NCBI RefSeq assembly: GCF_003352915.1
Contig: NZ_CP022314.1
Span: 3,955,218-4,019,217 of the forward strand
Source: Arthrobacter sp. PM3
Lineage (GTDB): Bacteria; Actinomycetota; Actinomycetes; Actinomycetales; Micrococcaceae
Length of the DNA: 64,000 bases
Reading direction: 5' to 3'
Program-made: the position numbers and the translations under genes
The notes under the pieces: generated by a model
The model's input: only the letters and a program-made list of their open reading frames with translations
Database searches by the model: none
Told to the model about the DNA's origin: nothing
In this document: one piece after another, positions 1 through 64,000 of the stretch
How the letters are laid out: every line of letters starts with the position of its first letter
Position numbering within the stretch: the first letter of the stretch is position 1

Positions 1-322
1 GCTGCCGGGTTGTGGGGCGGATCGCGCCGGCGCGCGTGACCGCATGGCCCACCAGGGCGTTGACCAGCGTGGACTTCCCCGCTCCCGTGGACCCGCCGAC
101 CACGGCCAGCAGTGGGGCGTCCAGGCTGCGGAACCGGGGCAGGATGTAGTCGTCGAGCTGGTTCACCGCGTTCCGCAGGTCCAGCCGGGTGCGCTCCGCG
201 CCGGGCAGTGACAGCGGCAACCGGAGCGCGGCGAGGTCCTGCCGTACCGCTTCAAGGAGCGCGACGGCGGCCACGGCATCCGTGGCGGCGTCCGCGGTCC
301 CGGGCGTTTCATTGGAGCTCAC
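1..322 (-). CDS. Dynamin-like GTPase, N-terminal part (cut by window edge)
   Basis: The first 107 residues of a P-loop GTPase, reading off the left edge. A GTG start at 322 gives an alpha-helical N-terminal stretch followed by the G1 loop GGSTGAGKS at residues 76-84. The next segment, AIRPTTRQ (about 100-107), resembles the RPTTR switch I segment of bacterial dynamin-like and Era-like GTPases. In actinobacteria such genes often occur as adjacent pairs of large GTPases acting in membrane remodelling or division, but the rest of this gene is outside the window. The family call is good; the cellular role is unknown. Confidence 0.7.
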   Translation of the reverse strand, partial: MSSNETPGTADAATDAVAAVALLEAVRQDLAALRLPLSLPGAERTRLDLRNAVNQLDDYILPRFRSLDAPLLAVVGGSTGAGKSTLVNALVGHAVTRAGAIRPTTRQ

Positions 323-386
323 AGCATCATCATGCCAGTTCAGGCAAAGCAAAACGGCCCCGGGCTAATGCCCGGGACCGTTTCAG

Positions 387-462
387 TGGTGACCCCAGCG
401 GGATTCGAACCCGCGTTACCGCCGTGAGAGGGCGGCGTACTAGGCCGCTATACGATGGGGCC
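387..462 (-). tRNA. tRNA-Glu (anticodon CTC)
   Basis: A 76-nt cloverleaf on the minus strand. The 7-bp acceptor stem has one G-T pair, the anticodon stem-loop presents CTC, the T arm carries GGTTCGAATCC, and the 3' CCA is encoded at 389-387. It lies 128 bp downstream of tRNA-Gln on the same strand and has its own promoter. Confidence 0.96.
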
Positions 463-466
463 GCGT

Positions 467-495
467 ACTTTATGAACAGCATTTCTGCCGTTCAA
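467..495 (-). promoter_or_regulatory. Promoter of tRNA-Glu
   Basis: On the minus strand, -35 TTGAAC (495-490), a 17-bp spacer and -10 TAAAGT (472-467) end a few bases before the tRNA 5' end at 462. This is close to the primary sigma-factor consensus. Confidence 0.7.
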
Positions 496-590
496 GCCAA
501 ATGATTGTTTCATACATTTGACCTCAGTTCCAAATCGGCCAGCCGATTCAAAACTTCCGAAAATTTGCGGAATTCCTCAAATTTTCAGAG

Positions 591-662
591 CTGGGATACC
601 AGGACTCGAACCTAGAATGACGGTACCAGAAACCGTAGTGTTGCCAATTACACCATATCCCA
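591..662 (-). tRNA. tRNA-Gln (anticodon CTG)
   Basis: A 72-nt cloverleaf beginning TGGGATATGG with T at position 1, as expected for bacterial tRNA-Gln. The anticodon loop shows TTCTGGT (CTG) and the discriminator base is G. The 3' CCA is not encoded (CTC follows), unlike the neighbouring tRNA-Glu, so CCA must be added by nucleotidyltransferase. Confidence 0.95.
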
Positions 663-726
663 ATGGCACTTTCGGACCGGATGTTTGGGCTAAACCCTCG
701 CTCCCGGCGCCTCAGCACGAGTAATT

Positions 727-755
727 ACTTTACCCGAGACTTTTCGCTTGCACAA
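727..755 (-). promoter_or_regulatory. Promoter of tRNA-Gln
   Basis: Minus-strand -35 TTGTGC (755-750), 17-bp spacer, -10 TAAAGT (732-727). The -10 hexamer is identical to that of the tRNA-Glu promoter. The tRNA begins about 65 bp further on, so a 5' leader would be processed. Confidence 0.55.
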
Positions 756-871
756 ATCGGCGCAGGACCGGCGCGGCGGGGGCCCCGAATGGGCGCCGGG
801 CGGCGCGGATGGACCGGAAAAACGCGGAGCAACCCTTGCCATTCCGGCGCAAACAAGTTTACGCTCGGTAA

Positions 872-887
872 GTTACCAACGAGTAAC
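872..887. promoter_or_regulatory. Palindromic operator candidate GTTAC-N6-GTAAC
   Basis: The palindrome GTTACCAACGAGTAAC lies 120 bp upstream of the membrane-protein gene at 1008. Size and symmetry suit a TetR- or MarR-type dimer, but no regulator gene is adjacent in the window. Confidence 0.3.
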
Positions 888-1007
888 CACCCCCTCCCCC
901 ACGCCGTTGAGGGCAGCTTTGCGACTATTTTCCAGTGTTAGCTGCATCACAGCCGGGGTGGCCGGCAGCAGAGCCGCTGCCGGCGGGACCGTCGAGAGGA
1001 ATCTTCT

Positions 1008-2399
1008 GTGCCACAGAGCCGTGCCGCCGCCATCAGAACCCGCCCCCGCGCCCAACAAGTCGCCATAGCCATCCTTGCTTTGCTGCTCATTGCCCTCCTG
1101 GGGTTTTATACCCTCGTCACGGGCAGGATTACGGACGGCTCGGCCAGGCTCCGGGACGGTGCCGGGCAGGCCGCGGCGGGCGCCGATCAGTTGAAGGACG
1201 GCGCCGGTAAACTCGCCGACGGTGCCGGCCTGGCTGACACCGGCGCCGGCAAACTGTCCGCGGGGGCGGACAAGATCTACTCCGGCATCAGTAACAAGCT
1301 GGCGCCCGGAGCAGACAAGCTCCAGGCCGGTGCCGGGGAAATCGCCCAGGGCGCCGTCAAGATCGAAACCGACGTCACCAACAAACTCGCCCCCGGCGTT
1401 TACAAGGTCGACGACGGCGCGCAGAAGCTCGCGGCGGGAGCCGTACAGCTGTCCGCCGCGCTGAGCCCGACGCCGGCGGGCAACGCCGAGAACAACCTGG
1501 CGGACGGCGCCACCCAGCTTGACGCGGGCGCGGCCCGGCTGGCCGCAGGCACCGGCGCGCTGGCCGGCGGCACGGACCAGCTCAAGGGCTACCGCGGTGC
1601 CAACGGCGATCCGGAGGCGGGGACGGGGACCGCGGCCCTGGCTCAGGCCTTGGAAATGCTGCAAGCTGCGGCGAATGATCCGGTCCAGGGGCTCGTGCCG
1701 TTGTCCGTCGTCAAGGACAAGATCGCCAAGATCACCGCCGGCGCGCACAAACTCGACGCCGGAGCGACCCAATTGCAGGCCGGCGCGCAGCGGCTGGAGG
1801 ACGGAGTCGGCCAGCTGCATGCAGGAACCGGCAAACTCACCGCCGGCTTCGCCACGCTCGCCGGCAAGCTCAACAGCCAGGATCCCGCGAACCCGGGAGT
1901 CGTGCTGGGCACCCGGCTCCTGGCCGACGGCACCGCGAAGATCCGGGTCGGGATGGACGGCGTTCCCGGTGACCCCGAGCACCCGGGACTGCTCAAGGCC
2001 GCCGCCAGGATGACCTCGGGGACCTCGCGGCTCGCTGACGGAACAGTGGCCCTGAACGCCGGCATCAAGGGGACGCCGGGCGACCCGGCCAACCCCGGCC
2101 TGCTCGGCGGCTCGCAGGCCCTGGCCTCCGGGGCATCCGAACTCGCGGACGGCAACACCAGGCTCGCGTCCGGCTCATCCCGGCTGGCCACGGGAGCGGA
2201 CAAGCTCGCCGACGGCAATGCCCGGATCGCCGACGGGACCGGCACGCTGTACTCCGGCGCCGCTGCGGTATCCCCCACGAGCATGCTCCGGGAGTCCGAC
2301 GTCGCCACGGCGCTGGGGCTGGTGGGGGTGCTAGGCCTGGGCTCGCTGGGCACGTTCCTGGCGCTGCGCAAACGGAGGGTGCAGGCGCAGACGTCCTAG
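1008..2399 (+). CDS. Heptad-repeat membrane protein, YhgE/Pip-like
   Basis: A 463-residue protein from a GTG start with GAGAGGA 7 nt upstream. A hydrophobic segment at residues about 17-38 and another at about 433-455, followed by a basic tail, bracket a long extracytoplasmic region. That region is made almost wholly of degenerate 7-residue repeats of the type LADGAxxLxxGA. The same repeat type fills the ectodomain of YhgE/Pip ('phage infection protein') membrane proteins, but full YhgE/Pip proteins carry a larger multi-pass C-terminal domain that is missing here. The repeats predict a long helical coiled rod anchored at both ends in the membrane. The family resemblance is clear; the function is unknown. 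Confidence 0.75.
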   Translation: MPQSRAAAIRTRPRAQQVAIAILALLLIALLGFYTLVTGRITDGSARLRDGAGQAAAGADQLKDGAGKLADGAGLADTGAGKLSAGADKIYSGISNKLAPGADKLQAGAGEIAQGAVKIETDVTNKLAPGVYKVDDGAQKLAAGAVQLSAALSPTPAGNAENNLADGATQLDAGAARLAAGTGALAGGTDQLKGYRGANGDPEAGTGTAALAQALEMLQAAANDPVQGLVPLSVVKDKIAKITAGAHKLDAGATQLQAGAQRLEDGVGQLHAGTGKLTAGFATLAGKLNSQDPANPGVVLGTRLLADGTAKIRVGMDGVPGDPEHPGLLKAAARMTSGTSRLADGTVALNAGIKGTPGDPANPGLLGGSQALASGASELADGNTRLASGSSRLATGADKLADGNARIADGTGTLYSGAAAVSPTSMLRESDVATALGLVGVLGLGSLGTFLALRKRRVQAQTS

Positions 2400-2426
2400 T
2401 TTGCGCTGGTCACTTTCCTCGGCCGG

Positions 2427-3836
2427 TCACCATGTTGGGCTGGTCACCTTGGCTGCACCGGCAGAGATCCTCGAAGTGGTCGGAAAACCGGGCCGGGAAC
2501 CCTTGACCGTGACCGTGAGGGTGCGGCCCTTGTCGGCGGAAACGGGTTTGTAGGTCCTGCCGGTGGCGCCGCTGATGGCCCTGTGCGAGCGGTACCACTG
2601 GTAGGACAGCCTGACCGTCCCAGGTCCCCAGGACCCGGGCACCGCGGTGAGCGTGGCCCCGACTTTCGCGGTACCCCGGATCGACGGCGCCGCGGAACTG
2701 AGCGTTCCCCAGGTCACCTTGCCTGCACCGGGCGAGATCCTGGAGACGGAGGCATACCCGGACTTGGAGCCGGTGACCTTCACCGTCAGGGTTCGCCCGA
2801 CGTCGGCCGCGGAGGGCCTGTATGTGGCCCCGGTCGCCCCGACGATCGCCACGTGCGAGCGGTACCACTGGTAGGACAGCCTGACGGTTCCGGGAGTCCA
2901 ATTGACGTGGGCCACCGTCAGGGTGGAGCCGACCTTCGCGGTACCCCGGATGGCCGGCACGGGCGCACTCAGCGGGATCGAGGTAACGCGCGCGGCTCTC
3001 CAATAGGCCGAAAGGTAGGAGCTGCCCAAGTACTGGACCCCGGACCTGGAAAAGTGCGTTGTGTCGCCGCGATTGACGCCTCCGGCCTTGGAGGGCGCGA
3101 ACGCGGTGAAGAGAACCCGGGCCGGAGTTTCCTGTTGGCTCCTGTCCACGTTGTTCCGGCCCGGAACAATTGCTATCCCCTCCGGCGACATGCGGCCGAG
3201 CACGAACGGCAGAGTTGGGGCCGCCAGCTTGCTCCGGAAGAACGCAATGAGTTGGTCCAGCTTCGCGGCATAGGTCGCCGCGGACATTTGCGAGTTGTTC
3301 TCGCCCTGGTGCCACAGGACGCCCTTGAGCACCACGGTGTATCCGGCCGCCTTCGCCGCCGCGATTCCCTCAAGCGTCTGTGTGACGGCAAGGTTGGGCA
3401 AGTCCACTTTCGGGGCGGAAGCCGCGCCAACGGTCCAAGTGAGGGCCCCATGGGCACCGGTGAATCCGGTCTGGCCGTGCGCTGCGGGGATGACGAGAAC
3501 GCCAACATTGGCCGGCTGCGTCTTCAGGTACTCGCGGGCCATGGTCGTCGCCGGCGAGATCCCGGTGGCGGAGTCATGCATGTCCAGGGGAACCGTCGCC
3601 GGCCGGAAGCTCCGGACTTTAGCGCCGTACTGGAAAATCCTCGGGTCCTCTGCGTCGTTGGCGCCGCCGACCGGCAGCCCGCGTCCCGACATGTTCGACT
3701 GCCCTGCGGCCAGGAACACGTGCAGGATCTTCACGGACGTCCGTGCCTGTGCGGGTGCTATGCCCGCCAGCATCAGTCCAAGAACCGCCAGGCCAATTAC
3801 CAGCCCCCGATAGAATCTGGCCGTGGCTCGGTACAC
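2427..3836 (-). CDS. Secreted sialate O-acetylesterase-like SGNH hydrolase with two Ig-like repeats
   Basis: A 469-residue exported protein. A signal peptide (hydrophobic residues about 11-30, ending AQA) precedes a SASA/CE6-type esterase domain at about 35-290. Visible motifs are GQSNMSG with the candidate nucleophile Ser, WHQGENN, and a C-terminal DTTHFSRSG block that would supply Asp and His. Two tandem copies of an about 85-residue Ig-like module follow. They share IRGTAKVG, SYQWYRSH and GRTLTV and probably serve in wall or glycan attachment. It likely deacetylates an extracellular carbohydrate; the substrate is not evident. It is monocistronic on the minus strand and its 3' end faces the 3' end of the preceding gene. 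Confidence 0.72.
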   Translation of the reverse strand: MYRATARFYRGLVIGLAVLGLMLAGIAPAQARTSVKILHVFLAAGQSNMSGRGLPVGGANDAEDPRIFQYGAKVRSFRPATVPLDMHDSATGISPATTMAREYLKTQPANVGVLVIPAAHGQTGFTGAHGALTWTVGAASAPKVDLPNLAVTQTLEGIAAAKAAGYTVVLKGVLWHQGENNSQMSAATYAAKLDQLIAFFRSKLAAPTLPFVLGRMSPEGIAIVPGRNNVDRSQQETPARVLFTAFAPSKAGGVNRGDTTHFSRSGVQYLGSSYLSAYWRAARVTSIPLSAPVPAIRGTAKVGSTLTVAHVNWTPGTVRLSYQWYRSHVAIVGATGATYRPSAADVGRTLTVKVTGSKSGYASVSRISPGAGKVTWGTLSSAAPSIRGTAKVGATLTAVPGSWGPGTVRLSYQWYRSHRAISGATGRTYKPVSADKGRTLTVTVKGSRPGFPTTSRISAGAAKVTSPTW

Positions 3837-3981
3837 GGATCCCCCAATCCGTCAGCAGGCGTTGCAGCCCGAATCCCCCATAGTGCTTTATCAAACGAGA
3901 TACTACAGGAACTTTAGTAAATCGGGCGCAAGTCCTCGGGGGAACTGCGGGAAGCGCCTATAGAGGGGATCCTCACGCCAG

Positions 3982-4710
3982 TTAAGCCAGGAATTTCAGC
4001 AGGTCTTGGAGGGAGCTGATCTCCCGGCCGGCGAAGCCGGGGGCCGGCTCCCCGCTGCGGTTCAGCCAGACACCCAGGAGGCCGGCCGACGTCGAGCCTT
4101 CCGCGTCGAGCAGCCGGTTGTCCCCGACATAGAGAGTCTCTCCGGGCCCGGTGCCGATCCGGCGGACCCCCTCGAGGTAGATGGCGGGGTCCGGCTTCGC
4201 GACGCCGACGGTGTCGGTGCCCACGAGCACCGCGATCCGTTCCAGGCCTGCCGCGTCCAGCTTCACGCGCTGGTAGTCGTGGACGTTATTGCTCACGGCT
4301 CCGTAGGGGATGCCGGCGGCGTCCAGGGCATCCAGCACCGGCCCGACGTCGTCGAACGCCCGGATGTAGCCGTGCTGGCGACTGGCATAGGAGCTGACCC
4401 AGTGGTGGGCCTGCTCGTCGTCGTCCAGTTCGACGCCGAAGTACCCCAGCGCCGCCCGGCCGCGGAGGAGCCGCTGCTCATTGAACGTCAGCTCCCCGGC
4501 CAGGTAGCGGTCGTAGAAGTGCGTGGTCTCGTGGGTGAAGATCCGTCCGAACCGCTCCCACCCGGCCTCGTCGAGGCCGGGCAGGAGATGCTCACTGACG
4601 TCCCGGAGGGCAGCGGTCATGGAGAACTCGAGGTCCACCAGGGTGTCGTCGATGTCGAACAGGACACCCCGGACGGAGCCCGCCCCTGTGCCCGGGCCAG
4701 CCGCCAGCAT
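3982..4710 (-). CDS. HAD-superfamily phosphatase
   Basis: A 242-residue haloacid-dehalogenase-type hydrolase. Motif I is FDIDDTLVD (Asp19 and Asp21), motif II sits in GAVSNNVHDY, the motif III Lys is in VGVAKPDPAIY, and the motif IV acidic pair is in VGDNRLLDAEG. A helical cap lies between motifs I and II, as in the phosphoglycolate phosphatase/YjjG group. I chose the ATG at 4710, one base after the gltX stop (TGACATG). A TTG at 4740 would extend it into gltX and is less likely. Probably translated coupled to gltX; the substrate is unknown. Confidence 0.75.
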   Translation of the reverse strand: MLAAGPGTGAGSVRGVLFDIDDTLVDLEFSMTAALRDVSEHLLPGLDEAGWERFGRIFTHETTHFYDRYLAGELTFNEQRLLRGRAALGYFGVELDDDEQAHHWVSSYASRQHGYIRAFDDVGPVLDALDAAGIPYGAVSNNVHDYQRVKLDAAGLERIAVLVGTDTVGVAKPDPAIYLEGVRRIGTGPGETLYVGDNRLLDAEGSTSAGLLGVWLNRSGEPAPGFAGREISSLQDLLKFLA

Positions 4711-4711
4711 G

Positions 4712-6250
4712 TCAGCCGCGGAAAGCGCGCAGGCGGGCAAGGGACGAGTCCTTGCCCAGGATGACCATGGATTCGAACAGCGGCGGGGAGATCCGGCGGC
4801 CCGAGACGGCGGTGCGGACCGGGCCGAAGGCCAGCCGCGGCTTGACGCCGAGTCCCTCCACGAGGGCTTCCTTCAGAGCGGCCTGGATGTTCTCGGCCGT
4901 CCAGTCAGCAACCGGCTCCAGCGCGGACAGCGCCGCGTCGAGGACCTCGGTGAGGTTCTCGGGCAGGCCCTTGCGGGCGTCGTCGGCGACGTCGATCGCG
5001 TCGTCGTCCTTGAACAGGAACGCGATCATCTCCGGCGCCTCGCCCAGCAGCGAAATGCGCTCCTGGATCAGCGGCGCGGCCTCGGTCAGGATCTCGTCTT
5101 CGCGGGCGGTGAGGCTCTCCCCCACGAGACCGGCGGCCTGCAGGTAGGGCACCAGGCGGCCGCGGAAGTCCTCCGGCTCCAGCATGCGGATGTGGGTGCC
5201 GTTGATCGCTTCGGCCTTCTTGATGTCGAAGCGGGCAGGGTTGGCCAGGACGTCGTTGACGTCGAAGTTCTCGATCAGCTGCTCCACCGTGAAGATGTCC
5301 TCGTCGGCGGAGAGGCTCCAGCCGAGCAGGGACAGGTAGTTCAGCAGGCCCTCGGGGATGAAGCCGCGGTCCCGGAGCAGGAACAGGTTGGACTGCGGAT
5401 CGCGCTTGGAGAGCTTCTTGTTACCCTCGCCCATGACGTACGGCAGGTGCCCGAAAACCGGCATGTAGCTCGCGACGCCGATGTCCATCAGGGCCCGGAT
5501 CAGCACTACCTGGCGCGGTGTGGAGGAGAGCAGGTCCTCGCCGCGGAGCACGTGCGTGATCCCCATGAGGGCGTCGTCCACCGGGTTCACCAGGGTGTAC
5601 AGCGGGGAGCCGTCGGCACGGACAATGACGTAGTCCGGGATGCTGCCGGCCTTGAAGGTGATCTCGCCGCGGACCATGTCCGTGAAGGTGACGTCTTCAT
5701 CGGGCATGCGGACGCGCAGCACCGGCTGGCGGCCCTCGGCCTTGAACGCGGCGAGCTGCTCGTCGGAGAGGTCGCGGTCAAAGTTGTCGTAGCCCAGCTT
5801 GGGGTCGCGGCCGGCGGCGCGGTGGCGGGCCTCGACTTCCTCCGGCGAGGAATAGCACTCGTAGGCGTAGCCGGCGTCGACCAGCTTGGCCACGACATCC
5901 TTGTAGAGATCCAGGCGCTGGGACTGGCGGTAGGGCTCGTGCGGGCCGCCGACTTCCACGCCCTCTTCCCAGCTGATGCCGAGCCATTTGAGCGCCTCGA
6001 GCAGCTGCTGGTAGCTCTCCTCCGAGTCGCGTGCCGCGTCGGTGTCCTCGATCCGGAACACGAACGTGCCCTTGGTGTGCCGGGCGTGGGCCCAGTTGAA
6101 GAGGGCCGTGCGGATCAGGCCGACGTGCGGGGTGCCCGTGGGTGACGGGCAGAACCGGACACGGACCGGGGTCTCGGCGGTGACTTCACCGGTGGAGGCA
6201 GCAAGCGGGGCGGAACTGGAGACGGCGTCGGACGCGGAGGGAGTAGTCAT
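4712..6250 (-). CDS. gltX: Glutamyl-tRNA synthetase
   Basis: A 512-residue class I synthetase charging tRNA-Glu. The first signature [11 protein letters not shown] (PHVGL at 41-45) is the HIGH-type motif and KLSKR (about 279-283) is the KMSKS equivalent; the C-terminal half is the anticodon-binding domain. No zinc-type cysteine cluster is seen. In most actinobacteria this enzyme also misacylates tRNA-Gln for later amidation by GatCAB, which fits the nearby tRNA-Glu and tRNA-Gln genes. The start at ATG 6250 is preferred: a TAATGT -10 box at 6266-6261 would put the mRNA start within a few bases of it. A GTG at 6277 in frame would add 9 residues. Probably in an operon with the FAH gene upstream and the HAD gene downstream. 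Confidence 0.93.
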
Positions 6251-6296
6251 AGTGGTACCAACATTACCAATCTCCACCGGCGCCGCCTGCCCGCAG

Positions 6297-7073
6297 CTAG
6301 CGGCGCACCACCGGGTTGGAGAGTCGTCCGATGCCCTCGATCTCGACCTCGAAGCGGTCGCCGGCCTGGACCGCGCCGACGCCGGCAGGGGTGCCGGTCA
6401 TGATGACGTCACCCGGCAGCAGGGTGAAGGCCTGCGAGACGATCGAAACGAGTTCCCGGACGCCGCGGATCATCTGGCTGGTGCTGCCGTCCTGGCGCAC
6501 TTCCCCGTTGAGCCGGCCCTGGATCCGCAGGTCCTCGGTGTCGAGTTCGGTCTCGATCCATGGCCCGAGCGGGGCCGAGGTGTCAAAGCCCTTGGCCCGG
6601 GCCCACTGCAGGTCCGTCTTCTGCACGTCGCGGGCGGTGAGGTCATTGCCGCACGTGTAGCCGAAGATGACGTCATCCACCCGGTCCTCGGGCACGTCCT
6701 TGCAGATCCGGCCGATGACCACGCACAGCTCGGCCTCGAAGGACACGTCCTCGGAGAATTCCGGCAGGACGATGGGATCGTTGGGCCCCACCACGGAGGT
6801 GTTCGGCTTCAGGAACAGCAGGGGCTGCTGCGGGACCTCGTTGCCGAGCTCCCGTGCGTGCTCCGCGAAGTTACGGCCGACGCCCACCACCTTGCTGCGC
6901 GGAATGATCGGGGCCAGGAGCCGGACATCTTCCAGCTTGTGCTTCACGGGGGTCCGTTCCACGCCGTGGAAGAAGGGGTCGCCCTTGATGACAGTGACTT
7001 CCTCACTGCCGGGCTCACCTTCCACGACGCCGTAGAGGGGATCAGAATCAACGACAAACCGGGCGATACGCAT
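6297..7073 (-). CDS. Fumarylacetoacetate hydrolase family protein (acylpyruvase-type)
   Basis: A 258-residue FAH-superfamily enzyme. The core includes [13 protein letters not shown], the metal-ligand region [23 protein letters not shown], and the C-terminal [16 protein letters not shown] loop common to FAHD1, HpaG and fumarylpyruvate hydrolases. These enzymes use Mg or Mn to cleave acylpyruvates or decarboxylate oxaloacetate. The neighbours are a synthetase and a phosphatase, not an aromatic-degradation cluster, so a housekeeping FAHD1-like role is more likely. It sits upstream of gltX on the same strand. The start at ATG 7073 is clear. Confidence 0.85.
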
Positions 7074-7109
7074 GGTCCCTAGCCTACCGTCCCGGCAGCC
7101 TGCCCAAGG

Positions 7110-7919
7110 TCAGCGGCCCTGGCCGCGGAGGTAGTCGAGCTGTGCGGCGACCGAGAGCTCCGCGGCGCGGCGGACGGCGGGATCGACGTCGGCGTACACG
7201 GCGTCCGTAACGGCACCAACATCGGTCTGAGAGCTGGCGCCGGCGCCTGCGCCGATGGCGCGAAGAGCGGCCCGGACCTGCTCGAGCCGGCCCAGCCGGT
7301 GGTCCCGGTAGGCGCGCACCACCTCATCCAGGGCCGGCAGGACGGGCCCGTGGGCCGGCAGCACCGTGGCCGGGCCGAGCCGTTCCAGCCGGTCGAGTGA
7401 CCCGAGATAGTCCGCGAGGGTGCCGTCCGGGTAGTCCAGCACTGTGGTCCCGGTTCCGAGCACCGTGTCGCCGGTCAGCACCGAGCCGTGCGGGCCGTCC
7501 TGCGGCAGATGGAAGCACACCGAATCCGAGGTGTGGCCCGGCGTCGCCATGACCCGGATTTCCACCCCGGCGGCCTGGAGTGTTTCGCCGTCCTGCAGCG
7601 GCGGCGCGCCGTGGCAGTGGGCGGGATCCGCGGCCCGCACCGGCGCCCCCGTCAGCTCCGCGAACCTCGCGGCGGCCGCGGTGTGGTCCGCGTGCCGGTG
7701 CGTGATCAGGATAAGCCCGATCCGCCCCTCCCCCGCCAGGGCGTGCAGGTGCCGCTCGTCGAGAGGACCGGGGTCGACGGCGACGGCGCCCGCCGCTCCC
7801 GGCGCGCCGATGAGATAGGAGTTGGTTCCCGCCAGGCTCATGGGGCCCGGATTCGGGGCGAGCCGGAACCGGGTCAGTTCGCTGCTGCGGACAATGCCGC
7901 GGGATGTCTCGGAAGTCAC
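7110..7919 (-). CDS. Metallo-beta-lactamase fold hydrolase
   Basis: A 269-residue protein. The metal-binding signature HRHADH (74-79), a third-ligand region ATPGHTSDS, VLTGDTVLG and a final LPAHGP motif define a binuclear-zinc MBL hydrolase. After the MBL core, a C-terminal helical part ending LSVAAQLDYLRGQGR resembles the winged-helix tail of LACTB2-like proteins, which are linked to RNA cleavage or thioester hydrolysis. The substrate cannot be told from sequence. It reads in the same direction as the FAH gene, 36 bp upstream of it. Confidence 0.82.
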   Translation of the reverse strand: MTSETSRGIVRSSELTRFRLAPNPGPMSLAGTNSYLIGAPGAAGAVAVDPGPLDERHLHALAGEGRIGLILITHRHADHTAAAARFAELTGAPVRAADPAHCHGAPPLQDGETLQAAGVEIRVMATPGHTSDSVCFHLPQDGPHGSVLTGDTVLGTGTTVLDYPDGTLADYLGSLDRLERLGPATVLPAHGPVLPALDEVVRAYRDHRLGRLEQVRAALRAIGAGAGASSQTDVGAVTDAVYADVDPAVRRAAELSVAAQLDYLRGQGR

Positions 7920-7978
7920 GGTCCCATCCTTGCACTTGTTCCGCCGGTACCGGTCCGGCTGAGCCTATCCGCCGGAAC

Positions 7979-8353
7979 CTAGACGAGCAGCAGGATTGTG
8001 ATGATGAGCGGCAGGACGGCCTCCGCGATGGCCAGTCCCCAGAGCCGCCGTTCGGTGAGGAACATGGCGAGGCCAAGGACCATATGGCCGATGCAGACAA
8101 ACAGCAGGACCGCTTCGCCGGCTGAGGCATTGGCGCCCCCGAGCATGAGGGCTCCGACGATGGCGCCGACGCCCCAGATCACGTTGTAGAAGCCTTGGTT
8201 CAGGGTGCCCAGCCGCACGGTCTCGGTGTTGTCCGGGTCGGCGACGGACAGCCGCTGCAGGCGCTGGTCCCGGAGGAACAAGGTCTCCACGATGCCGACA
8301 CTGATCAAAAGGACGCCGAAAACCGCGCCCAGAACTTGGATCAGCCCCGTCAT
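7979..8353 (-). CDS. DUF1304 family membrane protein
   Basis: A small 124-residue integral membrane protein with about four hydrophobic helices. The segment GTLNQGFYNVIWGVGAIVG followed by CIGHMVLG matches the DUF1304 pattern. The ATG at 8353 places the first helix directly at the N-terminus; a GTG at 8404 in frame would add 17 polar residues and looks unlikely. The family has no established function. It lies 59 bp upstream of the MBL gene on the same strand. Confidence 0.7.
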   Translation of the reverse strand: MTGLIQVLGAVFGVLLISVGIVETLFLRDQRLQRLSVADPDNTETVRLGTLNQGFYNVIWGVGAIVGALMLGGANASAGEAVLLFVCIGHMVLGLAMFLTERRLWGLAIAEAVLPLIITILLLV

Positions 8354-8459
8354 CTGCACATTGTGCACCGGCCACTGCGGTGCCGAACAGTGCCGGACAG
8401 ACACGTTACGCCGTGCGTTAGCGCATTTTTGCCGAATTTTTCACCGCAAGTGCAGACGT

Positions 8460-8497
8460 CGACGGCGGCCCCCTCCGAAAAGTGGGGGCCGCCGTCG
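8460..8497 (-). terminator. Hairpin terminator after ilvE
   Basis: A perfect 14-bp inverted repeat (8460-8473 with 8484-8497, loop of 10) starts 25 bp beyond the ilvE stop codon. There is no T-run, so it is a strong GC hairpin of the kind common in actinobacteria. Confidence 0.75.
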
Positions 8498-8522
8498 TGC
8501 GTCACGTTGCGTCGCTTACAGG

Positions 8523-9635
8523 CTAGGCGAGGCGGGTGAGCCAGCCGTGGGTGTCCTCCACGGTACCGGTCTGGATGCCGAGCAGCTGGGCGCGGATGGC
8601 CATGGTGGTCTCGCCCGCCGTGGCGTCCTCGGAGCCGATGAACTCGGAGGCGTCCTTGAGCACGCCGATGGGGGTGATGACGGCGGCGGTGCCGCAGGCG
8701 AAGACCTCGGCAATTTCACCGGAGGCAACTCCGTCGCGCCACTCATCCAGGGTGATCTTGCGCTCGGTGACCTCGCGGCCCATGTCCTTGGCCACCTGGA
8801 TCACGGAGGAGCGCGTCACGCCCTCGAGGATGGTGCCGCTGAGGGCGGGGGTGACGAGCGAGCCGTCCTTCATCACGAAGAAGACGTTCATGCCGCCGAG
8901 TTCCTCGACCGCGTTGTCGTTGAACTGGTCCAGGAAGAGGACCTGCTTGCAGCCGTGTGCCTCGGCTTCCTGCTGGGCGATCAGCGAGGCCGCGTAGTTG
9001 CCGCCGCACTTGGCGGCGCCGGTGCCGCCGCGCCCGGCTCGGGCGTATTCGCGGGAAATCCAGATCGAAACGGGCTTGAGCTCGCCGCCGAAGTAGTTGC
9101 CGGCCGGGGACGCGATGACGCGGAAGGAGACCTCGCGTGCCGCCCGCACGCCCAGGAAGGCCTCGGTGGCGATCATGAAGGGGCGCAGGTACAGGGCCTC
9201 GCCATCACCGGAGGGCACCCATTCCTTGTCCGCGGCCACGAGTTCGCGGATGGCACCCAGGAAGTATTCTTCCGGCAGTTCCGGCAGGGCCAGGCGCCGG
9301 GCCGACTTGTTCAGCCGGGCGGCGTTGGCCTCGGGGCGGAAGGTCCAGATCGAGCCGTCGGCGTGGCGGTAGGCCTTCAGGCCCTCGAAAATTTCCTGGC
9401 CGTAGTGCAGCACCGCGGCGGAGGGGTCCAGGGCGATCGGACCGTAGGGCTCAACCCGGGCATCATGCCAGCCGCCGTTGCCCTCGGCATCGACGCTGTA
9501 GTCGACAACTGCGGTGTGGTCGGTGAAATAGTCGCCGAATCCCGGGTTTGCCAGGATGGCTGCACGCTCTTCAGCAGACTTCGGGGTCTCCGAGAGGTGC
9601 TGGGTGAATTCGACGCCGTGGGCAGTCTGAGTCAT
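8523..9635 (-). CDS. ilvE: Branched-chain amino acid aminotransferase
   Basis: A 370-residue fold-type IV PLP enzyme catalysing the last transamination to Leu, Ile and Val. Visible hallmarks are [14 protein letters not shown] (77-90), the PLP lysine at about 209 in [10 protein letters not shown], and the C-terminal [15 protein letters not shown] that lines the cofactor phosphate. Length is typical of the actinobacterial and mitochondrial type. The ATG at 9635 follows GTGGAGGAACC, a clear ribosome-binding site. It is monocistronic with a hairpin terminator, but belongs functionally to the leuB/ilv genes nearby. Confidence 0.95.
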
Positions 9636-9775
9636 GGTTCCTCCACGATCGGCTGCCTGGCGTGGGAACGTGGTTCACCCTCGGACCACGGCAGCATATT
9701 GGTGATTCGAAACAAGCTTACGCCCGTTGGCGGCGGCGGATTGGCGGTTTTGCCGTACCGGGACGGCTGCCGGTG

Positions 9776-10828
9776 CTACAGCGCCGCCGCGATGGCGTCG
9801 CCCACCTCGCTGGTGGTGCGGACCGCGCCGTCGCGGGCTTCGACGTCGGCCGTAACGGCAGCCTCGATCTTCCGGGCGGCGCCGCCGAAGCCGAGGTGGT
9901 CCAGCAGGAGCGCGGCGGAGAGGATCGCGGCGGTGGGGTCGGCTTTCTGCTGGCCGGCGATGTCCGGGGCGGACCCGTGGACGGGCTCGAACATGGACGG
10001 CGCGGTGCGTTCCATGTTGATGTTGCCGGACGCGGCCAGGCCGATCCCGCCGGTCACTGCGGCTGCGAGGTCGGTGATGATGTCGCCGAACAGGTTGTCG
10101 GTGACGATCACGTCAAACCGGGACGGGTCGGTGACCATGAAGATCGTGGCCGCGTCGACGTGGAGGTAGTCATGGGTGACCTCGGGGAATTCCTGGGCGA
10201 CGGCCTCCACGGTGCGCTTCCAGAGCTGGCCGGCGAAGACCAGGACGTTGTGCTTGTGCACGAGGGTGAGCTTCTTGCGGGGACGGTCGTTGGCCCGCCG
10301 GAACGCATCGCGCACCACGCGTTCCACGCCGTGGGCGGTGTTCAGGGAGACCTCGGTGGCGACCTCGTGCGGGGTGCCGGCACGCAGCGTGCCGCCGTTG
10401 CCGACGTACGGGCCTTCGGTGCCTTCACGGACCACGATGAAATCGATCTCGCCGGGATTGGCCAGCGGGCTGCCGACGGTGCCATAGAGGCGGGAGGGCC
10501 GCAGGTTGACGAAGTGGTCCAGGCTGAAGCGCAGCTTCAGGAGGAGCTCGCGCTCGATGATGCCGGAGGGAATCCGGGTGTCGCCGGGGGCGGCCCCGAC
10601 TGCCCCGAACAGGATGGCGTCGCGCTTCTTCAGGTCGGCGAGGGTTGCCTCGGGCAGGGTCTCCCCCGTCTCGAGCCAGTGCTCGGCCCCCAGCTTGTAG
10701 TGGGTCTGCTGGAGCACGATCCCCTCGGCGGCCGCGGCCTTCTCGAGGACCTTCAGGGCCTCGGCGGTAACTTCCGGGCCGATGCCGTCGCCCGGGATGA
10801 CTGCCAGATCAATCGTGGATGCGCTCAT
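9776..10828 (-). CDS. leuB: 3-isopropylmalate dehydrogenase
   Basis: A 350-residue beta-decarboxylating dehydrogenase of leucine biosynthesis, oxidising 3-isopropylmalate to 2-oxoisocaproate with NAD. The N-terminus [13 protein letters not shown], the substrate-binding arginine region [21 protein letters not shown], the metal-ligand block [15 protein letters not shown], and the NAD site [16 protein letters not shown] are all present. The ATG at 10828 lies 7 nt from the end of a TACGCT -10 box, so the mRNA is probably leaderless. A motif shared with ilvB and ilvD lies just upstream, suggesting common control. Confidence 0.95.
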
Positions 10829-10834
10829 ATTGCC

Positions 10835-10865
10835 AGCGTAGCCAAGGGATCCACATTCTGGTCAA
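10835..10865 (-). promoter_or_regulatory. Candidate leuB promoter
   Basis: Minus-strand -35 TTGACC (10865-10860), a 19-bp spacer and -10 TACGCT (10840-10835). Transcription would begin at or next to the ATG. The long spacer suggests a weak or activator-aided promoter. Confidence 0.5.
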
Positions 10866-10868
10866 GTC

Positions 10869-10884
10869 GTCTCACTATTCAAAC
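10869..10884 (-). promoter_or_regulatory. Shared ilv/leu operator candidate
   Basis: GTCTCACTATTCAAAC (plus strand) abuts the leuB -35 box. It shares its first 11 bases with the site before the ilvB leader at 21996-22011. In actinobacteria leu genes are controlled by IclR-type NdgR/LtbR, so this is a candidate site for that regulator (inference). Confidence 0.45.
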
Positions 10885-10892
10885 ACCAGCGT

Positions 10893-10948
10893 CCCTCCCT
10901 CACGTCCTGCAGGCAATACCATCACCCTCCCTCACGTCCTGCAGGCAA
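10893..10948 (-). repeat. Two direct copies of a 24-bp repeat, inverted relative to the 32-bp array
   Basis: Identical 24-bp copies at 10893-10916 and 10925-10948 start exactly 32 bp apart. Read on the minus strand they contain GCAGGAnnTGAGGGAG, the core of the tandem array at 10985-11123, so they are oppositely oriented members of the same repeat family. Confidence 0.75.
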
Positions 10949-10955
10949 AAGCAGA

Positions 10956-10992
10956 ACGCTCCCGCACCCCGGCGCGGGGGGTGCGGGAGCGT
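10956..10992 (-). terminator. GC-rich hairpin between metG and leuB
   Basis: A 15-bp perfect stem (10956-10970 with 10978-10992, 7-nt loop) sits at the junction of the two repeat orientations. It is downstream of metG and could end its transcript; there is no T-run. It overlaps the first copy of the 32-bp tandem array. Confidence 0.55.
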
Positions 10993-11123
10993 CGGGCGGA
11001 CCGCCGCAGGATCTGCGGGAGCGTCGGGCGGACCGCCGCAGGATCTGCGGGAGCGTCGGGCGGACCGCCGCAGGATCTGAGGGAGCGTCGGGCGGACCGC
11101 CGCAGGATCTGAGGGAGCGTCGG
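10985..11123. repeat. Tandem array of a 32-bp repeat, four full copies plus a partial
   Basis: Units begin at 10985, 11017, 11049 and 11081, with an 11-bp partial at 11113. Copies are identical apart from one C/A difference in the last base. Each unit contains GCAGGATCTG[C/A]GGGAGCG. Each unit also contains a short palindrome (GGCGGACCGCC), so the RNA would form a string of small hairpins. It lies just after the metG stop codon. There are no spacers, so it is not a CRISPR array. Confidence 0.9.
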
Positions 11124-11130
11124 TTTGGGC

Positions 11131-12690
11131 TCAGGCCTCGGCGGGCTCCTCGTACTTGGGGAACACCGGGGCCGGGGCCGGGAGGCTCGTGCCGGCGGCA
11201 ATCGGCGTGCCGATCGCGGTGAACTGGCGGGCGTCGCCCTCGGGCTGGCCGAGCGTGTCCAGGAGCGCCGCCGTCGACGTCGGCATGACCGGCTGGGCCA
11301 GGATCGCCACGATCCGCAGCACTTCCAGGGTCACGTACAGCACCGTGTGCATGCGCTCGACGTCGGTCTTCCGCAGCACCCAGGGGGCCTGCTCGGCGAA
11401 GTAGGCGTTGGTGTCGCCCAGGACGGTCCAGATGGCCTCCAGCGCCCGGCTGAATTCCTGCTTCTCGAACGCGGCCCGCACGGTCTCCAGCAGCGCGTCG
11501 GCCTGGCCGAGGAGTGCGGTGTCCGCGGCGGTGAACTCACCCGGCGCCGGGACGCGGCCCTCGCAGTTCTTCGCCACCATGGACAGCGACCGCTGTGCCA
11601 GGTTGCCGAAGTTGTTGGCCAGGTCCGAGTTCGCCCGCCCCACGATGGCCTCGTGGTTGTAGTTGCCGTCCGCGCCGAACGGGACCTCGCGCAGGAAGAA
11701 GTACCGCACCTGGTCCAGGCCGTATTGGGCGACGAAGTCGGCCGGCGCCACCACGTTGCCCAGGGACTTGGACATCTTGACCCCGTTGTTGTGCAGGAAG
11801 CCGTGGATCATGATCCGCTTGGGCAGTTCGAGCCCGGCGCTCATGAGGAACGCCGGCCAGTAGATGGCGTGGAACCGGGAAATGTCTTTGCCGATCACGT
11901 GGACATCGGCCGGCCAGTACTTCTTGAAGGACTCCGCCTCCAGGTCGGGGTAGCCGACGCCGGTGAGGTAGTTGGTGAGCGCGTCGACCCAGACATACAT
12001 GACGTGGCCGTCGCTGCCCGGCACCGGGACGCCCCAGTCGAACGTGGTGCGGCTGATGGACAGGTCCTCCAGGCCGCGCTTGACGAAGCTGATGACCTCG
12101 TTGAACCGGGACTGGGGTGCCCCGAACTCCGGGTGCGCCTCGTAGAGGGCCAGCAGCCTGTCCTGGTAGGCCGAGAGCCGGAAGAAGTAGCTCTCCTCGG
12201 CCGTCCATGTGACTTCGGTGTCCGTCTCGCGCGAGTAGCGCAGGCCGTCGTCCTTGACCACGGTGTCGTCTTCGCCGTAGTAGGCCTCATCGCGGACGGA
12301 GTACCAGCCCTCGTACTTGGACAGGTAGATGTCCCCGTTCGCTTCCATCTTTTTCCAGATGGCCTGCGAGGCGGCGTAGTGGTCGGCGTCCGTGGTGCGG
12401 ATGAAGCGGTCATAGGAGATCCCCAGGGCCGCGTGCGCGGCCTTGTAGATCTCCGCGTTCCGGTCCACCAGTTCCTTAGGCGTGATGCCTTCCTTCTCGG
12501 CGGCCTGGGCGATCTTCATGCCGTGCTCGTCCGTTCCGGTGAGGAAGAAGACGTCGTACCCGTCCAGGCGCTTGAACCGTGCCATCGCGTCGGTAGCGAT
12601 GTACTCGTAGGCGTGGCCGATGTGCGGCACGCCGTTGGGGTACGTGATGGCGGTGGTGATGTAGAACGGGGTTTTGTCAGTTGAAGTCAC
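11131..12690 (-). CDS. metG: Methionyl-tRNA synthetase
   Basis: A 519-residue class I synthetase. The HIGH motif appears as PHIGHAYEY near residue 21, followed by [12 protein letters not shown], and [10 protein letters not shown] is the second signature, with an anticodon-binding helical C-terminus. There is no four-cysteine zinc knuckle in the connective domain and no C-terminal EMAP-like dimer domain, so this is the short form usual in actinobacteria. The ATG at 12690 follows a modest purine run. The ABC transporter genes lie just upstream on the same strand, and the 32-bp repeat array follows the stop codon. Confidence 0.94.
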
Positions 12691-12699
12691 GGGTTAAAT

Positions 12700-13467
12700 C
12701 TAGATCAGTTCGGTCAGGGTATCGCTCTGGCGGACCAGTTCGTGGTCATGTGAAGCCACGAGCACGGCAATGCCGTCCGAGGTGGTGTCCTTGAGGATGC
12801 TGATGATGCGGTTGGCCGCGGCCCGGTCGAGGCTGGCGGTCGGCTCGTCGACCACCAGGACGCGGGTGCCGAGGATCAGCGCCCGGGCGATCGCGACGCG
12901 CTGCCGCTCACCGCCGGAGAGCTGGGCCGGGCGGTGGCGCATGCGCCGGCCCAGGCCGACGAGGTCCAGGAGGTCCTTGGCCATGTCGCGGCGCATCTCG
13001 ACCTCGCCGTCGGGCACGGCCGGAAGCAGGACGTTCTCAAGCGCGCTCATGCCGTCGATCAGGGCGCCGCCCTGGTCGACGTAGCCGATCAGGGCCCGGC
13101 GGCGGTCGGCGATCTCGTCGTCGCCCATGGTCTCCAGCGAGTCGCCTTCCCAGAACACCCGCCCCGACGTCGGCAGGGTCAGGCCCGCGCCGACGGTCAG
13201 GATGCTGGTCTTGCCGGAGCCGGAGCGGCCGGCGACGCAGTGCATTTCACCGGCGTGCAGCGTCATGTTGAAGTCGTCCACGACGTTGACGGGTTCGGCA
13301 CCGCCCTTGCCGCCGCCGTAGTGGATGGTGATGTTGCTCAGTTCCAGCGGGGTGGCATGGTCCGTGGCCTTCACGATCGTGTTGGCGCGGGTCTTGTGCG
13401 CACCGCGACGGGTGCTGGCGGTCATCCGGTCGTGTGCCTCCCGGTCAAGGTTCAGCTCGTTAGTCAT
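12700..13467 (-). CDS. ABC transporter ATP-binding protein, MacB/LolD type
   Basis: A 255-residue nucleotide-binding subunit. Walker A GRSGSGKT (80-87), the signature LSGGERQRVA, Walker B VLVVDEPTASLD and the switch His in VLVASHDHELV are all present. An unusual polar extension of about 35 residues precedes the domain. The start at ATG 13467 overlaps the permease stop codon as ATGA, which indicates translational coupling. With the FtsX-like permease it forms a type VII (mechanotransmission) ABC system in the cytoplasmic membrane. Such systems power lipoprotein, peptide or antibiotic handling rather than classical uptake. Confidence 0.88.
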   Translation of the reverse strand: MTNELNLDREAHDRMTASTRRGAHKTRANTIVKATDHATPLELSNITIHYGGGKGGAEPVNVVDDFNMTLHAGEMHCVAGRSGSGKTSILTVGAGLTLPTSGRVFWEGDSLETMGDDEIADRRRALIGYVDQGGALIDGMSALENVLLPAVPDGEVEMRRDMAKDLLDLVGLGRRMRHRPAQLSGGERQRVAIARALILGTRVLVVDEPTASLDRAAANRIISILKDTTSDGIAVLVASHDHELVRQSDTLTELI

Positions 13468-16250
13468 TGGACCACTTTCGTTGCAATCGGAATCCAGCAA
13501 AGTACAGCCACAAGACCGGCAAGAGCGGCCCAGAGCGCGGCATAGGGGGCCAGGAGCAGGCCGATGCCGAGGGCTCCCACGATGCCAAGCGGCAACGCGA
13601 CGGTTCCCACCATGGCGTTTTCGAAGAATCGGACCTGCCCCAGCATGTCGGGGTTCCAGCCCATGGCCCGCAGCGTGCCGAGGTACTGGCGCTTGGCCTG
13701 CAGCTCGAAGCGGCCGGTCACCATGGTCAGGACCAGGCCTACGGCCACGCCGGACAAGGCCAGGATGAGGCTCGGGAGCGCGATGCTGGCCGCGGCCAGC
13801 CCGCTGAGCGCGCTGGCGCCGGCGGCCCGGGGAATGTCGATCAGCAGCGCAACCAGCCCGCCGACGGCCGCGGCGAAGACGCCGACGGCGACGGCCAGCG
13901 AGATGGTGTTGAACTTGTTCGCGCTCAGCTGGCGGTTGGCGAAGGTCAGCGGGGAGTCGACCGCGATGAGCCGCTCATCGTGCTGCGGTTCCTGGTCCAC
14001 GACCTCCCGGTGGCGCAGCTGCTGCGCGGCGAAGAACGCGGCGCCCGCGTAGAGCACCAGGACCGAGGCCGAGACGATAGCGGTGGCGGCGCTCCAGCTG
14101 ATCAGGCTCAGGGCGATTCCGGCGACGGCCAGCAACGCTGCGCCGACCCCGAACTCGGCCAGCACCCAGGACCGGATCCTGCGCTGGGTCCAGCCCATGG
14201 CCCGCAGTGTCCCGGCTTCGCTGCGCCGCTTGCGGACGTAGCTGACGGTGGAGGCGCCCGTGAGCAGGGCGGCGCCGCAGAGGGTCAGGAACAGCAGGGT
14301 CAGGTTCGTGGCGGTCAGGGACCCGGACACGGCGTCCGCGGCGTCCTGCCGGACCCACGACTGCTGCACGGTGCCCAGCGGAGACTCCTTGCCGGCGTCG
14401 TCCTTGGAGTAGCCGGGCACGGCGATGTTGGCGTCCTCGCGGGCGGAACCGGCCACCACGGTGGCCTGCAGTCCCATGTCGCGGATCTGGTTCGCGAGCT
14501 GCTCGACCTCGGGCTGGGCCTGCTTCCAGCTGCCCGGGACCTTGGCCCGGACCCGGACGGCGTCAATGACGTTGGCGTTCGAATCGTAGCCGCGGGCGGC
14601 GGCGAGGCCGTAGAAGTCGGTGATGGCGCCGGCGGACTGGCTCACCAGGCCCGTGGCGCTCAGCGAGGGCTTGAGCTCGGTGTTGGCGTCCTTGCCGTCC
14701 GCGTCCTTGGTCAGGGTGAACGGCGCGGGATCGTAGCCGCCCAGGGGCAGCCGGTTGACGTCGCCGGCAGCCTCCTTGACCGCTGCGGGGTCGAACGTGC
14801 CGTAGACCATCGCCAGCGGGGTGGCGAGCTTCTTGCCGGTCTCGAGGTTGTCGCGGTACGAGCGCTCGTCCACCGGGTCGCGCTGGGTCTGGTCGACGGC
14901 GGCACCGTTGGCGGCCTTGTCCGGCAGCCGGTTCACGGTGACCCAGTCCCCGGGCGTGGCGCTCTTGTCCACGGCGCCGTTGGCGGCGGTGGCGCCGTCC
15001 GTGTACTTCGGGGCGGCGGCGAAGTTGGTGGTCCAGGTGGCCGGGTCGTAGAGGCCCTGGCTGAAGGCACCGGTGTCGCCCATGAGCTTCGACAGGTCCT
15101 GGGACCCCGGCCAGGCGAGGGCGAACGGTGACTTGGAAACGAACGGCAGGTAGTCCTTGTCCAGCGAGCGGGTCACGGTGCCCACGTCCTTGGTGACGTT
15201 GCCGGAGTCGTCGATTTCCTCGATCTTGACGGAGTACTTCAGGTCCAGGGCGGTGCCCGAGCGGACGATCAGCGGGATGGCCTGGGAGTCGGCGGTCAGC
15301 TGGCCGTCGCGCTTGGCCTGCTGGTACTGGGTCATCAGCGGTGCCCAGTACTTGAGCTTGACGCCGAGGAAGTCCGGGCCTTCCTTGAGTTCGTCCATGC
15401 TGATGCCGTTAGTGAAGAGGCTTTCGAAGTGCCGGCCGATCGCGCCGGCGTTGCGGGCGTCGGCGGGCGGCGCCTTCTCCAGCGGGGCCAGGAAGTCGCC
15501 GGCAGTGCCCAGCAGCGCGCGTTCGGAGACGGGGTCGACGGCGACGACGGACTCGGTCACCTGCGGCGCCATGGGCAGGGAGACGGAAAGGTTGAAGAGG
15601 TTGTGCTCGGACCCGCCGGCCGGGGTGGGGAACTTGATGCCGGTCTCGCCGGCCGGACCCTGGATGCGGACGTTCTTGCCGCCGGCAACCTGCTCCTCGA
15701 CGAGCTTGGCCTTGCCGAGGGTGCCCTCGGCCGTGGTCTTGAAGAGGGTCTGGTCCGAATGCCCGTCAGAGCTGACGGCACTGGCGGTGAGCCGGTATTT
15801 CTTCGGGGTGTCGCTGAGCACCGACTGCGCGGCCGGCCATTTGCCGGGGTCCGTGGCGGTGGGGTCCCCGGAGGTGCCCGCGAGGGCCGCGTTGAAGCCC
15901 AGGTAGTCGGTGGCGTCCAGCCGCGGTGACTCCAGGTTCTGGGTGACGCGGGAGACCAGGCTGATCGGCGCGGCCACTGAGGTGCCGGAGAGTTTCCGGA
16001 TCGCGTCCAGCTGTTCGAAGCTGATGCCGCCCTGGCCGGTGGCGATGTCCGGCTGCATCAGGCCGCCGTTATCTTTCGCCTTGGCCTGCACCAGGACGTC
16101 ATAGAGCCCCCGGGAGTTCTGGTCCACGGTCCTGGCCAGCGCTGCCTGGGACTGGCCCTGGACGAGGACGGACAGGCACATGGCCACGATCAAAATGGAC
16201 GCGGTCAGCAAAAGCACTCTGCTTCTGATGAACCTCTGGACGGCGTTCAT
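13464..16250 (-). CDS. FtsX-like ABC transporter permease with a large extracytoplasmic domain
   Basis: About 928 residues from ATG 16250, which has CAGGAG a few bases upstream; a GTG at 16286 would add 12 residues. An N-terminal membrane helix (about 9-32) is followed by some 600 residues of extracytoplasmic domain rich in Asp and Lys. Two groups of membrane helices come after it. The first begins after LTATNLTLLFLTL and contains YVRKRRSEAGTLRAMGW; the second contains RQYLGTLRAMGWNPDMLGQ. The duplicated 'LRAMGW' loops are the coupling elements of FtsX permeases. The substrate is unknown. A tandem operator-like repeat lies upstream at 16357-16386, suggesting inducible expression. Confidence 0.85.
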   Translation of the reverse strand: MNAVQRFIRSRVLLLTASILIVAMCLSVLVQGQSQAALARTVDQNSRGLYDVLVQAKAKDNGGLMQPDIATGQGGISFEQLDAIRKLSGTSVAAPISLVSRVTQNLESPRLDATDYLGFNAALAGTSGDPTATDPGKWPAAQSVLSDTPKKYRLTASAVSSDGHSDQTLFKTTAEGTLGKAKLVEEQVAGGKNVRIQGPAGETGIKFPTPAGGSEHNLFNLSVSLPMAPQVTESVVAVDPVSERALLGTAGDFLAPLEKAPPADARNAGAIGRHFESLFTNGISMDELKEGPDFLGVKLKYWAPLMTQYQQAKRDGQLTADSQAIPLIVRSGTALDLKYSVKIEEIDDSGNVTKDVGTVTRSLDKDYLPFVSKSPFALAWPGSQDLSKLMGDTGAFSQGLYDPATWTTNFAAAPKYTDGATAANGAVDKSATPGDWVTVNRLPDKAANGAAVDQTQRDPVDERSYRDNLETGKKLATPLAMVYGTFDPAAVKEAAGDVNRLPLGGYDPAPFTLTKDADGKDANTELKPSLSATGLVSQSAGAITDFYGLAAARGYDSNANVIDAVRVRAKVPGSWKQAQPEVEQLANQIRDMGLQATVVAGSAREDANIAVPGYSKDDAGKESPLGTVQQSWVRQDAADAVSGSLTATNLTLLFLTLCGAALLTGASTVSYVRKRRSEAGTLRAMGWTQRRIRSWVLAEFGVGAALLAVAGIALSLISWSAATAIVSASVLVLYAGAAFFAAQQLRHREVVDQEPQHDERLIAVDSPLTFANRQLSANKFNTISLAVAVGVFAAAVGGLVALLIDIPRAAGASALSGLAAASIALPSLILALSGVAVGLVLTMVTGRFELQAKRQYLGTLRAMGWNPDMLGQVRFFENAMVGTVALPLGIVGALGIGLLLAPYAALWAALAGLVAVLCWIPIATKVVQ

Positions 16251-16356
16251 TGGGCTCCTGAAAGCTGGATTGCGTGCGCACGCCACAGTTCATTTCCTGC
16301 GGAAGTGAAGGCGTCCGTTGCCGGGCGTGCAAAAGTAAAGGCCGGTCTGCCGGCCC

Positions 16357-16386
16357 GTCCCAAAAATCGGTGTCCCGAAAATCGGT
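16357..16386 (-). promoter_or_regulatory. Tandem 15-bp operator-like repeat upstream of the FtsX operon
   Basis: Two adjacent 15-bp units (GTCCC[A/G]AAAATCGGT, plus strand) at 16357-16371 and 16372-16386. The second unit contains the palindrome CCGAAAATCGG. On the minus strand a TACAAT -10 box (16399-16394) lies just upstream, so the repeats would fall at the transcription start and could seat a repressor. Confidence 0.45.
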
Positions 16387-16425
16387 CCTAGCCATTGTAC
16401 GCAGACCGGCCGGCCGCTCGTGGCC

Positions 16426-16452
16426 GCCGGCGGCGGTCACGCCGCCGCCGGC
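16426..16452 (-). terminator. Hairpin terminator after serA
   Basis: An 11-bp GC-only stem (16426-16436 with 16442-16452, 5-nt loop) starts 18 bp past the serA stop codon, with no T-run. Confidence 0.6.
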
Positions 16453-16469
16453 GCCCTGCGGAGGGGTTT

Positions 16470-18065
16470 TTAGTCCTCGAGGTCGACTTCGCGGACCATG
16501 TCAGCGCCGATCCCGGCCTTGATCGCGTCAAGGACCTGCTGGGGAACGGAGCTGTCGATGGTCAGCAAGGCGAGCACCTGGCCGCCCTCGGCCTGGCGGG
16601 CCACCTGCATGCCGCCGATGTTGATGTTGTTCATGCCCAGGATGTGGCCGATCGTGCCGATCACGCCCGGGCGGTCGGCGTAGGCCACCACCACGAGGTG
16701 CTCGCTGATCGGGATCTCCACCTCGTAGCCGTTGACGCCGACGAGCTTCTGGATCTGCTTGGGGCCGGTGAGGGTACCGGCGACGGAGATCTGGCTGCCG
16801 TCGCTGAGGGCGCCGCGCAGGGTCAGGACGTTGCGGTAGGACTCGGTGTCCGGCGTGGTGATGAGCCGGACGTTGATGCCGCGCTGTTCGGCAATGACCG
16901 GGGCGTTGACATAGGAGACCTGCTCGGTGACGACGTCGGCGAAAATTCCCTTGAGGGCCGAGAGTTCCAGGACCTTGACGTCGAGTTCGGAGATCTCGCC
17001 GGCCACCTCGACGTCGAACTGCGTGAGGGAGGCGTGGGTCAGCGCGGTGAAGATGCGGCCGAGCTTCTCGATCAGCGGGATGCCGGGGCGGATGTCCGGG
17101 TGGATGACGCCGCCGGCGACGTTGACGGCGTCGGGCACCAGTTCGCCGGCCAGGGCGAGGCGAACGGACTTGGCCACGGACACGCCGGCCTTCTCCTGGG
17201 CCTCGTCGGTGGAGGCGCCCAGGTGCGGGGTCACCACGACGTTGTCGAGCTTGAAGAACGGCAGGTCGGTGCTGGGCTCTTTGGAGAAGACGTCCACGCC
17301 CGCGCCGGCGATCTCACCGGCTTCCAGGGCGGCGTAGAGGGCTTCTTCGTCCACCAGGCCGCCGCGGGCGACGTTAATGACGTAGGCCGTGCTCTTCATC
17401 TTCTTGAAGGCGTCGGCGCCGAGCATGCCGACGGTTTCCGGCGTCTTGGGCATGTGGATGGTGATGAAGTCGGACTGGGCGAGGAGCTCGTCGAGGGTCA
17501 CGAGCTGGACGCCGAGCTGGGCGGCCCGCGCGGAGGTGATGTAGGGGTCGTACGCCAGGATCTTGGTGTCGAAGCCTTTCAGGCGTGCCGCCACCAGGGC
17601 GCCGATCCGGCCGAGGCCGATGATCCCGATCTTCTTTTCGAAAAGCTCGATGCCGGTGTACTTGGAACGCTTCCACTCCCCGTCCTTGAGGGCGGCACTG
17701 GCCTGCGGGATGTGCCGGGCAAGGCTCAGGATGTGGCCGACGGTCAGTTCCGCGGCGGAGACGATGTTCGAGGTCGGTGCGTTGACCACCATGACACCGG
17801 CCTGCGTGGCCGACTTGATGTCGACATTGTCCAGGCCGACGCCGGCACGGGCGATCACCTTGAGGTTCTTGGCGGCGGCGATGGCCTCGGCGTCCACCTG
17901 GGTGGCGGAGCGGACCAGGATCGCGTCGACGTCGGCGATCGCGGAGAGCAGCTGGGAACGGTCGGCGCCGTCGGTCTGGCGGATTTCAAAGTCCGGGCCG
18001 AGTGCCTCGATCGTGGCGGGCGAAAGTTCCTCAGCGAGGAGTACGACAGGTTTGGTGCTTGTCAC
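16470..18065 (-). CDS. serA: D-3-phosphoglycerate dehydrogenase
   Basis: A 531-residue enzyme for the first step of serine synthesis. The N-terminal catalytic domain and Rossmann fold (GLGRIG at 150-155) carry RAGVGLDNVD and the active-site segment GAGVDVFSKEP. The extra intervening domain and a C-terminal ACT domain (about 455-531, DRPGVIGTIGHILG) make it the long form, feedback-controlled by serine. I chose GTG 18065 because AAAGAGG stands directly upstream and the protein then begins at the conserved domain. It lies downstream of ilvC, separated by a hairpin. Confidence 0.95.
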   Translation of the reverse strand: MTSTKPVVLLAEELSPATIEALGPDFEIRQTDGADRSQLLSAIADVDAILVRSATQVDAEAIAAAKNLKVIARAGVGLDNVDIKSATQAGVMVVNAPTSNIVSAAELTVGHILSLARHIPQASAALKDGEWKRSKYTGIELFEKKIGIIGLGRIGALVAARLKGFDTKILAYDPYITSARAAQLGVQLVTLDELLAQSDFITIHMPKTPETVGMLGADAFKKMKSTAYVINVARGGLVDEEALYAALEAGEIAGAGVDVFSKEPSTDLPFFKLDNVVVTPHLGASTDEAQEKAGVSVAKSVRLALAGELVPDAVNVAGGVIHPDIRPGIPLIEKLGRIFTALTHASLTQFDVEVAGEISELDVKVLELSALKGIFADVVTEQVSYVNAPVIAEQRGINVRLITTPDTESYRNVLTLRGALSDGSQISVAGTLTGPKQIQKLVGVNGYEVEIPISEHLVVVAYADRPGVIGTIGHILGMNNINIGGMQVARQAEGGQVLALLTIDSSVPQQVLDAIKAGIGADMVREVDLED

Positions 18066-18166
18066 CGGTGACCTCTTTAGCTCTCTTGTGTATCTGGTGG
18101 GGATTTTGGTGAAACGGGGACTGCTGGCGCTACGGGCGGTACTAGCGAATCGGGTGGTACAGCACA

Positions 18167-18207
18167 GCAGGGAAGCCGGACCCCAAGATGGTGTCCGGCT
18201 CCCCTGC
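18167..18207 (-). terminator. Hairpin terminator after ilvC
   Basis: A 15-bp stem with one mismatch (18167-18181 with 18193-18207) begins 10 bp after the ilvC stop, followed by an A/T-mixed region without a clean T-run. It would end the ilvBNC transcript before serA. Confidence 0.65.
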
Positions 18208-18217
18208 CGGGCAATGG

Positions 18218-19826
<1,609 letters not shown>

Positions 19827-19828
19827 GT

Positions 19829-21727
19829 TCAGTCCTCCTCTTCCCATTCCGGGGTCATGTTGCGGGCAACCTGGATCTGGTCGTTGCTCACTCCGGCGGG
19901 GACCATCGGCCACACCATGGAGTTGGGGCTCACGACGAAGTCAATGACGACGGGGCGGTCATTGATTTCCAGTGCCTTCTGGATGGTGGCATCGATGTCC
20001 TCGTCGCGTTCGCACCGGAAGGAGGCGCAGCCGTAGGCGTCCGCCAGTTTGACGAAGTCCGGGATGCGGATGGTGTCGTGGCCGGTATTGAGGTCGGTGT
20101 TGGAGTAGCGGCCCTCGTAGAAGAGGGTCTGCCACTGCCGGACCATGCCCAGCGAGGAGTTGTTGATGACCGCGACCTTGATCGGGATGTTGTTGATCGC
20201 GCACGTGGCCAGTTCCTGGTTGGTCATCTGGAAGCAGCCGTCGCCGTCGATCGCCCAGACGACGCGGTCCGGGTTGCCCACCTTGGCACCCATGGCCGCC
20301 GGCACGGCGTAGCCCATGGTGCCGGCGCCGCCGGAGTTGAGCCAGGCGTGCGGGCGTTCGTACTTGATGAACTGCGACGCCCACATCTGGTGCTGCCCGA
20401 CGCCGGCGACGTACACGCCTTCAGGGCCGGTCAGGGCACCGATCCGCTCGATGACACGCTGCGGGGCGCTCAGGCCGTCCTCGGGTTCGGTCCAGCCCAG
20501 CGGGTAGGTTTCCTTAAGGTTGTTCAGGAAGGCCCACCAGTTGGTCAGGTCCGGGGTGCCGAAGGCCTCGAACTGCGTGCGCAGGGCCTCGGTCAGTTCG
20601 GGAATGATTTCCTTGACCGAGCCGACGATCGGGACGTCGGCAGTGCGGTTCTTGGAGATTTCCGCCGGATCGATGTCGGCGTGGATCACCTTGGCGTTCG
20701 GGGCGAAGGAGCTCAGTACGCCGGTCACGCGGTCATCGAACCGGGCGCCGAGGGTGATCAGCAGGTCCGACTGCTGCAGCGCGGTGACGGCGGACACCGT
20801 GCCGTGCATGCCGGGCATCCCCACGTGCTGCGGGTGCGAGTCCGGGAACACGCCGCGGGCCATCAGCGTGGTCACCACGGGCGCGCCGGTCAGCTCGGCC
20901 AGTTCGCGCAGCTCGGCCGCGGCATGGGCCTTGACCACGCCGCCGCCGACGTACAGCACGGGCTTGCTGGCCGCGGAGATGAGCCGGGCGGCCTCCCGGA
21001 CCTGCTTGTTGTGGCCGCGCAGCACCGGCCGGTAGCCGGGGAGGTCGATCCGGGGCGGCCAGGAGAACGTCATCTGGCCCTGCTGGGCGTCCTTGGCGAC
21101 GTCCACGAGGACCGGTCCCGGGCGTCCGGTGGAGGCCAGGTGGAAGGCCTCGGCCATGACGTGCGGGATGTCGTTGGGGTCGGTGACCAGGAAGGAGTGC
21201 TTCGTGATCGGCATGGTGATCCCGACGATGTCCGCTTCCTGGAACGCGTCGGTGCCGATCACCCCGCTGGAGACCTGGCCGGTGATGGCCACCATAGGCA
21301 CGGAGTCCATGTGGGCGTCCATGATGGCGGTAACGAGGTTGGTGGCACCCGGGCCCGAAGTGGCGATGCAGACGCCAACCCGTCCGGTGACCATGGCGTA
21401 GCCTTGCGCGGCGTGGCCGGCTCCCTGTTCGTGACGGACCAGAACGTGGTTCATTGTGGAGGCCATCAAGGGGTCATAGGTGGGCAGGATCGCGCCACCG
21501 GGCAAACCGAAAATGTCCTGGACGCCGAGTTCTTCGAGCGAGCGGACAATTGCTTGCGAACCGGACATGACCGTCGGGGGTACGACGTTGTTCGGTCCGA
21601 GGACAGGAGAGACGGCAGCAGTGTCGACGCCGGCCTCGGCCGGACGTTCGACGCGATCCGGGGCCTTGTGGGCTCCAGTGGACTTTGTGGCCATCAGCGA
21701 GGGGCTGATCGGCGATCCTTTGCTCAT
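19829..21727 (-). CDS. ilvB: Acetolactate synthase large (catalytic) subunit
   Basis: A 632-residue ThDP- and FAD-dependent enzyme joining two pyruvates, or pyruvate and 2-oxobutyrate. The catalytic Glu is in [13 protein letters not shown]; the central FAD/DHS-like domain follows; the ThDP motif is [19 protein letters not shown]. The ATG at 21727 is preferred (AAAGGAAGAG upstream). A Thr/Ala/Pro-rich N-terminal extension of roughly 45 residues precedes the conserved [16 protein letters not shown]. It heads ilvBNC and sits behind a leader peptide and attenuator-type terminator. Confidence 0.96.
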
Positions 21728-21805
21728 CGGACTCTTCCTTTGTGGATCTTCGGTGATCATGGAACTGCTTGCATAGCGGGTGGTGCATGGTGCCGGTACT
21801 GCGGG

Positions 21806-21846
21806 AAATAAAAAAACCCCTCAGCCGGCGGGCTCTTCGAGGGGTT
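21806..21846 (-). terminator. Attenuator terminator upstream of ilvB
   Basis: On the minus strand AACCCCTC (21846-21839) pairs with GAGGGGTT (21822-21815), with an inner AGCC/GGCT pairing, followed by a T-rich tract to 21806. It is a true intrinsic terminator placed between the leader peptide stop and ilvB, as in Leu/Ile/Val attenuators. Confidence 0.8.
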
Positions 21847-21858
21847 GCGCGTGACGGT

Positions 21859-21935
21859 TCGTTACCAGTCGGGCTAGTCAGCCACGCGCTTGGTAAGGAC
21901 GACGGTGACACTTGAAGCGGCGCCGGCGGTAACGA
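21859..21935 (-). promoter_or_regulatory. Alternative pairings in the ilvB leader RNA
   Basis: TCGTTACC in the leader (21935-21928) can pair with GGTAACGA after the leader stop (21866-21859), 8 bp. GCGCGTG in the last codons (21889-21883) can pair with CACGCGC (21853-21847), 7 bp. The two pairings interleave and would compete, fitting ribosome-position-dependent folding. Confidence 0.45.
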
Positions 21936-21945
21936 TCTCGGTCAT
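21874..21945 (-). CDS. ilv leader peptide (23 aa)
   Basis: A 23-residue peptide starting MTEIVTAGAASSV, continuing TVVLTKRVAD and then a stop. It has five valines, one leucine and one isoleucine, including the run VTVVL near the middle. It precedes an intrinsic terminator and ilvB. This is the layout of a translation-controlled attenuator sensing branched-chain amino acid supply. The start lies about 7 nt from the candidate -10, so the leader may be translated from a leaderless mRNA. The Val enrichment is modest compared with enteric leaders. Confidence 0.65.
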   Translation of the reverse strand: MTEIVTAGAASSVTVVLTKRVAD

Positions 21946-21951
21946 GGGTTC

Positions 21952-21981
21952 AGTTTTCCCTCTGAGTAAGACAGGTGTCAA
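21952..21981 (-). promoter_or_regulatory. Candidate ilvBNC promoter
   Basis: Perfect -35 TTGACA (21981-21976), an 18-bp spacer and a weak -10 AAAACT (21957-21952). The start would fall at about 21945, the A of the leader ATG. Confidence 0.45.
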
Positions 21982-21995
21982 CGAGTGTTGCCCGA

Positions 21996-22011
21996 GTCTC
22001 ACTATTTGGAC
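21996..22011 (-). promoter_or_regulatory. Shared ilv/leu operator candidate
   Basis: GTCTCACTATTTGGAC (plus strand), a partly symmetric 16-mer 14 bp upstream of the ilvBNC -35 box. The first 11 bases recur before leuB (10869), and CAAATAGTG recurs before ilvD (23877). Confidence 0.5.
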
Positions 22012-22077
22012 AACGCTGTCCACTGGCTGAACCTGGCCCCGAAGATGCGGCGCTCGCGCCGCATCTTCGGGCTGGCA

Positions 22078-23799
22078 TTACCCGCAATAGGCGCCGGTGG
22101 AGGCGCTGTGGACGAGCTTGGCGTACTTGGCCAGGACGCCCTTGCTGAACTTGGCCGGGAGCGGCTCCCAGCCCACCTTGCGGGCCTCGAGTTCGGCGTC
22201 GTCAACCAGGAGGTCGAAGGTGCGTGCCGCGATGTCGACGCGGATGCGGTCGCCGTCCTTGACGAACGCGATGGGGCCGCCGTCGACAGCTTCGGGCGCG
22301 ACGTGGCCAATGCAGAGGCCCGTGGTGCCGCCGGAGAACCGCCCGTCGGTGAGCAGCAGGACGTCCTTGCCCAGGCCGGCGCCCTTGATCGCACCGGTGA
22401 TGGCGAGCATCTCCCGCATGCCGGGGCCGCCCTTGGGCCCTTCATAGCGGATGACGACAACGTCGCCCTTGTGGATCGCACCGTTGTCCAGTGCGTCCAG
22501 GGCACCCTGTTCGCGTTCGAACACGCGGGCGGTCCCCTCGAAGACGTCGGCGTCGAACCCGGCGCTCTTGACGACGGCGCCCTCGGGGGCCATGGAGCCG
22601 TGCAGGATGGTGATGCCGCCGGTCTTGTGGATCGGGTTGTCCAGCGCGCGCAGGATCTTGCCGTCCAGGTCCGGCGGGTTGATGGCGGCGAGGTTCTCCG
22701 CGACCGTCTTTCCCGTGACGGTGAGGCAGTCACCGTGCAGCAGGCCGGCGTCGAGCAGGGCCTTCATGATCACCGGCACGCCGCCGATCTTGTCGACGTC
22801 GGTCATCACGTAGCGGCCGAACGGCTTGAGGTCGCCCAGGTGCGGGATCTTGTCGCCGATCCGGTTGAAGTCCTCAAGCGTCAGTTCGACGTCGGCCTCG
22901 CGGGCGATCGCGAGCAGGTGCAGCACGGCGTTGGTGGAGCCGCCGAAAGCCATGGTGACGGCGATGGCGTTTTCGAACGCCTTGCGCGTCATGATGTCGC
23001 GGGCCGTGATGCCCAGGCGCAGCAGGTTGACCACGGCTTCGCCGGACTTGTGGGCGAAGGCGTCGCGGCGGCGGTCCGCCGAGGGCGGCGCGGCGGAGCC
23101 GGGCAAGGACATGCCCAGGGCCTCGCCGATGCAGGCCATGGTGTTGGCGGTGTACATGCCGCCGCAGGCTCCTTCGCCCGGGCAGATGGCCTTTTCGATG
23201 CGGTCCAGGTCCTCGCGGCTCATCTTGCCGGCGGCACAGGCACCGACGGCCTCGAAGGCATCGATCAGGGTGACTTCCTTTTCAGAGCCGTCCTCGAGCT
23301 TGACCCAGCCGGGCATGATCGAGCCGGCATAGAGGAACACGCTGGCGAGGTCCAGGCGGGCGGCAGCCATCAGCATGCCGGGCAGCGACTTGTCACAACC
23401 GGCCAGGAGCACCGACCCGTCGATCCGTTCGGCCTGCATGACGGTCTCCACGGAGTCGGCGATGACCTCGCGGGACACCAGGGAGAAGTGCATGCCCTCG
23501 TGGCCCATGGAAATGCCGTCCGAGACGGAGATGGTGCCGAACTGCATCGGGAACCCGCCGCCGGCGTGGACGCCTTCCTTGGCACCCTGGGCGAGCCTGT
23601 TCAGCGAAAGGTTGCAGGGAGTGATCTCGTTCCACGAGCTCGCAACGCCAATCTGGGGCTTGGCGAAGTCGTCGTCGCCCATGCCGACCGCACGGAACAT
23701 GCCGCGCGCGGGAGCCGCGTGGATGCCGTCGGTAACGACCCGGCTGCGGGGCTTGATATCCGGCGTGGCGCCGGCTGCTGCTTCGGTGTCCTGGCTCAT
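22078..23799 (-). CDS. ilvD: Dihydroxy-acid dehydratase
   Basis: A 573-residue Fe-S enzyme making the 2-oxoacid precursors of Val, Leu and Ile. Cysteines at 62 (EITPCN), 135 (GCDKSLPG) and 212 ([10 protein letters not shown]) are the conserved cluster ligands; the C-terminal part contains the [14 protein letters not shown] region. The ATG at 23799 begins a polar leader before the core at about residue 20. It is separated from the ilvBNC leader by 132 bp and has its own upstream motif at 23877-23893, so it is probably a separate transcript under shared control. Confidence 0.95.
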
Positions 23800-23876
23800 G
23801 GCTCAAAGTCTAGGCGCCCGCCGGAGGCGGCCACGACCCCATACGGGAGCGTTAAGCGGAAATCGGCGAATATGTC

Positions 23877-23893
23877 GATCAAATAGTGGACTC
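23877..23893 (-). promoter_or_regulatory. Shared ilv/leu operator candidate (ilvD)
   Basis: GATCAAATAGTGGACTC (plus strand) resembles the complement of the ilvB site (CAAATAGTGAGACTC), with one base fewer. It lies 78 bp upstream of ilvD and 35 bp from the end of the lysR-type gene. Confidence 0.4.
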
Positions 23894-23927
23894 TCATCTC
23901 ACATGATGAAATACGCCGACGTCCGGC

Positions 23928-24866
23928 TCAATCCGGCGCAGTACCGGGGCGCAATTCCGGGGCGTCGGCAACGGCCCGGGCTTCGGCCTTGAGCAGCGCC
24001 AGGACCTGCTGGATGGTGGTCCGGGCCGCGACATCCGGACGCGCCAGCGCGACAATGCTCCGACTCGCTTTGACGCCCTCGAGCGGGCGCAGGACGAAGC
24101 CGCGCTCCTGATTGCTGACAGCCGTGTACCGCGGCAGCAGGCTCAGCCCGTGCCCGGCACTGACCAGGGCCTCCAGCACGCGCAGATCGGGGAACTGCTG
24201 GACGCGGAGCGCCGGCGCGTCGGCGCGCAGCTCGATCTGGCGCAGCACGGTATCGAACGGGAAGCCTTCGGGCACCCCCATCCAGGGGAAGCCGACCACG
24301 TCCTCGGCGCGCAGCGCGGGCTTGGCGGCGAGCGCATGTCCTGCCGGCAGCGCGACATCCAGCGGTTCGTCCAGCAGCGGCACCACCGCCAGGCCCTGGC
24401 CGCCGAAGACCCCCGGGCCGTCGACGCTGTGGGCCAGGACGATGTCGTAGTCCGCAGTCAGCCCGGCGAACCCGGCCACGCCGGGATCCTCGAAGTGCGC
24501 TTCGAGGCGGAGCCCCTCGATGGCTTTGACCCGGTGGAGGAGGCCGGGCAGGAACATCTCGGCCGCGCTCGGAAAAAAGGCCGCCACCACGCGTGTCTGC
24601 CAGCCGCGCCGGTATGTGTCGATGGTGGCCTCGGCCCGGGCCATGGCGGTGGACACCTCTGCGGCGGCGCCGGCCATGGCCAGCCCCGCCTCGGTAAGCC
24701 GGACTCCCCTGCCGGACTTTTCCACCAGGACCACGCCGAGTTCGTCCTGCAGGGTTTTGAGTTGCTGGGAAACGGCCGACGGCGTGACCTTCATGGCCTC
24801 CGCGGTGGCCCCCACCGTGCCGCGGTCGGCGAGTTCACGCAGAATCCGCAGTCGCTTGAAGTCCAT
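23928..24866 (-). CDS. LysR-family transcriptional regulator
   Basis: A 312-residue regulator. The N-terminal winged HTH reads LRILRELADRGTVGATAEAMKVTPSAVSQQLKTLQ in pieces typical of LysR: helix-turn-helix at about 15-45, then the linker helix and LTEAGLAM. The C-terminal part is a periplasmic-binding-like effector domain. It reads toward ilvD on the same strand and the next gene is divergent. Whether it controls ilvD or the divergent sunset-domain gene cannot be told. Confidence 0.85.
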   Translation of the reverse strand: MDFKRLRILRELADRGTVGATAEAMKVTPSAVSQQLKTLQDELGVVLVEKSGRGVRLTEAGLAMAGAAAEVSTAMARAEATIDTYRRGWQTRVVAAFFPSAAEMFLPGLLHRVKAIEGLRLEAHFEDPGVAGFAGLTADYDIVLAHSVDGPGVFGGQGLAVVPLLDEPLDVALPAGHALAAKPALRAEDVVGFPWMGVPEGFPFDTVLRQIELRADAPALRVQQFPDLRVLEALVSAGHGLSLLPRYTAVSNQERGFVLRPLEGVKASRSIVALARPDVAARTTIQQVLALLKAEARAVADAPELRPGTAPD

Positions 24867-25028
24867 GAGGCGAGGCTACACGGCATGTTGGCGCAGGTCG
24901 GCGCCGCGTCCCGCGAGGCTGGACAGCCGGCTTGGCCCGGACGTACCGTCAAACATCGGCAACCGTGCCCCATGCACGCGATGGATGCGCTATCGCGGTG
25001 GACGCACTATGGACTGAAAGGCTCTGCT

Positions 25029-25940
25029 ATGGACTGGATTGTCTGGCTCGTCGTCATCGTTGTGGTGGTCGCTGTGATCTGGGCGATACTCAACCGCAAC
25101 AAGAGCCGCCAGGGCGCGGACTCCGCATCGGCGTCCGCTGCAGCGCCGGTGGTGACGCCGGCACCAACGCCGACGCCGACACCCGCCCCGGCGCCCGAGG
25201 CCGCGGCACCGGTTGCACCGCCACCCGCGGCCGAGCCTGAGTCCGCGGCGTCCGAACCAGGGGCTGCGCAGGCTGCGCCGGCCGAGCCGCGCGTCGCAGG
25301 GGCCGCGCCGGCCCTAACGCCGGAAGGTGCCGGAGCCCCGGACGGTTCCGAATGGGAAACCCAGTGGTCCGAGACCGCCCCGCCTGCCGGGACGCACGCC
25401 GCCGTCCACCATGAACCGGGCCATGGCGCCCACGCCGGGGCGGGGACAGAAGCTGCCGCCGCCGCCGTGCCGGTCCACCACCCCGAATACACCGGACCGC
25501 ATGCGCCCACCCTGCCCGGCGCGGAGTCGGCCGCCGCTGAGCGCCTCGACGACGCCGCCCGCCCCACTGCGGTGACGCCTGAGGCTCCCGCCCCCGCACC
25601 GGAGTCCGCGGCGGAGTTCGTGCCGGAGTCGGCGCCCCTCGCCGACGCGGAAACCCTGCAGACAGCCGCCTCGTCCGCGGCGGCAGAGTCTTCTGCAAGC
25701 CACACGGCCGAGCCCGCCGGGCACCTGGCCACCGATCAGCCCTACGGCGAGGGCTCGGCGGCTCCTGCGGCCGACGGCAGCGGCCCGGAAGGATTCACCG
25801 TCAAAGGCAACGCGTCGTCGATGATCTACCACGACGAGACGAGCCCGGCCTACGATGAAACCCGGGCCGAAGTGTGGTTTGTTTCCGCAGCGCACGCCGA
25901 GGCCGCCGGTTTCCGGCCGCCTCGCCGGACACGCCAGTAG
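25029..25940 (+). CDS. Membrane-anchored Ala/Pro-rich protein with a C-terminal sunset-type domain
   Basis: 303 residues from ATG 25029 (GAAAGG upstream). One hydrophobic helix (residues about 3-20) is followed by some 220 residues of low-complexity Ala/Pro/Glu sequence. A compact C-terminal domain of about 45 residues contains VKGNASSMIYHDETSPAYD and AEVWFVSAAHAEAAGF. This domain is the 'sunset' module widely attached to membrane proteins and some ribosomal L17 proteins in Micrococcales; its function is not established. The low-complexity stretch is probably a flexible spacer. Confidence 0.7.
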   Translation: MDWIVWLVVIVVVVAVIWAILNRNKSRQGADSASASAAAPVVTPAPTPTPTPAPAPEAAAPVAPPPAAEPESAASEPGAAQAAPAEPRVAGAAPALTPEGAGAPDGSEWETQWSETAPPAGTHAAVHHEPGHGAHAGAGTEAAAAAVPVHHPEYTGPHAPTLPGAESAAAERLDDAARPTAVTPEAPAPAPESAAEFVPESAPLADAETLQTAASSAAAESSASHTAEPAGHLATDQPYGEGSAAPAADGSGPEGFTVKGNASSMIYHDETSPAYDETRAEVWFVSAAHAEAAGFRPPRRTRQ

Positions 25941-25967
25941 CCACCGGACGGACGGGCGCCTTCTGCG

Positions 25968-27074
25968 GTGACGCTCCCAGGTTTCTTAGGCAGGGCAACG
26001 GCCCGGGGCATGGCCCTGGCGGTTGCCCTGCTCCTTTTAAGCGGCTGTACCGACGCCGCACCCCCGCCCCCGTCGCAGTCCGGAGGCAGCCCGGCGAAGG
26101 GCACTTCGGGCGCCGCGGGGGCGCCCACGGTTACCGGCCGCATTGACGGGCTCCAGCTTCCCTGGTCCGCCGTGTATCTGCCGGACGGCACCGCCGTCAT
26201 CTCCGAACGTGACTCCGCCCTGCTCCGCACCGTCAGCGGCGGCAAACTTGGGACGATCAGCCAGGTGCCCGGCGTCGTTCCCGGCGGCGAAGGCGGCCTC
26301 CTGGGGCTTGCCCTTTCCCCGGACTTCGCCACCGACCGCTACCTCTACGCGTACCTCACCGCGGCGGCGGACAACAGGATCGTCCGCATGCGGCTCGAGG
26401 ACCGCGGCGGACGGCTGGAAGCCGGCCCCGTGGAACCTGTCTTCACCGGCATTCCCAAGGCCAGTACGCACAACGGCGGGCGGATCCGTTTCGGCCCCGA
26501 CAATTTCCTCTATGCGGGAACGGGCGATGCGCAGCGCCGCGAGCAGCCGCAGGACCCCTCGGCCCTGGGCGGGAAGATCTTGCGTCTGACCCCCGACGGA
26601 CGGCCTGCCCCCGGCAACCCTTTCGGGGACAACCCGGTCTACAGCCTCGGGCACCGGAACGTCCAAGGACTCGCGTGGGACAGCGCGGGGCGGCTCTGGG
26701 CCAGCGAGTTCGGTCCCGACGTCAACGACGAACTGAACCTGATTGTGCCCGGGGGCAACTACGGCTGGCCGGAGGTGACGGGTGCCCCGCACCGCTCCGG
26801 CTTCCTGGACGCCAAGGTGGTGTGGCCGTCGACGGCGGAATCGTCACCAAGCGGACTGGAAATCGTCCGCGACACGGCCTATCTGGGCGCCCTGCGCGGG
26901 CAGCGACTGTGGGTGGTTCCCCTCAAAGGCGAATACGCGGGCGATCCTGTGAGCCAATTCACACGGGAGTATGGCCGGATCCGGAACGTTTCGCTGGCCC
27001 CGGACGGCCGCCTCTGGCTGCTCAGCAACGGACAAAACCCTGATTTTGCGCTGATTTTGGACCTCCCGCGCTAG
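25968..27074 (+). CDS. PQQ-dependent sugar dehydrogenase-like lipoprotein
   Basis: A 368-residue protein of the GdhB/Asd beta-propeller family. A lipobox LLLSGC ends the signal peptide (Cys at about 26), and the propeller follows. Conserved family segments are PGGEGGLLGLALSPDF, STHNGGRIRFGPDNFLYAGTGD (containing the His of the active site) and SLGHRNVQGLAW. Members oxidise aldoses with PQQ; without visible PQQ synthesis genes here it may use imported cofactor or have another role. GTG 25968 is the longest start; ATG 26010 would shorten the signal peptide. It starts 27 bp after the preceding gene and may be co-transcribed. Confidence 0.82.
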   Translation: MTLPGFLGRATARGMALAVALLLLSGCTDAAPPPPSQSGGSPAKGTSGAAGAPTVTGRIDGLQLPWSAVYLPDGTAVISERDSALLRTVSGGKLGTISQVPGVVPGGEGGLLGLALSPDFATDRYLYAYLTAAADNRIVRMRLEDRGGRLEAGPVEPVFTGIPKASTHNGGRIRFGPDNFLYAGTGDAQRREQPQDPSALGGKILRLTPDGRPAPGNPFGDNPVYSLGHRNVQGLAWDSAGRLWASEFGPDVNDELNLIVPGGNYGWPEVTGAPHRSGFLDAKVVWPSTAESSPSGLEIVRDTAYLGALRGQRLWVVPLKGEYAGDPVSQFTREYGRIRNVSLAPDGRLWLLSNGQNPDFALILDLPR

Positions 27075-27099
27075 CGGAGCATGACCCCGACGCACCGAT

Positions 27100-27128
27100 T
27101 TCACACTGCGGCCAAACTCGTGTAGAGT
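27100..27128 (+). promoter_or_regulatory. Promoter of tRNA-Lys
   Basis: -35 TTCACA (27100-27105), 17-bp spacer, -10 TAGAGT (27123-27128), with the tRNA 65 bp downstream. Confidence 0.6.
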
Positions 27129-27192
27129 TTCATGTCGTTGCGGAGAACACCGCGGGAAATAAAAAGCCCGGGATGAACGAAAACAACAGATG

Positions 27193-27268
27193 CACCTCTA
27201 GCTCAACTGGCAGAGCAATTGACTCTTAATCAATGGGTTCCGGGTTCGAGTCCCGGGGGGTGCACCAC
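27193..27268 (+). tRNA. tRNA-Lys (anticodon CTT)
   Basis: A 76-nt cloverleaf. The acceptor GCACCTC pairs with GGGGTGC, the anticodon loop is ACTCTTAAT (CTT), the T arm holds GGGTTCGAGTCCC, and the 3' CCA is encoded. Confidence 0.96.
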
Positions 27269-27273
27269 AATGA

Positions 27274-27322
27274 AACCCCGTCTTCGCAGGCTTAGCGGCC
27301 TGCGAAGACGGGGTTTCTTTTT
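27274..27322 (+). terminator. Intrinsic terminator of tRNA-Lys
   Basis: A perfect 19-bp stem (27274-27292 with 27299-27317), 6-nt loop, and a T-rich tail to 27322. Confidence 0.92.
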
Positions 27323-27652
27323 GCCGTGGGCTCATCGGGCCGGCTTCGGGGTGAGGGGTCAGGTATTAGGGGTTAGCGGCCAAAAAGTGCGAATGGCCGT
27401 TCGGAGACCACGTGGGCGTGCTTCCGCTGGCCGCCAAGCCCCATTCCCGGTGATCCGCCGGGCCGCGGAACAACCGTGTCGGGGTTTCCCCAGCTTTGGA
27501 GGTGCCGTACGGCGTGTTGCGGAGAACCGCGGGTGCTCGGGGCCCCGGCCCCGATGAAAGTGGGGAAATTCCGGCGGGACGGGGCGGCTTTTGCCTGCCA
27601 AACGGCGCCGCACCGGGCTCAGGTACCGGGAGAATCCGCCAACACCCCTACG
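27323..27652. other. Stretch without a recognisable gene
   Basis: 330 bp between the tRNA-Lys terminator and the Pro-rich protein. Open frames exist on both strands but none has a ribosome-binding site or family-like sequence. There is no integrase or attachment-site duplication of the tRNA 3' end. Confidence 0.5.
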
Positions 27653-28255
27653 ATGGTCAGGATGATTTCCATCCGGAAGGCTTCTCACGCGTCCGCCGCG
27701 GCCCTGGTGGTGGTGGTCTCGCCACTTGTCCTGGCGCTGCCGGCAACGGCGGCTCCCTGTTCACCGGGGAGCCTGATCCCGCTGAAGATCTGCCCGGGCT
27801 CCCCCTCTCCGGCACCGCCGACGGACTCACCAACAACGGCCACACCGCAACCGTCACAGCCGCCGCAACAGCCGTCCCGGCCGCCGTCGGGCACTGCTCC
27901 ACCCCAAACCCCGGGACAAGAGCCCTCCCCGACAACGGAAAGCCCGGGCGCCGGGCAGCCAAAGATTCCTGCATCCGCACAGCCGCAGCCGTCGTCGTCA
28001 CCGGACCAGGGCGACGCAACCCCGCCGGCCACGGGGACCCCGACGGAAGCGGTCAAGGCCGCCACCGGCGTGTCGTCGCCGTCAGCAGCGTCCCCGGGTC
28101 CCTCCGCCTCAGCGCCGGCCGGCGGCAAGGCGGCCACGGACGGCCCAAGGCCGGACGAAGACAGGAGCCTCGCCGGCGCGTTCCTGCTCACGCTCAGCGG
28201 GCTCCTGATCAGCGCCTCGGCGGCCTTCGGCCTGAGACGGACGGCCCGGCACTAA
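27653..28255 (+). CDS. Secreted Pro/Ser/Thr-rich protein with C-terminal membrane anchor
   Basis: 200 residues from ATG 27653 (a second ATG at 27662 is in frame). A signal peptide (ALVVVVSPLVLALPATAA) precedes a mature part of low-complexity Pro, Ser, Thr and Gln. A C-terminal helix LAGAFLLTLSGLLISASAAFGL with the basic end RRTARH follows, which would hold it in the membrane. There is no LPxTG motif. Composition suggests a wall-spanning stalk. No enzymatic domain is visible and I do not recognise a family. Confidence 0.6.
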   Translation: MVRMISIRKASHASAAALVVVVSPLVLALPATAAPCSPGSLIPLKICPGSPSPAPPTDSPTTATPQPSQPPQQPSRPPSGTAPPQTPGQEPSPTTESPGAGQPKIPASAQPQPSSSPDQGDATPPATGTPTEAVKAATGVSSPSAASPGPSASAPAGGKAATDGPRPDEDRSLAGAFLLTLSGLLISASAAFGLRRTARH

Positions 28256-28271
28256 GATTGCCGGCCCAAGG

Positions 28272-28463
28272 TTAGACCTTCTCGCGGCTCCGGTCGGCTA
28301 CCTTCTCCGGCTCCTCCACAGTGAATTCCTTGGTGCGGCGCGGGAAGGCCCAGAACTTGAACTCCTTTGCCTCCGGCCGGGGCTCCCGGCGTTCGGTGGA
28401 TTCGCGTGCGGCATCCTTCCGGGTATCACGCCCGAAATCCTTGTAGTTCGAATAGCACATCAC
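28272..28463 (-). CDS. Small conserved-looking hypothetical protein (63 aa)
   Basis: Starts MMCYSNYKDFGRDTRK and continues as a strongly charged sequence with KEFKFWAFPRR and a basic/acidic tail. There is no membrane segment. The ribosome-binding site AAGGAGGT lies 5 bases before ATG 28463, the best Shine-Dalgarno in this region, which argues for a real gene. It is convergent with the Pro-rich protein gene. The function is unknown. Confidence 0.6.
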   Translation of the reverse strand: MMCYSNYKDFGRDTRKDAARESTERREPRPEAKEFKFWAFPRRTKEFTVEEPEKVADRSREKV

Positions 28464-28605
28464 TGACCTCCTTCATGGTGATTGCCTATTAATCGTCCTC
28501 CTGATCCTCCGGCGCGTCGAGACTCCCTCGCTACCGGGGCCGCCCCGATGTACGCTCTGTCTCAGCAGCAGCGAACGCCCGCGCACCGGAAAAGGATGTA
28601 CAGCC

Positions 28606-29247
28606 ATGACCGTCCCGCCCAACGCTTCCGCCCCCGGCCCTGGCTGGTACCCGGACCCCGCAGGCTCGGGCCGGCTTCAGTGGTGGAACGGAACGGCGTG
28701 GACCGGACAATTCAACCCGCCGCAGGGGCAGCCGCCGCAGTTCCAGGCGCCGGCACCGCACCCGAAGGAGCAGCGCCGGCGCATCAGTGACCGCACCCCC
28801 GTCTACAACGCCTACGTCTGGACGATCGTGGCGCTGCCGCTCGTGCCCATCATCCTGCTGATGTTCTGGAACCCGGTGCTCCGGTACCGGACTGTTGGTC
28901 CGCGGCAGACGCAGACTCTCGATCCGGCGTCGATCTTCACCACCCCGTACTTCCTCCTGATCAGCAGCGGGTTCCTGATCTACGGCGTCGCCGCCCTGCT
29001 GGCCTACCTGGACTGGGACCGGCTGCGCAAGGACGGCGTGGTGCGCCCGTTCCACTGGGCGTGGGTGTTCCTCAGCCGGGAGGTCTATGTGATCGGCCGC
29101 TCCATCATCGTCCACGAGGTGGCACCCCGGCGCGGACTCGCCCCCGTGTGGGCCACGATCGGCGTCACCGTCCTGTCCGTGGTGCTCGTGGGCCTCAAGA
29201 CGTCCGCCCTCGTGGCCAGCTTCGCGAACCAGGCCGCCTCCATCTGA
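28606..29247 (+). CDS. DUF2510 domain membrane protein
   Basis: 213 residues. The N-terminal DUF2510 motif appears as PGWYPDPAGSGRLQWWNGTAWTG (in pieces, residues about 11-35), a small Trp-rich module common in actinobacterial membrane proteins. A Pro/Gln linker and four predicted membrane helices between residues about 65 and 210 follow. ATG 28606 has AAAAGGA upstream. The function is unknown. Confidence 0.75.
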   Translation: MTVPPNASAPGPGWYPDPAGSGRLQWWNGTAWTGQFNPPQGQPPQFQAPAPHPKEQRRRISDRTPVYNAYVWTIVALPLVPIILLMFWNPVLRYRTVGPRQTQTLDPASIFTTPYFLLISSGFLIYGVAALLAYLDWDRLRKDGVVRPFHWAWVFLSREVYVIGRSIIVHEVAPRRGLAPVWATIGVTVLSVVLVGLKTSALVASFANQAASI

Positions 29248-29288
29248 GTTCTCTCTCTCCTTGCTCCGCGCTGACGCAGGCACGCCCT

Positions 29289-29320
29289 AACTTTCAGCCC
29301 CCGGAACTTTCAGCCCCCGG
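29289..29320. repeat. Direct 16-bp duplication at the end of the universal stress gene
   Basis: AACTTTCAGCCCCCGG occurs twice, head to tail, at 29289-29304 and 29305-29320. The second copy contains the stop codon of the minus-strand usp gene. Confidence 0.85.
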
Positions 29321-29741
29321 ACCGGATGATCAGCAGCGGGCACTTGGCGTGGTGCGCCAACTGGGAGGAGACCGATCCCAGCAGCATTCCGGTGAACCCG
29401 CCCAGGCCACGCGATCCCACCACCAGCAGGCCGGCATCGCGTGAGGACTCCAGCAGTGCCGCGGCCGCGTTGCCCTCCACCAGGCGTCCGGTCGCCGGGA
29501 CACCGGTATCGGCCACGCGTCTGAGTTCGTCGTCAAGGATTCTCTGCGCATCGCGCTCGAAGCTGGCATAGTCCCAGGCCATGCCGCCGGCGTCGGAAAC
29601 ATACGGAAGCTGCCAGGACGCGACGACAATCACCTCACCGCCCCTGAGCCGCGCCTCCTCCACGCCCCAGTCGAGGGCCGCCCGCGACTCTGCGGACCCG
29701 TCGACGCCGACGACGACCACGAACGGGTTACTGGTAACCAT
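29310..29741 (-). CDS. Universal stress protein (UspA family)
   Basis: A 143-residue single-domain Usp. It begins NPFVVVVGVDGSAESRAAL with the nucleotide-binding Asp. The ATP-binding loop GSRGLGGFTGMLLGSVSSQL near the C-terminus fits G-2X-G-9X-G(S/T), so it should bind ATP. ATG 29741 has CGGAGG 7 nt upstream; an upstream in-frame start at 29786 would add 15 residues without homology. It probably acts in stress or hypoxia survival. It is convergent with the DUF2510 gene. Confidence 0.85.
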   Translation of the reverse strand: MVTSNPFVVVVGVDGSAESRAALDWGVEEARLRGGEVIVVASWQLPYVSDAGGMAWDYASFERDAQRILDDELRRVADTGVPATGRLVEGNAAAALLESSRDAGLLVVGSRGLGGFTGMLLGSVSSQLAHHAKCPLLIIRSGG

Positions 29742-29864
29742 GCCATGCCTCCGACCCGGTTGGGGCTCACGCGTTGCCACCATCATCCGTCCACGGGCCG
29801 GGGCAGGACATCATCCGGGCAGCATGGGATGCCGCTGTGGCTCGAACCGTGAGGCTCGGGCAGG

Positions 29865-30392
29865 CTAGTTAAGCGGGGTGGCCTTGGCGACAGCATCCGG
29901 CTCGGCCGGGGAAACGGCGCCGGCGGCGAGGCCGGGATCCGCGGCAGTCACAATCGCCTTGACCTCCGGGGATGACGCCCGGTTGGCCAGCACCCGGACC
30001 ACGGCCTGGAGTTCCTGACGCAGCACATCCGGGTCAATGGGCGCCGCGGCGAGCACGGAGCGTTCCATGTCCGCGGCCGCGGCAACGGCCTCACGGCCCT
30101 GGTCCGTCAGGGACACCACGTGGCTGCGCCGGTCAGAGGCGCTGCGCTCGCGCGAGATGTGGCCGTGCACTTCCAGTCGACTCAGCGTCTTCCCCATGGT
30201 CTGCGCCTGGACACGCACCAGCTGGGCCAGTTGGGCTTGCGTCATCGGCCCGTTGGCCGACAGCACCTCCATGGCGATCACTCCGGCGTGGGTCAGGCCT
30301 ATGGCCCCCAGTTTTTCGTTCCAGGAGTGTTCTACGAGACGTGCTGCCGTGGACAGTAGGCGGCCCGTGGGCCAGCGATCCAAATCAGGCAT
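29865..30392 (-). CDS. MarR-family transcriptional regulator
   Basis: A 175-residue winged-helix regulator. The recognition region includes GPMTQAQLAQLVRVQAQTMGKTLSRLEVHGHI and the wing RERSASDRRSHVVSLTDQG. I chose ATG 30392 because a TATACT -10 box (30405-30400) ends about 7 nt before it, implying a leaderless mRNA. A GTG at 30458 would add 22 residues. It is divergent from bcp, so it could control peroxide defence, though no clear palindrome was identified between them. Confidence 0.8.
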   Translation of the reverse strand: MPDLDRWPTGRLLSTAARLVEHSWNEKLGAIGLTHAGVIAMEVLSANGPMTQAQLAQLVRVQAQTMGKTLSRLEVHGHISRERSASDRRSHVVSLTDQGREAVAAAADMERSVLAAAPIDPDVLRQELQAVVRVLANRASSPEVKAIVTAADPGLAAGAVSPAEPDAVAKATPLN

Positions 30393-30493
30393 ACCCAAGA
30401 GTATAGCGAGCGCCGGATTGGTCGCAGGTACGGTGCTCTCATTAGGCTGGATGGTCACGCCACTTCACGACACACCTGATTAGGGAGACACCC

Positions 30494-30967
30494 GTGCCTG
30501 AACGACTCGTCCCCGGTGCCGATGCGCCGGAATTCACCCTCAAGGACGCCGACGGGAGGGACGTGAGCCTCAGTAGCTTCCGGGGCCGGAACACCATCCT
30601 CTACTTCTACCCCGCCGCCTCCACCCCCGGCTGCACCAAGCAGGCCTGCGACTTCCGCGACTCCCTCGCCTCGCTGCAGCAGGCCGGCTATGACGTGGTG
30701 GGCATCTCCCCCGACGCGGTGGGCAAGCTTGCCAAATTCGCAGCCGCCGAGAGCCTGACCTTTCCGCTGCTCTCCGATGAGGACCACGCCGTCGCCGAGG
30801 CGTATGCGGCCTGGGGTGAAAAGAAGAACTACGGCAAGACCTACCAGGGCCTCATCCGCTCGACCGTCGTCGTCGATCCCGACGGCAAGGTCGTCGTCGC
30901 GCAATACAACGTCCGGGCCACCGGGCATGTCGCCAAACTCCGCCGCGACCTGAAGCTCGGGGAGTAG
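30494..30967 (+). CDS. bcp: Thioredoxin-dependent peroxiredoxin (BCP/PrxQ)
   Basis: A 157-residue PrxQ-type peroxidase that reduces peroxides in the cytoplasm. The peroxidatic Cys47 is in TPGCTKQACDF and the resolving Cys52 is five residues on, the usual BCP arrangement. The fold continues through VVGISPDAVGKLAKF. The GTG start at 30494 has GGGAGA upstream. Divergent from the marR-type gene. Confidence 0.92.
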   Translation: MPERLVPGADAPEFTLKDADGRDVSLSSFRGRNTILYFYPAASTPGCTKQACDFRDSLASLQQAGYDVVGISPDAVGKLAKFAAAESLTFPLLSDEDHAVAEAYAAWGEKKNYGKTYQGLIRSTVVVDPDGKVVVAQYNVRATGHVAKLRRDLKLGE

Positions 30968-30973
30968 CTCACG

Positions 30974-31002
30974 CCGACAGTCTGCCTGACAGTAGGTACA
31001 AT
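30974..31002 (+). promoter_or_regulatory. Promoter of tRNA-Leu
   Basis: -35 CCGACA (30974-30979), 17-bp spacer, -10 TACAAT (30997-31002), about 50 bp before the tRNA. Confidence 0.6.
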
Positions 31003-31054
31003 GGAGCCTGGCGTCCGGCGCCGGGCTTCTTGTCCCGGATCACGACGACGCCGC

Positions 31055-31139
31055 GCGCGAGTGGTGAAATTGGCAGACACGCAGGATTTAGGTTCCTGTG
31101 CCTTCGGGCGTGGGGGTTCAAGTCCCCCCTTGCGCACCA
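31055..31139 (+). tRNA. tRNA-Leu (anticodon TAG)
   Basis: An 85-nt class II tRNA with long variable arm. The acceptor GCGCGAG pairs with CTTGCGC (one G-T pair), the anticodon loop is TTTAGGT (TAG), the variable arm is TGCCTTCGGGCG, and the 3' CCA is encoded. Confidence 0.96.
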
Positions 31140-31142
31140 ATG

Positions 31143-31170
31143 AGAACCCCGGTCTTCGGACCGGGGTTCT
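31143..31170 (+). terminator. Terminator of tRNA-Leu
   Basis: A 12-bp perfect stem closed by a TTCG tetraloop (31143-31154 with 31159-31170) three bases after the tRNA. Confidence 0.8.
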
Positions 31171-31386
31171 TGTGCTTTCCGGCCGGTTTCCGCCGGATTC
31201 CGGCCGGTTTCCAGGCAATGTCAGGCGCTGATAAAAGAATTCCGGCCCCTCACCCATCCGTTTCTTCCAGGCACCCGAATACCCAATGAGACACCACCCC
31301 AGGGTCGGTGCCCGACAGTCGGGAAAGGGCCGCAGCGGCAAAGACCGCAGCCGGCAACCATCGCCACAACAAAGGAGAAACCCGAA

Positions 31387-32061
31387 ATGCAGACCATCAA
31401 GCGCACCACCTTCGCCGTTGCAGGTATCGCAGCCGCCGCCATGCTCAGCCTCACTGCCTGCGGTGGATCCAGCGCCCCCGCAGCCTCCTCGGCGCCGGCC
31501 GCCGCGCCGTCGGAATCCGGCATGGCACCGTCCCCGTCCATGAGCCCCTCCGCGGCCGCCATGGACCCGGCCGCCAACCTCGTCGGCCCCGGCTGCGCCG
31601 ATTATGCCGCCCAGGTTCCGAGCGGGGCCGGCTCCGTCTCGGGCATGGCCCTTGACCCGGTGGCCACCGCGGCGTCCAACAACCCGATCCTCACTACCCT
31701 GACCGCCGCCGTATCCGGCAAGCTCAACCCCAAGGTCAACCTGGTGGACACGCTGAACGGCAGCGAATTCACCGTCTTCGCCCCGACCGATGACGCCTTC
31801 AAGAAGATCGACCCGGCCACCATCGAAGCCCTGAAGTCCGACGACGCCACGCTCAGCAAGATCCTGACCTACCACGTGGTGCCCGGCAAGATCACCCCGG
31901 ACCAGATCGTCGGCACCCACAAGACCGTTCAGGGCGGCTCCGTCACTGTCACCGGCAGCAAGGATGCCCTCAAGGTCGACAACGCCAACGTTGTCTGCGG
32001 CGGCGTCCAGACCGCCAACGCCACCGTCTACATGGTCGACTCCGTCCTGATGCCCAAGTAG
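31387..32061 (+). CDS. Fasciclin (FAS1) domain lipoprotein
   Basis: 224 residues. A lipobox LSLTAC (Cys at about 23) is followed by an Ala/Ser/Pro/Met spacer and one FAS1 domain at about 75-224. The domain contains [15 protein letters not shown] and [15 protein letters not shown], the H1 and H2 signatures. FAS1 lipoproteins (MPT70/MPB83-like) act in surface adhesion. AAAGGAGA stands 8 bases before ATG 31387. Monocistronic, with a strong hairpin downstream. Confidence 0.9.
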
Positions 32062-32114
32062 GCAACTCCCAGACCCTCCTTCGCCGGTCCGGCGTGACTC
32101 CCCGGGCCATAAGG

Positions 32115-32156
32115 AGAAGCCAAGGCCCGCACCACCAGGTGCGGGCCTTGGCTTCT
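32115..32156 (+). terminator. Terminator after the FAS1 gene
   Basis: A perfect 19-bp stem (32115-32133 with 32138-32156) with ACCA tetraloop, 54 bp after the stop codon. Confidence 0.85.
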
Positions 32157-32259
32157 CTGGTGCCCACGGCCGCCGAGCGATGCCCGGCCCGGCTGTCAAC
32201 TAGACTGGGGCTGTTCCGCAGCCGGCGGACCATCCAGTTCCCCAGAGGTGATTCCTTCA

Positions 32260-33945
32260 GTGCCCAGCAGCAGAATGCCCAGCAGGATAGCGCGGCGGCT
32301 TGCCGCCAGCATCGGCGCCGTCCTCCTTCTGCTGCCGGTCGCATCCTGCACGGGATCCCCTGATCCCGCGCCCGGCTCCGCCACCTCCTCCGCCGCCGCC
32401 GGCGCAGCACCCACGGCCCTGTTCACCTTCGGCACCGCGGCGGAACCGCTGGGGCTGGATCCTGCCCTGGTGTCCGACGTCGAGTCCTACCGCGTTACCC
32501 GGCAGGTGCTCGAAGGCCTCGTCGGCGTGGACCAGACCACGGGCCAGCCCACTGCCCTGCTCGCCACCGAATGGTCGCAGAGCGATGACGGCAAGTCCTA
32601 CACATTCAAGCTCCGCGACAAAGTCAAGTTTCAGGACGGCACGGCCTTTGACGCCGCGGCCGTGTGCACCAACTTCAACCGCTGGTTCAACTTCCCGGAA
32701 CCGCTGCGCCAGCAGGCCACCGGCACCACGTTCAAGAGCGTGTTCAAGGCCCACGCCGACCAGGCCCCGCTGTCCCTCTACAAGGGCTGCACCGCCGTCG
32801 CCCCGGACAACGTGCGGATCGACCTCACCCAGCCGTTCACGGGCTTCCTCCAGGCCCTCACTCTCCCGGCCTTCGCCATCTCCTCCCCGCGGGCCCTTGC
32901 CGCGGAACACGCCGATGTCCTGGACCAGAGCCGCGGCGGCCAGCCGGTCTCGGCCTACGGCCTGCACCCCGTGGGAACCGGGCCGTACGTCTTCGGCTCC
33001 TGGAACCCGGGCAGCGTCACCCTGACCAGCAACAAGGACTACTGGGGTGACAAGGGGCAGATCGGGACCATCAAGTTCGTCACCTACGACCACCCGCAAA
33101 AGCGCATGCAGGCGCTCCTGGACGGCAAGATCGATGGCTACGACGCCGTCACCGTGGGGAACTTTGACCAGTTGGTCAAGAGCGGAAAGCAGATCATCCA
33201 GCGGGATCCCTTCTCTGTCATGTACCTGGGCATGAACCAGGACATCCCCATCCTGCAGAACCTCAAGGTGCGCCAGGCGATCGAGATGGCGCTCGACAAG
33301 GACACCCTGATCCGGCGCTTCTTCATCGACAACACCGCCCAGGCGTCCCAGTTCGTCCCGCCCAAGCTCAGCGGCTTCAACAACAACGCCCCCACGCTCG
33401 GGTACAACCCGGACAAGGCCAAGGAACTGCTGGCCGAGGCCGGGTACAAGGGCGAGGAACTGAAGTTTTACTACCCGCTCAACGTCACCCGGCCCTACCT
33501 GCCGACGCCGGAGAAGGTGTACGCGGAGATCAGCCGGCAACTGACCGCCGTCGGGCTCAACATCAAGCCGGTGCCCGTGGACTGGGCCGACGGCTACCTG
33601 CAAAAGGTCACCTCGCCGGGCGACCACGCCCTGCACCTGCTGGGCTGGAACGGCTCATACTCCGACCCGGACAACTTCGTCGGCCCGCTCTTCGGCGAGC
33701 ACACGGGGGAATTCGGTTACCAGGACCCCCAGGTCTTCTCCAAGATCGCCCGGGCCCGCGGATTGCCGGACGGTAAAGACCGCACGGCGGAGTACCAGAC
33801 CATCAATGCGCAGATCGCGGCCACCGTTCCGGCGGTCCCCATTGCGTTCCCGATCTCCGCCCTGGCGCTCTCGGACCGGGTCCTGAAGTACCCGGCGTCG
33901 CCAGTGCTGAATGAAGTTTTCACAAAGGTCGAACTCAGGCCTTGA
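32260..33945 (+). CDS. ABC transporter substrate-binding lipoprotein (peptide/nickel type, SBP family 5)
   Basis: A 561-residue extracellular solute-binding protein. A signal peptide ending LPVASC (Cys at about 26) is followed by [19 protein letters not shown] and [28 protein letters not shown], the typical start of DppA/OppA-like proteins. GTG 32260 is chosen because AGAGGTGA lies 8 nt upstream; GTG 32248 and ATG 32275 are alternatives. No permease or ATPase genes follow, so it is an orphan receptor that must share a transporter encoded elsewhere. Confidence 0.88.
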
Positions 33946-34024
33946 CGCCCGGGGTCAATTTCAGTTAGTGGGCGGTGCAGGGATATTCTGTGACAGCCAG
34001 AGCCGCTGCTATCGGAGACTGATT

Positions 34025-35527
34025 GTGACTTTCATTTCCAAGACCCAACATGCCGACGTCGTCTTGATTGGCGGCGGCATCATGAGCGCCACGCTCGGCG
34101 CTTTCATCAAGCAGCTTGAGCCGAACTGGACCATCTCGCTGTTCGAGCGGCTCGACGAGCCCGGTCTGGAGAGCTCCGGACCGTGGAACAATGCCGGCAC
34201 CGGACACGCCGCCCTGTGTGAGCTTAACTACTCCCCCGCAGCCAAAGACGGCTCGGTGGACCCCGCCAAGGCCCTGAAGATCAACGAGCAGTTCCAGCTG
34301 TCCCGCCAGTTCTGGTCCCACCTGGTCTCGAACTCCCTGATCGGCTCCCCCAAGGGCTTCATCAACACCGTGCCGCACATGAGCTTCGTGATCGGCGAGG
34401 ACCACACCAAGTTCCTCCGCACCCGCTACGAGGCCCTCAAGCCGAACCCGCTGTTCCGGTCCATGGAGTACTCCGAGGACCAGGCGCAGATCGCCAAGTG
34501 GGCCCCGCTGATCGTCAAGGGCCGCGATCCCAAGCAGCGCGTCGCGGCGACCCGCGCCGCCGAGGGCACCGACGTCGACTTCGGCGCCCTGACCCGGGAA
34601 CTGACCACGTACCTGGGCAACAACGGCGTGGAGATCAACTACGGCCACAACGTCAGCGACATCAAGCGCGCGTCCGACGGCGGCTGGGACCTTTCGCTCA
34701 AGCACGCCCGCAGCGGCGAGCACGGCTCGATCCACGCGAAGTTCGTGTTTGTCGGCGCCGGCGGCGGCGCCCTGCACCTGCTGCAGGCCTCCGGCATCCC
34801 GGAAAGCAAGGGGTTCGGTGGCTTCCCGGTCTCCGGCCAGTTCTTCCGCTGCACCGACGAGTCCCTCGCCGCGCAGCACAGCGCGAAGGTCTACGGCCAG
34901 GCGTCGGTCGGTGCCCCGCCGATGTCCGTGCCGCACCTGGACACGCGCTACGTCAACGGCAAGCGCTCCCTGCTGTTCGGCCCGTACGCCGGTTTCTCCA
35001 CCAACTTCCTCAAGAACGGCTCCTACCTGGACCTGCCGCTGTCCATCCGCCCCTCCAACATCGTCCCGATGCTGGCCGTGGCCAAGGACAACATGGACCT
35101 CACCGCCTACCTGATCAAGGAAGTCGCCAAGCGCCACGGCGACAAAGTCGAAGCCCTGCGGGAGTACTACCCCGAGGCGAAGGACGGCGACTGGGAGCTC
35201 ATCACCGCCGGCCAGCGGGTCCAGATCATCAAGAAGGACCCGAAGAAGGGCGGCGTGCTGCAGTTCGGCACCGAGGTCATCGCCGGGCGCGACGGCACCA
35301 TCGGCGCCCTGCTCGGCGCGTCCCCGGGCGCGTCCACGGCCGTGCCGATCATGATTGAGCTGCTGCAGAAGTCCTTCCCGAAGAACTTCAAGGGCTGGCA
35401 GTCCAAGCTCAAGGAGATGATGCCCGGCTACGGCGTCAAGCTCAATGAGAACCCCGAGCTCGCCGCGCAGCTTGAGGCCGAGACGGCCAGGACGCTGCAG
35501 CTCGAACAGGTCTCCGCCCGCAGCTGA
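34025..35527 (+). CDS. mqo: Malate:quinone oxidoreductase
   Basis: A 500-residue FAD-dependent peripheral membrane enzyme oxidising malate to oxaloacetate and passing electrons to quinone. The dinucleotide motif [15 protein letters not shown] is at about 11-25. Family blocks [18 protein letters not shown] and [31 protein letters not shown] are intact. GTG 34025 follows GGAG and begins right at the conserved domain. Monocistronic. Confidence 0.95.
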
Positions 35528-35635
35528 GTCCCTGCAGCTGGATCCTCCCAGCCGAACTCCATAGCTGAATCCCGGCCCGGCCGCGGCCTGTACTTCCCGT
35601 TTGCAGTTGTCGTCGACCCACCAGGAGACCATGAG

Positions 35636-38600
35636 ATGTTCCGGCTCGCAAAGCTGTCGCTGGCCAACCGGGCCCTGATCGCGCTGATCACGGTGTTCGC
35701 CACCGTGTTCGGCGTGATCACGATGTCCTCGCTGAAGCAGGAACTCATCCCGTCCATCGAGTTCCCGCAGATCACGGTCATCAGCTCCATGCCGGGGGCG
35801 TCGCCGGAAGTCGTCGACAAGCAGATCAGCGCGCCCCTGGAAAAGGCGCTCAACAGCGTCGAAGGGCTCGAGTCGACGTCGTCGACCTCCCGCAACGGCG
35901 TCTCGCAGATCACCCTGGCCTTCACCTACGGCACCAACCTGGACCGGGCCCGGAACCAGATCGACCGGGCGATCTCCAACGCCCAGCAGTCGCTGCCCAA
36001 GGACGTCCAGCCGCAGGCCATCGCCGGGAGCATCAGCGACTTCCCGATCGTTTTCCTGGCCGTGTCCTCGGACAAACCGCTCAGCGAACTCAACGCCGAC
36101 CTCGCCCGGCTCAGCGTGCCCCGGCTGCAGAAGCTCGACGGCGTCCGGGGCGCCGATGTCACCGGCGGCGCCACCGAGCACATCCGGATCCTGCCGCGGC
36201 CCGCGGACATGGCGGCGTCGGGCGCGGGCATCCAGTCCATCAGTGACGCCCTGAAGAACAACGGTACGCTGGTACCGGCCGGCACGATCGAGGAACAGGG
36301 CAAGACGCTCTCGCTGCAGATCGGCAGCCCGGTGGACTCGCTCGATGCCATCAGGGCCCTGCCCCTGGGCAGCGCCCGCGACGGGGCAACGATCGGCAGC
36401 GTCGCGGACGTCAGCCTGGTCGAGGACGCCCGGACGTCCATCACGCGTACCAACGGCAAGGAAACCCTGGCCGTCTCCGTGACCAAGAAGCCCGACGGCG
36501 ACACGGTGGCGATCTCCCACGCCGTGAAGGACGCCATCCCGCAGCTCGAGGCCGAACTCGGGTCCAACGCCAAATTCACCCCGGTCTTCGACCAGGCGCC
36601 GTTCATTGAGAAGTCCATCAAGGACCTCACCACCGAGGGCCTGCTGGGGCTCGGGTTTGCGGTCCTGGTGATCCTGGTGTTCCTGATGTCCGTGCGCGCG
36701 ACCCTCGTCACGGCCGTGTCCATCCCGCTGTCGTTGCTGATCACGTTCATCGGGCTCTCGGCCACCGGCTACTCCCTGAACATCCTGACCCTCGGGGCGC
36801 TGACCATCGCGATCGGCCGGGTGGTGGACGACTCGATCGTGGTCATCGAAAACATCAAGCGCCATTTGAGCTACGGCGAGGACAAGATCACCGCCATCGT
36901 GACCTCCATCCGGGAGGTCGCCGGTGCCATCACCGCGTCCACCCTGACCACCGTGGCCGTGTTCCTGCCGATCGCCTTTGTCGGGGACCTCGCCGGGGAG
37001 CTGTTCCGGCCCTTCGCCCTCACGGTGACCATCGCCCTGCTTTCCTCGCTGCTGGTTTCGCTCACGATCGTCCCGGTGCTGGCGTACTGGTTCCTGCGCA
37101 CCCCGGCCGTCACCGGATCCGCCGCTGGTTCTGCTGTCGGCATTGCAGCCGAGGCGCACGAGGCCGAGCAGCGCACGCTGCTGCAGCGCGGCTACCTTCC
37201 GGTCCTGTCCGGGACGCAGCGGCACCCGGTCCTGACGCTGGTCGCCGCGGCGCTGGTGCTTGCCGGGACGGTGGCCATGTCCCCGCTGCTCGCCACGGAC
37301 CTGCTGGGCCGCTCCGGCGAGAACAGCATGACGGTCAAGCAGGCCCTGCCGGCGGGCACGAGCCTGGCCGAAGCCACCGCGGCGGCCATCAAGGTCGAAG
37401 ATGTCCTGCGCGGCGTCGAGGGGATCAAAGACGTCCAGTCCACCACCGGCAACGCCCAGACCGGATTCTCGGCCCTGCTGTCCACCGGAGCGTCGAATTC
37501 GACCTTCACCGTGGTGACGGACGAAAAAGCCAACCAGGGCAAGCTCCAGGACACCGTCCGCACCGAACTTGCCAAGCTCGGCGACGCCGGCAAGATCACG
37601 GTCGGGTCCCAGCAGGGCGGCTTCGGCACGTCCTCGACCGTGGACATCACCCTCAAGGCCGCCACCACCGCGGACCTCCGGACCGCCAGTGACGCCATGG
37701 TCAAGGCCATGGACGGGGTGCCCGGCAGCAGCGAGGTCGCCACCAACCTGGCTGCCAGCCAGCCCGTGGTCCAGGTCAAAGTTGACCGGGCCAAGGCCGT
37801 CGCGGCCGGCCTGAACGAAGAACGCGTGGCCGGGGTCCTCGCCGCCACGATCAGCCCGATCCCCGCCGGAACAGTCAGGATCGACACCGACGACTTCCCG
37901 GTACGGATCGGCGAGGGAACCCGCTTTACGAGCATCGACGCCGTCCGTGCGATCCCGCTCCCGACGGCGGCCGGTGCCGTGCCGCTGGGCAACATCGCCT
38001 CCGTGGAACAGGTCGATGTACCGGTCTCCATCACCGCCAGCAACGGCCAGCGCACCGCGAAGGTCTCGGTGACGCCGTCGGGCGCCAACCTGGGTGCGGT
38101 GAGCACCGAGGTCCAGAACCGGCTCAAATCGGTCCAGCTGCCGCCCGGGGTGACCGCAACAATCGGCGGCGCCACAACTCAGCAGGCAGACTCATTCCGC
38201 CAGTTGGGGCTCGCGCTGCTGGCCGCCGTCGCTATTGTCTACGTGATCATGGTGGCCGCCTTCAAGTCCCTCATCCAGCCACTGATCCTGCTGGTTTCGG
38301 TCCCCTTCGCAGCGACCGGCGCCATCGCCCTGCTCGTGATCACCGGCGTGCCGCTCGGCCTGCCGTCACTGATCGGCATGCTGATGCTCGTGGGCATCGT
38401 GGTGACCAACGCGATTGTGCTGATCGACCTCATCAACCAGTACCGCCAGCCGCGCGACGGCCAGCCGGGCATGAACGTGGCGGACGCCATCACGCACGGC
38501 GCCCGCCAGCGCCTCAGGCCCATCCTCATGACGGCCCTCGCCACGGTGTTCGCCCTGACCCCGATGGCCCTGGGCCTGACCGGCGGCGGAGGCTTCATCT

Positions 38601-38848
38601 CCCAGCCCCTGGCCATCGTGGTGATCGGCGGCCTGATTTCCTCCACCGTGCTCACGCTCATCCTGGTTCCGGTGCTGTACCGGCTCGTCGAGGGCCGGCG
38701 CGAACGCATGGCCCTGCGGAAGTCCCTGCGCCGCGGCCGCCACTCCGCACCGGCAGCCGGCGCGTCGGTCGGCCCGGCGACCGGCGAGCCTGAGGAGTTC
38801 CCGGACGAATTCCCGGAGGACGCCCCCCTGCCCGCGGGGCCGCGTTAG
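35636..38848 (+). CDS. RND-family efflux permease (AcrB/MdtB-like)
   Basis: 1070 residues, the full HAE1-type architecture: TM1 (about 12-30), first porter domain, TM2-6, TM7 at about 530, second porter domain, TM8-12. The paired Asp of the proton relay is in VVDDSIVVIENI (TM4). No membrane-fusion or outer-membrane partner is encoded nearby, as expected in a monoderm. The C-terminal tail is acidic and Pro-rich. ATG 35636 has AGGAGACC upstream. The gene converges with the peptide synthetase gene, the two stops overlapping by 4 bp. Substrate unknown. Confidence 0.88.
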   Translation: MFRLAKLSLANRALIALITVFATVFGVITMSSLKQELIPSIEFPQITVISSMPGASPEVVDKQISAPLEKALNSVEGLESTSSTSRNGVSQITLAFTYGTNLDRARNQIDRAISNAQQSLPKDVQPQAIAGSISDFPIVFLAVSSDKPLSELNADLARLSVPRLQKLDGVRGADVTGGATEHIRILPRPADMAASGAGIQSISDALKNNGTLVPAGTIEEQGKTLSLQIGSPVDSLDAIRALPLGSARDGATIGSVADVSLVEDARTSITRTNGKETLAVSVTKKPDGDTVAISHAVKDAIPQLEAELGSNAKFTPVFDQAPFIEKSIKDLTTEGLLGLGFAVLVILVFLMSVRATLVTAVSIPLSLLITFIGLSATGYSLNILTLGALTIAIGRVVDDSIVVIENIKRHLSYGEDKITAIVTSIREVAGAITASTLTTVAVFLPIAFVGDLAGELFRPFALTVTIALLSSLLVSLTIVPVLAYWFLRTPAVTGSAAGSAVGIAAEAHEAEQRTLLQRGYLPVLSGTQRHPVLTLVAAALVLAGTVAMSPLLATDLLGRSGENSMTVKQALPAGTSLAEATAAAIKVEDVLRGVEGIKDVQSTTGNAQTGFSALLSTGASNSTFTVVTDEKANQGKLQDTVRTELAKLGDAGKITVGSQQGGFGTSSTVDITLKAATTADLRTASDAMVKAMDGVPGSSEVATNLAASQPVVQVKVDRAKAVAAGLNEERVAGVLAATISPIPAGTVRIDTDDFPVRIGEGTRFTSIDAVRAIPLPTAAGAVPLGNIASVEQVDVPVSITASNGQRTAKVSVTPSGANLGAVSTEVQNRLKSVQLPPGVTATIGGATTQQADSFRQLGLALLAAVAIVYVIMVAAFKSLIQPLILLVSVPFAATGAIALLVITGVPLGLPSLIGMLMLVGIVVTNAIVLIDLINQYRQPRDGQPGMNVADAITHGARQRLRPILMTALATVFALTPMALGLTGGGGFISQPLAIVVIGGLISSTVLTLILVPVLYRLVEGRRERMALRKSLRRGRHSAPAAGASVGPATGEPEEFPDEFPEDAPLPAGPR

Positions 38849-41800
38849 GCGCGCGGGCTCGGGGCCTTGGCCCGGGCGGCCCGGTGCGTCCGGTGGGCTC
38901 CATGGGTTACCCGCGGGGGCTTCGGCAGTCCGCCCCCTGGCTGGGAGCCGTTGTTCCTGTGGCGGGGTTCGGTGCTGTGCCGGGGACCGCTGGAGAGGCC
39001 GGCCGGCCGCCGCTTCCAGGCCGCGACGGGGGCCAGCACTTCGCGCGCCGGGTTGCCCGTGAAGGTCGAATTTTCCGGCACGTCCTCGCCCTTCATCACC
39101 ATGGCGTCGGCCCCGAGGGTCGATCCGTCGCGCATCGTCACACCGTAGTTGACCCAGCCGTCCACCCCGATGGAGCAGCGGTTGCCGAAGACGATGTAGT
39201 CCGACTTGAACGTGCCGTCTTCCATGGAATGGCCTTGAACGTGGACTCCCTCGTTGAAGGTGCAGTCATCGCCAATCGTCACCAGGGTCTTCTCCGGCAT
39301 GTTCAGGCCCGCGTCATACATCCGCTTGCCCACCCTGACGCCCAGCAGCCGCCAGATCATGGGCTTGAACGGCGTGCCATTGAACGGTGCCCCGCCCAGC
39401 AGCTTCCACAGCCGTTCGTGCCGCCAGAAGTAGCGGTCATAGATGGAGCAGTACTGCGGTGTCAGGCGGCGGAAGCCCATCACGGAGCGCTCCACCAGGG
39501 CCATGAAGAGCACCCTGAACACCATCAGCCCCAGCATGGCGCCGGCGACGGCCAGGACACCGAGGAAGCTGTGCGCGGACACGGCAACGGCGCCCGCCAG
39601 GGTGGCCGCCACCAACAGGACATACCGTACTGACAGGAACAGCACCATGCTCACGATGTTGTGCCGGTTCTTCGCCGGGAGCAACCGGTGCATGGCCTCG
39701 GCAATCTTGAGTTCGTCAAACCGGCTGTCACGCTGGACGGACCGGGGAATCTCGAACGCTGGCGAGCCCAGCAGCCCGACGTCACGCCGGACCGGGCCGT
39801 CGATGGGAATCATCACCTTGGTTGCCAGCAGACAGTTCTCCCCGGCCTGCGCCCCGATGGGGAACGTGATGTTGTTGCCCAGGAAGTTATGTCCGGCGAT
39901 GCGGACCCTTGAGAGCCGGAAAGAGGTGTTGGTGTAGTCGGCGTTCATCATGTTCAGGCCGTCCGACACCATGGTCCCTGTTCCGACGGAGTTCAGGAAC
40001 GGCGTTTCGTGGCCCAGCGTGGGGCCGAAGTTCGAGCCTGTCTGTTCCACCTTGCCCAGGTCCCAGCCCAGGGCGCGCAGGTAAGGCACAATGTAGGAGC
40101 TGTCACCGAAGACGTCCTTGTAAAGCTTGATGTTCGACACGCGGGCGATCATGCGATGGATGGTGAAGTGCCAGCCGTAAAGCGGGTAGACCACATCCGG
40201 TTTGATGAAGACGTTCAGCAGGCGCGGGCCGAGGAGGACGGTCACCAGACCGGTGAACAGCCCGACGATGAACAGCACCAGGGTCACCACTACGACGTCG
40301 GCAAAGAACGTGAAGGCGCCCAGCTGCAGGTGTCCGGAGTCCAGATAGGGCGGCAGTAGAGCCGCCAGCCCGAGGACGAAAGCGGGCACAACCAGGACCA
40401 GGCGGTTGAACAGCTGGAGCAGCGAGTAGATCACCCGGCGTCGGGTGCTGCAGTGGGCCGCCGGGACCCGCAGGTAGTTCACGTCGGCACGTGCGGCGGG
40501 GGAACCGTGCCAGACCTCGCCGTCCGGCACCGCCTGCGAGGTCTGCAACGATGAAGCGTGGCCCAGCTGGGTGTCGTCGCCCATCGACGTTCCGATGTCG
40601 AGCGTGGTCCGCTCCGAGACCAGCACGTTGCTTCCCAGAGTCACCGGGCCCATCTCGATCATGCCCTCCCGTGCGCGGTAGCACAGGATCGAGGCGTTTT
40701 TGTGGACCACGGTGTTGTCGCCGACGGTGAGCAGGTCCGGGCAGGCAGGCACTTTCCGGGAGAAGATCACCACTCCCTTGCCGATCTTTGCGCCCAGGAG
40801 CCGCAGGTACACCACATACAGCGGCGACCCGGCGAACAGGACGAGCGGATTGGCCCGGGTCAGGGTCTTGACCGTCCAGAAACGGAGATAGGACGGACTC
40901 CAAATCCGGATGGTCCCCGGCTTCCACCGCCCGACGAGAACCCATTTGAGGATGATCGGAGTCACGGACAGGACCACGAAGGTCGCGGCGCCGAAACCGA
41001 TGGAGCGGATCCACATGTCAAGGAGCGTGCTTCCGCCCGAGGTCCATTCGTACCCCACGATCAGCAGCCACGCCGCGTACATCGTGTACCCCAGGAAGAT
41101 CAGCAGTTGGATCACTCCGCACAAGCCGTACTGCAATGAACTCACCGGGCGGAACGGCGCCGCAGGCTCGACGTCGGTCTCCAGCACGGCCGTGCTCGTC
41201 ACCGATTCGCTGTGCCGGGCCTCGAGGCACGCGGCAAGCTGCCGGACGGTCGGATTCTCGTAGATGTCCTGCATAGCCGCCGGCGGCAGCGCGGTTTCTT
41301 TCCGGATGCGGGCGCAGAACCGCGCCATCAACAGAGAGTCTGCGCCGAGGTCGTTGAAGAAGTGGGCGTCGGCGGACACCTTGTCCAGGCTCAGCACGGC
41401 GCCAAGCTGCTCGGCCAGGGTTTCCTCGGCAGCGGTTTCCGGCGCCGCGTACGCCCCCGCAGCCGACTGGCTGATCCTGTGCTCCGGACGCGGCAACCGT
41501 TTCCTGTCCACCTTGTCGCTGGCCATCATGGGAATGGCGTCCAGCTGTTCAAAATATGCCGGCACCATGTAGCCGGGAAGCCGGGTGCGCAGCATCCGGT
41601 GGAGCTCACGGGCATCAACGTCCGTGGCGTCCTGGCGCAGGGTGTAGTAGGCGGCCAGTTCCACCGTTCCGGGTTCCGGCTGGTACGTCTGCACAACCGC
41701 CTGCGCGATACCGGGCAGCTGCAGGAGGATGGATTCGATTTCGCTCAGCTCGATGCGGTAGCCGCGGATCTTGACCTGGGTGTCGATCCGGCCGAAGTAC

Positions 41801-43128
41801 TCGAGTTCGCCGTCGTCGTTGATCCGGCCCAGGTCCCCGGTCCGGTAAATCCGGCCGGAGGGGTTGTTCTTGATCCCCACGAAGTCCGGAACAAAGGCCC
41901 GTTCCGTCAGATCCGGCCGGTTGACGTATCCCCGGGCCAGCCCGACGCCGGCCAGGCCGATTTCCCCCGTTTCACCGGGCGGCAGGGCGCGCAGCTCCTC
42001 GGGATCCACGATGACCGCCGTGTACGTGGGCAGGGGCACGCCGAGGGACACGGGCGTGTCCGGGTCCAGGAGGGACCAGGTGGCGGTCACGGTCGCTTCG
42101 GTGGGGCCGTAGACGTTCAGGAAGCGGCGGCCCGGGCGGTGCCACCGCGCGACCAGGTCCTTCGGGCAGGCCTCGCCCGAGACCAGCAGGAAACGGAGCC
42201 CGGGCAGGTCCTCGTCGAGGGTGGCCAGCAGCGTCGGCACACAGCAAAGCGCCGTGATGCGTTTTTCCTGCAGGTACTCCGCGAGCTCGGCCCCCAGCAT
42301 GCTGGACCGGCCCGGCTTGGGCACCAGGGTGGCTCCGACCATCCAGGCGACCCAGATCTCCTCCACCGAAAAGTCAAAGGCGATCGTCATGCCCTGGTAC
42401 ACGCGGTCCTCGGGCACAATGCCGTAGATGTCGGAGGCCACCCGGACAAAGTTGCAGATGCTGGCGTGCTCGACGGCCACGCCCTTGGGCCGGCCGGTCG
42501 AGCCGGAGGTGTAGATGATGTAGGCCAGTTCGTCGGCCGTCCCGCCGACGTCCTCCGCGCCCAGGCGCGAGGAATCCTTGGCGTCGATCTGTGCCTCCAC
42601 AGCATCCAGGCACACAGTCACGGCGGCGACCTCGGGCAGCAGGTCCTTCAGATGGGACAGGGACAGGACCATCGCCACGGTCGCATCTTCGACAATGTAT
42701 TGGAGGCGGTCCGGCGGGAACCCCGGATCCAGGGGAACATAGGCCGCGTGGATCTTCAGGACCGCGAGCATCGCCACGTAGGACCGCCACGGCTGGTCAA
42801 ACAGCAGGGCAATGCGGTCACCGGGCCGTGCGCCGCACACCAGCAGATGGCGCGCCAATTGGTTCGCCCGCTCGTCAAGCTGCGCGTAGGTCAGGACGAT
42901 GTCCCCCGCGTCCACGGCGACCTGGTCGGCCAGTCCCTGTTCCCGCAGGCGGTCACAACGGTCCTCAAAGAGTTGTTCCAGCCGCTCCCCCCGCTGCCAG
43001 CGGGCGGCTTGATCCGGCGCGGCCGACGTCAGGACCGTAGCACCGCCCGGGCCGCCGTCCATTGACATTTTGCCGCGCAACTCCGGGGGGCGGGTGAGGC
43101 TGTTGCCGATCCTCGCGGTCTTGCCCAT
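38845..43128 (-). CDS. Pls/PosA-type membrane non-ribosomal peptide synthetase
   Basis: 1427 residues. An adenylation domain (about 45-545) has YTSGSTGRPKG at 206-216, YGPTE at 340-344, YRTGDLGR and the terminal Lys in SDKVDRKRLP. A thiolation domain (about 565-640) carries the phosphopantetheine Ser598 in DLGADSLL. There is no condensation or thioesterase domain. Membrane helices then alternate with three left-handed beta-helix-like acyltransferase modules (about 770-890, 1030-1130, 1290-1380). This is the architecture of epsilon-poly-lysine synthetase, which polymerises a diamino acid through its side-chain amine. The substrate-pocket Asp is in IAFDFSVEEIW. Upstream ask and ectB suggest 2,4-diaminobutyrate as monomer (inference). 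AAGGAG precedes ATG 43128; the ask gene ends 15 bp upstream. Confidence 0.9.
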   Translation of the reverse strand: MGKTARIGNSLTRPPELRGKMSMDGGPGGATVLTSAAPDQAARWQRGERLEQLFEDRCDRLREQGLADQVAVDAGDIVLTYAQLDERANQLARHLLVCGARPGDRIALLFDQPWRSYVAMLAVLKIHAAYVPLDPGFPPDRLQYIVEDATVAMVLSLSHLKDLLPEVAAVTVCLDAVEAQIDAKDSSRLGAEDVGGTADELAYIIYTSGSTGRPKGVAVEHASICNFVRVASDIYGIVPEDRVYQGMTIAFDFSVEEIWVAWMVGATLVPKPGRSSMLGAELAEYLQEKRITALCCVPTLLATLDEDLPGLRFLLVSGEACPKDLVARWHRPGRRFLNVYGPTEATVTATWSLLDPDTPVSLGVPLPTYTAVIVDPEELRALPPGETGEIGLAGVGLARGYVNRPDLTERAFVPDFVGIKNNPSGRIYRTGDLGRINDDGELEYFGRIDTQVKIRGYRIELSEIESILLQLPGIAQAVVQTYQPEPGTVELAAYYTLRQDATDVDARELHRMLRTRLPGYMVPAYFEQLDAIPMMASDKVDRKRLPRPEHRISQSAAGAYAAPETAAEETLAEQLGAVLSLDKVSADAHFFNDLGADSLLMARFCARIRKETALPPAAMQDIYENPTVRQLAACLEARHSESVTSTAVLETDVEPAAPFRPVSSLQYGLCGVIQLLIFLGYTMYAAWLLIVGYEWTSGGSTLLDMWIRSIGFGAATFVVLSVTPIILKWVLVGRWKPGTIRIWSPSYLRFWTVKTLTRANPLVLFAGSPLYVVYLRLLGAKIGKGVVIFSRKVPACPDLLTVGDNTVVHKNASILCYRAREGMIEMGPVTLGSNVLVSERTTLDIGTSMGDDTQLGHASSLQTSQAVPDGEVWHGSPAARADVNYLRVPAAHCSTRRRVIYSLLQLFNRLVLVVPAFVLGLAALLPPYLDSGHLQLGAFTFFADVVVVTLVLFIVGLFTGLVTVLLGPRLLNVFIKPDVVYPLYGWHFTIHRMIARVSNIKLYKDVFGDSSYIVPYLRALGWDLGKVEQTGSNFGPTLGHETPFLNSVGTGTMVSDGLNMMNADYTNTSFRLSRVRIAGHNFLGNNITFPIGAQAGENCLLATKVMIPIDGPVRRDVGLLGSPAFEIPRSVQRDSRFDELKIAEAMHRLLPAKNRHNIVSMVLFLSVRYVLLVAATLAGAVAVSAHSFLGVLAVAGAMLGLMVFRVLFMALVERSVMGFRRLTPQYCSIYDRYFWRHERLWKLLGGAPFNGTPFKPMIWRLLGVRVGKRMYDAGLNMPEKTLVTIGDDCTFNEGVHVQGHSMEDGTFKSDYIVFGNRCSIGVDGWVNYGVTMRDGSTLGADAMVMKGEDVPENSTFTGNPAREVLAPVAAWKRRPAGLSSGPRHSTEPRHRNNGSQPGGGLPKPPRVTHGAHRTHRAARAKAPSPRA

Positions 43129-43143
43129 CCTTTAGCTCCTTCG

Positions 43144-44628
43144 CTAGAAGTGACGTGCCACGGTTCTGCCGATCCGCGGGACAGGGGTCAGGTCCCTGCC
43201 GGATACTGCAACCCATGTGCGGACCGGGCGGCCGACGGCAGCTGTATGGACGGCAGGTGTGTGGTTGTCAACGTGCGCGGTCACCGGTTCGCTTTCCGCC
43301 GGGGCCATGCCGAACGCCCGGCGGACGGCACGTTCGGCGTCCGCGAGCCGGTCGGTGGGGGTGGCGACGCCCAGGCAGGTCTCGGAGATGTCGACGAGGT
43401 CGAAGTCGACGTCGACGTCGGACAGGGCCTTGAGGAAAGTGCAGAAGATTTCCGGCGAGGACCTCATCCCCAGGCCCGTGACGGACACCCTTCCCATCTC
43501 GTTATCGTGCTGCAGGCCCTGGAATCCGATCGCTCCCTGGGCGGCGTGCAGCACGTCCAGGGCACGTTCTGCCTGCGCAGCGGGAAGGATCAAGGCGACG
43601 TCGGAACGCGCCGAACCGGGGCCGGCCGGTTTCTGGACGATGTTTTGTACTGTTGCGCCCGACCGCGACAGCGCTTGGAAGACGTGCGCCATGCATCCCG
43701 GTTCGTCCGGTATTCCGGCGACGATGATTTTCGATGCCGAGTTGACCCCGGCCACGGCGGTGACCACGGGTTGCTCGCGTGCCGGCTCGCGCCGCTCATG
43801 GCGGTCGAGGCCGGGCAGGATCAGGGTCCCCGGCTCGGCGACAAAGGAGGACCTGACATGGATCGGAATATCGAATCGGCGTGCGTATTCCACGCACCTC
43901 AGGTGGAGGACCTTGGACCCGGAGGCCGCGAACTCGAGCATTTCCTCGCTTGAGAGGACGTCCAGTTTTCGCGCCGTCGGCACAACCCGGGGGTCCGCTG
44001 TGTAGACACCGTCGACATCCGTGTAGATCTCGCAAATGCCGGCCCCCAGTGCTGCCGCCAGTGCCACCGCGGTCAGGTCCGAGCCGCCCCGGCCGAGGGT
44101 GGTGACTTTCCGACGCTTCTTCGTTCTGCCCTGGAATCCCGCAACGATGGGCACTTCGCCGCGGGCGAGGCAGGCACGGACGCGGTCGGGCCGGACGTCG
44201 GTGATGTGCGCCTTGCCGTGGACGCTGTCGGTAATCAGTCCCGCCGCACTGCCGGTGAATGTCCGCCCCACCTGGCCAAGATCGGCCAGGGCGATGGCCA
44301 GCAGGGCCGAGGACACGAGCTCCCCGATGCTCAGGAGGGCGTCGAGGTCCCCGGGCAGCGGCCTGGTGGAAACTCCGGCGGCGAGGTCACAGAGTTCATC
44401 GGTGGTGTCCCCCATGGCCGACACGACCGCCACCACGCGGAACCCGTCCTCCCGGGTCTTGGCTATCCGCTCGGCGGCGCGGACGATACCGGCGGCATCC
44501 GCCAGCGACGAACCGCCAAACTTCTGGACTATGACACTTCCGGCCGGTATGACGCTGCCGGGCGGCATCGGCCGGCCAGCTTCCTCTGGATCACTATCGT
44601 TGACCGCTAGTGCCTTACGGGTGCCCAT
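43144..44628 (-). CDS. Aspartate kinase dedicated to the diaminobutyrate cluster
   Basis: A 494-residue aspartokinase. An N-terminal extension precedes VIVQKFGGSSLAD (KFGGS at 36-40). The kinase domain includes VAVVSAMGDTTDEL, LGRGGSDLTAVALAAALGA and EIYTDVDGVYTADPR. Two ACT domains follow (about 300-440), then a C-terminal tail of about 55 residues not usual in LysC. It makes aspartyl phosphate, the first step to aspartate semialdehyde. GGGGAGAG precedes ATG 44628. Its position between ectB and the synthetase suggests a pathway-specific copy, possibly with altered feedback control; the residues deciding this cannot be read reliably by eye. Confidence 0.9.
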   Translation of the reverse strand: MGTRKALAVNDSDPEEAGRPMPPGSVIPAGSVIVQKFGGSSLADAAGIVRAAERIAKTREDGFRVVAVVSAMGDTTDELCDLAAGVSTRPLPGDLDALLSIGELVSSALLAIALADLGQVGRTFTGSAAGLITDSVHGKAHITDVRPDRVRACLARGEVPIVAGFQGRTKKRRKVTTLGRGGSDLTAVALAAALGAGICEIYTDVDGVYTADPRVVPTARKLDVLSSEEMLEFAASGSKVLHLRCVEYARRFDIPIHVRSSFVAEPGTLILPGLDRHERREPAREQPVVTAVAGVNSASKIIVAGIPDEPGCMAHVFQALSRSGATVQNIVQKPAGPGSARSDVALILPAAQAERALDVLHAAQGAIGFQGLQHDNEMGRVSVTGLGMRSSPEIFCTFLKALSDVDVDFDLVDISETCLGVATPTDRLADAERAVRRAFGMAPAESEPVTAHVDNHTPAVHTAAVGRPVRTWVAVSGRDLTPVPRIGRTVARHF

Positions 44629-44697
44629 TTCTCTCCCCGAAATCTGCTTCGATTCTTGCGCGCGGTCTGTGCCCCACGCGGCGGTCGGTGCGGATGC

Positions 44698-45969
44698 TCA
44701 AACGCTGGAGACCAGGGCGACCGGGATCCCGGTCACGGATTCTGCGGCTCCGGCGAGAATGTCGAGTCCTTTCTGCAGCTCCTGGGCGCTGATTGTCAGC
44801 GCGGGCATGGTCTTGAGGACCTCGCTCTCCGGCCCGGACGTTTCGAGGAGCAGCCCTCGGGCGAACGACTCGGCAGCAATCTTTTCCGCTGTACCGGGAC
44901 TGGGGTAGTAAATGCCCGCGAGCAGGCCGCGGCCGCGGACGGTGGCGCCTTCGACGCTCGCCGCGATCCGGGCAAGCCCGTCATGCAACTGGCCAATGAG
45001 CGCGGCGACATGCGCTTCGAACCTGCCGTCCCGCCAAAAATGGTCCAGCGCCGCGGTTCCTGTGACGAAGGCCGGGTTGTGCCCGCGGAATGTGCCGTTG
45101 TGCTCGCCGGGCTTCCAGATGTCCAGTTCGGGCCTGAAGAGGGTCAGGGCCAAAGGCAGCCCGAAGCCCGAGATGGACTTCGACAGGGTGATGATGTCCG
45201 GGGTGATCCCGGCCTCTTCAAAGCTGAAGAAGGTGCCGGTCCGTCCGCAGCCGGCCTGGACGTCGTCAACGATCAGCAGGATGCCGTGATCGTGGCACAG
45301 CTCCGCGAGGCCCCGCAGCCAGGATGCCCGGGCGGCCCGGAGTCCGCCCTCGCCCTGGACCGTCTCCACGATCACCGCGGCTGGCTTGTCGAGCCCCGAA
45401 CCGCTGTCTTCCAGGGCGTGCCGCAGCCAGAGGAAGTCCGGCGCCTGCCCGTCGAAGAATCCGTCGTAGGGCATGCTGGTTGTATTCGTCAGCGGGACGC
45501 CGGCCCCCTGGCGTTTCATGGAATTGCCTGTCACCGACAAGGAGCCCAGAGTCATCCCGTGGAACGCATTGGTGAAGCTCAGGACCTGCTGCCGGCCGGT
45601 AGCCTTGCGCGCCAGCTTCAGAGCCGCCTCCACGGAGTTGGTTCCCGTGGGCCCGGGGAACATGACTTTGTAGTCCATGCTCCGCGGCTGGAGGATCACT
45701 TCCTGGAAGGTTTCCAGGAAACGCCGCTTGGCGGGGGTTTTCATGTCGAGCGAGTGGACGATCGCGCCGGAGAGCAGATATTCAACCAACGGGCGCAGGA
45801 GCACCGGATTGTTGTGTCCGTAGTTCAGGGCCCCCGCACCGGAGAAGAAGTCCACGTATTCGCGGCCGTCTTCACTGTAAAGGGTGCTGCCTGCGGCACG
45901 TTCAAAAACGGTGTCCCAACTGCGGCAATAGCAGCGAACCTCAGACTCCAAGCTCTCAAAGATATCCAT
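44698..45969 (-). CDS. ectB: Diaminobutyrate--2-oxoglutarate aminotransferase (EctB-like)
   Basis: A 423-residue fold-type I class III aminotransferase converting aspartate semialdehyde and glutamate to L-2,4-diaminobutyrate. Visible are MFPGPTGTNSVEAALKLAR, AFHGMTLGSLSVTGN, the cofactor Asp in IVDDVQAGCGRTG and the PLP lysine K264 in TLSKSISGFGLPLA. The match is to EctB rather than to ornithine or GABA transaminases. ectA and ectC are absent, so ectoine is not the product here. ATG 45969 is preferred over a TTG at 45996. It heads the transcript into ask and the Pls-type gene, 69 bp before ask. Confidence 0.9.
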   Translation of the reverse strand: MDIFESLESEVRCYCRSWDTVFERAAGSTLYSEDGREYVDFFSGAGALNYGHNNPVLLRPLVEYLLSGAIVHSLDMKTPAKRRFLETFQEVILQPRSMDYKVMFPGPTGTNSVEAALKLARKATGRQQVLSFTNAFHGMTLGSLSVTGNSMKRQGAGVPLTNTTSMPYDGFFDGQAPDFLWLRHALEDSGSGLDKPAAVIVETVQGEGGLRAARASWLRGLAELCHDHGILLIVDDVQAGCGRTGTFFSFEEAGITPDIITLSKSISGFGLPLALTLFRPELDIWKPGEHNGTFRGHNPAFVTGTAALDHFWRDGRFEAHVAALIGQLHDGLARIAASVEGATVRGRGLLAGIYYPSPGTAEKIAAESFARGLLLETSGPESEVLKTMPALTISAQELQKGLDILAGAAESVTGIPVALVSSV

Positions 45970-46147
45970 CTTTCGACGTCCCCCGTACTTCTGCAACTGG
46001 CGAAGTTTCCCGTGCGTGCCTGCAGCCCGGGCTTTCAGATGACGGGCAGGCGGAAGGGCACGGCGCCTGCGGCGCGCTGCCCCCGGCCCCCGCGGGCCCG
46101 TATTTTCTTGGCCTGCGGAGAGAGTCCGCCGGCAAACTGGGCAGTTA

Positions 46148-46200
46148 CGTCACATCAGCCACGTCACGTCAACAGCGTCACAGACGTCTCGTCGCGTCAC
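46148..46200 (-). repeat. Phased GTGACG direct repeats at the ectB promoter
   Basis: CGTCAC (plus strand) occurs at 46148, 46162, 46176 and 46195, with a CGTCAA at 46167; the first three are exactly 14 bp apart. An AGACGTCT palindrome lies at 46182-46189. The cluster overlaps and follows the predicted transcription start. Confidence 0.7.
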
Positions 46201-46226
46201 ATAATGTACGGCTGCCCGGATGTCAA
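46198..46226 (-). promoter_or_regulatory. Promoter of the ectB-ask-pls operon
   Basis: Minus-strand consensus -35 TTGACA (46226-46221), exact 17-bp spacer and -10 TATGTG (46203-46198). The start would be near 46190, inside the GTGACG repeat cluster. Confidence 0.65.
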
Positions 46227-46425
46227 TCTATAGCCAGAATAATCTCAGCTTGCTCACAGCACCTGAGTAGCCGGTACCTGTTTTTTGCGCGTAAGCGGCT
46301 GATAAACTACGTGACTAGTCGCAGGTCCAAGAGGCCTTACGCCAAAGGTGTACTCGAACTTCCCGTAACAGGCCGAATGCCTGTTGCCAACGCCCGAAAC
46401 CTGCCCTAACCTTGGCCGGGCCGCC

Positions 46426-47457
46426 TTATCCCTTGCCTGTGGCGTAGGCCGCGGTGGCGTAGGCGAGGGCGGCGGACATTTCCTTGAGCAAATCGGCGTT
46501 TGTGTTGGCAATGGTGTCGCAGGCCTCGTGGTAGCAGGGATCGAGATGCTTGCCGGCCTGGCCGCCGTACTCCTGCACCTGGGCCTGGGTCTTCTTCTTC
46601 ACATCGCCGGTGAACAGCCCGCCGCCGGGAATGCCCGCCGAGAGGAACGCGTCGTAGTCGGAGCCGCCGTCGAACGGCGTGGTCTCGGCCGGCAGCGAGT
46701 TCTCTTCGAAGAAGCGGAAGAAAATGTCCTCGATCGCCTTCGACCCGGCCGGCCCGGCGTTCCCGAAGTCCGTGCCGTCGCCGTCGTGCACGGACCGGAC
46801 CCCGTTGGGCGACGCGGCCATGTCCACGTTCAGGTTCGCCGCGGTCTGTTGCTTCTCGGTCCGGCTGAGCTCGTCGACATAGTGCTGGGATCCGTAGAGC
46901 CCGTCTTCCTCCCCGCCCCAGAACGCGAACCGGACCCGGTTGGCCGGCGCGATCCCGGATTCCTTCAGCCACCGCGCGGTCTCGAGGACGGCCGCGACAC
47001 CGCTGGCGTTGTCATTGATGCCGGGACCCTCGGGCACCGAGTCCAGGTGCGCGCCCACCACCACGGTACGCTCCGCGCTGCCGCCGGTGTCGGCGAGGAT
47101 ATTGAAGGACTGCACCCGCTTCTTGTTCCGGCCCTCTCCCCGGAAGCTGAAGGCCTGCCGGACCGGCGTGTAGCCGGCCGCCCGCAGCTGCTCCTCGACG
47201 TAGCGGCCCGATTCCTCGTACCCGTTCGTGCCGGAGGCGCGGTTGCCGTCATTGGCGTCGGCGATCCGCTGCAGCGCCTCCAAATGGCTGCTCACGCCGC
47301 GGGACTTGAAGTCCGCCAGCACCGTGCGCGCATCCACCGGGCTCACCGGGTCCAGCCGCGAACCGCTGCAGCCTGCCAGGGCGATACTGACCGCACTCAG
47401 GATGACCGCGGCAGCCGCCGCAGTGCGTTTCCGCCTGTCCAATCGTGCACCCGTCAC
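46426..47457 (-). CDS. M28-family zinc aminopeptidase lipoprotein
   Basis: 343 residues. The lipobox ALAGC puts the lipidated Cys at 30. The M28 ligands are visible: GAHLDSV and GINDNASG, the catalytic pair in FWGGEEDGLYGS, FDGGSDYDAFL, and the last His in DPCYHEACDT. It is a surface exopeptidase of the Streptomyces/Vibrio aminopeptidase type. It lies upstream of ectB on the same strand with the ectB promoter between them. A role in trimming a secreted poly-amino acid is possible but unproven. ATG/GTG near 47457 is the only sensible start. Confidence 0.88.
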   Translation of the reverse strand: MTGARLDRRKRTAAAAAVILSAVSIALAGCSGSRLDPVSPVDARTVLADFKSRGVSSHLEALQRIADANDGNRASGTNGYEESGRYVEEQLRAAGYTPVRQAFSFRGEGRNKKRVQSFNILADTGGSAERTVVVGAHLDSVPEGPGINDNASGVAAVLETARWLKESGIAPANRVRFAFWGGEEDGLYGSQHYVDELSRTEKQQTAANLNVDMAASPNGVRSVHDGDGTDFGNAGPAGSKAIEDIFFRFFEENSLPAETTPFDGGSDYDAFLSAGIPGGGLFTGDVKKKTQAQVQEYGGQAGKHLDPCYHEACDTIANTNADLLKEMSAALAYATAAYATGKG

Positions 47458-47530
47458 GGTACGAAGATAGCGTGCCGGCCGGCACAGGGGGAAGGGAATA
47501 TCCGGACGCAGGTGGCGTTATACCTGCCGA

Positions 47531-47548
47531 TACATGCAAATGCATGTA
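47531..47548. promoter_or_regulatory. Operator palindrome TACATGC-N4-GCATGTA
   Basis: A perfect 7+7 bp inverted repeat overlapping the expected -35 region (about 47533-47538) of the LLM-marR promoter. Symmetric sites of this size are typical for MarR dimers, and a marR gene is second in the operon, so autorepression is likely. Confidence 0.65.
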
Positions 47549-47555
47549 ACTCGGC

Positions 47556-47561
47556 TATAGT
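47556..47561 (+). promoter_or_regulatory. -10 box of the LLM-marR operon
   Basis: TATAGT, 8 bp after the palindrome and 42 bp before the LLM oxidoreductase start codon. Confidence 0.5.
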
Positions 47562-47603
47562 GGAAGCAGTTCCCGGATCAGACCGGCCACGGAAAGGCAC
47601 ATC

Positions 47604-48728
47604 ATGCAAATCGGCGTCTTCAGCGTCAGCGACATCACCACCGACCCCACCACGGGCCGGACCCCTACGGAACACGAACGCATCAAGGCGTCCGTGGCGA
47701 TCGCTAAGAAGGTCGAAGAGATCGGCATGGATGTCTACGCGATCGGCGAGCACCACAACCGGCCGTTCTTCTCCTCCTCCCCCACCACCACGCTGGCCTA
47801 CATCGCCGCCCAGACGGAGCGCATCATCCTCTCGACGGCCACCACCCTGATCACCACGAATGACCCGGTCAAGATCGCCGAGGATTTCGCGATGCTCCAA
47901 CACCTCGCGGACGGCCGCGTGGACCTGGTGCTGGGCCGCGGCAACACGGCCCCCGTCTACCCCTGGTTCGGCAAGAACATCCAGGACGGAATCGAACTGG
48001 CGATCGAGAACTACAGCCTGCTGCGCCGGCTCTGGGATGAAGACACCGTCAACTGGTCCGGCAAGCACCGCACCCCACTGCAGAACTTCACCTCCACGCC
48101 CCGCCCGCTCGACGGCGTCGCGCCTTTTGTCTGGCACGGTTCCATTCGCACGCCGCAGATCGCCGAAGTGGCCGCGTACTACGGCGACGGCTTCTTCGCC
48201 AACAACATCTTCTGGCCCAAGGAGCACTACCAGCAGCTGATCGGCCTCTACCGTGAGCGCTACGAGCACTACGGCCACGGCAAGGCGGACCAGGCCATCG
48301 TGGGCCTCGGCGGCCAGTTCTTCATGCGGAAGAACTCCCAGGACGCCGTCAAGGAGTTCCGTCCCTACTTCGACAACGCCCCCGTCTACGGCCATGGTCC
48401 GTCGCTGGAGGACTTCACGTCCCAGACGCCGCTGACGGTCGGGAGCCCGCAGGAGGTCATCGAAAAGACCCTCACGTTCCGGGAGTATTTCGGTGACTAC
48501 CAGCGGCAGCTGTTCCTGATTGACCACGCGGGGCTGCCGCTGAAGACCGTGCTGGAGCAGCTGGACCTGTTCGGCGAAGAGGTCCTGCCGGTGCTCCGCA
48601 AGGAATACGCCGAGAAGACCCCGGCGCACGTTCCGGAACCGCCGACGCACGCCGGCCGGGTCGCCGCGGCGGTGGCTGCCGGGACCGTCGACGCCGGCAC
48701 GGTCGAAAACACGCGTCTGGACGCGTGA
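47604..48728 (+). CDS. LLM-class flavin-dependent oxidoreductase
   Basis: A 374-residue luciferase-like TIM-barrel monooxygenase using reduced FMN. Family features are MQIGVFSVSDI at strand 1, VYAIGEHHNRPFFSSSP, ILSTATTLITTNDPVKIAEDFAMLQHLADGRVDLVLGRG in pieces, and FVWHGSIRTPQIAEVAA. The substrate is unknown. AAAGGCAC precedes the ATG. The TGA stop shares its last base with the ATG of the marR gene (TGATG), so the two are coupled; the regulator probably senses a substrate of this enzyme. Confidence 0.88.
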   Translation: MQIGVFSVSDITTDPTTGRTPTEHERIKASVAIAKKVEEIGMDVYAIGEHHNRPFFSSSPTTTLAYIAAQTERIILSTATTLITTNDPVKIAEDFAMLQHLADGRVDLVLGRGNTAPVYPWFGKNIQDGIELAIENYSLLRRLWDEDTVNWSGKHRTPLQNFTSTPRPLDGVAPFVWHGSIRTPQIAEVAAYYGDGFFANNIFWPKEHYQQLIGLYRERYEHYGHGKADQAIVGLGGQFFMRKNSQDAVKEFRPYFDNAPVYGHGPSLEDFTSQTPLTVGSPQEVIEKTLTFREYFGDYQRQLFLIDHAGLPLKTVLEQLDLFGEEVLPVLRKEYAEKTPAHVPEPPTHAGRVAAAVAAGTVDAGTVENTRLDA

Positions 48729-49189
48729 TGTCTGCCAAGACCACCGAATCACCTGTTCGCCTGGCCGCGGAAACCTGGGAATCCCTGTTCCGCGCCCAGG
48801 TGGCGGTGATGCGCAAACTGCAGGCGGCGCCGGCGTTCAAGGCCCTCGCCGTCAATGAGTACGACGTTCTCTTCACGCTCTCCCGCTGCCCCTCCGGATG
48901 GCTGCGCCTGAACGAGCTCAATGACAACGTGCTGCTGAGCCAGTCCAGCCTGAGCAGGCTCGTGGAGCGGCTCGAAAGGCGCGGCCTCGTGGAGCGGATG
49001 CCGGCCCCGGACGACGGGCGCGGCATCCTCGTCCGGCTCACCGAGGCCGGACGGGACCTGCAGAAGCAGATCGGCCGCGAGCACGTCCGGGACATCGCGG
49101 CCCTGGTGGGTCCTGCGCTCTCCGCCGCGGAACAGCAGGAACTGCTGCGGCTGACCGAGAAGCTCCGCGCCGCGGTCGCCGCCCGCTGA
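48728..49189 (+). CDS. MarR-family regulator of the LLM operon
   Basis: A 153-residue winged-helix regulator. The HTH spans RLNELNDNVLLSQSSLSRLVERLERRGLV and the wing is RMPAPDDGRGILVRLTEAG. Start at ATG 48728, overlapping the previous stop. It probably represses its own operon at the palindrome 47531-47548 and is released by a ligand (inference from layout). Convergent with the transglutaminase-like gene. Confidence 0.88.
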   Translation: MSAKTTESPVRLAAETWESLFRAQVAVMRKLQAAPAFKALAVNEYDVLFTLSRCPSGWLRLNELNDNVLLSQSSLSRLVERLERRGLVERMPAPDDGRGILVRLTEAGRDLQKQIGREHVRDIAALVGPALSAAEQQELLRLTEKLRAAVAAR

Positions 49190-49214
49190 CGGGGGGCCCG
49201 GTGCGAACGGGCGC

Positions 49215-50018
49215 CTAGCGGATGGCGACGAGCTTCGCCGGGTCTTCCTCCGGGAGCACATCGACGGTGGCGGTGACTTTGAGCTCCTTCAACGACAGGC
49301 TGCCGCCCACGGTGGACAGGAAGGCGGTGTCCGAAGAATCGCGTCCGGCCGTGATCCGCAGCATGCTTTCCCGCGGAGCGAGTCCGGTGGGGTCGATGAT
49401 GTGCCAGGCGCCGTTGATGTGTGCTTCGGCGACGGCGTGGAAGTCCATCGGGGTCAGGCCCGGCGCGTAGACGGCGGCCAGCCGGGCCGGGACGTTTTTC
49501 GAGCGCAGCAGAGAAATGGCGAGGTGGGCGAAGTCCCGGCAGACGCCGCGGCGGTGCAGGAGGGTCTCGACGGCGCCGTCGGTTCCCCGCGAGGAGCCGC
49601 TGACGTAGCGCAGCTCGCTGAAGACCCAGTTGCGGACCGCGTGGAGCAGTTCTTCGCCCTGGAGGCCGCCGAATTCCGCGTAGGCGGTGGGCAGCAGCCG
49701 GTCGGACTCCGCGTAGCGGCTGGGCCGGACATAGCGGATCAGTTCCATGAGCCCGGGTTCTTCCGGCAGCGCGAACCCGGTGACGGTGGCCGAGTATTCG
49801 ACGAGGACTTCGGTGGGCTCGGCGAATTCCATGTAGTGGAAGCGCCCGCCGTGGTGGTCCGACAGCTCGGTGAGCGGCACGTCTTCACCGCCCGCAGTCA
49901 CCACGAGCGACTCCTCCAGCGAGTCATACCCGGCATTCCGCGCCACGGCGACGGCGAGGGCCACCTTGGTTTCGGCAACGGTTTTGAAGGCCAGGCGGGC
50001 GGCTACGGTGCGTTCCAT
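49215..50018 (-). CDS. Transglutaminase-like cysteine protease family protein
   Basis: 267 residues. An N-terminal beta region (about 1-110) is followed by a transglutaminase-like core. The catalytic Cys is in HRRGVCRDFAHLAISLLRS, the His in DFHAVAEAHING and the Asp in HIIDPTGLAPRESM. The family includes peptidases and amidases; it is cytoplasmic by sequence, with no signal peptide. The actual reaction is unknown. ATG 50018 has CGGAGAT upstream. Confidence 0.85.
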   Translation of the reverse strand: MERTVAARLAFKTVAETKVALAVAVARNAGYDSLEESLVVTAGGEDVPLTELSDHHGGRFHYMEFAEPTEVLVEYSATVTGFALPEEPGLMELIRYVRPSRYAESDRLLPTAYAEFGGLQGEELLHAVRNWVFSELRYVSGSSRGTDGAVETLLHRRGVCRDFAHLAISLLRSKNVPARLAAVYAPGLTPMDFHAVAEAHINGAWHIIDPTGLAPRESMLRITAGRDSSDTAFLSTVGGSLSLKELKVTATVDVLPEEDPAKLVAIR

Positions 50019-50091
50019 GTATCTCCGGGATGTGAGGTGACGTCAGGGGAAGATCGCCGCCGACGGCCCGGGGATGTGCGGGTGGGCGGGA

Positions 50092-50901
50092 CTAGTTTTT
50101 GATCTTCAGAGACATTAGCATCCGCTGGACATTGGCGAATTCCGAGCCCTCGTGGACGTACTTGGCCGCCTGGTCAAGGGTGTCGAACGCCTTTGCCGGG
50201 GCAACCTTCCGGTCGGGAGCCAGTGGCTTGAGCACCGTCAGGTCGCCAAAGGAGTAGTCGGCCTTGCCGTCCGGGCCGCGGACCACATTCTGCAGGGCGC
50301 AGCTCTTGCCGCCGGCGCCGCCCGCCACGTTCGTGATGCCGTAGGAGCCGAAGAACTTGTAGCCCTGGATGACCCGGAACACCACGTGCGGGTCGATCGT
50401 CCCCTCGCCGCCGCCGTGCGGCAGGTCCACGGGCACGCTGCTGACCACCACGTACTCGCGGGCGGCACCGTCCGGGCAGGCCGCGGCCGGCTGCGGCTTC
50501 AGGCCCGTCTGCAGGGTGGCCAGGTACACGCCGTCGGCGTCCTTGACCTCGATCTTGAGGCCGCCCGGAAGCGTTCCCTGGTCCGGGGCCACGGACTGGA
50601 CAATCCAGTCCTGCGGAACCTCGAAACTGACAGTCTTCGCCGGGTCGGTGAAGACTTTCCAGGCCTGCGCCGTCGAGCCCGGGGCGGAGGAGACGCTGGC
50701 GGAGGCCGTCGGGCTCCCGGTGGTGGCCGGCGTCGTACTCTCCGCAGCGCTGCCGCCTGCCGTCCAGACGGGTGCACCCTTGCCCTCGCTGCTGCACCCG
50801 GAGAGCGCTGCCGCCGCAACCGCGAGCGCCGCGCCGGTGCGCAGCACGGCGCCCCGGATCCCAGCGACGCCGGTTCGTGAAGAAGGGGTGGTCCCGCTCA
50901 T
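50092..50901 (-). CDS. Hypothetical lipoprotein
   Basis: 269 residues. A signal sequence ends at ALSGC (Cys about 36), giving a lipoprotein. A Ser/Thr/Ala spacer leads to a domain of about 190 residues containing SFEVPQDWIVQSV, DADGVYLATLQTG and YVHEGSEFANVQRMLMSLKI. The PQDW segment recalls the PsbP/DUF1795-like fold of secreted proteins but the match is weak. No catalytic motif is seen and the function is unknown. It is divergent from the DUF1684 gene. Confidence 0.65.
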   Translation of the reverse strand: MSGTTPSSRTGVAGIRGAVLRTGAALAVAAAALSGCSSEGKGAPVWTAGGSAAESTTPATTGSPTASASVSSAPGSTAQAWKVFTDPAKTVSFEVPQDWIVQSVAPDQGTLPGGLKIEVKDADGVYLATLQTGLKPQPAAACPDGAAREYVVVSSVPVDLPHGGGEGTIDPHVVFRVIQGYKFFGSYGITNVAGGAGGKSCALQNVVRGPDGKADYSFGDLTVLKPLAPDRKVAPAKAFDTLDQAAKYVHEGSEFANVQRMLMSLKIKN

Positions 50902-50999
50902 GGTGCCAGCCTAACCGCGGCACCCCGATCCGGCTCCCATGTCCGGGACATAAATCCGGGCAGAAAATCCGCCCGGGGAAAGCGGGATACGCTGGGGGC

Positions 51000-51674
51000 A
51001 TGGCCGAACAGCACTTTGACGGAACGCATCTTGGGGCGCAGGACGATGTGGCGGGAATGTCGGCGCTCGATATCGCGGACTGGCGGCTGCGGACCTTTGC
51101 CCTCTACGCCACGGTGCGCAAGCTGGCAGCCGAGAGCCCCGCGGAAGCCCATTCCTACTGGCGCCACGAGCGGGACCGGATGTTCGGCACCCACCCGGCG
51201 TCGGCGCTGACGGCCGCGGCCAAGGCCAGCTTCGGCGGCCTGAAGACGGCGGACTACGATCCCATCTACCGTTTCCATGTCCCCCTGACCCCGGAGGGCG
51301 CCGGCCGGGAGATGAACGTCGAAACGGCGACCGACGGACTGGTCCGGTTCGTCCGGCTGGGCACCTTCGACCTTCCCGAGATGGGGCAGCTCGCGGTCTG
51401 GAAGCTCCACGGCTACGGCGGCGGGATCTTTGTGCCTTTCCGTGATGCCACCGCCGGGCAGCCCGGCGGCAGCTACGGCGCCGGACGGTACCTGCTGGAC
51501 ACCATCAAGGGCGCCTTCCACGGCGTGCGCGGGTCCGGGCCCAAGGCCGAATTCGTCCTCGACTTCAACTTCGCCTACAACCCCTCCTGCGCCTACAACG
51601 AAGCGTGGGCATGTCCCCTGGCGGGCCCGGCCAACCGGCTGGCCGTCGAGATCCCCGTGGGCGAGCTGTACTGA
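51000..51674 (+). CDS. DUF1684 family protein
   Basis: 224 residues. The domain shows DWRLRTFALYATVRKLA, FWRHERD-like YWRHERDRMFGTHPASAL, and the C-terminal FVLDFNFAYNPSCAYNEAWACPLAGPANRLAVEIPVGE in pieces, which is the DUF1684 hallmark. Family members are uncharacterised; the Cys-rich YNPSCAYN segment is its most conserved part. A TACGCT box at 50988-50993 sits 7 nt before ATG 51000, so the mRNA is probably leaderless. The next gene follows 4 bp after the stop. Confidence 0.82.
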   Translation: MAEQHFDGTHLGAQDDVAGMSALDIADWRLRTFALYATVRKLAAESPAEAHSYWRHERDRMFGTHPASALTAAAKASFGGLKTADYDPIYRFHVPLTPEGAGREMNVETATDGLVRFVRLGTFDLPEMGQLAVWKLHGYGGGIFVPFRDATAGQPGGSYGAGRYLLDTIKGAFHGVRGSGPKAEFVLDFNFAYNPSCAYNEAWACPLAGPANRLAVEIPVGELY

Positions 51675-51678
51675 GCGG

Positions 51679-52164
51679 ATGGAGTCCCAGCTCGAACAGC
51701 AGTCCCGGGGCGCCGGCGTCGTCCGCGGGCCGGCCACCCGGCGGTACCGCGGAATCCTCCGCTACCCCGTGGTCCGGCAGCTCATCCGGTTCACCGGGGT
51801 CGGCATTGTCTGCACCGTGACGTCGCTGGCCCTGTACGCGCTCTCCCGGCCCTGGCTGGGGCCCCAGCCGGCCAACGCGGCGGCCCTGATCGTGACCTCG
51901 TTCATGAACACCGCGCTCAACCGGCGCCTGACGTTCAAAATCACCGAGCGCCGCCGGATGAAGCGCGACCACCTCAACGGCCTGATCGTGATCCTGGTGG
52001 CCCTGCTGATCACCGGCGGCAGCCTCGCCGTCCTGCACTGGCTCAGGCCCGACGCCACGGTGGCCGACGAACTCTGGACCACCACCCTCTCCGGCTTCGC
52101 CGCCACCGCCGTGCGGTTCACGATGCTGCGGCACTGGATCTTCCGCCGCGCCCGGCACCGCTGA
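51679..52164 (+). CDS. GtrA family membrane protein
   Basis: 161 residues with four predicted membrane helices starting at IRFTGVGIVCTVTSLALYAL. The GtrA motif NAAALIVTSFMNTALNRRLTF is intact and the protein ends RHWIFRRARHR. GtrA-type proteins are thought to help flip lipid-linked sugars in cell-surface glycosylation. No glycosyltransferase is adjacent. ATG 51679 is 4 bp from the DUF1684 stop, so co-expression is likely. Confidence 0.82.
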   Translation: MESQLEQQSRGAGVVRGPATRRYRGILRYPVVRQLIRFTGVGIVCTVTSLALYALSRPWLGPQPANAAALIVTSFMNTALNRRLTFKITERRRMKRDHLNGLIVILVALLITGGSLAVLHWLRPDATVADELWTTTLSGFAATAVRFTMLRHWIFRRARHR

Positions 52165-52176
52165 GGACCCCTGCTG

Positions 52177-53340
<1,164 letters not shown>

Positions 53341-53348
53341 GGTGCGCC

Positions 53349-54308
53349 TCAGCCGGCCGCCGAGACAGCGTCTGGATCCGTGCCTGCGGCGATGTCCAGC
53401 TCGATGTCGAGGCCGAGGTCCAGGGCCGTGACACTGTGCGTGAGCCCGCCGATCGAGATGACGTCCACTCCGGTGGCCGCGATGTCCGCCACGGTGGCGA
53501 GGTTGACGTTGCCGCTGGCTTCGATGCGGGCGCGGCCGGCCACGAGTTCGACGCCGGCCGCGAGTTCGGCCAGGGAAAAGTTGTCCAGCATGATGGTGTC
53601 CACCCCGGCGGCCAGCACGGGTTCAATCTGTTCCATGGTGTCCACTTCCACCTCGAAGTGCGTGGTGTGCCCAAGCTGGGCCTTGGCCCGGCGCAGCACC
53701 GCGGTGAGCTTCGCCGGGTCTCCCCCGGTCAGGACGGCCAGGTGGTTGTCCTTGGCCAGGACGGCGTCGGAGAGGCTGAAACGGTGGTTGGCGCCGCCGC
53801 CGCAGCGCACGGCGTAGCGTTCCAGCACGCGCAGCCCCGGCGTCGTCTTGCGGGTGTCGGTGATCCTGGCCCCGGTGCCTTCGACGAGCGCCACGAACTC
53901 GGCGGTCCTGGTGGCGATGGCGCTCATCCGCTGGACCAGGTTCAGACCGACGCGTTCGGCCAGCAGCACGGCGCGGGCGTTCCCGGTCACCCGGGCCAGG
54001 GCGGTTCCGGCGTGAAAGGTCTCGCCGTCGCTGACCAGCAGTTCGACGGCGGCGTCCGGGTCGGTCAGCGTCATTGCCGCGGCGAACACCTCACCGCCGC
54101 TCATGACGCCGGGCACGCGGGCGTTCAGCACCGCGGTTGCCCGTGCCTGCGCGGGAATGAGCGTCTGCGAGGTGATGTCGCCGTACGGGGCGTCTTCCTG
54201 GAGCGCGGCGCGCAGGACCGCCAGGACGGCGGATTCGGGCAGGCTCCCGGCGAGCGCCGCGGTGCGGGCGGGCAGGGTTTCCGGGCTTGCATGGGCAGTC
54301 GTGGTCAC
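53349..54308 (-). CDS. nadC: Nicotinate-nucleotide pyrophosphorylase (quinolinate phosphoribosyltransferase)
   Basis: 319 residues. It converts quinolinate and PRPP to nicotinate mononucleotide. Motifs are DITSQTLIPAQARATAVL, AERVGLNLVQRMSAIATRT, the TRKTTPGLRVLERYAVRCGGGANHR block (in pieces) and MLDNFSLAELAAGVEL. About 25 extra residues precede the usual start. It overlaps nadB by 4 bp (ATGA). Confidence 0.95.
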   Translation of the reverse strand: MTTTAHASPETLPARTAALAGSLPESAVLAVLRAALQEDAPYGDITSQTLIPAQARATAVLNARVPGVMSGGEVFAAAMTLTDPDAAVELLVSDGETFHAGTALARVTGNARAVLLAERVGLNLVQRMSAIATRTAEFVALVEGTGARITDTRKTTPGLRVLERYAVRCGGGANHRFSLSDAVLAKDNHLAVLTGGDPAKLTAVLRRAKAQLGHTTHFEVEVDTMEQIEPVLAAGVDTIMLDNFSLAELAAGVELVAGRARIEASGNVNLATVADIAATGVDVISIGGLTHSVTALDLGLDIELDIAAGTDPDAVSAAG

Positions 54309-56035
54309 GAGGAAATCCTTTGCATGGAATGGGTGAAGGCCGGGGCGTCGTGCGTGTCCGCCCGGTAGTGGGCTCCGACGGATCGCGTGCGCTGCCGGGC
54401 TGCCGCGACGAGGAGCCCGGCCGCCAGGAGCAGGTTCCGGTCCTCGTGGGCGGCCTGGTCGGACCCGGCGGGGTTCCCGGCGGCAGGGGAACCGGTCCCG
54501 ACGTCGGCGCTCCAGCGCGCCAGCCGGGCCGCGGCGGCGTCGAGTCCGGCACCGGTGCGCGTCACTCCCGCGGCCGCGGTCATGAGCCGGCCCAGGGCCT
54601 GCCTGCTGAACGGAACCTCGTCCGCGGCTGCGCCGTGAGCACCGGCCGGGACTGTGGCCGGGGCGGGCAATAGGCTGCCCGGGTGGACGTCCCCGGGGGC
54701 CGCTGCGGGCCAGTGCGGAGCGTGGACGGCGGCACGCAGGAAGTCCTCGACCGCGCGGCGGCCAAACACGAGGCCTTCGAGCAGCGAGTTACTCGCCAGC
54801 CGGTTGGCGCCCTGTGCGCCCGTGCGGGCGACCTCGCCGGCGGCGTAAAGCCCCGGGACGGTGGTGCGGCCCCAGAGGTCGGTGGACACTCCGCCCATCC
54901 AGTAGTGGGCTGCCGGGGATACGGGAACCACTTCGGCGGTCCAGTCGTGGCCGGCCGCCCGGGTGGCGGCCGTAATGGTCGGGAACCGGCGGGCCAGGAA
55001 GCCGGCGCCGCGTGCGGCCTCGATGCCCCGGGCGTCCAGGTAGACCGGGCTGTCCGGCGCGGCCCCGGTGGCGGCCAGGTGCAGGGCGATGCTGCGGGAG
55101 ACGACATCGCGCGGGGCGAGTTCGGCGTCCGGGTGGTAGTCCGGCATGAAGCGGTGCCCCGCGGCGTCCAGCAGCACGGCTCCCTCGCCGCGGACGGCCT
55201 CGGAAATGAGCAGGGCCGGCGGCCCGCCCGGGACCTCTTCGACGGCCAGGGTGGTGGGGTGGAACTGGAAGAACTCCAGGTCCCGCACCGCGGCACCGGC
55301 GCGCCAGGCCAGGGCCACGCCGTCGGCCGTCGCGACGGCGGGGTTGCTGGTGCGGGCAAACAGCCGGCCGGCGCCGCCGGTGGCGAGCAGGACGGCGTCG
55401 GCCCTGACCAGGTGGCTCCGGCCGCCGGCCAGATATTCCACTCCGGTGACCCGGGCCGGCATGCTGCCGGGCTGTGCCGCGGAACCGGGCAGGGGGTCCG
55501 TCAGGAGCCCGGTGACAAACGCGCTGGTCTCCACCCGGAGCCGGCCGCGGCCGGAGCGTTCCAGGACGGCACGTTCCAGGACAGCGGCGACGAGCCCGCG
55601 GGCGATGCAGGCGCCTGTGGCGTCGCCGCCGGCGTGCAGGATGCGCGGCGCCGAATGGGCGGCCTCGAGCCCCAGGGCGGGTCCGCCGTCGGGACGGGTG
55701 TCGAAACGCACTCCGTAGCGGGACAGGCCCGCGATGTCCCGGACGGCCTCCGTACACAGGATCCGGACGGCCTCGGCGTCGTTCAGCCCGGCGCCCGCCG
55801 CGAGGGTGTCGGCAATGTGCGCGGCCACGGAGTCCCCGGGAGCGGCGTCGCCCGGGGCCAGGACGGCGGAGACACCGCCCTGGGCGTAGAAGGTGTTGCT
55901 TTGCTCCAGGGTCCCCTTGCTCAGCAGCACCACTTCCACGTCACCGTCATGGCTTCCGCCGGCGGCGTCGGCGGCGAGCAGCGCGGCGTAGAGCCCCGCG
56001 ATGCCGCTGCCGACGATTACGACCCGCCTGGTCAC
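54305..56035 (-). CDS. nadB: L-aspartate oxidase
   Basis: 576 residues, FAD-dependent, oxidising aspartate to iminoaspartate for NadA. The dinucleotide fold VVIVGSGIAGLYAALLAADA begins the protein. HSAPRILHAGGDATG, LATGGAGRLFARTSNP and HYWMGGVSTDLWGRTTVPGLYAAGEVA are typical of the succinate dehydrogenase/NadB group. The C-terminal part is Ala/Pro-rich. It overlaps nadA by 4 bp and nadC by 4 bp. Confidence 0.95.
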   Translation of the reverse strand: MTRRVVIVGSGIAGLYAALLAADAAGGSHDGDVEVVLLSKGTLEQSNTFYAQGGVSAVLAPGDAAPGDSVAAHIADTLAAGAGLNDAEAVRILCTEAVRDIAGLSRYGVRFDTRPDGGPALGLEAAHSAPRILHAGGDATGACIARGLVAAVLERAVLERSGRGRLRVETSAFVTGLLTDPLPGSAAQPGSMPARVTGVEYLAGGRSHLVRADAVLLATGGAGRLFARTSNPAVATADGVALAWRAGAAVRDLEFFQFHPTTLAVEEVPGGPPALLISEAVRGEGAVLLDAAGHRFMPDYHPDAELAPRDVVSRSIALHLAATGAAPDSPVYLDARGIEAARGAGFLARRFPTITAATRAAGHDWTAEVVPVSPAAHYWMGGVSTDLWGRTTVPGLYAAGEVARTGAQGANRLASNSLLEGLVFGRRAVEDFLRAAVHAPHWPAAAPGDVHPGSLLPAPATVPAGAHGAAADEVPFSRQALGRLMTAAAGVTRTGAGLDAAAARLARWSADVGTGSPAAGNPAGSDQAAHEDRNLLLAAGLLVAAARQRTRSVGAHYRADTHDAPAFTHSMQRISS

Positions 56036-57339
56036 GGCCGCGCCGCCAGCATGCGTTCCAGCGCCACCTTGGCCGGGGCGGCGACGGCGTCGTCCACGGT
56101 GATGCGGTTGACGACCTCGCCCCGGACGAGGGCTTCGAGCACCCAGGCAAGGTAGCCGGGGTGGATGCGGTACATCGTCGAGCAGGGGCAGATCACCGGG
56201 TCCAGGCAGAAGATGGTGTGCTGCGGGTATTCCGCGGCCAGCCGGTTGACGAGGTTGATCTCGGTACCGACCGCGAAGGTGGTGGGCTCAGTGGCCGCGG
56301 CGATGGCCTTGCGGATGAAGTCGGTGGACCCGGCGGAATCGGCGGCGTCGACCACCTCCATGGGGCATTCCGGGTGCACGATGACCTGCACGCCGGGGTA
56401 CTCGGCACGGGCCTTCTCGATCTGGCCGACGTTGAAGCGCTTGTGGACGGAGCAGAAGCCGTGCCAGAGGATCACGCGGGAGTCCTGCAGCGTCTGCGCA
56501 TCATTGCCGCCGAGGTCCTTGCGCGGATTCCACATGGGCATCTGTTCCAGCGGGACGCCCATGGCCTTGGCGGTGTTGCGGCCCAGGTGCTGGTCCGGGA
56601 AGAACAGCACGCGCTGACCGCGTTCGAACGCCCATTCGAGCACGGTGGCGGCGTTCGAGGACGTGCAGACGATCCCTCCGTGCTCGCCGCAGAAGCCCTT
56701 GAGCGCAGCCGAGGAATTCATGTAGGTGACCGGAATGACCGGCACCCGGCCGTCGGCGTCGGGCTCCGTGCCGAACAGTTCCTCCAACTGTTCCCAGCAT
56801 TCGGCCACCGAGTCGATGTCCGCCATGTCCGCCATGGAGCAGCCCGCGGCGAGATTGGGCAGGATCACGGCCTGCTCGGGCCGGGACAGGATGTCCGCGG
56901 TTTCGGCCATGAAGTGGACGCCGCAGAAGATGATCGCCTCGGCCTCCGGGCGGGTCAACGCCGCGTTGGCCAGCTGAAATGAGTCACCCACGAAGTCGGC
57001 GTACGCGACCACCTCGTCGCGCTGGTAGAAGTGCCCCAGGACGACGGCGCGGTCCCCCAGGGCCGCTTTGGCTGCGCGGATCCGGGCGTCGAGTTCGGCG
57101 TCGCCGGCCAGTTTGTACTCTTCCGGCAGCTGTCCCTGACGCGGAGTCGACGCGGGGGCGGTGTCCGCGGAGGAGGCGCCGGGACCGTAGGCGGGCACGC
57201 CTGCGAGGGCCTCGGCGAGGTCGAAGTCCCACGGTCCGCGGGCCAGGGCGGGGCTGCAGGTGTTGGCCGCCGGGCCGCCTGCCATGGCGGTGGCCTGCTC
57301 GCGCGTAATCAGCTGGATGGCCGTGTTGACGCTGCTCAT
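56032..57339 (-). CDS. nadA: Quinolinate synthase
   Basis: 435 residues, long form, condensing iminoaspartate and dihydroxyacetone phosphate. Cluster cysteines are in LAAGCSMADMAD, GIVCTSSNAA and PVICPCSTMYRIHP. LGHFYQRDEVVAYADFVGDS and FCGVHFMAETADIL are also conserved. An N-terminal extension of about 70 residues precedes the catalytic core. Overlaps nrtR by 4 bp, so the five genes form one tightly coupled operon. Confidence 0.95.
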   Translation of the reverse strand: MSSVNTAIQLITREQATAMAGGPAANTCSPALARGPWDFDLAEALAGVPAYGPGASSADTAPASTPRQGQLPEEYKLAGDAELDARIRAAKAALGDRAVVLGHFYQRDEVVAYADFVGDSFQLANAALTRPEAEAIIFCGVHFMAETADILSRPEQAVILPNLAAGCSMADMADIDSVAECWEQLEELFGTEPDADGRVPVIPVTYMNSSAALKGFCGEHGGIVCTSSNAATVLEWAFERGQRVLFFPDQHLGRNTAKAMGVPLEQMPMWNPRKDLGGNDAQTLQDSRVILWHGFCSVHKRFNVGQIEKARAEYPGVQVIVHPECPMEVVDAADSAGSTDFIRKAIAAATEPTTFAVGTEINLVNRLAAEYPQHTIFCLDPVICPCSTMYRIHPGYLAWVLEALVRGEVVNRITVDDAVAAPAKVALERMLAARP

Positions 57340-58046
57340 GGTGTGCTCCTGTTGTCTGGGTCAAGGCCGGGGCGGCCGGTGAAGCGGTAGAGGCGGGGCG
57401 GGCGGTGTTTGCCGCCCTGCAGGTACTGATCGGTTTCTTCGATTTCCGGCGTGGCCTTGACCTGCCGGCGGAAGTTGGCCGGATCGAGCTCGCGGTCCAG
57501 GACGGCCTCGTAGACCTCCCGGACCTGGGCGAGGGTGAAGTATTCGCCGAGCAGGTGGTACGCGATGGAGCCGTAGGCCATCTTGTTGCGCAGCCGCCAG
57601 AGGGCGTAGTCGATGATCGCGTTGTGGTCGAAGGCGAGCTCGCCGAGCCGGTCGGCCCGGAACCAGCGCACGTTCTCCGACTCGTCCGCGAGGGCGGCTT
57701 CCGTGGGCTGGACCAGTGCCCAGTACACGATCGAGACAACGCGCTGGCTGGGCGAGCGGTGCAGCCCGCCGAAGGCGTAGAGCTGCTCGAGGTAGTTCGG
57801 GGCCAGGCCCGTGGTCTCGCGCAGGTTCCGCGACGCGGCGTCCTGGAGGGATTCGGAGTGGGTGAGCGGGCCTCCCGGCAGCGCCCAGAGGTCCTTGAAG
57901 GGTTCCCGGATCCGACGCACCAGCGGGATCCAGAGCGTGGGCCGCCCTGTCCGCTCGCTGGGACGCAGCGCAAAGATCACCGTGGAGATGGCCAGCGACG
58001 GCGGAGCGAGCTGGCGCTCCGAGACGTTGGCTGCCGTCGTGTACAC
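57336..58046 (-). CDS. nrtR: Nudix-related transcriptional regulator of NAD synthesis
   Basis: 236 residues. A Nudix fold (about 15-150) is followed by a winged HTH (LGEYFTLAQVREVYEAVL...ANFRRQV, about 165-205), which is the NrtR architecture. The Nudix box (58-81) reads RNLRETTG where active hydrolases have REUxEExG, so two catalytic Glu are replaced (N74, T78). The protein should therefore bind ADP-ribose but not hydrolyse it. It is first in the nad operon and should repress from the palindrome at 58126-58150. GTG start at 58046. Confidence 0.92.
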   Translation of the reverse strand: MYTTAANVSERQLAPPSLAISTVIFALRPSERTGRPTLWIPLVRRIREPFKDLWALPGGPLTHSESLQDAASRNLRETTGLAPNYLEQLYAFGGLHRSPSQRVVSIVYWALVQPTEAALADESENVRWFRADRLGELAFDHNAIIDYALWRLRNKMAYGSIAYHLLGEYFTLAQVREVYEAVLDRELDPANFRRQVKATPEIEETDQYLQGGKHRPPRLYRFTGRPGLDPDNRSTP

Positions 58047-58125
58047 GGTGTTCCACCCCGCCTTCTCCGGGCCCGGGCCGGCCCTGTCGGGACTGCCGGG
58101 ACGGTTCCGGCCGGACCGCCGGAGT

Positions 58126-58150
58126 AGTTATAGTCAGATTGACTAGAACT
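58126..58150 (-). promoter_or_regulatory. NrtR operator
   Basis: The core TAGTCAGATTGACTA (58131-58145) is a perfect palindrome with a 3-bp centre; outer AGTT/AACT extend the symmetry to 25 bp. On the minus strand TATAAC, a likely -10, overlaps the site. It stands 80 bp before nrtR. Confidence 0.85.
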
Positions 58151-58223
58151 AATGATACGGCTGCTGCGTTCGGGCGCAAAATGTTGCAGGTCACGTTGGG
58201 TGTAGCGGCCCGGGCGCCGCCGG

Positions 58224-58697
58224 TCACTTTCCGGCGGCAGCCGCTTCCAGCAGCGGGAGGGTGCGTCCCTGGAAGTGGGTGTTGAGCACGATCACGGACG
58301 ACGAGCGCAGGATAGTCTTGGTGGCGATCATGGCATCGAGGACGCGCTGCAGGTCCGGATTGGAGCGTGCGGCGATGCGGGCCATCAGGTCCGAACTGCC
58401 GGAGACCGTGTGGATTTCAATCAGTTCGGGGATCCGCGCCAGGGCCTCCACCACGGCGTCGTGCCCCAGATCCTGGTTGATGGTGAGGGAGCAGAACGCC
58501 ACCACAGGGAAGCCGAACTGCGCCGGGTCCGGCTGCGGCACCCAGGAGCCGATCACGCCGGCGTCCTGCATCCGGTCCAGCCGCGACTGCACGGTGGCGC
58601 GGGCCACCTTCAGCACCCTGGACGCCTCCAGCACCGACGCCCGGGGAGAGTCCGTGAAAAATCGGACAATCTTTGCATCCAGCGGATCGACGTCCAT
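58224..58697 (-). CDS. Lrp/AsnC-family transcriptional regulator
   Basis: 157 residues. The N-terminal HTH (DPLDAKIVRFFTDSPRASVLEASRVLKVARATVQSRLDRM in pieces) is followed by an Lrp effector domain containing VSGSSDLMARIAARSNPDLQRVLD. ATG 58697 follows GAAGGGAAAAT. It is divergent from the amino-acid permease and near the 2-oxoacid dehydrogenase operon, so a role like BkdR in amino-acid catabolism is plausible but inferred. Confidence 0.88.
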   Translation of the reverse strand: MDVDPLDAKIVRFFTDSPRASVLEASRVLKVARATVQSRLDRMQDAGVIGSWVPQPDPAQFGFPVVAFCSLTINQDLGHDAVVEALARIPELIEIHTVSGSSDLMARIAARSNPDLQRVLDAMIATKTILRSSSVIVLNTHFQGRTLPLLEAAAAGK

Positions 58698-58887
58698 GGA
58701 TTTTCCCTTCCCGCGTGGTCCCGGCCGGACAAACCGGTGCCGCCGGCCCGCTTTTGGTGAGCAAACTGCCACCATGCTCTCACGGCAGCGGCGCGGCGGC
58801 GGCCAGCAGGGCCGCGCCAAAGACGGTAAATTCAATAGGTCCCATAAGGACGCACAGATCAAAAAAACCACACGAAGGTTCGCCAGT

Positions 58888-60264
58888 ATGACAATGAAGT
58901 CCACCGCGAAATTGCCCGCCACCCGCCCGGCCCCGGCCCTGGGGCACAGCATGAAACCGCGCCAGCTGACCATGATGGGCCTAGGCAGCGCGATCGGCGC
59001 CGGCCTGTTCCTTGGTTCAGGGGCGGGGATCCAGGCCGCCGGCCCGGCCGTGCTGATCTCCTACCTTGTCGCCGGCACACTGATCATCCTGGTCATGTGG
59101 GCACTCGGCGAGATGGCCGCCGCCAACCCCAACAGCGGCGCCTTCTCCGTCTATGCGCAAAAGGCCATGGGCAAGACCGCCGGCGCGACCGTGGGCTGGC
59201 TTTGGTGGCTGCAGCTCGTGGTGGTCATCGCGGCGGAGGCCCTGGGCGCCGCCGCGCTGCTGTTCACCGTGTGGCCGGTCATCCCCGTCTGGGCGCTGTC
59301 CCTGATCTTCATGGCCCTGTTCACGGCGGTCAACCTGGCCGGCGTGAAGAACTTCGGCGAGTTCGAGTTCTGGTTCGCCATCCTGAAGGTGGCCGCCATC
59401 CTGCTGTTCCTGGCCGTCGGCGCGGCCCTGCTGCTGGGCCTGCTGCCGGACGTGCCCTCCCCCGGCCTGGGCAACTTCACGTCCGACTTCGCCCCCGCGG
59501 GCCTCGGCGGCATCGCCACCGCGCTCTTTGTGGTGATCTTCGCCTTCGGCGGCACGGAAATCGTCAGCGTGGCGGCAGCCGAAACCGAAAATCCCGAACG
59601 CAGCGTCGCCCAGGCGATCCGCACCGTCGTCTGGCGCATCCTGGTGTTCTACATCGGATCGGTCTTCGTCATCGCCGCCGTCCTGCCCGCCACCTCGCCG
59701 GCCCTGAAGTCGCCCTTCGCCGGCGTCCTCGACGTCGCCCGCATCCCAGGCGCCGGGGCGGCGATCACCCTCGTCGCCGTCATCGCCCTGCTGTCGGCGC
59801 TAAACGCCAACCTCTACGGCGCATCCCGCATGGTGTACTCGCTCGCTGAGCGCGGCGAAGCCCCGCGGTTCCTCTCGAAGCTCAACACGGCCCGGGTTCC
59901 GGTGCTGGCCGTGAGCGTCTCCGTGGCGTTCGGGTTCCTGGCCGCCGTCCTGGAACTGCTCTTCCCGGACAAGATCCTGCCGGCCCTGTTCCAGCTGGTC
60001 GGCTCCACATGCCTGGTGGTGTGGGGCTCGGCCCTGGTCTCCCAGCTGATCCTGCGCCGCCGGGCCGACCGCGACGGCACCGCCCTGCCGCTGCGGATGA
60101 AGGGCTTCCCCGGCCTGACGGTCTTTGGCCTGGCACTCCTGGCACTGATCTTCGCCGTCGGCTTCAGCAGCCCGGACAGCAGCAAGCAGCTGGTCAGCAC
60201 CCTGGCACTCGTGGCGGGCATTGCCGCGGCGTGCTGGATCGGCGCGCGCGTCAGCCGCCGTTAG
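58888..60264 (+). CDS. Amino-acid permease (APC superfamily)
   Basis: A 458-residue transporter with about 12 helices. The signature start MKPRQLTMMGLGSAIGAGLFLGSG is the APC TM1 unwound Gly region. VVIFAFGGTEIVSVAAAETENPERSV and NANLYGASRMVYSLAERG match the AroP/GabP/CycA group. GAAGG precedes ATG 58888 by 7 bases. The substrate is probably a neutral or branched-chain amino acid, judging by the neighbouring Lrp and dehydrogenase genes; this is inference. Confidence 0.88.
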   Translation: MTMKSTAKLPATRPAPALGHSMKPRQLTMMGLGSAIGAGLFLGSGAGIQAAGPAVLISYLVAGTLIILVMWALGEMAAANPNSGAFSVYAQKAMGKTAGATVGWLWWLQLVVVIAAEALGAAALLFTVWPVIPVWALSLIFMALFTAVNLAGVKNFGEFEFWFAILKVAAILLFLAVGAALLLGLLPDVPSPGLGNFTSDFAPAGLGGIATALFVVIFAFGGTEIVSVAAAETENPERSVAQAIRTVVWRILVFYIGSVFVIAAVLPATSPALKSPFAGVLDVARIPGAGAAITLVAVIALLSALNANLYGASRMVYSLAERGEAPRFLSKLNTARVPVLAVSVSVAFGFLAAVLELLFPDKILPALFQLVGSTCLVVWGSALVSQLILRRRADRDGTALPLRMKGFPGLTVFGLALLALIFAVGFSSPDSSKQLVSTLALVAGIAAACWIGARVSRR

Positions 60265-60360
60265 CCTCCCCGCCAGCGCCGCCCGGGTGCACAACTTGTT
60301 CACCCTGAGGCCGGAGGAGGCGGCAGCTTTGCGCAGTTTGGCCAGGGTTTTCTAGGCTGA

Positions 60361-60392
60361 TTGCCCAGCTTCAGGCCGGTGACTAGGGTCAC
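60361..60392 (+). promoter_or_regulatory. Promoter and overlapping palindrome of the 2-oxoacid dehydrogenase operon
   Basis: -35 TTGCCC (60361-60366), 17-bp spacer, -10 TAGGGT (60384-60389), start expected at about 60396-60397, the A of the first ATG. GTGAC-TAGG-GTCAC (60379-60392) covers the -10 box and could be a repressor site. Confidence 0.5.
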
Positions 60393-60396
60393 AGGC

Positions 60397-61434
60397 ATGG
60401 ACACACTTCTCCCCGTGGCTTCCGGGGGCGCTGCCGGGCCCCTCACCGCCGAGGAACTCCGCGAGCTCTATGCGCTCATGGTGGCCGTCCGGCATTTGGA
60501 CACCTCGGCCATCGCCTGGCAGCGGCAGGGCATCATCCCCGGATACGCGCCCGAACTCGGCCAGGAGGCGGCCCAGGTGGGCAGCGGCTATGCCGTGGAC
60601 ACCACCCGCGACTTCGTCTTCCCCACCTACCGCGAGATGGGCGTGGCCCGGACCATGGGCGTGGACATGGTGGCCTACATGTCCACCCATAAGGCCACCT
60701 GGCACGGCGGCCTGTACAACCCGGCGGAATCGCGGTTGGCCCCGATCCAGGCGGTCGTCGCCGGCTCCGTCCTGCACGCTGTCGGCTGGGCGCACGGCCA
60801 GACCCTGGATAAGAAGGACGGCGTCGCCCTGACGTATTTCGGCGACGGCGCCTCGTCCCAGGGCGATGTCCACGAGGCCATGAACTTCGCCGCCGTAATG
60901 AAGGCACCGGTGGTGTTCTTCGTCCAGAACAACGGCTGGGCCATCTCGGTTCCCACCGAACGGCAGGTGGCCGGCGGCTCCGTCGCCGCCCGGGCCGCCG
61001 GCTACGGCATCCCGGCGCTGCGGGTCCACGGCGACGACGTCGCCGCCGTCGTCGATGCCACCCGCCGCGCTTTCGCGCATGCCCGCGCCGGCAGCGGACC
61101 CGTCGTGATCGAGGCGATGACGTACCGCCGCGGGCCGCACTCGACCTCCGATGACCCGGGCCGCTACCGCTCCCTCGATGAGGAACGCGACGGCGCAGGG
61201 CAGGACCCGATTGACCGGCTCCGGCAGCGGCTGCTCGCCGACGGGCTCGCCGACGAGGCGTTCTTCGCCGAGGCCCTGGCCGCGGCCAAGGCCGAAGAAG
61301 AGCGGATCCGCACGGGCATCGAGGCGCTCGGCGCCCGGCCAGGCACCGAAATGTTCGACCTGGTCTTCCAGGAAACCACCCCGGCCCTGCAGGCCCAGGC
61401 TGCCAACTGGCGCGAGGAGTCCGAGCATGTCTAA
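60397..61434 (+). CDS. 2-oxoacid dehydrogenase E1 component, alpha subunit
   Basis: A 345-residue ThDP-binding subunit of the PDH/BCKDH/acetoin dehydrogenase family. The ThDP motif runs from FGDGASSQGD (about 147) to VQNNGW. GYAPELGQEAAQVGSG and the phosphorylation-loop-like YRRGPHSTSDDPGRYR are typical of branched-chain or acetoin type E1 alpha. ATG 60397 is probably at the 5' end of the mRNA. It overlaps the beta-subunit gene by 8 bp. The true substrate (pyruvate, branched 2-oxoacids or acetoin) cannot be fixed from sequence alone. Confidence 0.88.
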   Translation: MDTLLPVASGGAAGPLTAEELRELYALMVAVRHLDTSAIAWQRQGIIPGYAPELGQEAAQVGSGYAVDTTRDFVFPTYREMGVARTMGVDMVAYMSTHKATWHGGLYNPAESRLAPIQAVVAGSVLHAVGWAHGQTLDKKDGVALTYFGDGASSQGDVHEAMNFAAVMKAPVVFFVQNNGWAISVPTERQVAGGSVAARAAGYGIPALRVHGDDVAAVVDATRRAFAHARAGSGPVVIEAMTYRRGPHSTSDDPGRYRSLDEERDGAGQDPIDRLRQRLLADGLADEAFFAEALAAAKAEEERIRTGIEALGARPGTEMFDLVFQETTPALQAQAANWREESEHV

Positions 61435-62500
61435 CCCGACCGTGTCCACCCCGACCGTGTCCACTCCGACCCTGTCCACCCCTACCCGAGCAGGCGGAAC
61501 CGCCGTGGATGCCCCCGCCTCCGAGACCCTGTCCATGCAGCAGGCGCTGAACCGGGCCCTGGACGAGGTCCTCGCGGAGAACCCGAGGACCCTGATCTTC
61601 GGCGAGGACTGCGGCCGGCTCGGCGGGGTCTTCCGGATCACCGACGGGTTGCAGGCCAAACACGGCGCGCAGCGGGTCTTCGACACCCCGCTGGCCGAAT
61701 CCGGCATCCTCGGCATGTCCGTGGGCCTGGCCATGGCCGGCTTCCACCCCATCCCGGAGGTCCAGTTCGACGGCTTCGCCTACCCGGCCATTAACCAGAT
61801 CGTGTGCCAGGTCGCCCGGATGAACTACCGCAGCCGCGGCACCCTGCCGATGCCGATCACCCTCCGGGTGCCCAGCTTCGGCGGCATCCGCGCCCCCGAA
61901 CACCACGGCGAAAGCCTTGAGGCGCTCTTTGCCCACGTTCCGGGGCTCAAGGTGGTCTCGCCGTCGAACCCGCACGAGGCCTACCACCTGCTCAAGTACG
62001 CCGCGACGCGGCCGGACCCGGTGATCTTCATGGAGCCGAAGTCCCGGTACTGGCAGAAGGGCGAGGTCGATGTCGCGAAGTCCGGGTCCCCCACCGGCGC
62101 GAAGGTGATGCGCGAGGGGCGGCATCTGACCCTCGTCGCGTGGGGCGCCATGGTGGCCCGCTGCCTGCAGGTGGCCGAGCTCGCGGCGGAGGACGGGATC
62201 GACGTCGAGGTCCTGGACCTGCGCTGGCTCAAGCCGATCGACGCCGAGGCGCTGGCGGCTTCCGTGCGCAAGACGCGCCGCGCCGTCGTCGTCCACGAGG
62301 CCCCACTGACCTCCGGCCTCGGCGCCGAGGTGGCGCAGCTGATCACGCAGGCCTGCTTCGACACGCTCAAGGCCCCGGTGGAGCGGGTCACCGGTTTCGA
62401 CGTCCCGTATCCCTCCGGCGATCTGGAGGATGAATACATCCCGAACATTGACCGGATCCTCTTCGGGATCCAGCGAGTATTGGAGTACAAACGTGGCTGA
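61427..62500 (+). CDS. 2-oxoacid dehydrogenase E1 component, beta subunit
   Basis: A 357-residue transketolase-like subunit. After an odd N-terminus with three PTVST/PTLST repeats (residues 4-18), the core begins SMQQALNRALDEVLAENP. IFGEDCGRLGGVFRITDGLQ, DTPLAESGILGMSVGLAMAG, the RVPSFGGIRAPEHHGESLEALFAHVPGLKVV block and the C-terminal FDVPYPSGDLEDEYIPNIDRI all match BCKDH/acetoin E1 beta. It overlaps both neighbours by 8 bp, a sign of strict coupling in the complex. Confidence 0.9.
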   Translation: MSNPTVSTPTVSTPTLSTPTRAGGTAVDAPASETLSMQQALNRALDEVLAENPRTLIFGEDCGRLGGVFRITDGLQAKHGAQRVFDTPLAESGILGMSVGLAMAGFHPIPEVQFDGFAYPAINQIVCQVARMNYRSRGTLPMPITLRVPSFGGIRAPEHHGESLEALFAHVPGLKVVSPSNPHEAYHLLKYAATRPDPVIFMEPKSRYWQKGEVDVAKSGSPTGAKVMREGRHLTLVAWGAMVARCLQVAELAAEDGIDVEVLDLRWLKPIDAEALAASVRKTRRAVVVHEAPLTSGLGAEVAQLITQACFDTLKAPVERVTGFDVPYPSGDLEDEYIPNIDRILFGIQRVLEYKRG

Positions 62501-62822
62501 AATTTCCTTCCCGCTGCCGGATCTCGGCGAAGGCCTCATCGAGGCGACCGTGCTGGAATGGCTCGTGTCCCCCGGCGAGCAGGTGGAGCGCAACCAGCCG
62601 CTCGTGGAGGTCGAAACCACGAAGTCGGCCGTTGAATTGCCCAGCCCGCAGGCAGGTAAAGTGTTGCGTATCCACGGCGGGCCCGGCGACAAAATCAATG
62701 TCGGCGAGCCCCTGATTGTGTTTGAAGTGCCGGACAACACCGCCGGCATCGTGGGCACGGTCCCGAGGGAAGAGGCACCGAAGCGCCGGGTCCGCCTGAG
62801 CGCCGTACTTGATGAGGACTGA
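62493..62822 (+). CDS. Free-standing lipoyl domain protein
   Basis: 109 residues from GTG 62493. It is a complete lipoyl domain (about 2-80) with the lipoylation lysine K44 in EVETTKSAVELP and flanking Gly-rich turns, plus a short Arg-rich tail. Normal E2 proteins continue with an E3-binding domain and a 230-residue acyltransferase; both are absent and the stop is followed directly by a hydrolase gene. It may act as the swinging-arm carrier for E1. Together with the next gene it looks like a split AcoC (lipoyl domain plus alpha/beta hydrolase). Confidence 0.88.
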   Translation: MAEISFPLPDLGEGLIEATVLEWLVSPGEQVERNQPLVEVETTKSAVELPSPQAGKVLRIHGGPGDKINVGEPLIVFEVPDNTAGIVGTVPREEAPKRRVRLSAVLDED

Positions 62823-62826
62823 CACC

Positions 62827-63654
62827 ATGAGCGGCAGACACACCGGCGAACAGCATTCCCACACGGTCGAGGGCACCGACCCCCAGCTGTATGTTCAGGT
62901 GCACGAGCCCGGTCACGACGCCGGGCTCCGGCCGGTGCTGCTGCTGCACGGCTTCTCCTCCTCGTCCAAGCTCAACTGGGAGGACACCGGCTGGCTGGCC
63001 GCGCTCCTGGAGGCCGGCCGGCGCGTCATCACCGTGGACCTGCCGGGCCACGGCCGCAGCGGCGCCCCCGAGGACATGGACTCCTACTCCCCCAGCCGGA
63101 TCCGTGCGGACCTGCTACAGATAGCGTTCGACGCCGGCGTGCGGCCCCTGCGCGACGGCGACCCGTCCAGCGGACTCGACGTGATCGGCTATTCGCTGGG
63201 ATCCCGGCTGGCGTGGGAGTTCGGCGCCACGCAGCACGAGCTCGTGCACCGGCTGGTCCTGGGCGGACCGAACACTGCCGATCCGCTGGCGGACTTCGAC
63301 CTGGTCGCCGCGCAGCGGTACTTGGCCGACGGCACCCCGATCGCGGACGAATCGACCGCCGGGCTGCTGAAGATGGCCCAGCTGCTGCCGAGCAACAACA
63401 TCTTCGCGCTGCTCTCGCTCATTGAGGCCATCAAGGGCGAGCCGTTCGACCCCGCCGAGGCCGTCCCGCCCATGCCGATCCTGCTCGTGGCCGGGGAAAA
63501 CGACGAGCGCGCCGCATCCATGCCGGACCTCGCCGCCATCGGCTCCCGCGCCGGCGCCATGGTGGAGCAGATCACCCTGCCCGGCCGCAACCACACCAAC
63601 GCCGTCACCAGCCGCGCCTTCAAGCAGGGGGCCATCAGCTTCCTGTCGGTCTAG
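62827..63654 (+). CDS. Alpha/beta-fold hydrolase, AcoC-like C-terminal partner
   Basis: 275 residues. The oxyanion segment LLLHGFSSSSKLNW (39-52), DLPGHGRSGAPEDM, the nucleophile elbow GYSLGS (Ser123), a late Asp in LLVAGENDERAA and the His in LPGRNHTNAV give a complete triad. ATG 62827 is 4 bp after the lipoyl stop. In AcoC of acetoin dehydrogenases an alpha/beta hydrolase domain fused behind a lipoyl domain carries the acyltransfer step. Here the same two parts are separate genes, so this may be the transferase or a thioesterase acting on the acyl-lipoyl arm. Confidence 0.82.
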   Translation: MSGRHTGEQHSHTVEGTDPQLYVQVHEPGHDAGLRPVLLLHGFSSSSKLNWEDTGWLAALLEAGRRVITVDLPGHGRSGAPEDMDSYSPSRIRADLLQIAFDAGVRPLRDGDPSSGLDVIGYSLGSRLAWEFGATQHELVHRLVLGGPNTADPLADFDLVAAQRYLADGTPIADESTAGLLKMAQLLPSNNIFALLSLIEAIKGEPFDPAEAVPPMPILLVAGENDERAASMPDLAAIGSRAGAMVEQITLPGRNHTNAVTSRAFKQGAISFLSV

Positions 63655-63699
63655 AGCTGGACCCTTAAAAGCAACGCGGGGTCACCTATCGCCCATCCG

Positions 63700-64000
63700 A
63701 ACCGCGCAAAATCATACGGTCGTTGCAACATTCTGTTTTTGGAGGTTGCTATGCCGAGTGGTTATCCGGCGCCGGATGCGCTGAAGGATGAGTTCTTTTC
63801 ACTTCTGCGGCAGGGGGTGTCGGTGAAGGAGGCCTCGGCCCGGATTGGGGTGTGGCGCAGTAATACGCAGCGGTGGCTGGGCAAGACTGGCGGCATGCAG
63901 ATGCGTATGGGTGTTGATGGAGGCGTTGAGGCGGGCCCGGTGCCCGCTGTCCGGCCGGGGTCCAACCGGCTTGATCTGGTGGACCGGGCGGTGATCATGA
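63700..64000 (+). mobile_element. Left end of an IS30-like insertion sequence (cut by window edge)
   Basis: Downstream of the hydrolase gene the sequence shifts to a lower-GC stretch around CATACGGTCGTTGCAACATTC, then the transposase gene. The terminal inverted repeat cannot be confirmed because the right end is outside the window; the boundary given is approximate. Confidence 0.45.
63751..64000 (+). CDS. IS30-family transposase, N-terminal part (cut by window edge)
   Basis: 83 residues read to the edge. GGAGGTTGCT directly precedes ATG 63751. The start YPAPDALKDEFFSLLRQG and the HTH-like SVKEASARIGVWRSNTQRWLGKTGG match the N-terminal DNA-binding part of IS30-type transposases of Micrococcales. 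The DDE catalytic domain would lie beyond the window. Codon use (many GGT, GTT and TTG) differs from its neighbours, fitting recent acquisition. Confidence 0.6.
   Translation, partial: MPSGYPAPDALKDEFFSLLRQGVSVKEASARIGVWRSNTQRWLGKTGGMQMRMGVDGGVEAGPVPAVRPGSNRLDLVDRAVIM

Follow-up and report, generated by a model that had tools for sequence, protein, structure and literature searches.

The window analysed here, a stretch of 64,000 nucleotides from the soil bacterium Arthrobacter sp. PM3, carries three genes on its minus strand in the order ectB-ask-pls. The first, ectB (44698..45969, 423 aa), encodes an EctB-type diaminobutyrate--2-oxoglutarate transaminase; ask (43144..44628, 494 aa) encodes a second, pathway-specific aspartokinase; and pls (38845..43128, 1427 aa) encodes a synthetase of the Pls/PosA family, which we propose to be a gamma-poly-L-2,4-diaminobutyrate (poly-L-Dab) synthetase. 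Coordinates confirm that the three genes lie on one strand, 69 bp and 15 bp apart. The gene set given in the initial annotation is correct, and its list misses a fourth gene on the same strand, encoding an M28 metallopeptidase lipoprotein with a lipobox-like LAGC (46426..47457). Between this gene and ectB lies a gap of 456 bp on the minus strand (45970..46425), a candidate promoter region. Scanning the gap for sigma70-like promoters returned no minus-strand match and one match on the opposite strand, against 0.9 expected, and Rfam matched nothing at 38000-49000.

The four genes form an island. Its left border is an AcrB/RND family transporter gene (35636..38848, plus strand), which is convergent with pls and overlaps its end by 4 bp, and its right border is a luciferase-like monooxygenase gene (47604..48728, plus strand); neither is counted in the pathway. 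Two of the three congeners examined, G546 and G457, have no cluster and show an empty site within the same gene row as the window (SBP, Mqo, RND, monooxygenase, transglutaminase-like, lipoprotein, NifS-like). The spacing from RND to monooxygenase is 199 and 286 bp in these genomes, compared with ~8.8 kb in the window, where pls, ask, ectB and the M28 gene fill the interval, indicating that the M28 gene was gained or lost together with the cluster at this site. In the third congener, G531, the locus was not seen in the 200 kb examined. We considered the RND transporter as a pathway gene and rejected it, since it borders the empty site in the congeners without a cluster and has no match near the clusters of L029-L047. 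In L007, L008, L009 and L014 the island holds an extra transporter-like gene between the monooxygenase and M28/ectB, assigned to MFS by Pfam in L007 and by matching frames in the other three; the window has none.

Within the genus (24 genomes), only PM3 and G581 hold the synthetase at more than 80% identity. Full-length relatives of at least 46% identity occur in 18 of 295 genomes sampled from the family, with a 19th, in G668, split. This type of cluster is therefore patchily distributed. Comparison of gene order, suggested by the initial annotation, shows that ectB and ask are kept beside pls in all eight named Arthrobacter loci, with the block intact as in the window. The pairing of ectB with pls is seen again in other genera and orientations.

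The architecture of the synthetase was examined by domain scan, hydropathy and a predicted structural model. All domains are encoded on the minus strand: an adenylation (A) domain (residues 67-546; 41491..42930), a carrier (T) domain (residues 570-635; 41224..41421) with the phosphopantetheine Ser598 in GADSLL, and a C-terminal region (residues 650-1366; 39031..41181) built as three repeats of two long helices followed by a beta-helix acyltransferase-like domain. The TIGR02353 terminal domain scores above its curated cut-off (678.6 versus 423.1 bits, residues 669-1361). The scan finds one A and one T domain, and neither a condensation nor a thioesterase domain. By hydropathy and the predicted model, three tandem acyltransferase-like modules are separated by six transmembrane segments, a number reached by manual grouping of nine overlapping or weak hydropathy peaks and accompanied by one further weak peak at 762-780. 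The model contains three such repeats, with fold matches for modules one and three. These results agree with the initial description of a 1427-residue A-T-membrane synthetase with three acyltransferase-like modules and no C or TE domain. Among relatives, the synthetases P0077, P0078, P0079 and P0082 additionally include a 4'-phosphopantetheinyl transferase domain (PF01648) within their chain.

The two supply genes were examined likewise. EctB scores 630.8 against the TIGR02407 equivalog cut-off of 552.2, bearing out its identification as an EctB-like aminotransferase, and by motif we take its PLP lysine to be residue 264 of the 44698-45969 frame. The claim of an extra aspartokinase with an unusual C-terminal tail holds as well: the genome has another aspartokinase-like gene at C1:1986785, 49% identical to the cluster Ask, and the tail is clade-specific, being conserved in 8/9 of the Arthrobacter clade and absent from the remaining aligned rows. 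The regulatory ACT loops have also diverged. In the structures of C. glutamicum LysC, 3ab4 has Phe where 3aaw has Ser; at that loop position the other aspartokinase of the genome has Ser and the cluster Ask has Ala. The two loops read ...PGKAAAIF... and ...QNVSTHG... in the other copy and ...PGCMAHVF... and ...QKPAGPG... in the cluster Ask, and the eight Arthrobacter relatives of Ask have diverged at the same two loops, which we assume to include the feedback positions A279 and S301. Judging from these loops, the cluster Ask is probably free of the usual feedback control.

A dedicated transaminase and aspartokinase are the mark of PldA/PddA-type clusters, and both genes are present here. EctB and Ask could instead provide Dab that goes into ectoine, siderophore or cell-wall synthesis beside an incidental Pls gene, as might be thought from an EctB that exceeds an ectoine-type equivalog cut-off. 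The ectABC operon has EctB in common with the window, but the scan of 13 proteins in and around the cluster revealed neither ectA nor ectC, and a pls gene is present, on which grounds we rejected ectoine as the product. The reported absence of ectA and ectC holds for these 13 proteins; a genome-wide search for EctC gave no match in PM3, but none in the control genomes either. Against incidental proximity also stand the three-gene block in the window and the eight named Arthrobacter loci, the recurrence of the ectB-pls pairing elsewhere, and P0114, in which AMP-binding and PP-binding domains are followed by AA_kinase at 1415-1641. In this protein the synthetase, whose pocket reads DFECLSVVTK, runs on into an aspartokinase, which is good evidence that they work together. 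Together these data make a supply of Dab for other uses very unlikely indeed.

We next consider the substrate pocket. The ten pocket positions were taken from an alignment, with column numbering that we take to follow GrsA, and read D F E C L S V V T K in the window protein (residues 252, 253, 256, 295, 315, 317, 339, 347, 348 and 539). Position 2 has been proposed to set chain length, with Phe in synthetases for diaminopropionate (Dap) or Dab, Met in ornithine and Ala in lysine synthetases, and the Asp and Glu of the pocket are described as conserved across these synthetases (PMC10522769). The window synthetase has Asp at position 1 and Glu at position 3, and Phe253 at position 2 in place of the Ala of lysine enzymes. 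We looked for a lysine or ornithine pocket, which according to the initial annotation would speak against a Dab polymer, and position 2 fits neither. Among 367 aligned rows (two of them gapped at the pocket, the window protein entered twice and some loci duplicating listed proteins) DFECLSVVTK occurs in 209, and position 2 is Phe in 344 and Ala in 21. The 21 Ala rows (DAESIGTVVK or DAESIGTVIK) are accounted for by 20 Lys-type loci plus the Lys-type copy of L040, and the solved A domain of a poly-lysine synthase, 7wew, likewise has Ala at position 2. L040 itself places a Lys-type pls, cut by the end of the stretch, side by side with an ectB-ask-pls-M28 cluster within 20 kb.

Since Phe at position 2 is common to Dap and Dab synthetases (PMC10522769), the synthetase might make a beta-poly-Dap polymer while ectB and ask are used otherwise; indeed the Dap synthetase PDAPS activates Dab in vitro as well, more weakly (PMC4668381). 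A Phe pocket thus fits Dap or Dab alike, and it is the supply genes that point to Dab. Directly upstream of pls stand ectB and ask, kept so in 8/8 named Arthrobacter loci. The domain scan, which took in 13 proteins from the cluster and its surroundings, revealed no SbnA/SbnB-like family. Furthermore L081, a relative with confirmed SbnA and SbnB, uses a different, split synthetase. We regard a Dap product as quite improbable. At L081 (5541-15816), and also at L080, lies a four-carrier protein with a Pls-type C-terminal region and no A domain; its neighbours in L081 are SbnA and SbnB, each scoring over its NCBIfam cut-off, together with TauD, a LuxE-like protein and an A-T protein encoded on its own. 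By its sequence this looks like a diaminopropionate-based Pls with an A domain acting in trans, and L082, L083 and L092 resemble it by match pattern only.

As a point against the Dab reading, an identical pocket with no transaminase match adjoining was found in L029, L030, L031, L034, L037 and L048; the genomes of L030, L031 and L034 hold a second synthetase copy with a transaminase beside it. L048, on the conjugative plasmid pTC1 of Paenarthrobacter aurescens TC1, has a 68% identical synthetase and no adjoining ectB or ask match. Another group (L084-L088, P0272 and others) has the pocket DFEYLGTVTK and no ectB/ask match nearby; scanning its neighbours found a BTAD regulator (L084, L086, L088) and a pyridine nucleotide-disulphide reductase/rhodanese gene (L086, L087, L088). 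At L047 (7495-14099) a Pls with the odd pocket DFEPQSAVSK is followed by a diaminopropionate ammonia-lyase gene, barely above cut-off (278.1 versus 276), and an HGSNAT-type acyltransferase. A HGSNAT_cat or heparan-glucosaminide N-acetyltransferase-like membrane protein recurs by Pls genes in varied arrangements (L030, L032, L043, L047, L052), and could modify the polymer.

The genome of PM3 holds a second Pls, at C1:3147644-3149713, with the lysine code DAESIGTVVK. The open frame of the gene that follows it overlaps this second pls and encodes, by Pfam, an M1 peptidase, the family to which we take PldII to belong. An M1 gene is present at 19 of 20 Lys-type loci (the exception is L069), and an M28 gene at none of the 20. 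No M1 match was found in 33 loci comprising the window, L007-L014 and L029-L052. A polymer of lysine (epsilon-linked) or ornithine, with ectB and ask raising flux, would draw on the same enzyme family as the window cluster, and aspartokinase feeds the lysine pathway as well. Yet position 2 of the window pocket is Phe, not Ala or Met, EctB diverts aspartate semialdehyde from the lysine route, and elsewhere in the genome a distinct Lys-type Pls is accompanied by the M1 peptidase gene. Such a product is highly improbable, and was rejected on the pocket. Because the Lys-type synthetase is separate, PM3 likely makes two polymers, a pairing with precedent in S. celluloflavus, which makes poly-lysine and poly-L-Dab together (PMC8117764).

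The enantiomer was addressed through the racemase. In Streptoalloteichus hindustanus gamma-poly-D-Dab is made with a DapF-like racemase, and the same Pls family and the same ectB/ask supply genes would serve a D-polymer here if a racemase were encoded elsewhere in the genome. The published racemase gene, however, is translationally coupled to the synthetase (PMC8225329). We found no coupled DapF-like gene and no DapF-like ORF in 25001-60000 of the window with a single DapF query, which a very diverged racemase could escape. As PddB is 27% identical to a DapF (PMC8225329), the check leans on a genome-wide profile search, whose sole match at E <= 0.1 is C1:3114466, 0.88 Mb away. The pocket points the same way. 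In P0301 (Amycolatopsis anabasis) and P0309 (Actinokineospora enzanensis) it is DFECLSCVSK, two positions from the window's DFECLSVVTK; both species are named as having synthetase-coupled Dab racemase genes, with activity demonstrated for the Actinokineospora enzanensis racemase (PMC8225329), and from species identity these two proteins would be the synthetases coupled to them. L051, a pls-dat-ask locus on a Streptomyces plasmid, reads DFECLSAVTK, one position from the window. We therefore set a D-polymer aside as improbable. With one distant DapF in the genome, L-Dab is the simpler reading and gamma-poly-L-Dab is predicted.

Taken as a whole, the best explanation of the cluster is that ectB-ask-pls makes a cationic homopolymer of L-2,4-diaminobutyrate, to which we give a probability of roughly 0.8; the linkage, predicted by analogy with the Pls family, would most likely be gamma. 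This supports the cationic Dab polymer of the initial annotation as a predicted product, given the Phe pocket and a gene set equal to pldA-dat-ask, to pdd minus the racemase and to the pls-dat-ask of L051. Positively charged chains of Dab are a known type of natural antimicrobial. The precedent invoked there, that related poly-Dab clusters are known, is a published pathway (PMC8117764, PMC8225329). In the proposed route Ask, probably released from the customary feedback control, would phosphorylate aspartate to aspartyl phosphate, a housekeeping semialdehyde dehydrogenase would convert this to aspartate semialdehyde, and EctB would transaminate the semialdehyde to L-Dab. The adenylation domain of Pls would then activate L-Dab and pass it to the carrier domain of the same protein, and the three acyltransferase-like modules in the membrane would link the units stepwise, with the chain released outside. 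There the M28 lipoprotein, predicted to lie outside the membrane, might trim or destroy the polymer, thus protecting the producer. Of this account, the gene identities, the pocket residues, the architecture and the island are established by the analysis, and the substrate, linkage, enantiomer, loss of feedback, export and role of M28 are predictions.

We examined this proposed polymer-degrading role of the M28 peptidase further. The window protein contains the residues H-D-E-E-D-H, presumably the M28 active-site set, and has a 91% identical paralogue elsewhere in the genome (C1:1643406). An M28 gene lies near 11 of 19 EctB-type loci, 0 of 8 Dat-type, 0 of 20 Lys-type and 2 of 19 other loci (66 loci; transaminase classes agree as expected with NCBIfam cut-offs for the window and five EctB-type and five Dat-type loci, the remaining loci being classed by score to the window EctB alone). 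Of the 11, ten come from the main locus survey and one, L012 at a contig end, from a separate comparison; contig ends shorten L012, L013, L090 and L091. Placement varies: the gene is upstream in the window clade, between ectB and ask on the opposite strand in L035, and downstream in L040, L042 and L043, with two copies in L042 and L043 and 9 bp after pls in L043. Points against a link with EctB-type clusters are that L008 has no M28 gene and L011 a remnant only, that the Dat-type loci all go without one, that L080 and L082 have one and are not EctB clusters, and that the window M28 has its close paralogue elsewhere. Per locus, Fisher's test gives p = 4.5e-5, treating relatives as independent; counted by lineages drawn by eye from the synthetase tree, the figure is 4/8 versus 0/6 genera (one-sided p = 0.07, two-sided 0.085). 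A rough model based on genome M28 density (3 strong matches, 7 in total, in 4.35 Mb) puts the chance of 4/8 at 3e-6 or 8e-5. The results are only suggestive of a link between M28 and EctB-type clusters.

In the poly-lysine system the pls-coupled peptidase PldII breaks down the polymer and shields its producer (PMC9223678, PMC8117764), and by analogy the M28 peptidase may be the Dab counterpart of PldII. A wider proposal, which we hold at somewhat short of even odds, is that M28 is a dedicated gamma-poly-Dab hydrolase giving immunity, like M1 by poly-lysine synthetases, so that each polymer has a matched peptidase family, and that the Micrococcaceae EctB-type clusters amount to a second poly-Dab system put together independently, with the two Dab transaminase types replacing one another. 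Judged by listings and passages, the open-licence literature searched gave no report of an M28 peptidase gene next to a pls, and a dedicated one would be new if real. If peptidase and polymer are indeed matched, the peptidase would be a genomic marker of polymer type and a tool enzyme cutting poly-Dab.

A tree of 61 synthetases (FastTree) separates the branch of the window clade from L051, P0301 and P0309, and EctB-type and Dat-type loci interleave on this tree, indicating that transaminases were probably swapped on more than one occasion. Streptomyces celluloflavus and Streptoalloteichus are not named among the matches listed (the best 120 each of 6138, 7505 and 3808 proteins); L051 serves here with P0301 and P0309 as stand-ins for PldA (WP_110952768) and PddA (WP_083959783). 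Poly-Dab is described from a few Streptomyces-type producers in the published accounts (PMC8117764, PMC8225329), and the open-licence papers searched held nothing on poly-Dab in Arthrobacter. A complete Arthrobacter pathway together with a Lys-type synthetase in one cell would widen the range of producers and let two polymers be compared within a single organism.

Among known systems, pldA-dat-ask of S. celluloflavus, which makes gamma-poly-L-Dab, shares the synthetase architecture, the transaminase and aspartokinase genes and a coexisting poly-lysine synthetase (PMC8117764). The window differs in its EctB-type transaminase (TIGR02407), Dat-type in the stand-in L051, in its order (ectB-ask-pls versus pls-dat-ask), in its separate Pls branch and in the M28 gene of its island. 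The pddA-pddB-pddC-pddD cluster of Streptoalloteichus hindustanus shares a Pls-type synthetase, a dedicated aspartokinase and a transaminase (PMC8225329), whereas the window yielded no PddB, the DapF-like Dab racemase. Epsilon-poly-lysine Pls with PldII of Streptomyces albulus has the A-T and three-membrane-module plan and a peptidase gene by the synthetase, but Ala where the window has Phe at position 2; in Arthrobacter the Lys-type pls adjoins M1 and the window pls M28. PosA of Acinetobacter baumannii, making delta-poly-ornithine, has the same NCBI family name (Pls/PosA, TIGR02353), the pocket DMEHNGTVSK and a single-gene operon (PMC10522769). What is new is that the synthetase belongs to a Pls branch distinct from the Streptomyces type and is paired with EctB rather than Dat. 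Together the comparisons show a kind of poly-Dab system that is already known, of which the Arthrobacter form is a variant with an extra part, the M28 peptidase.
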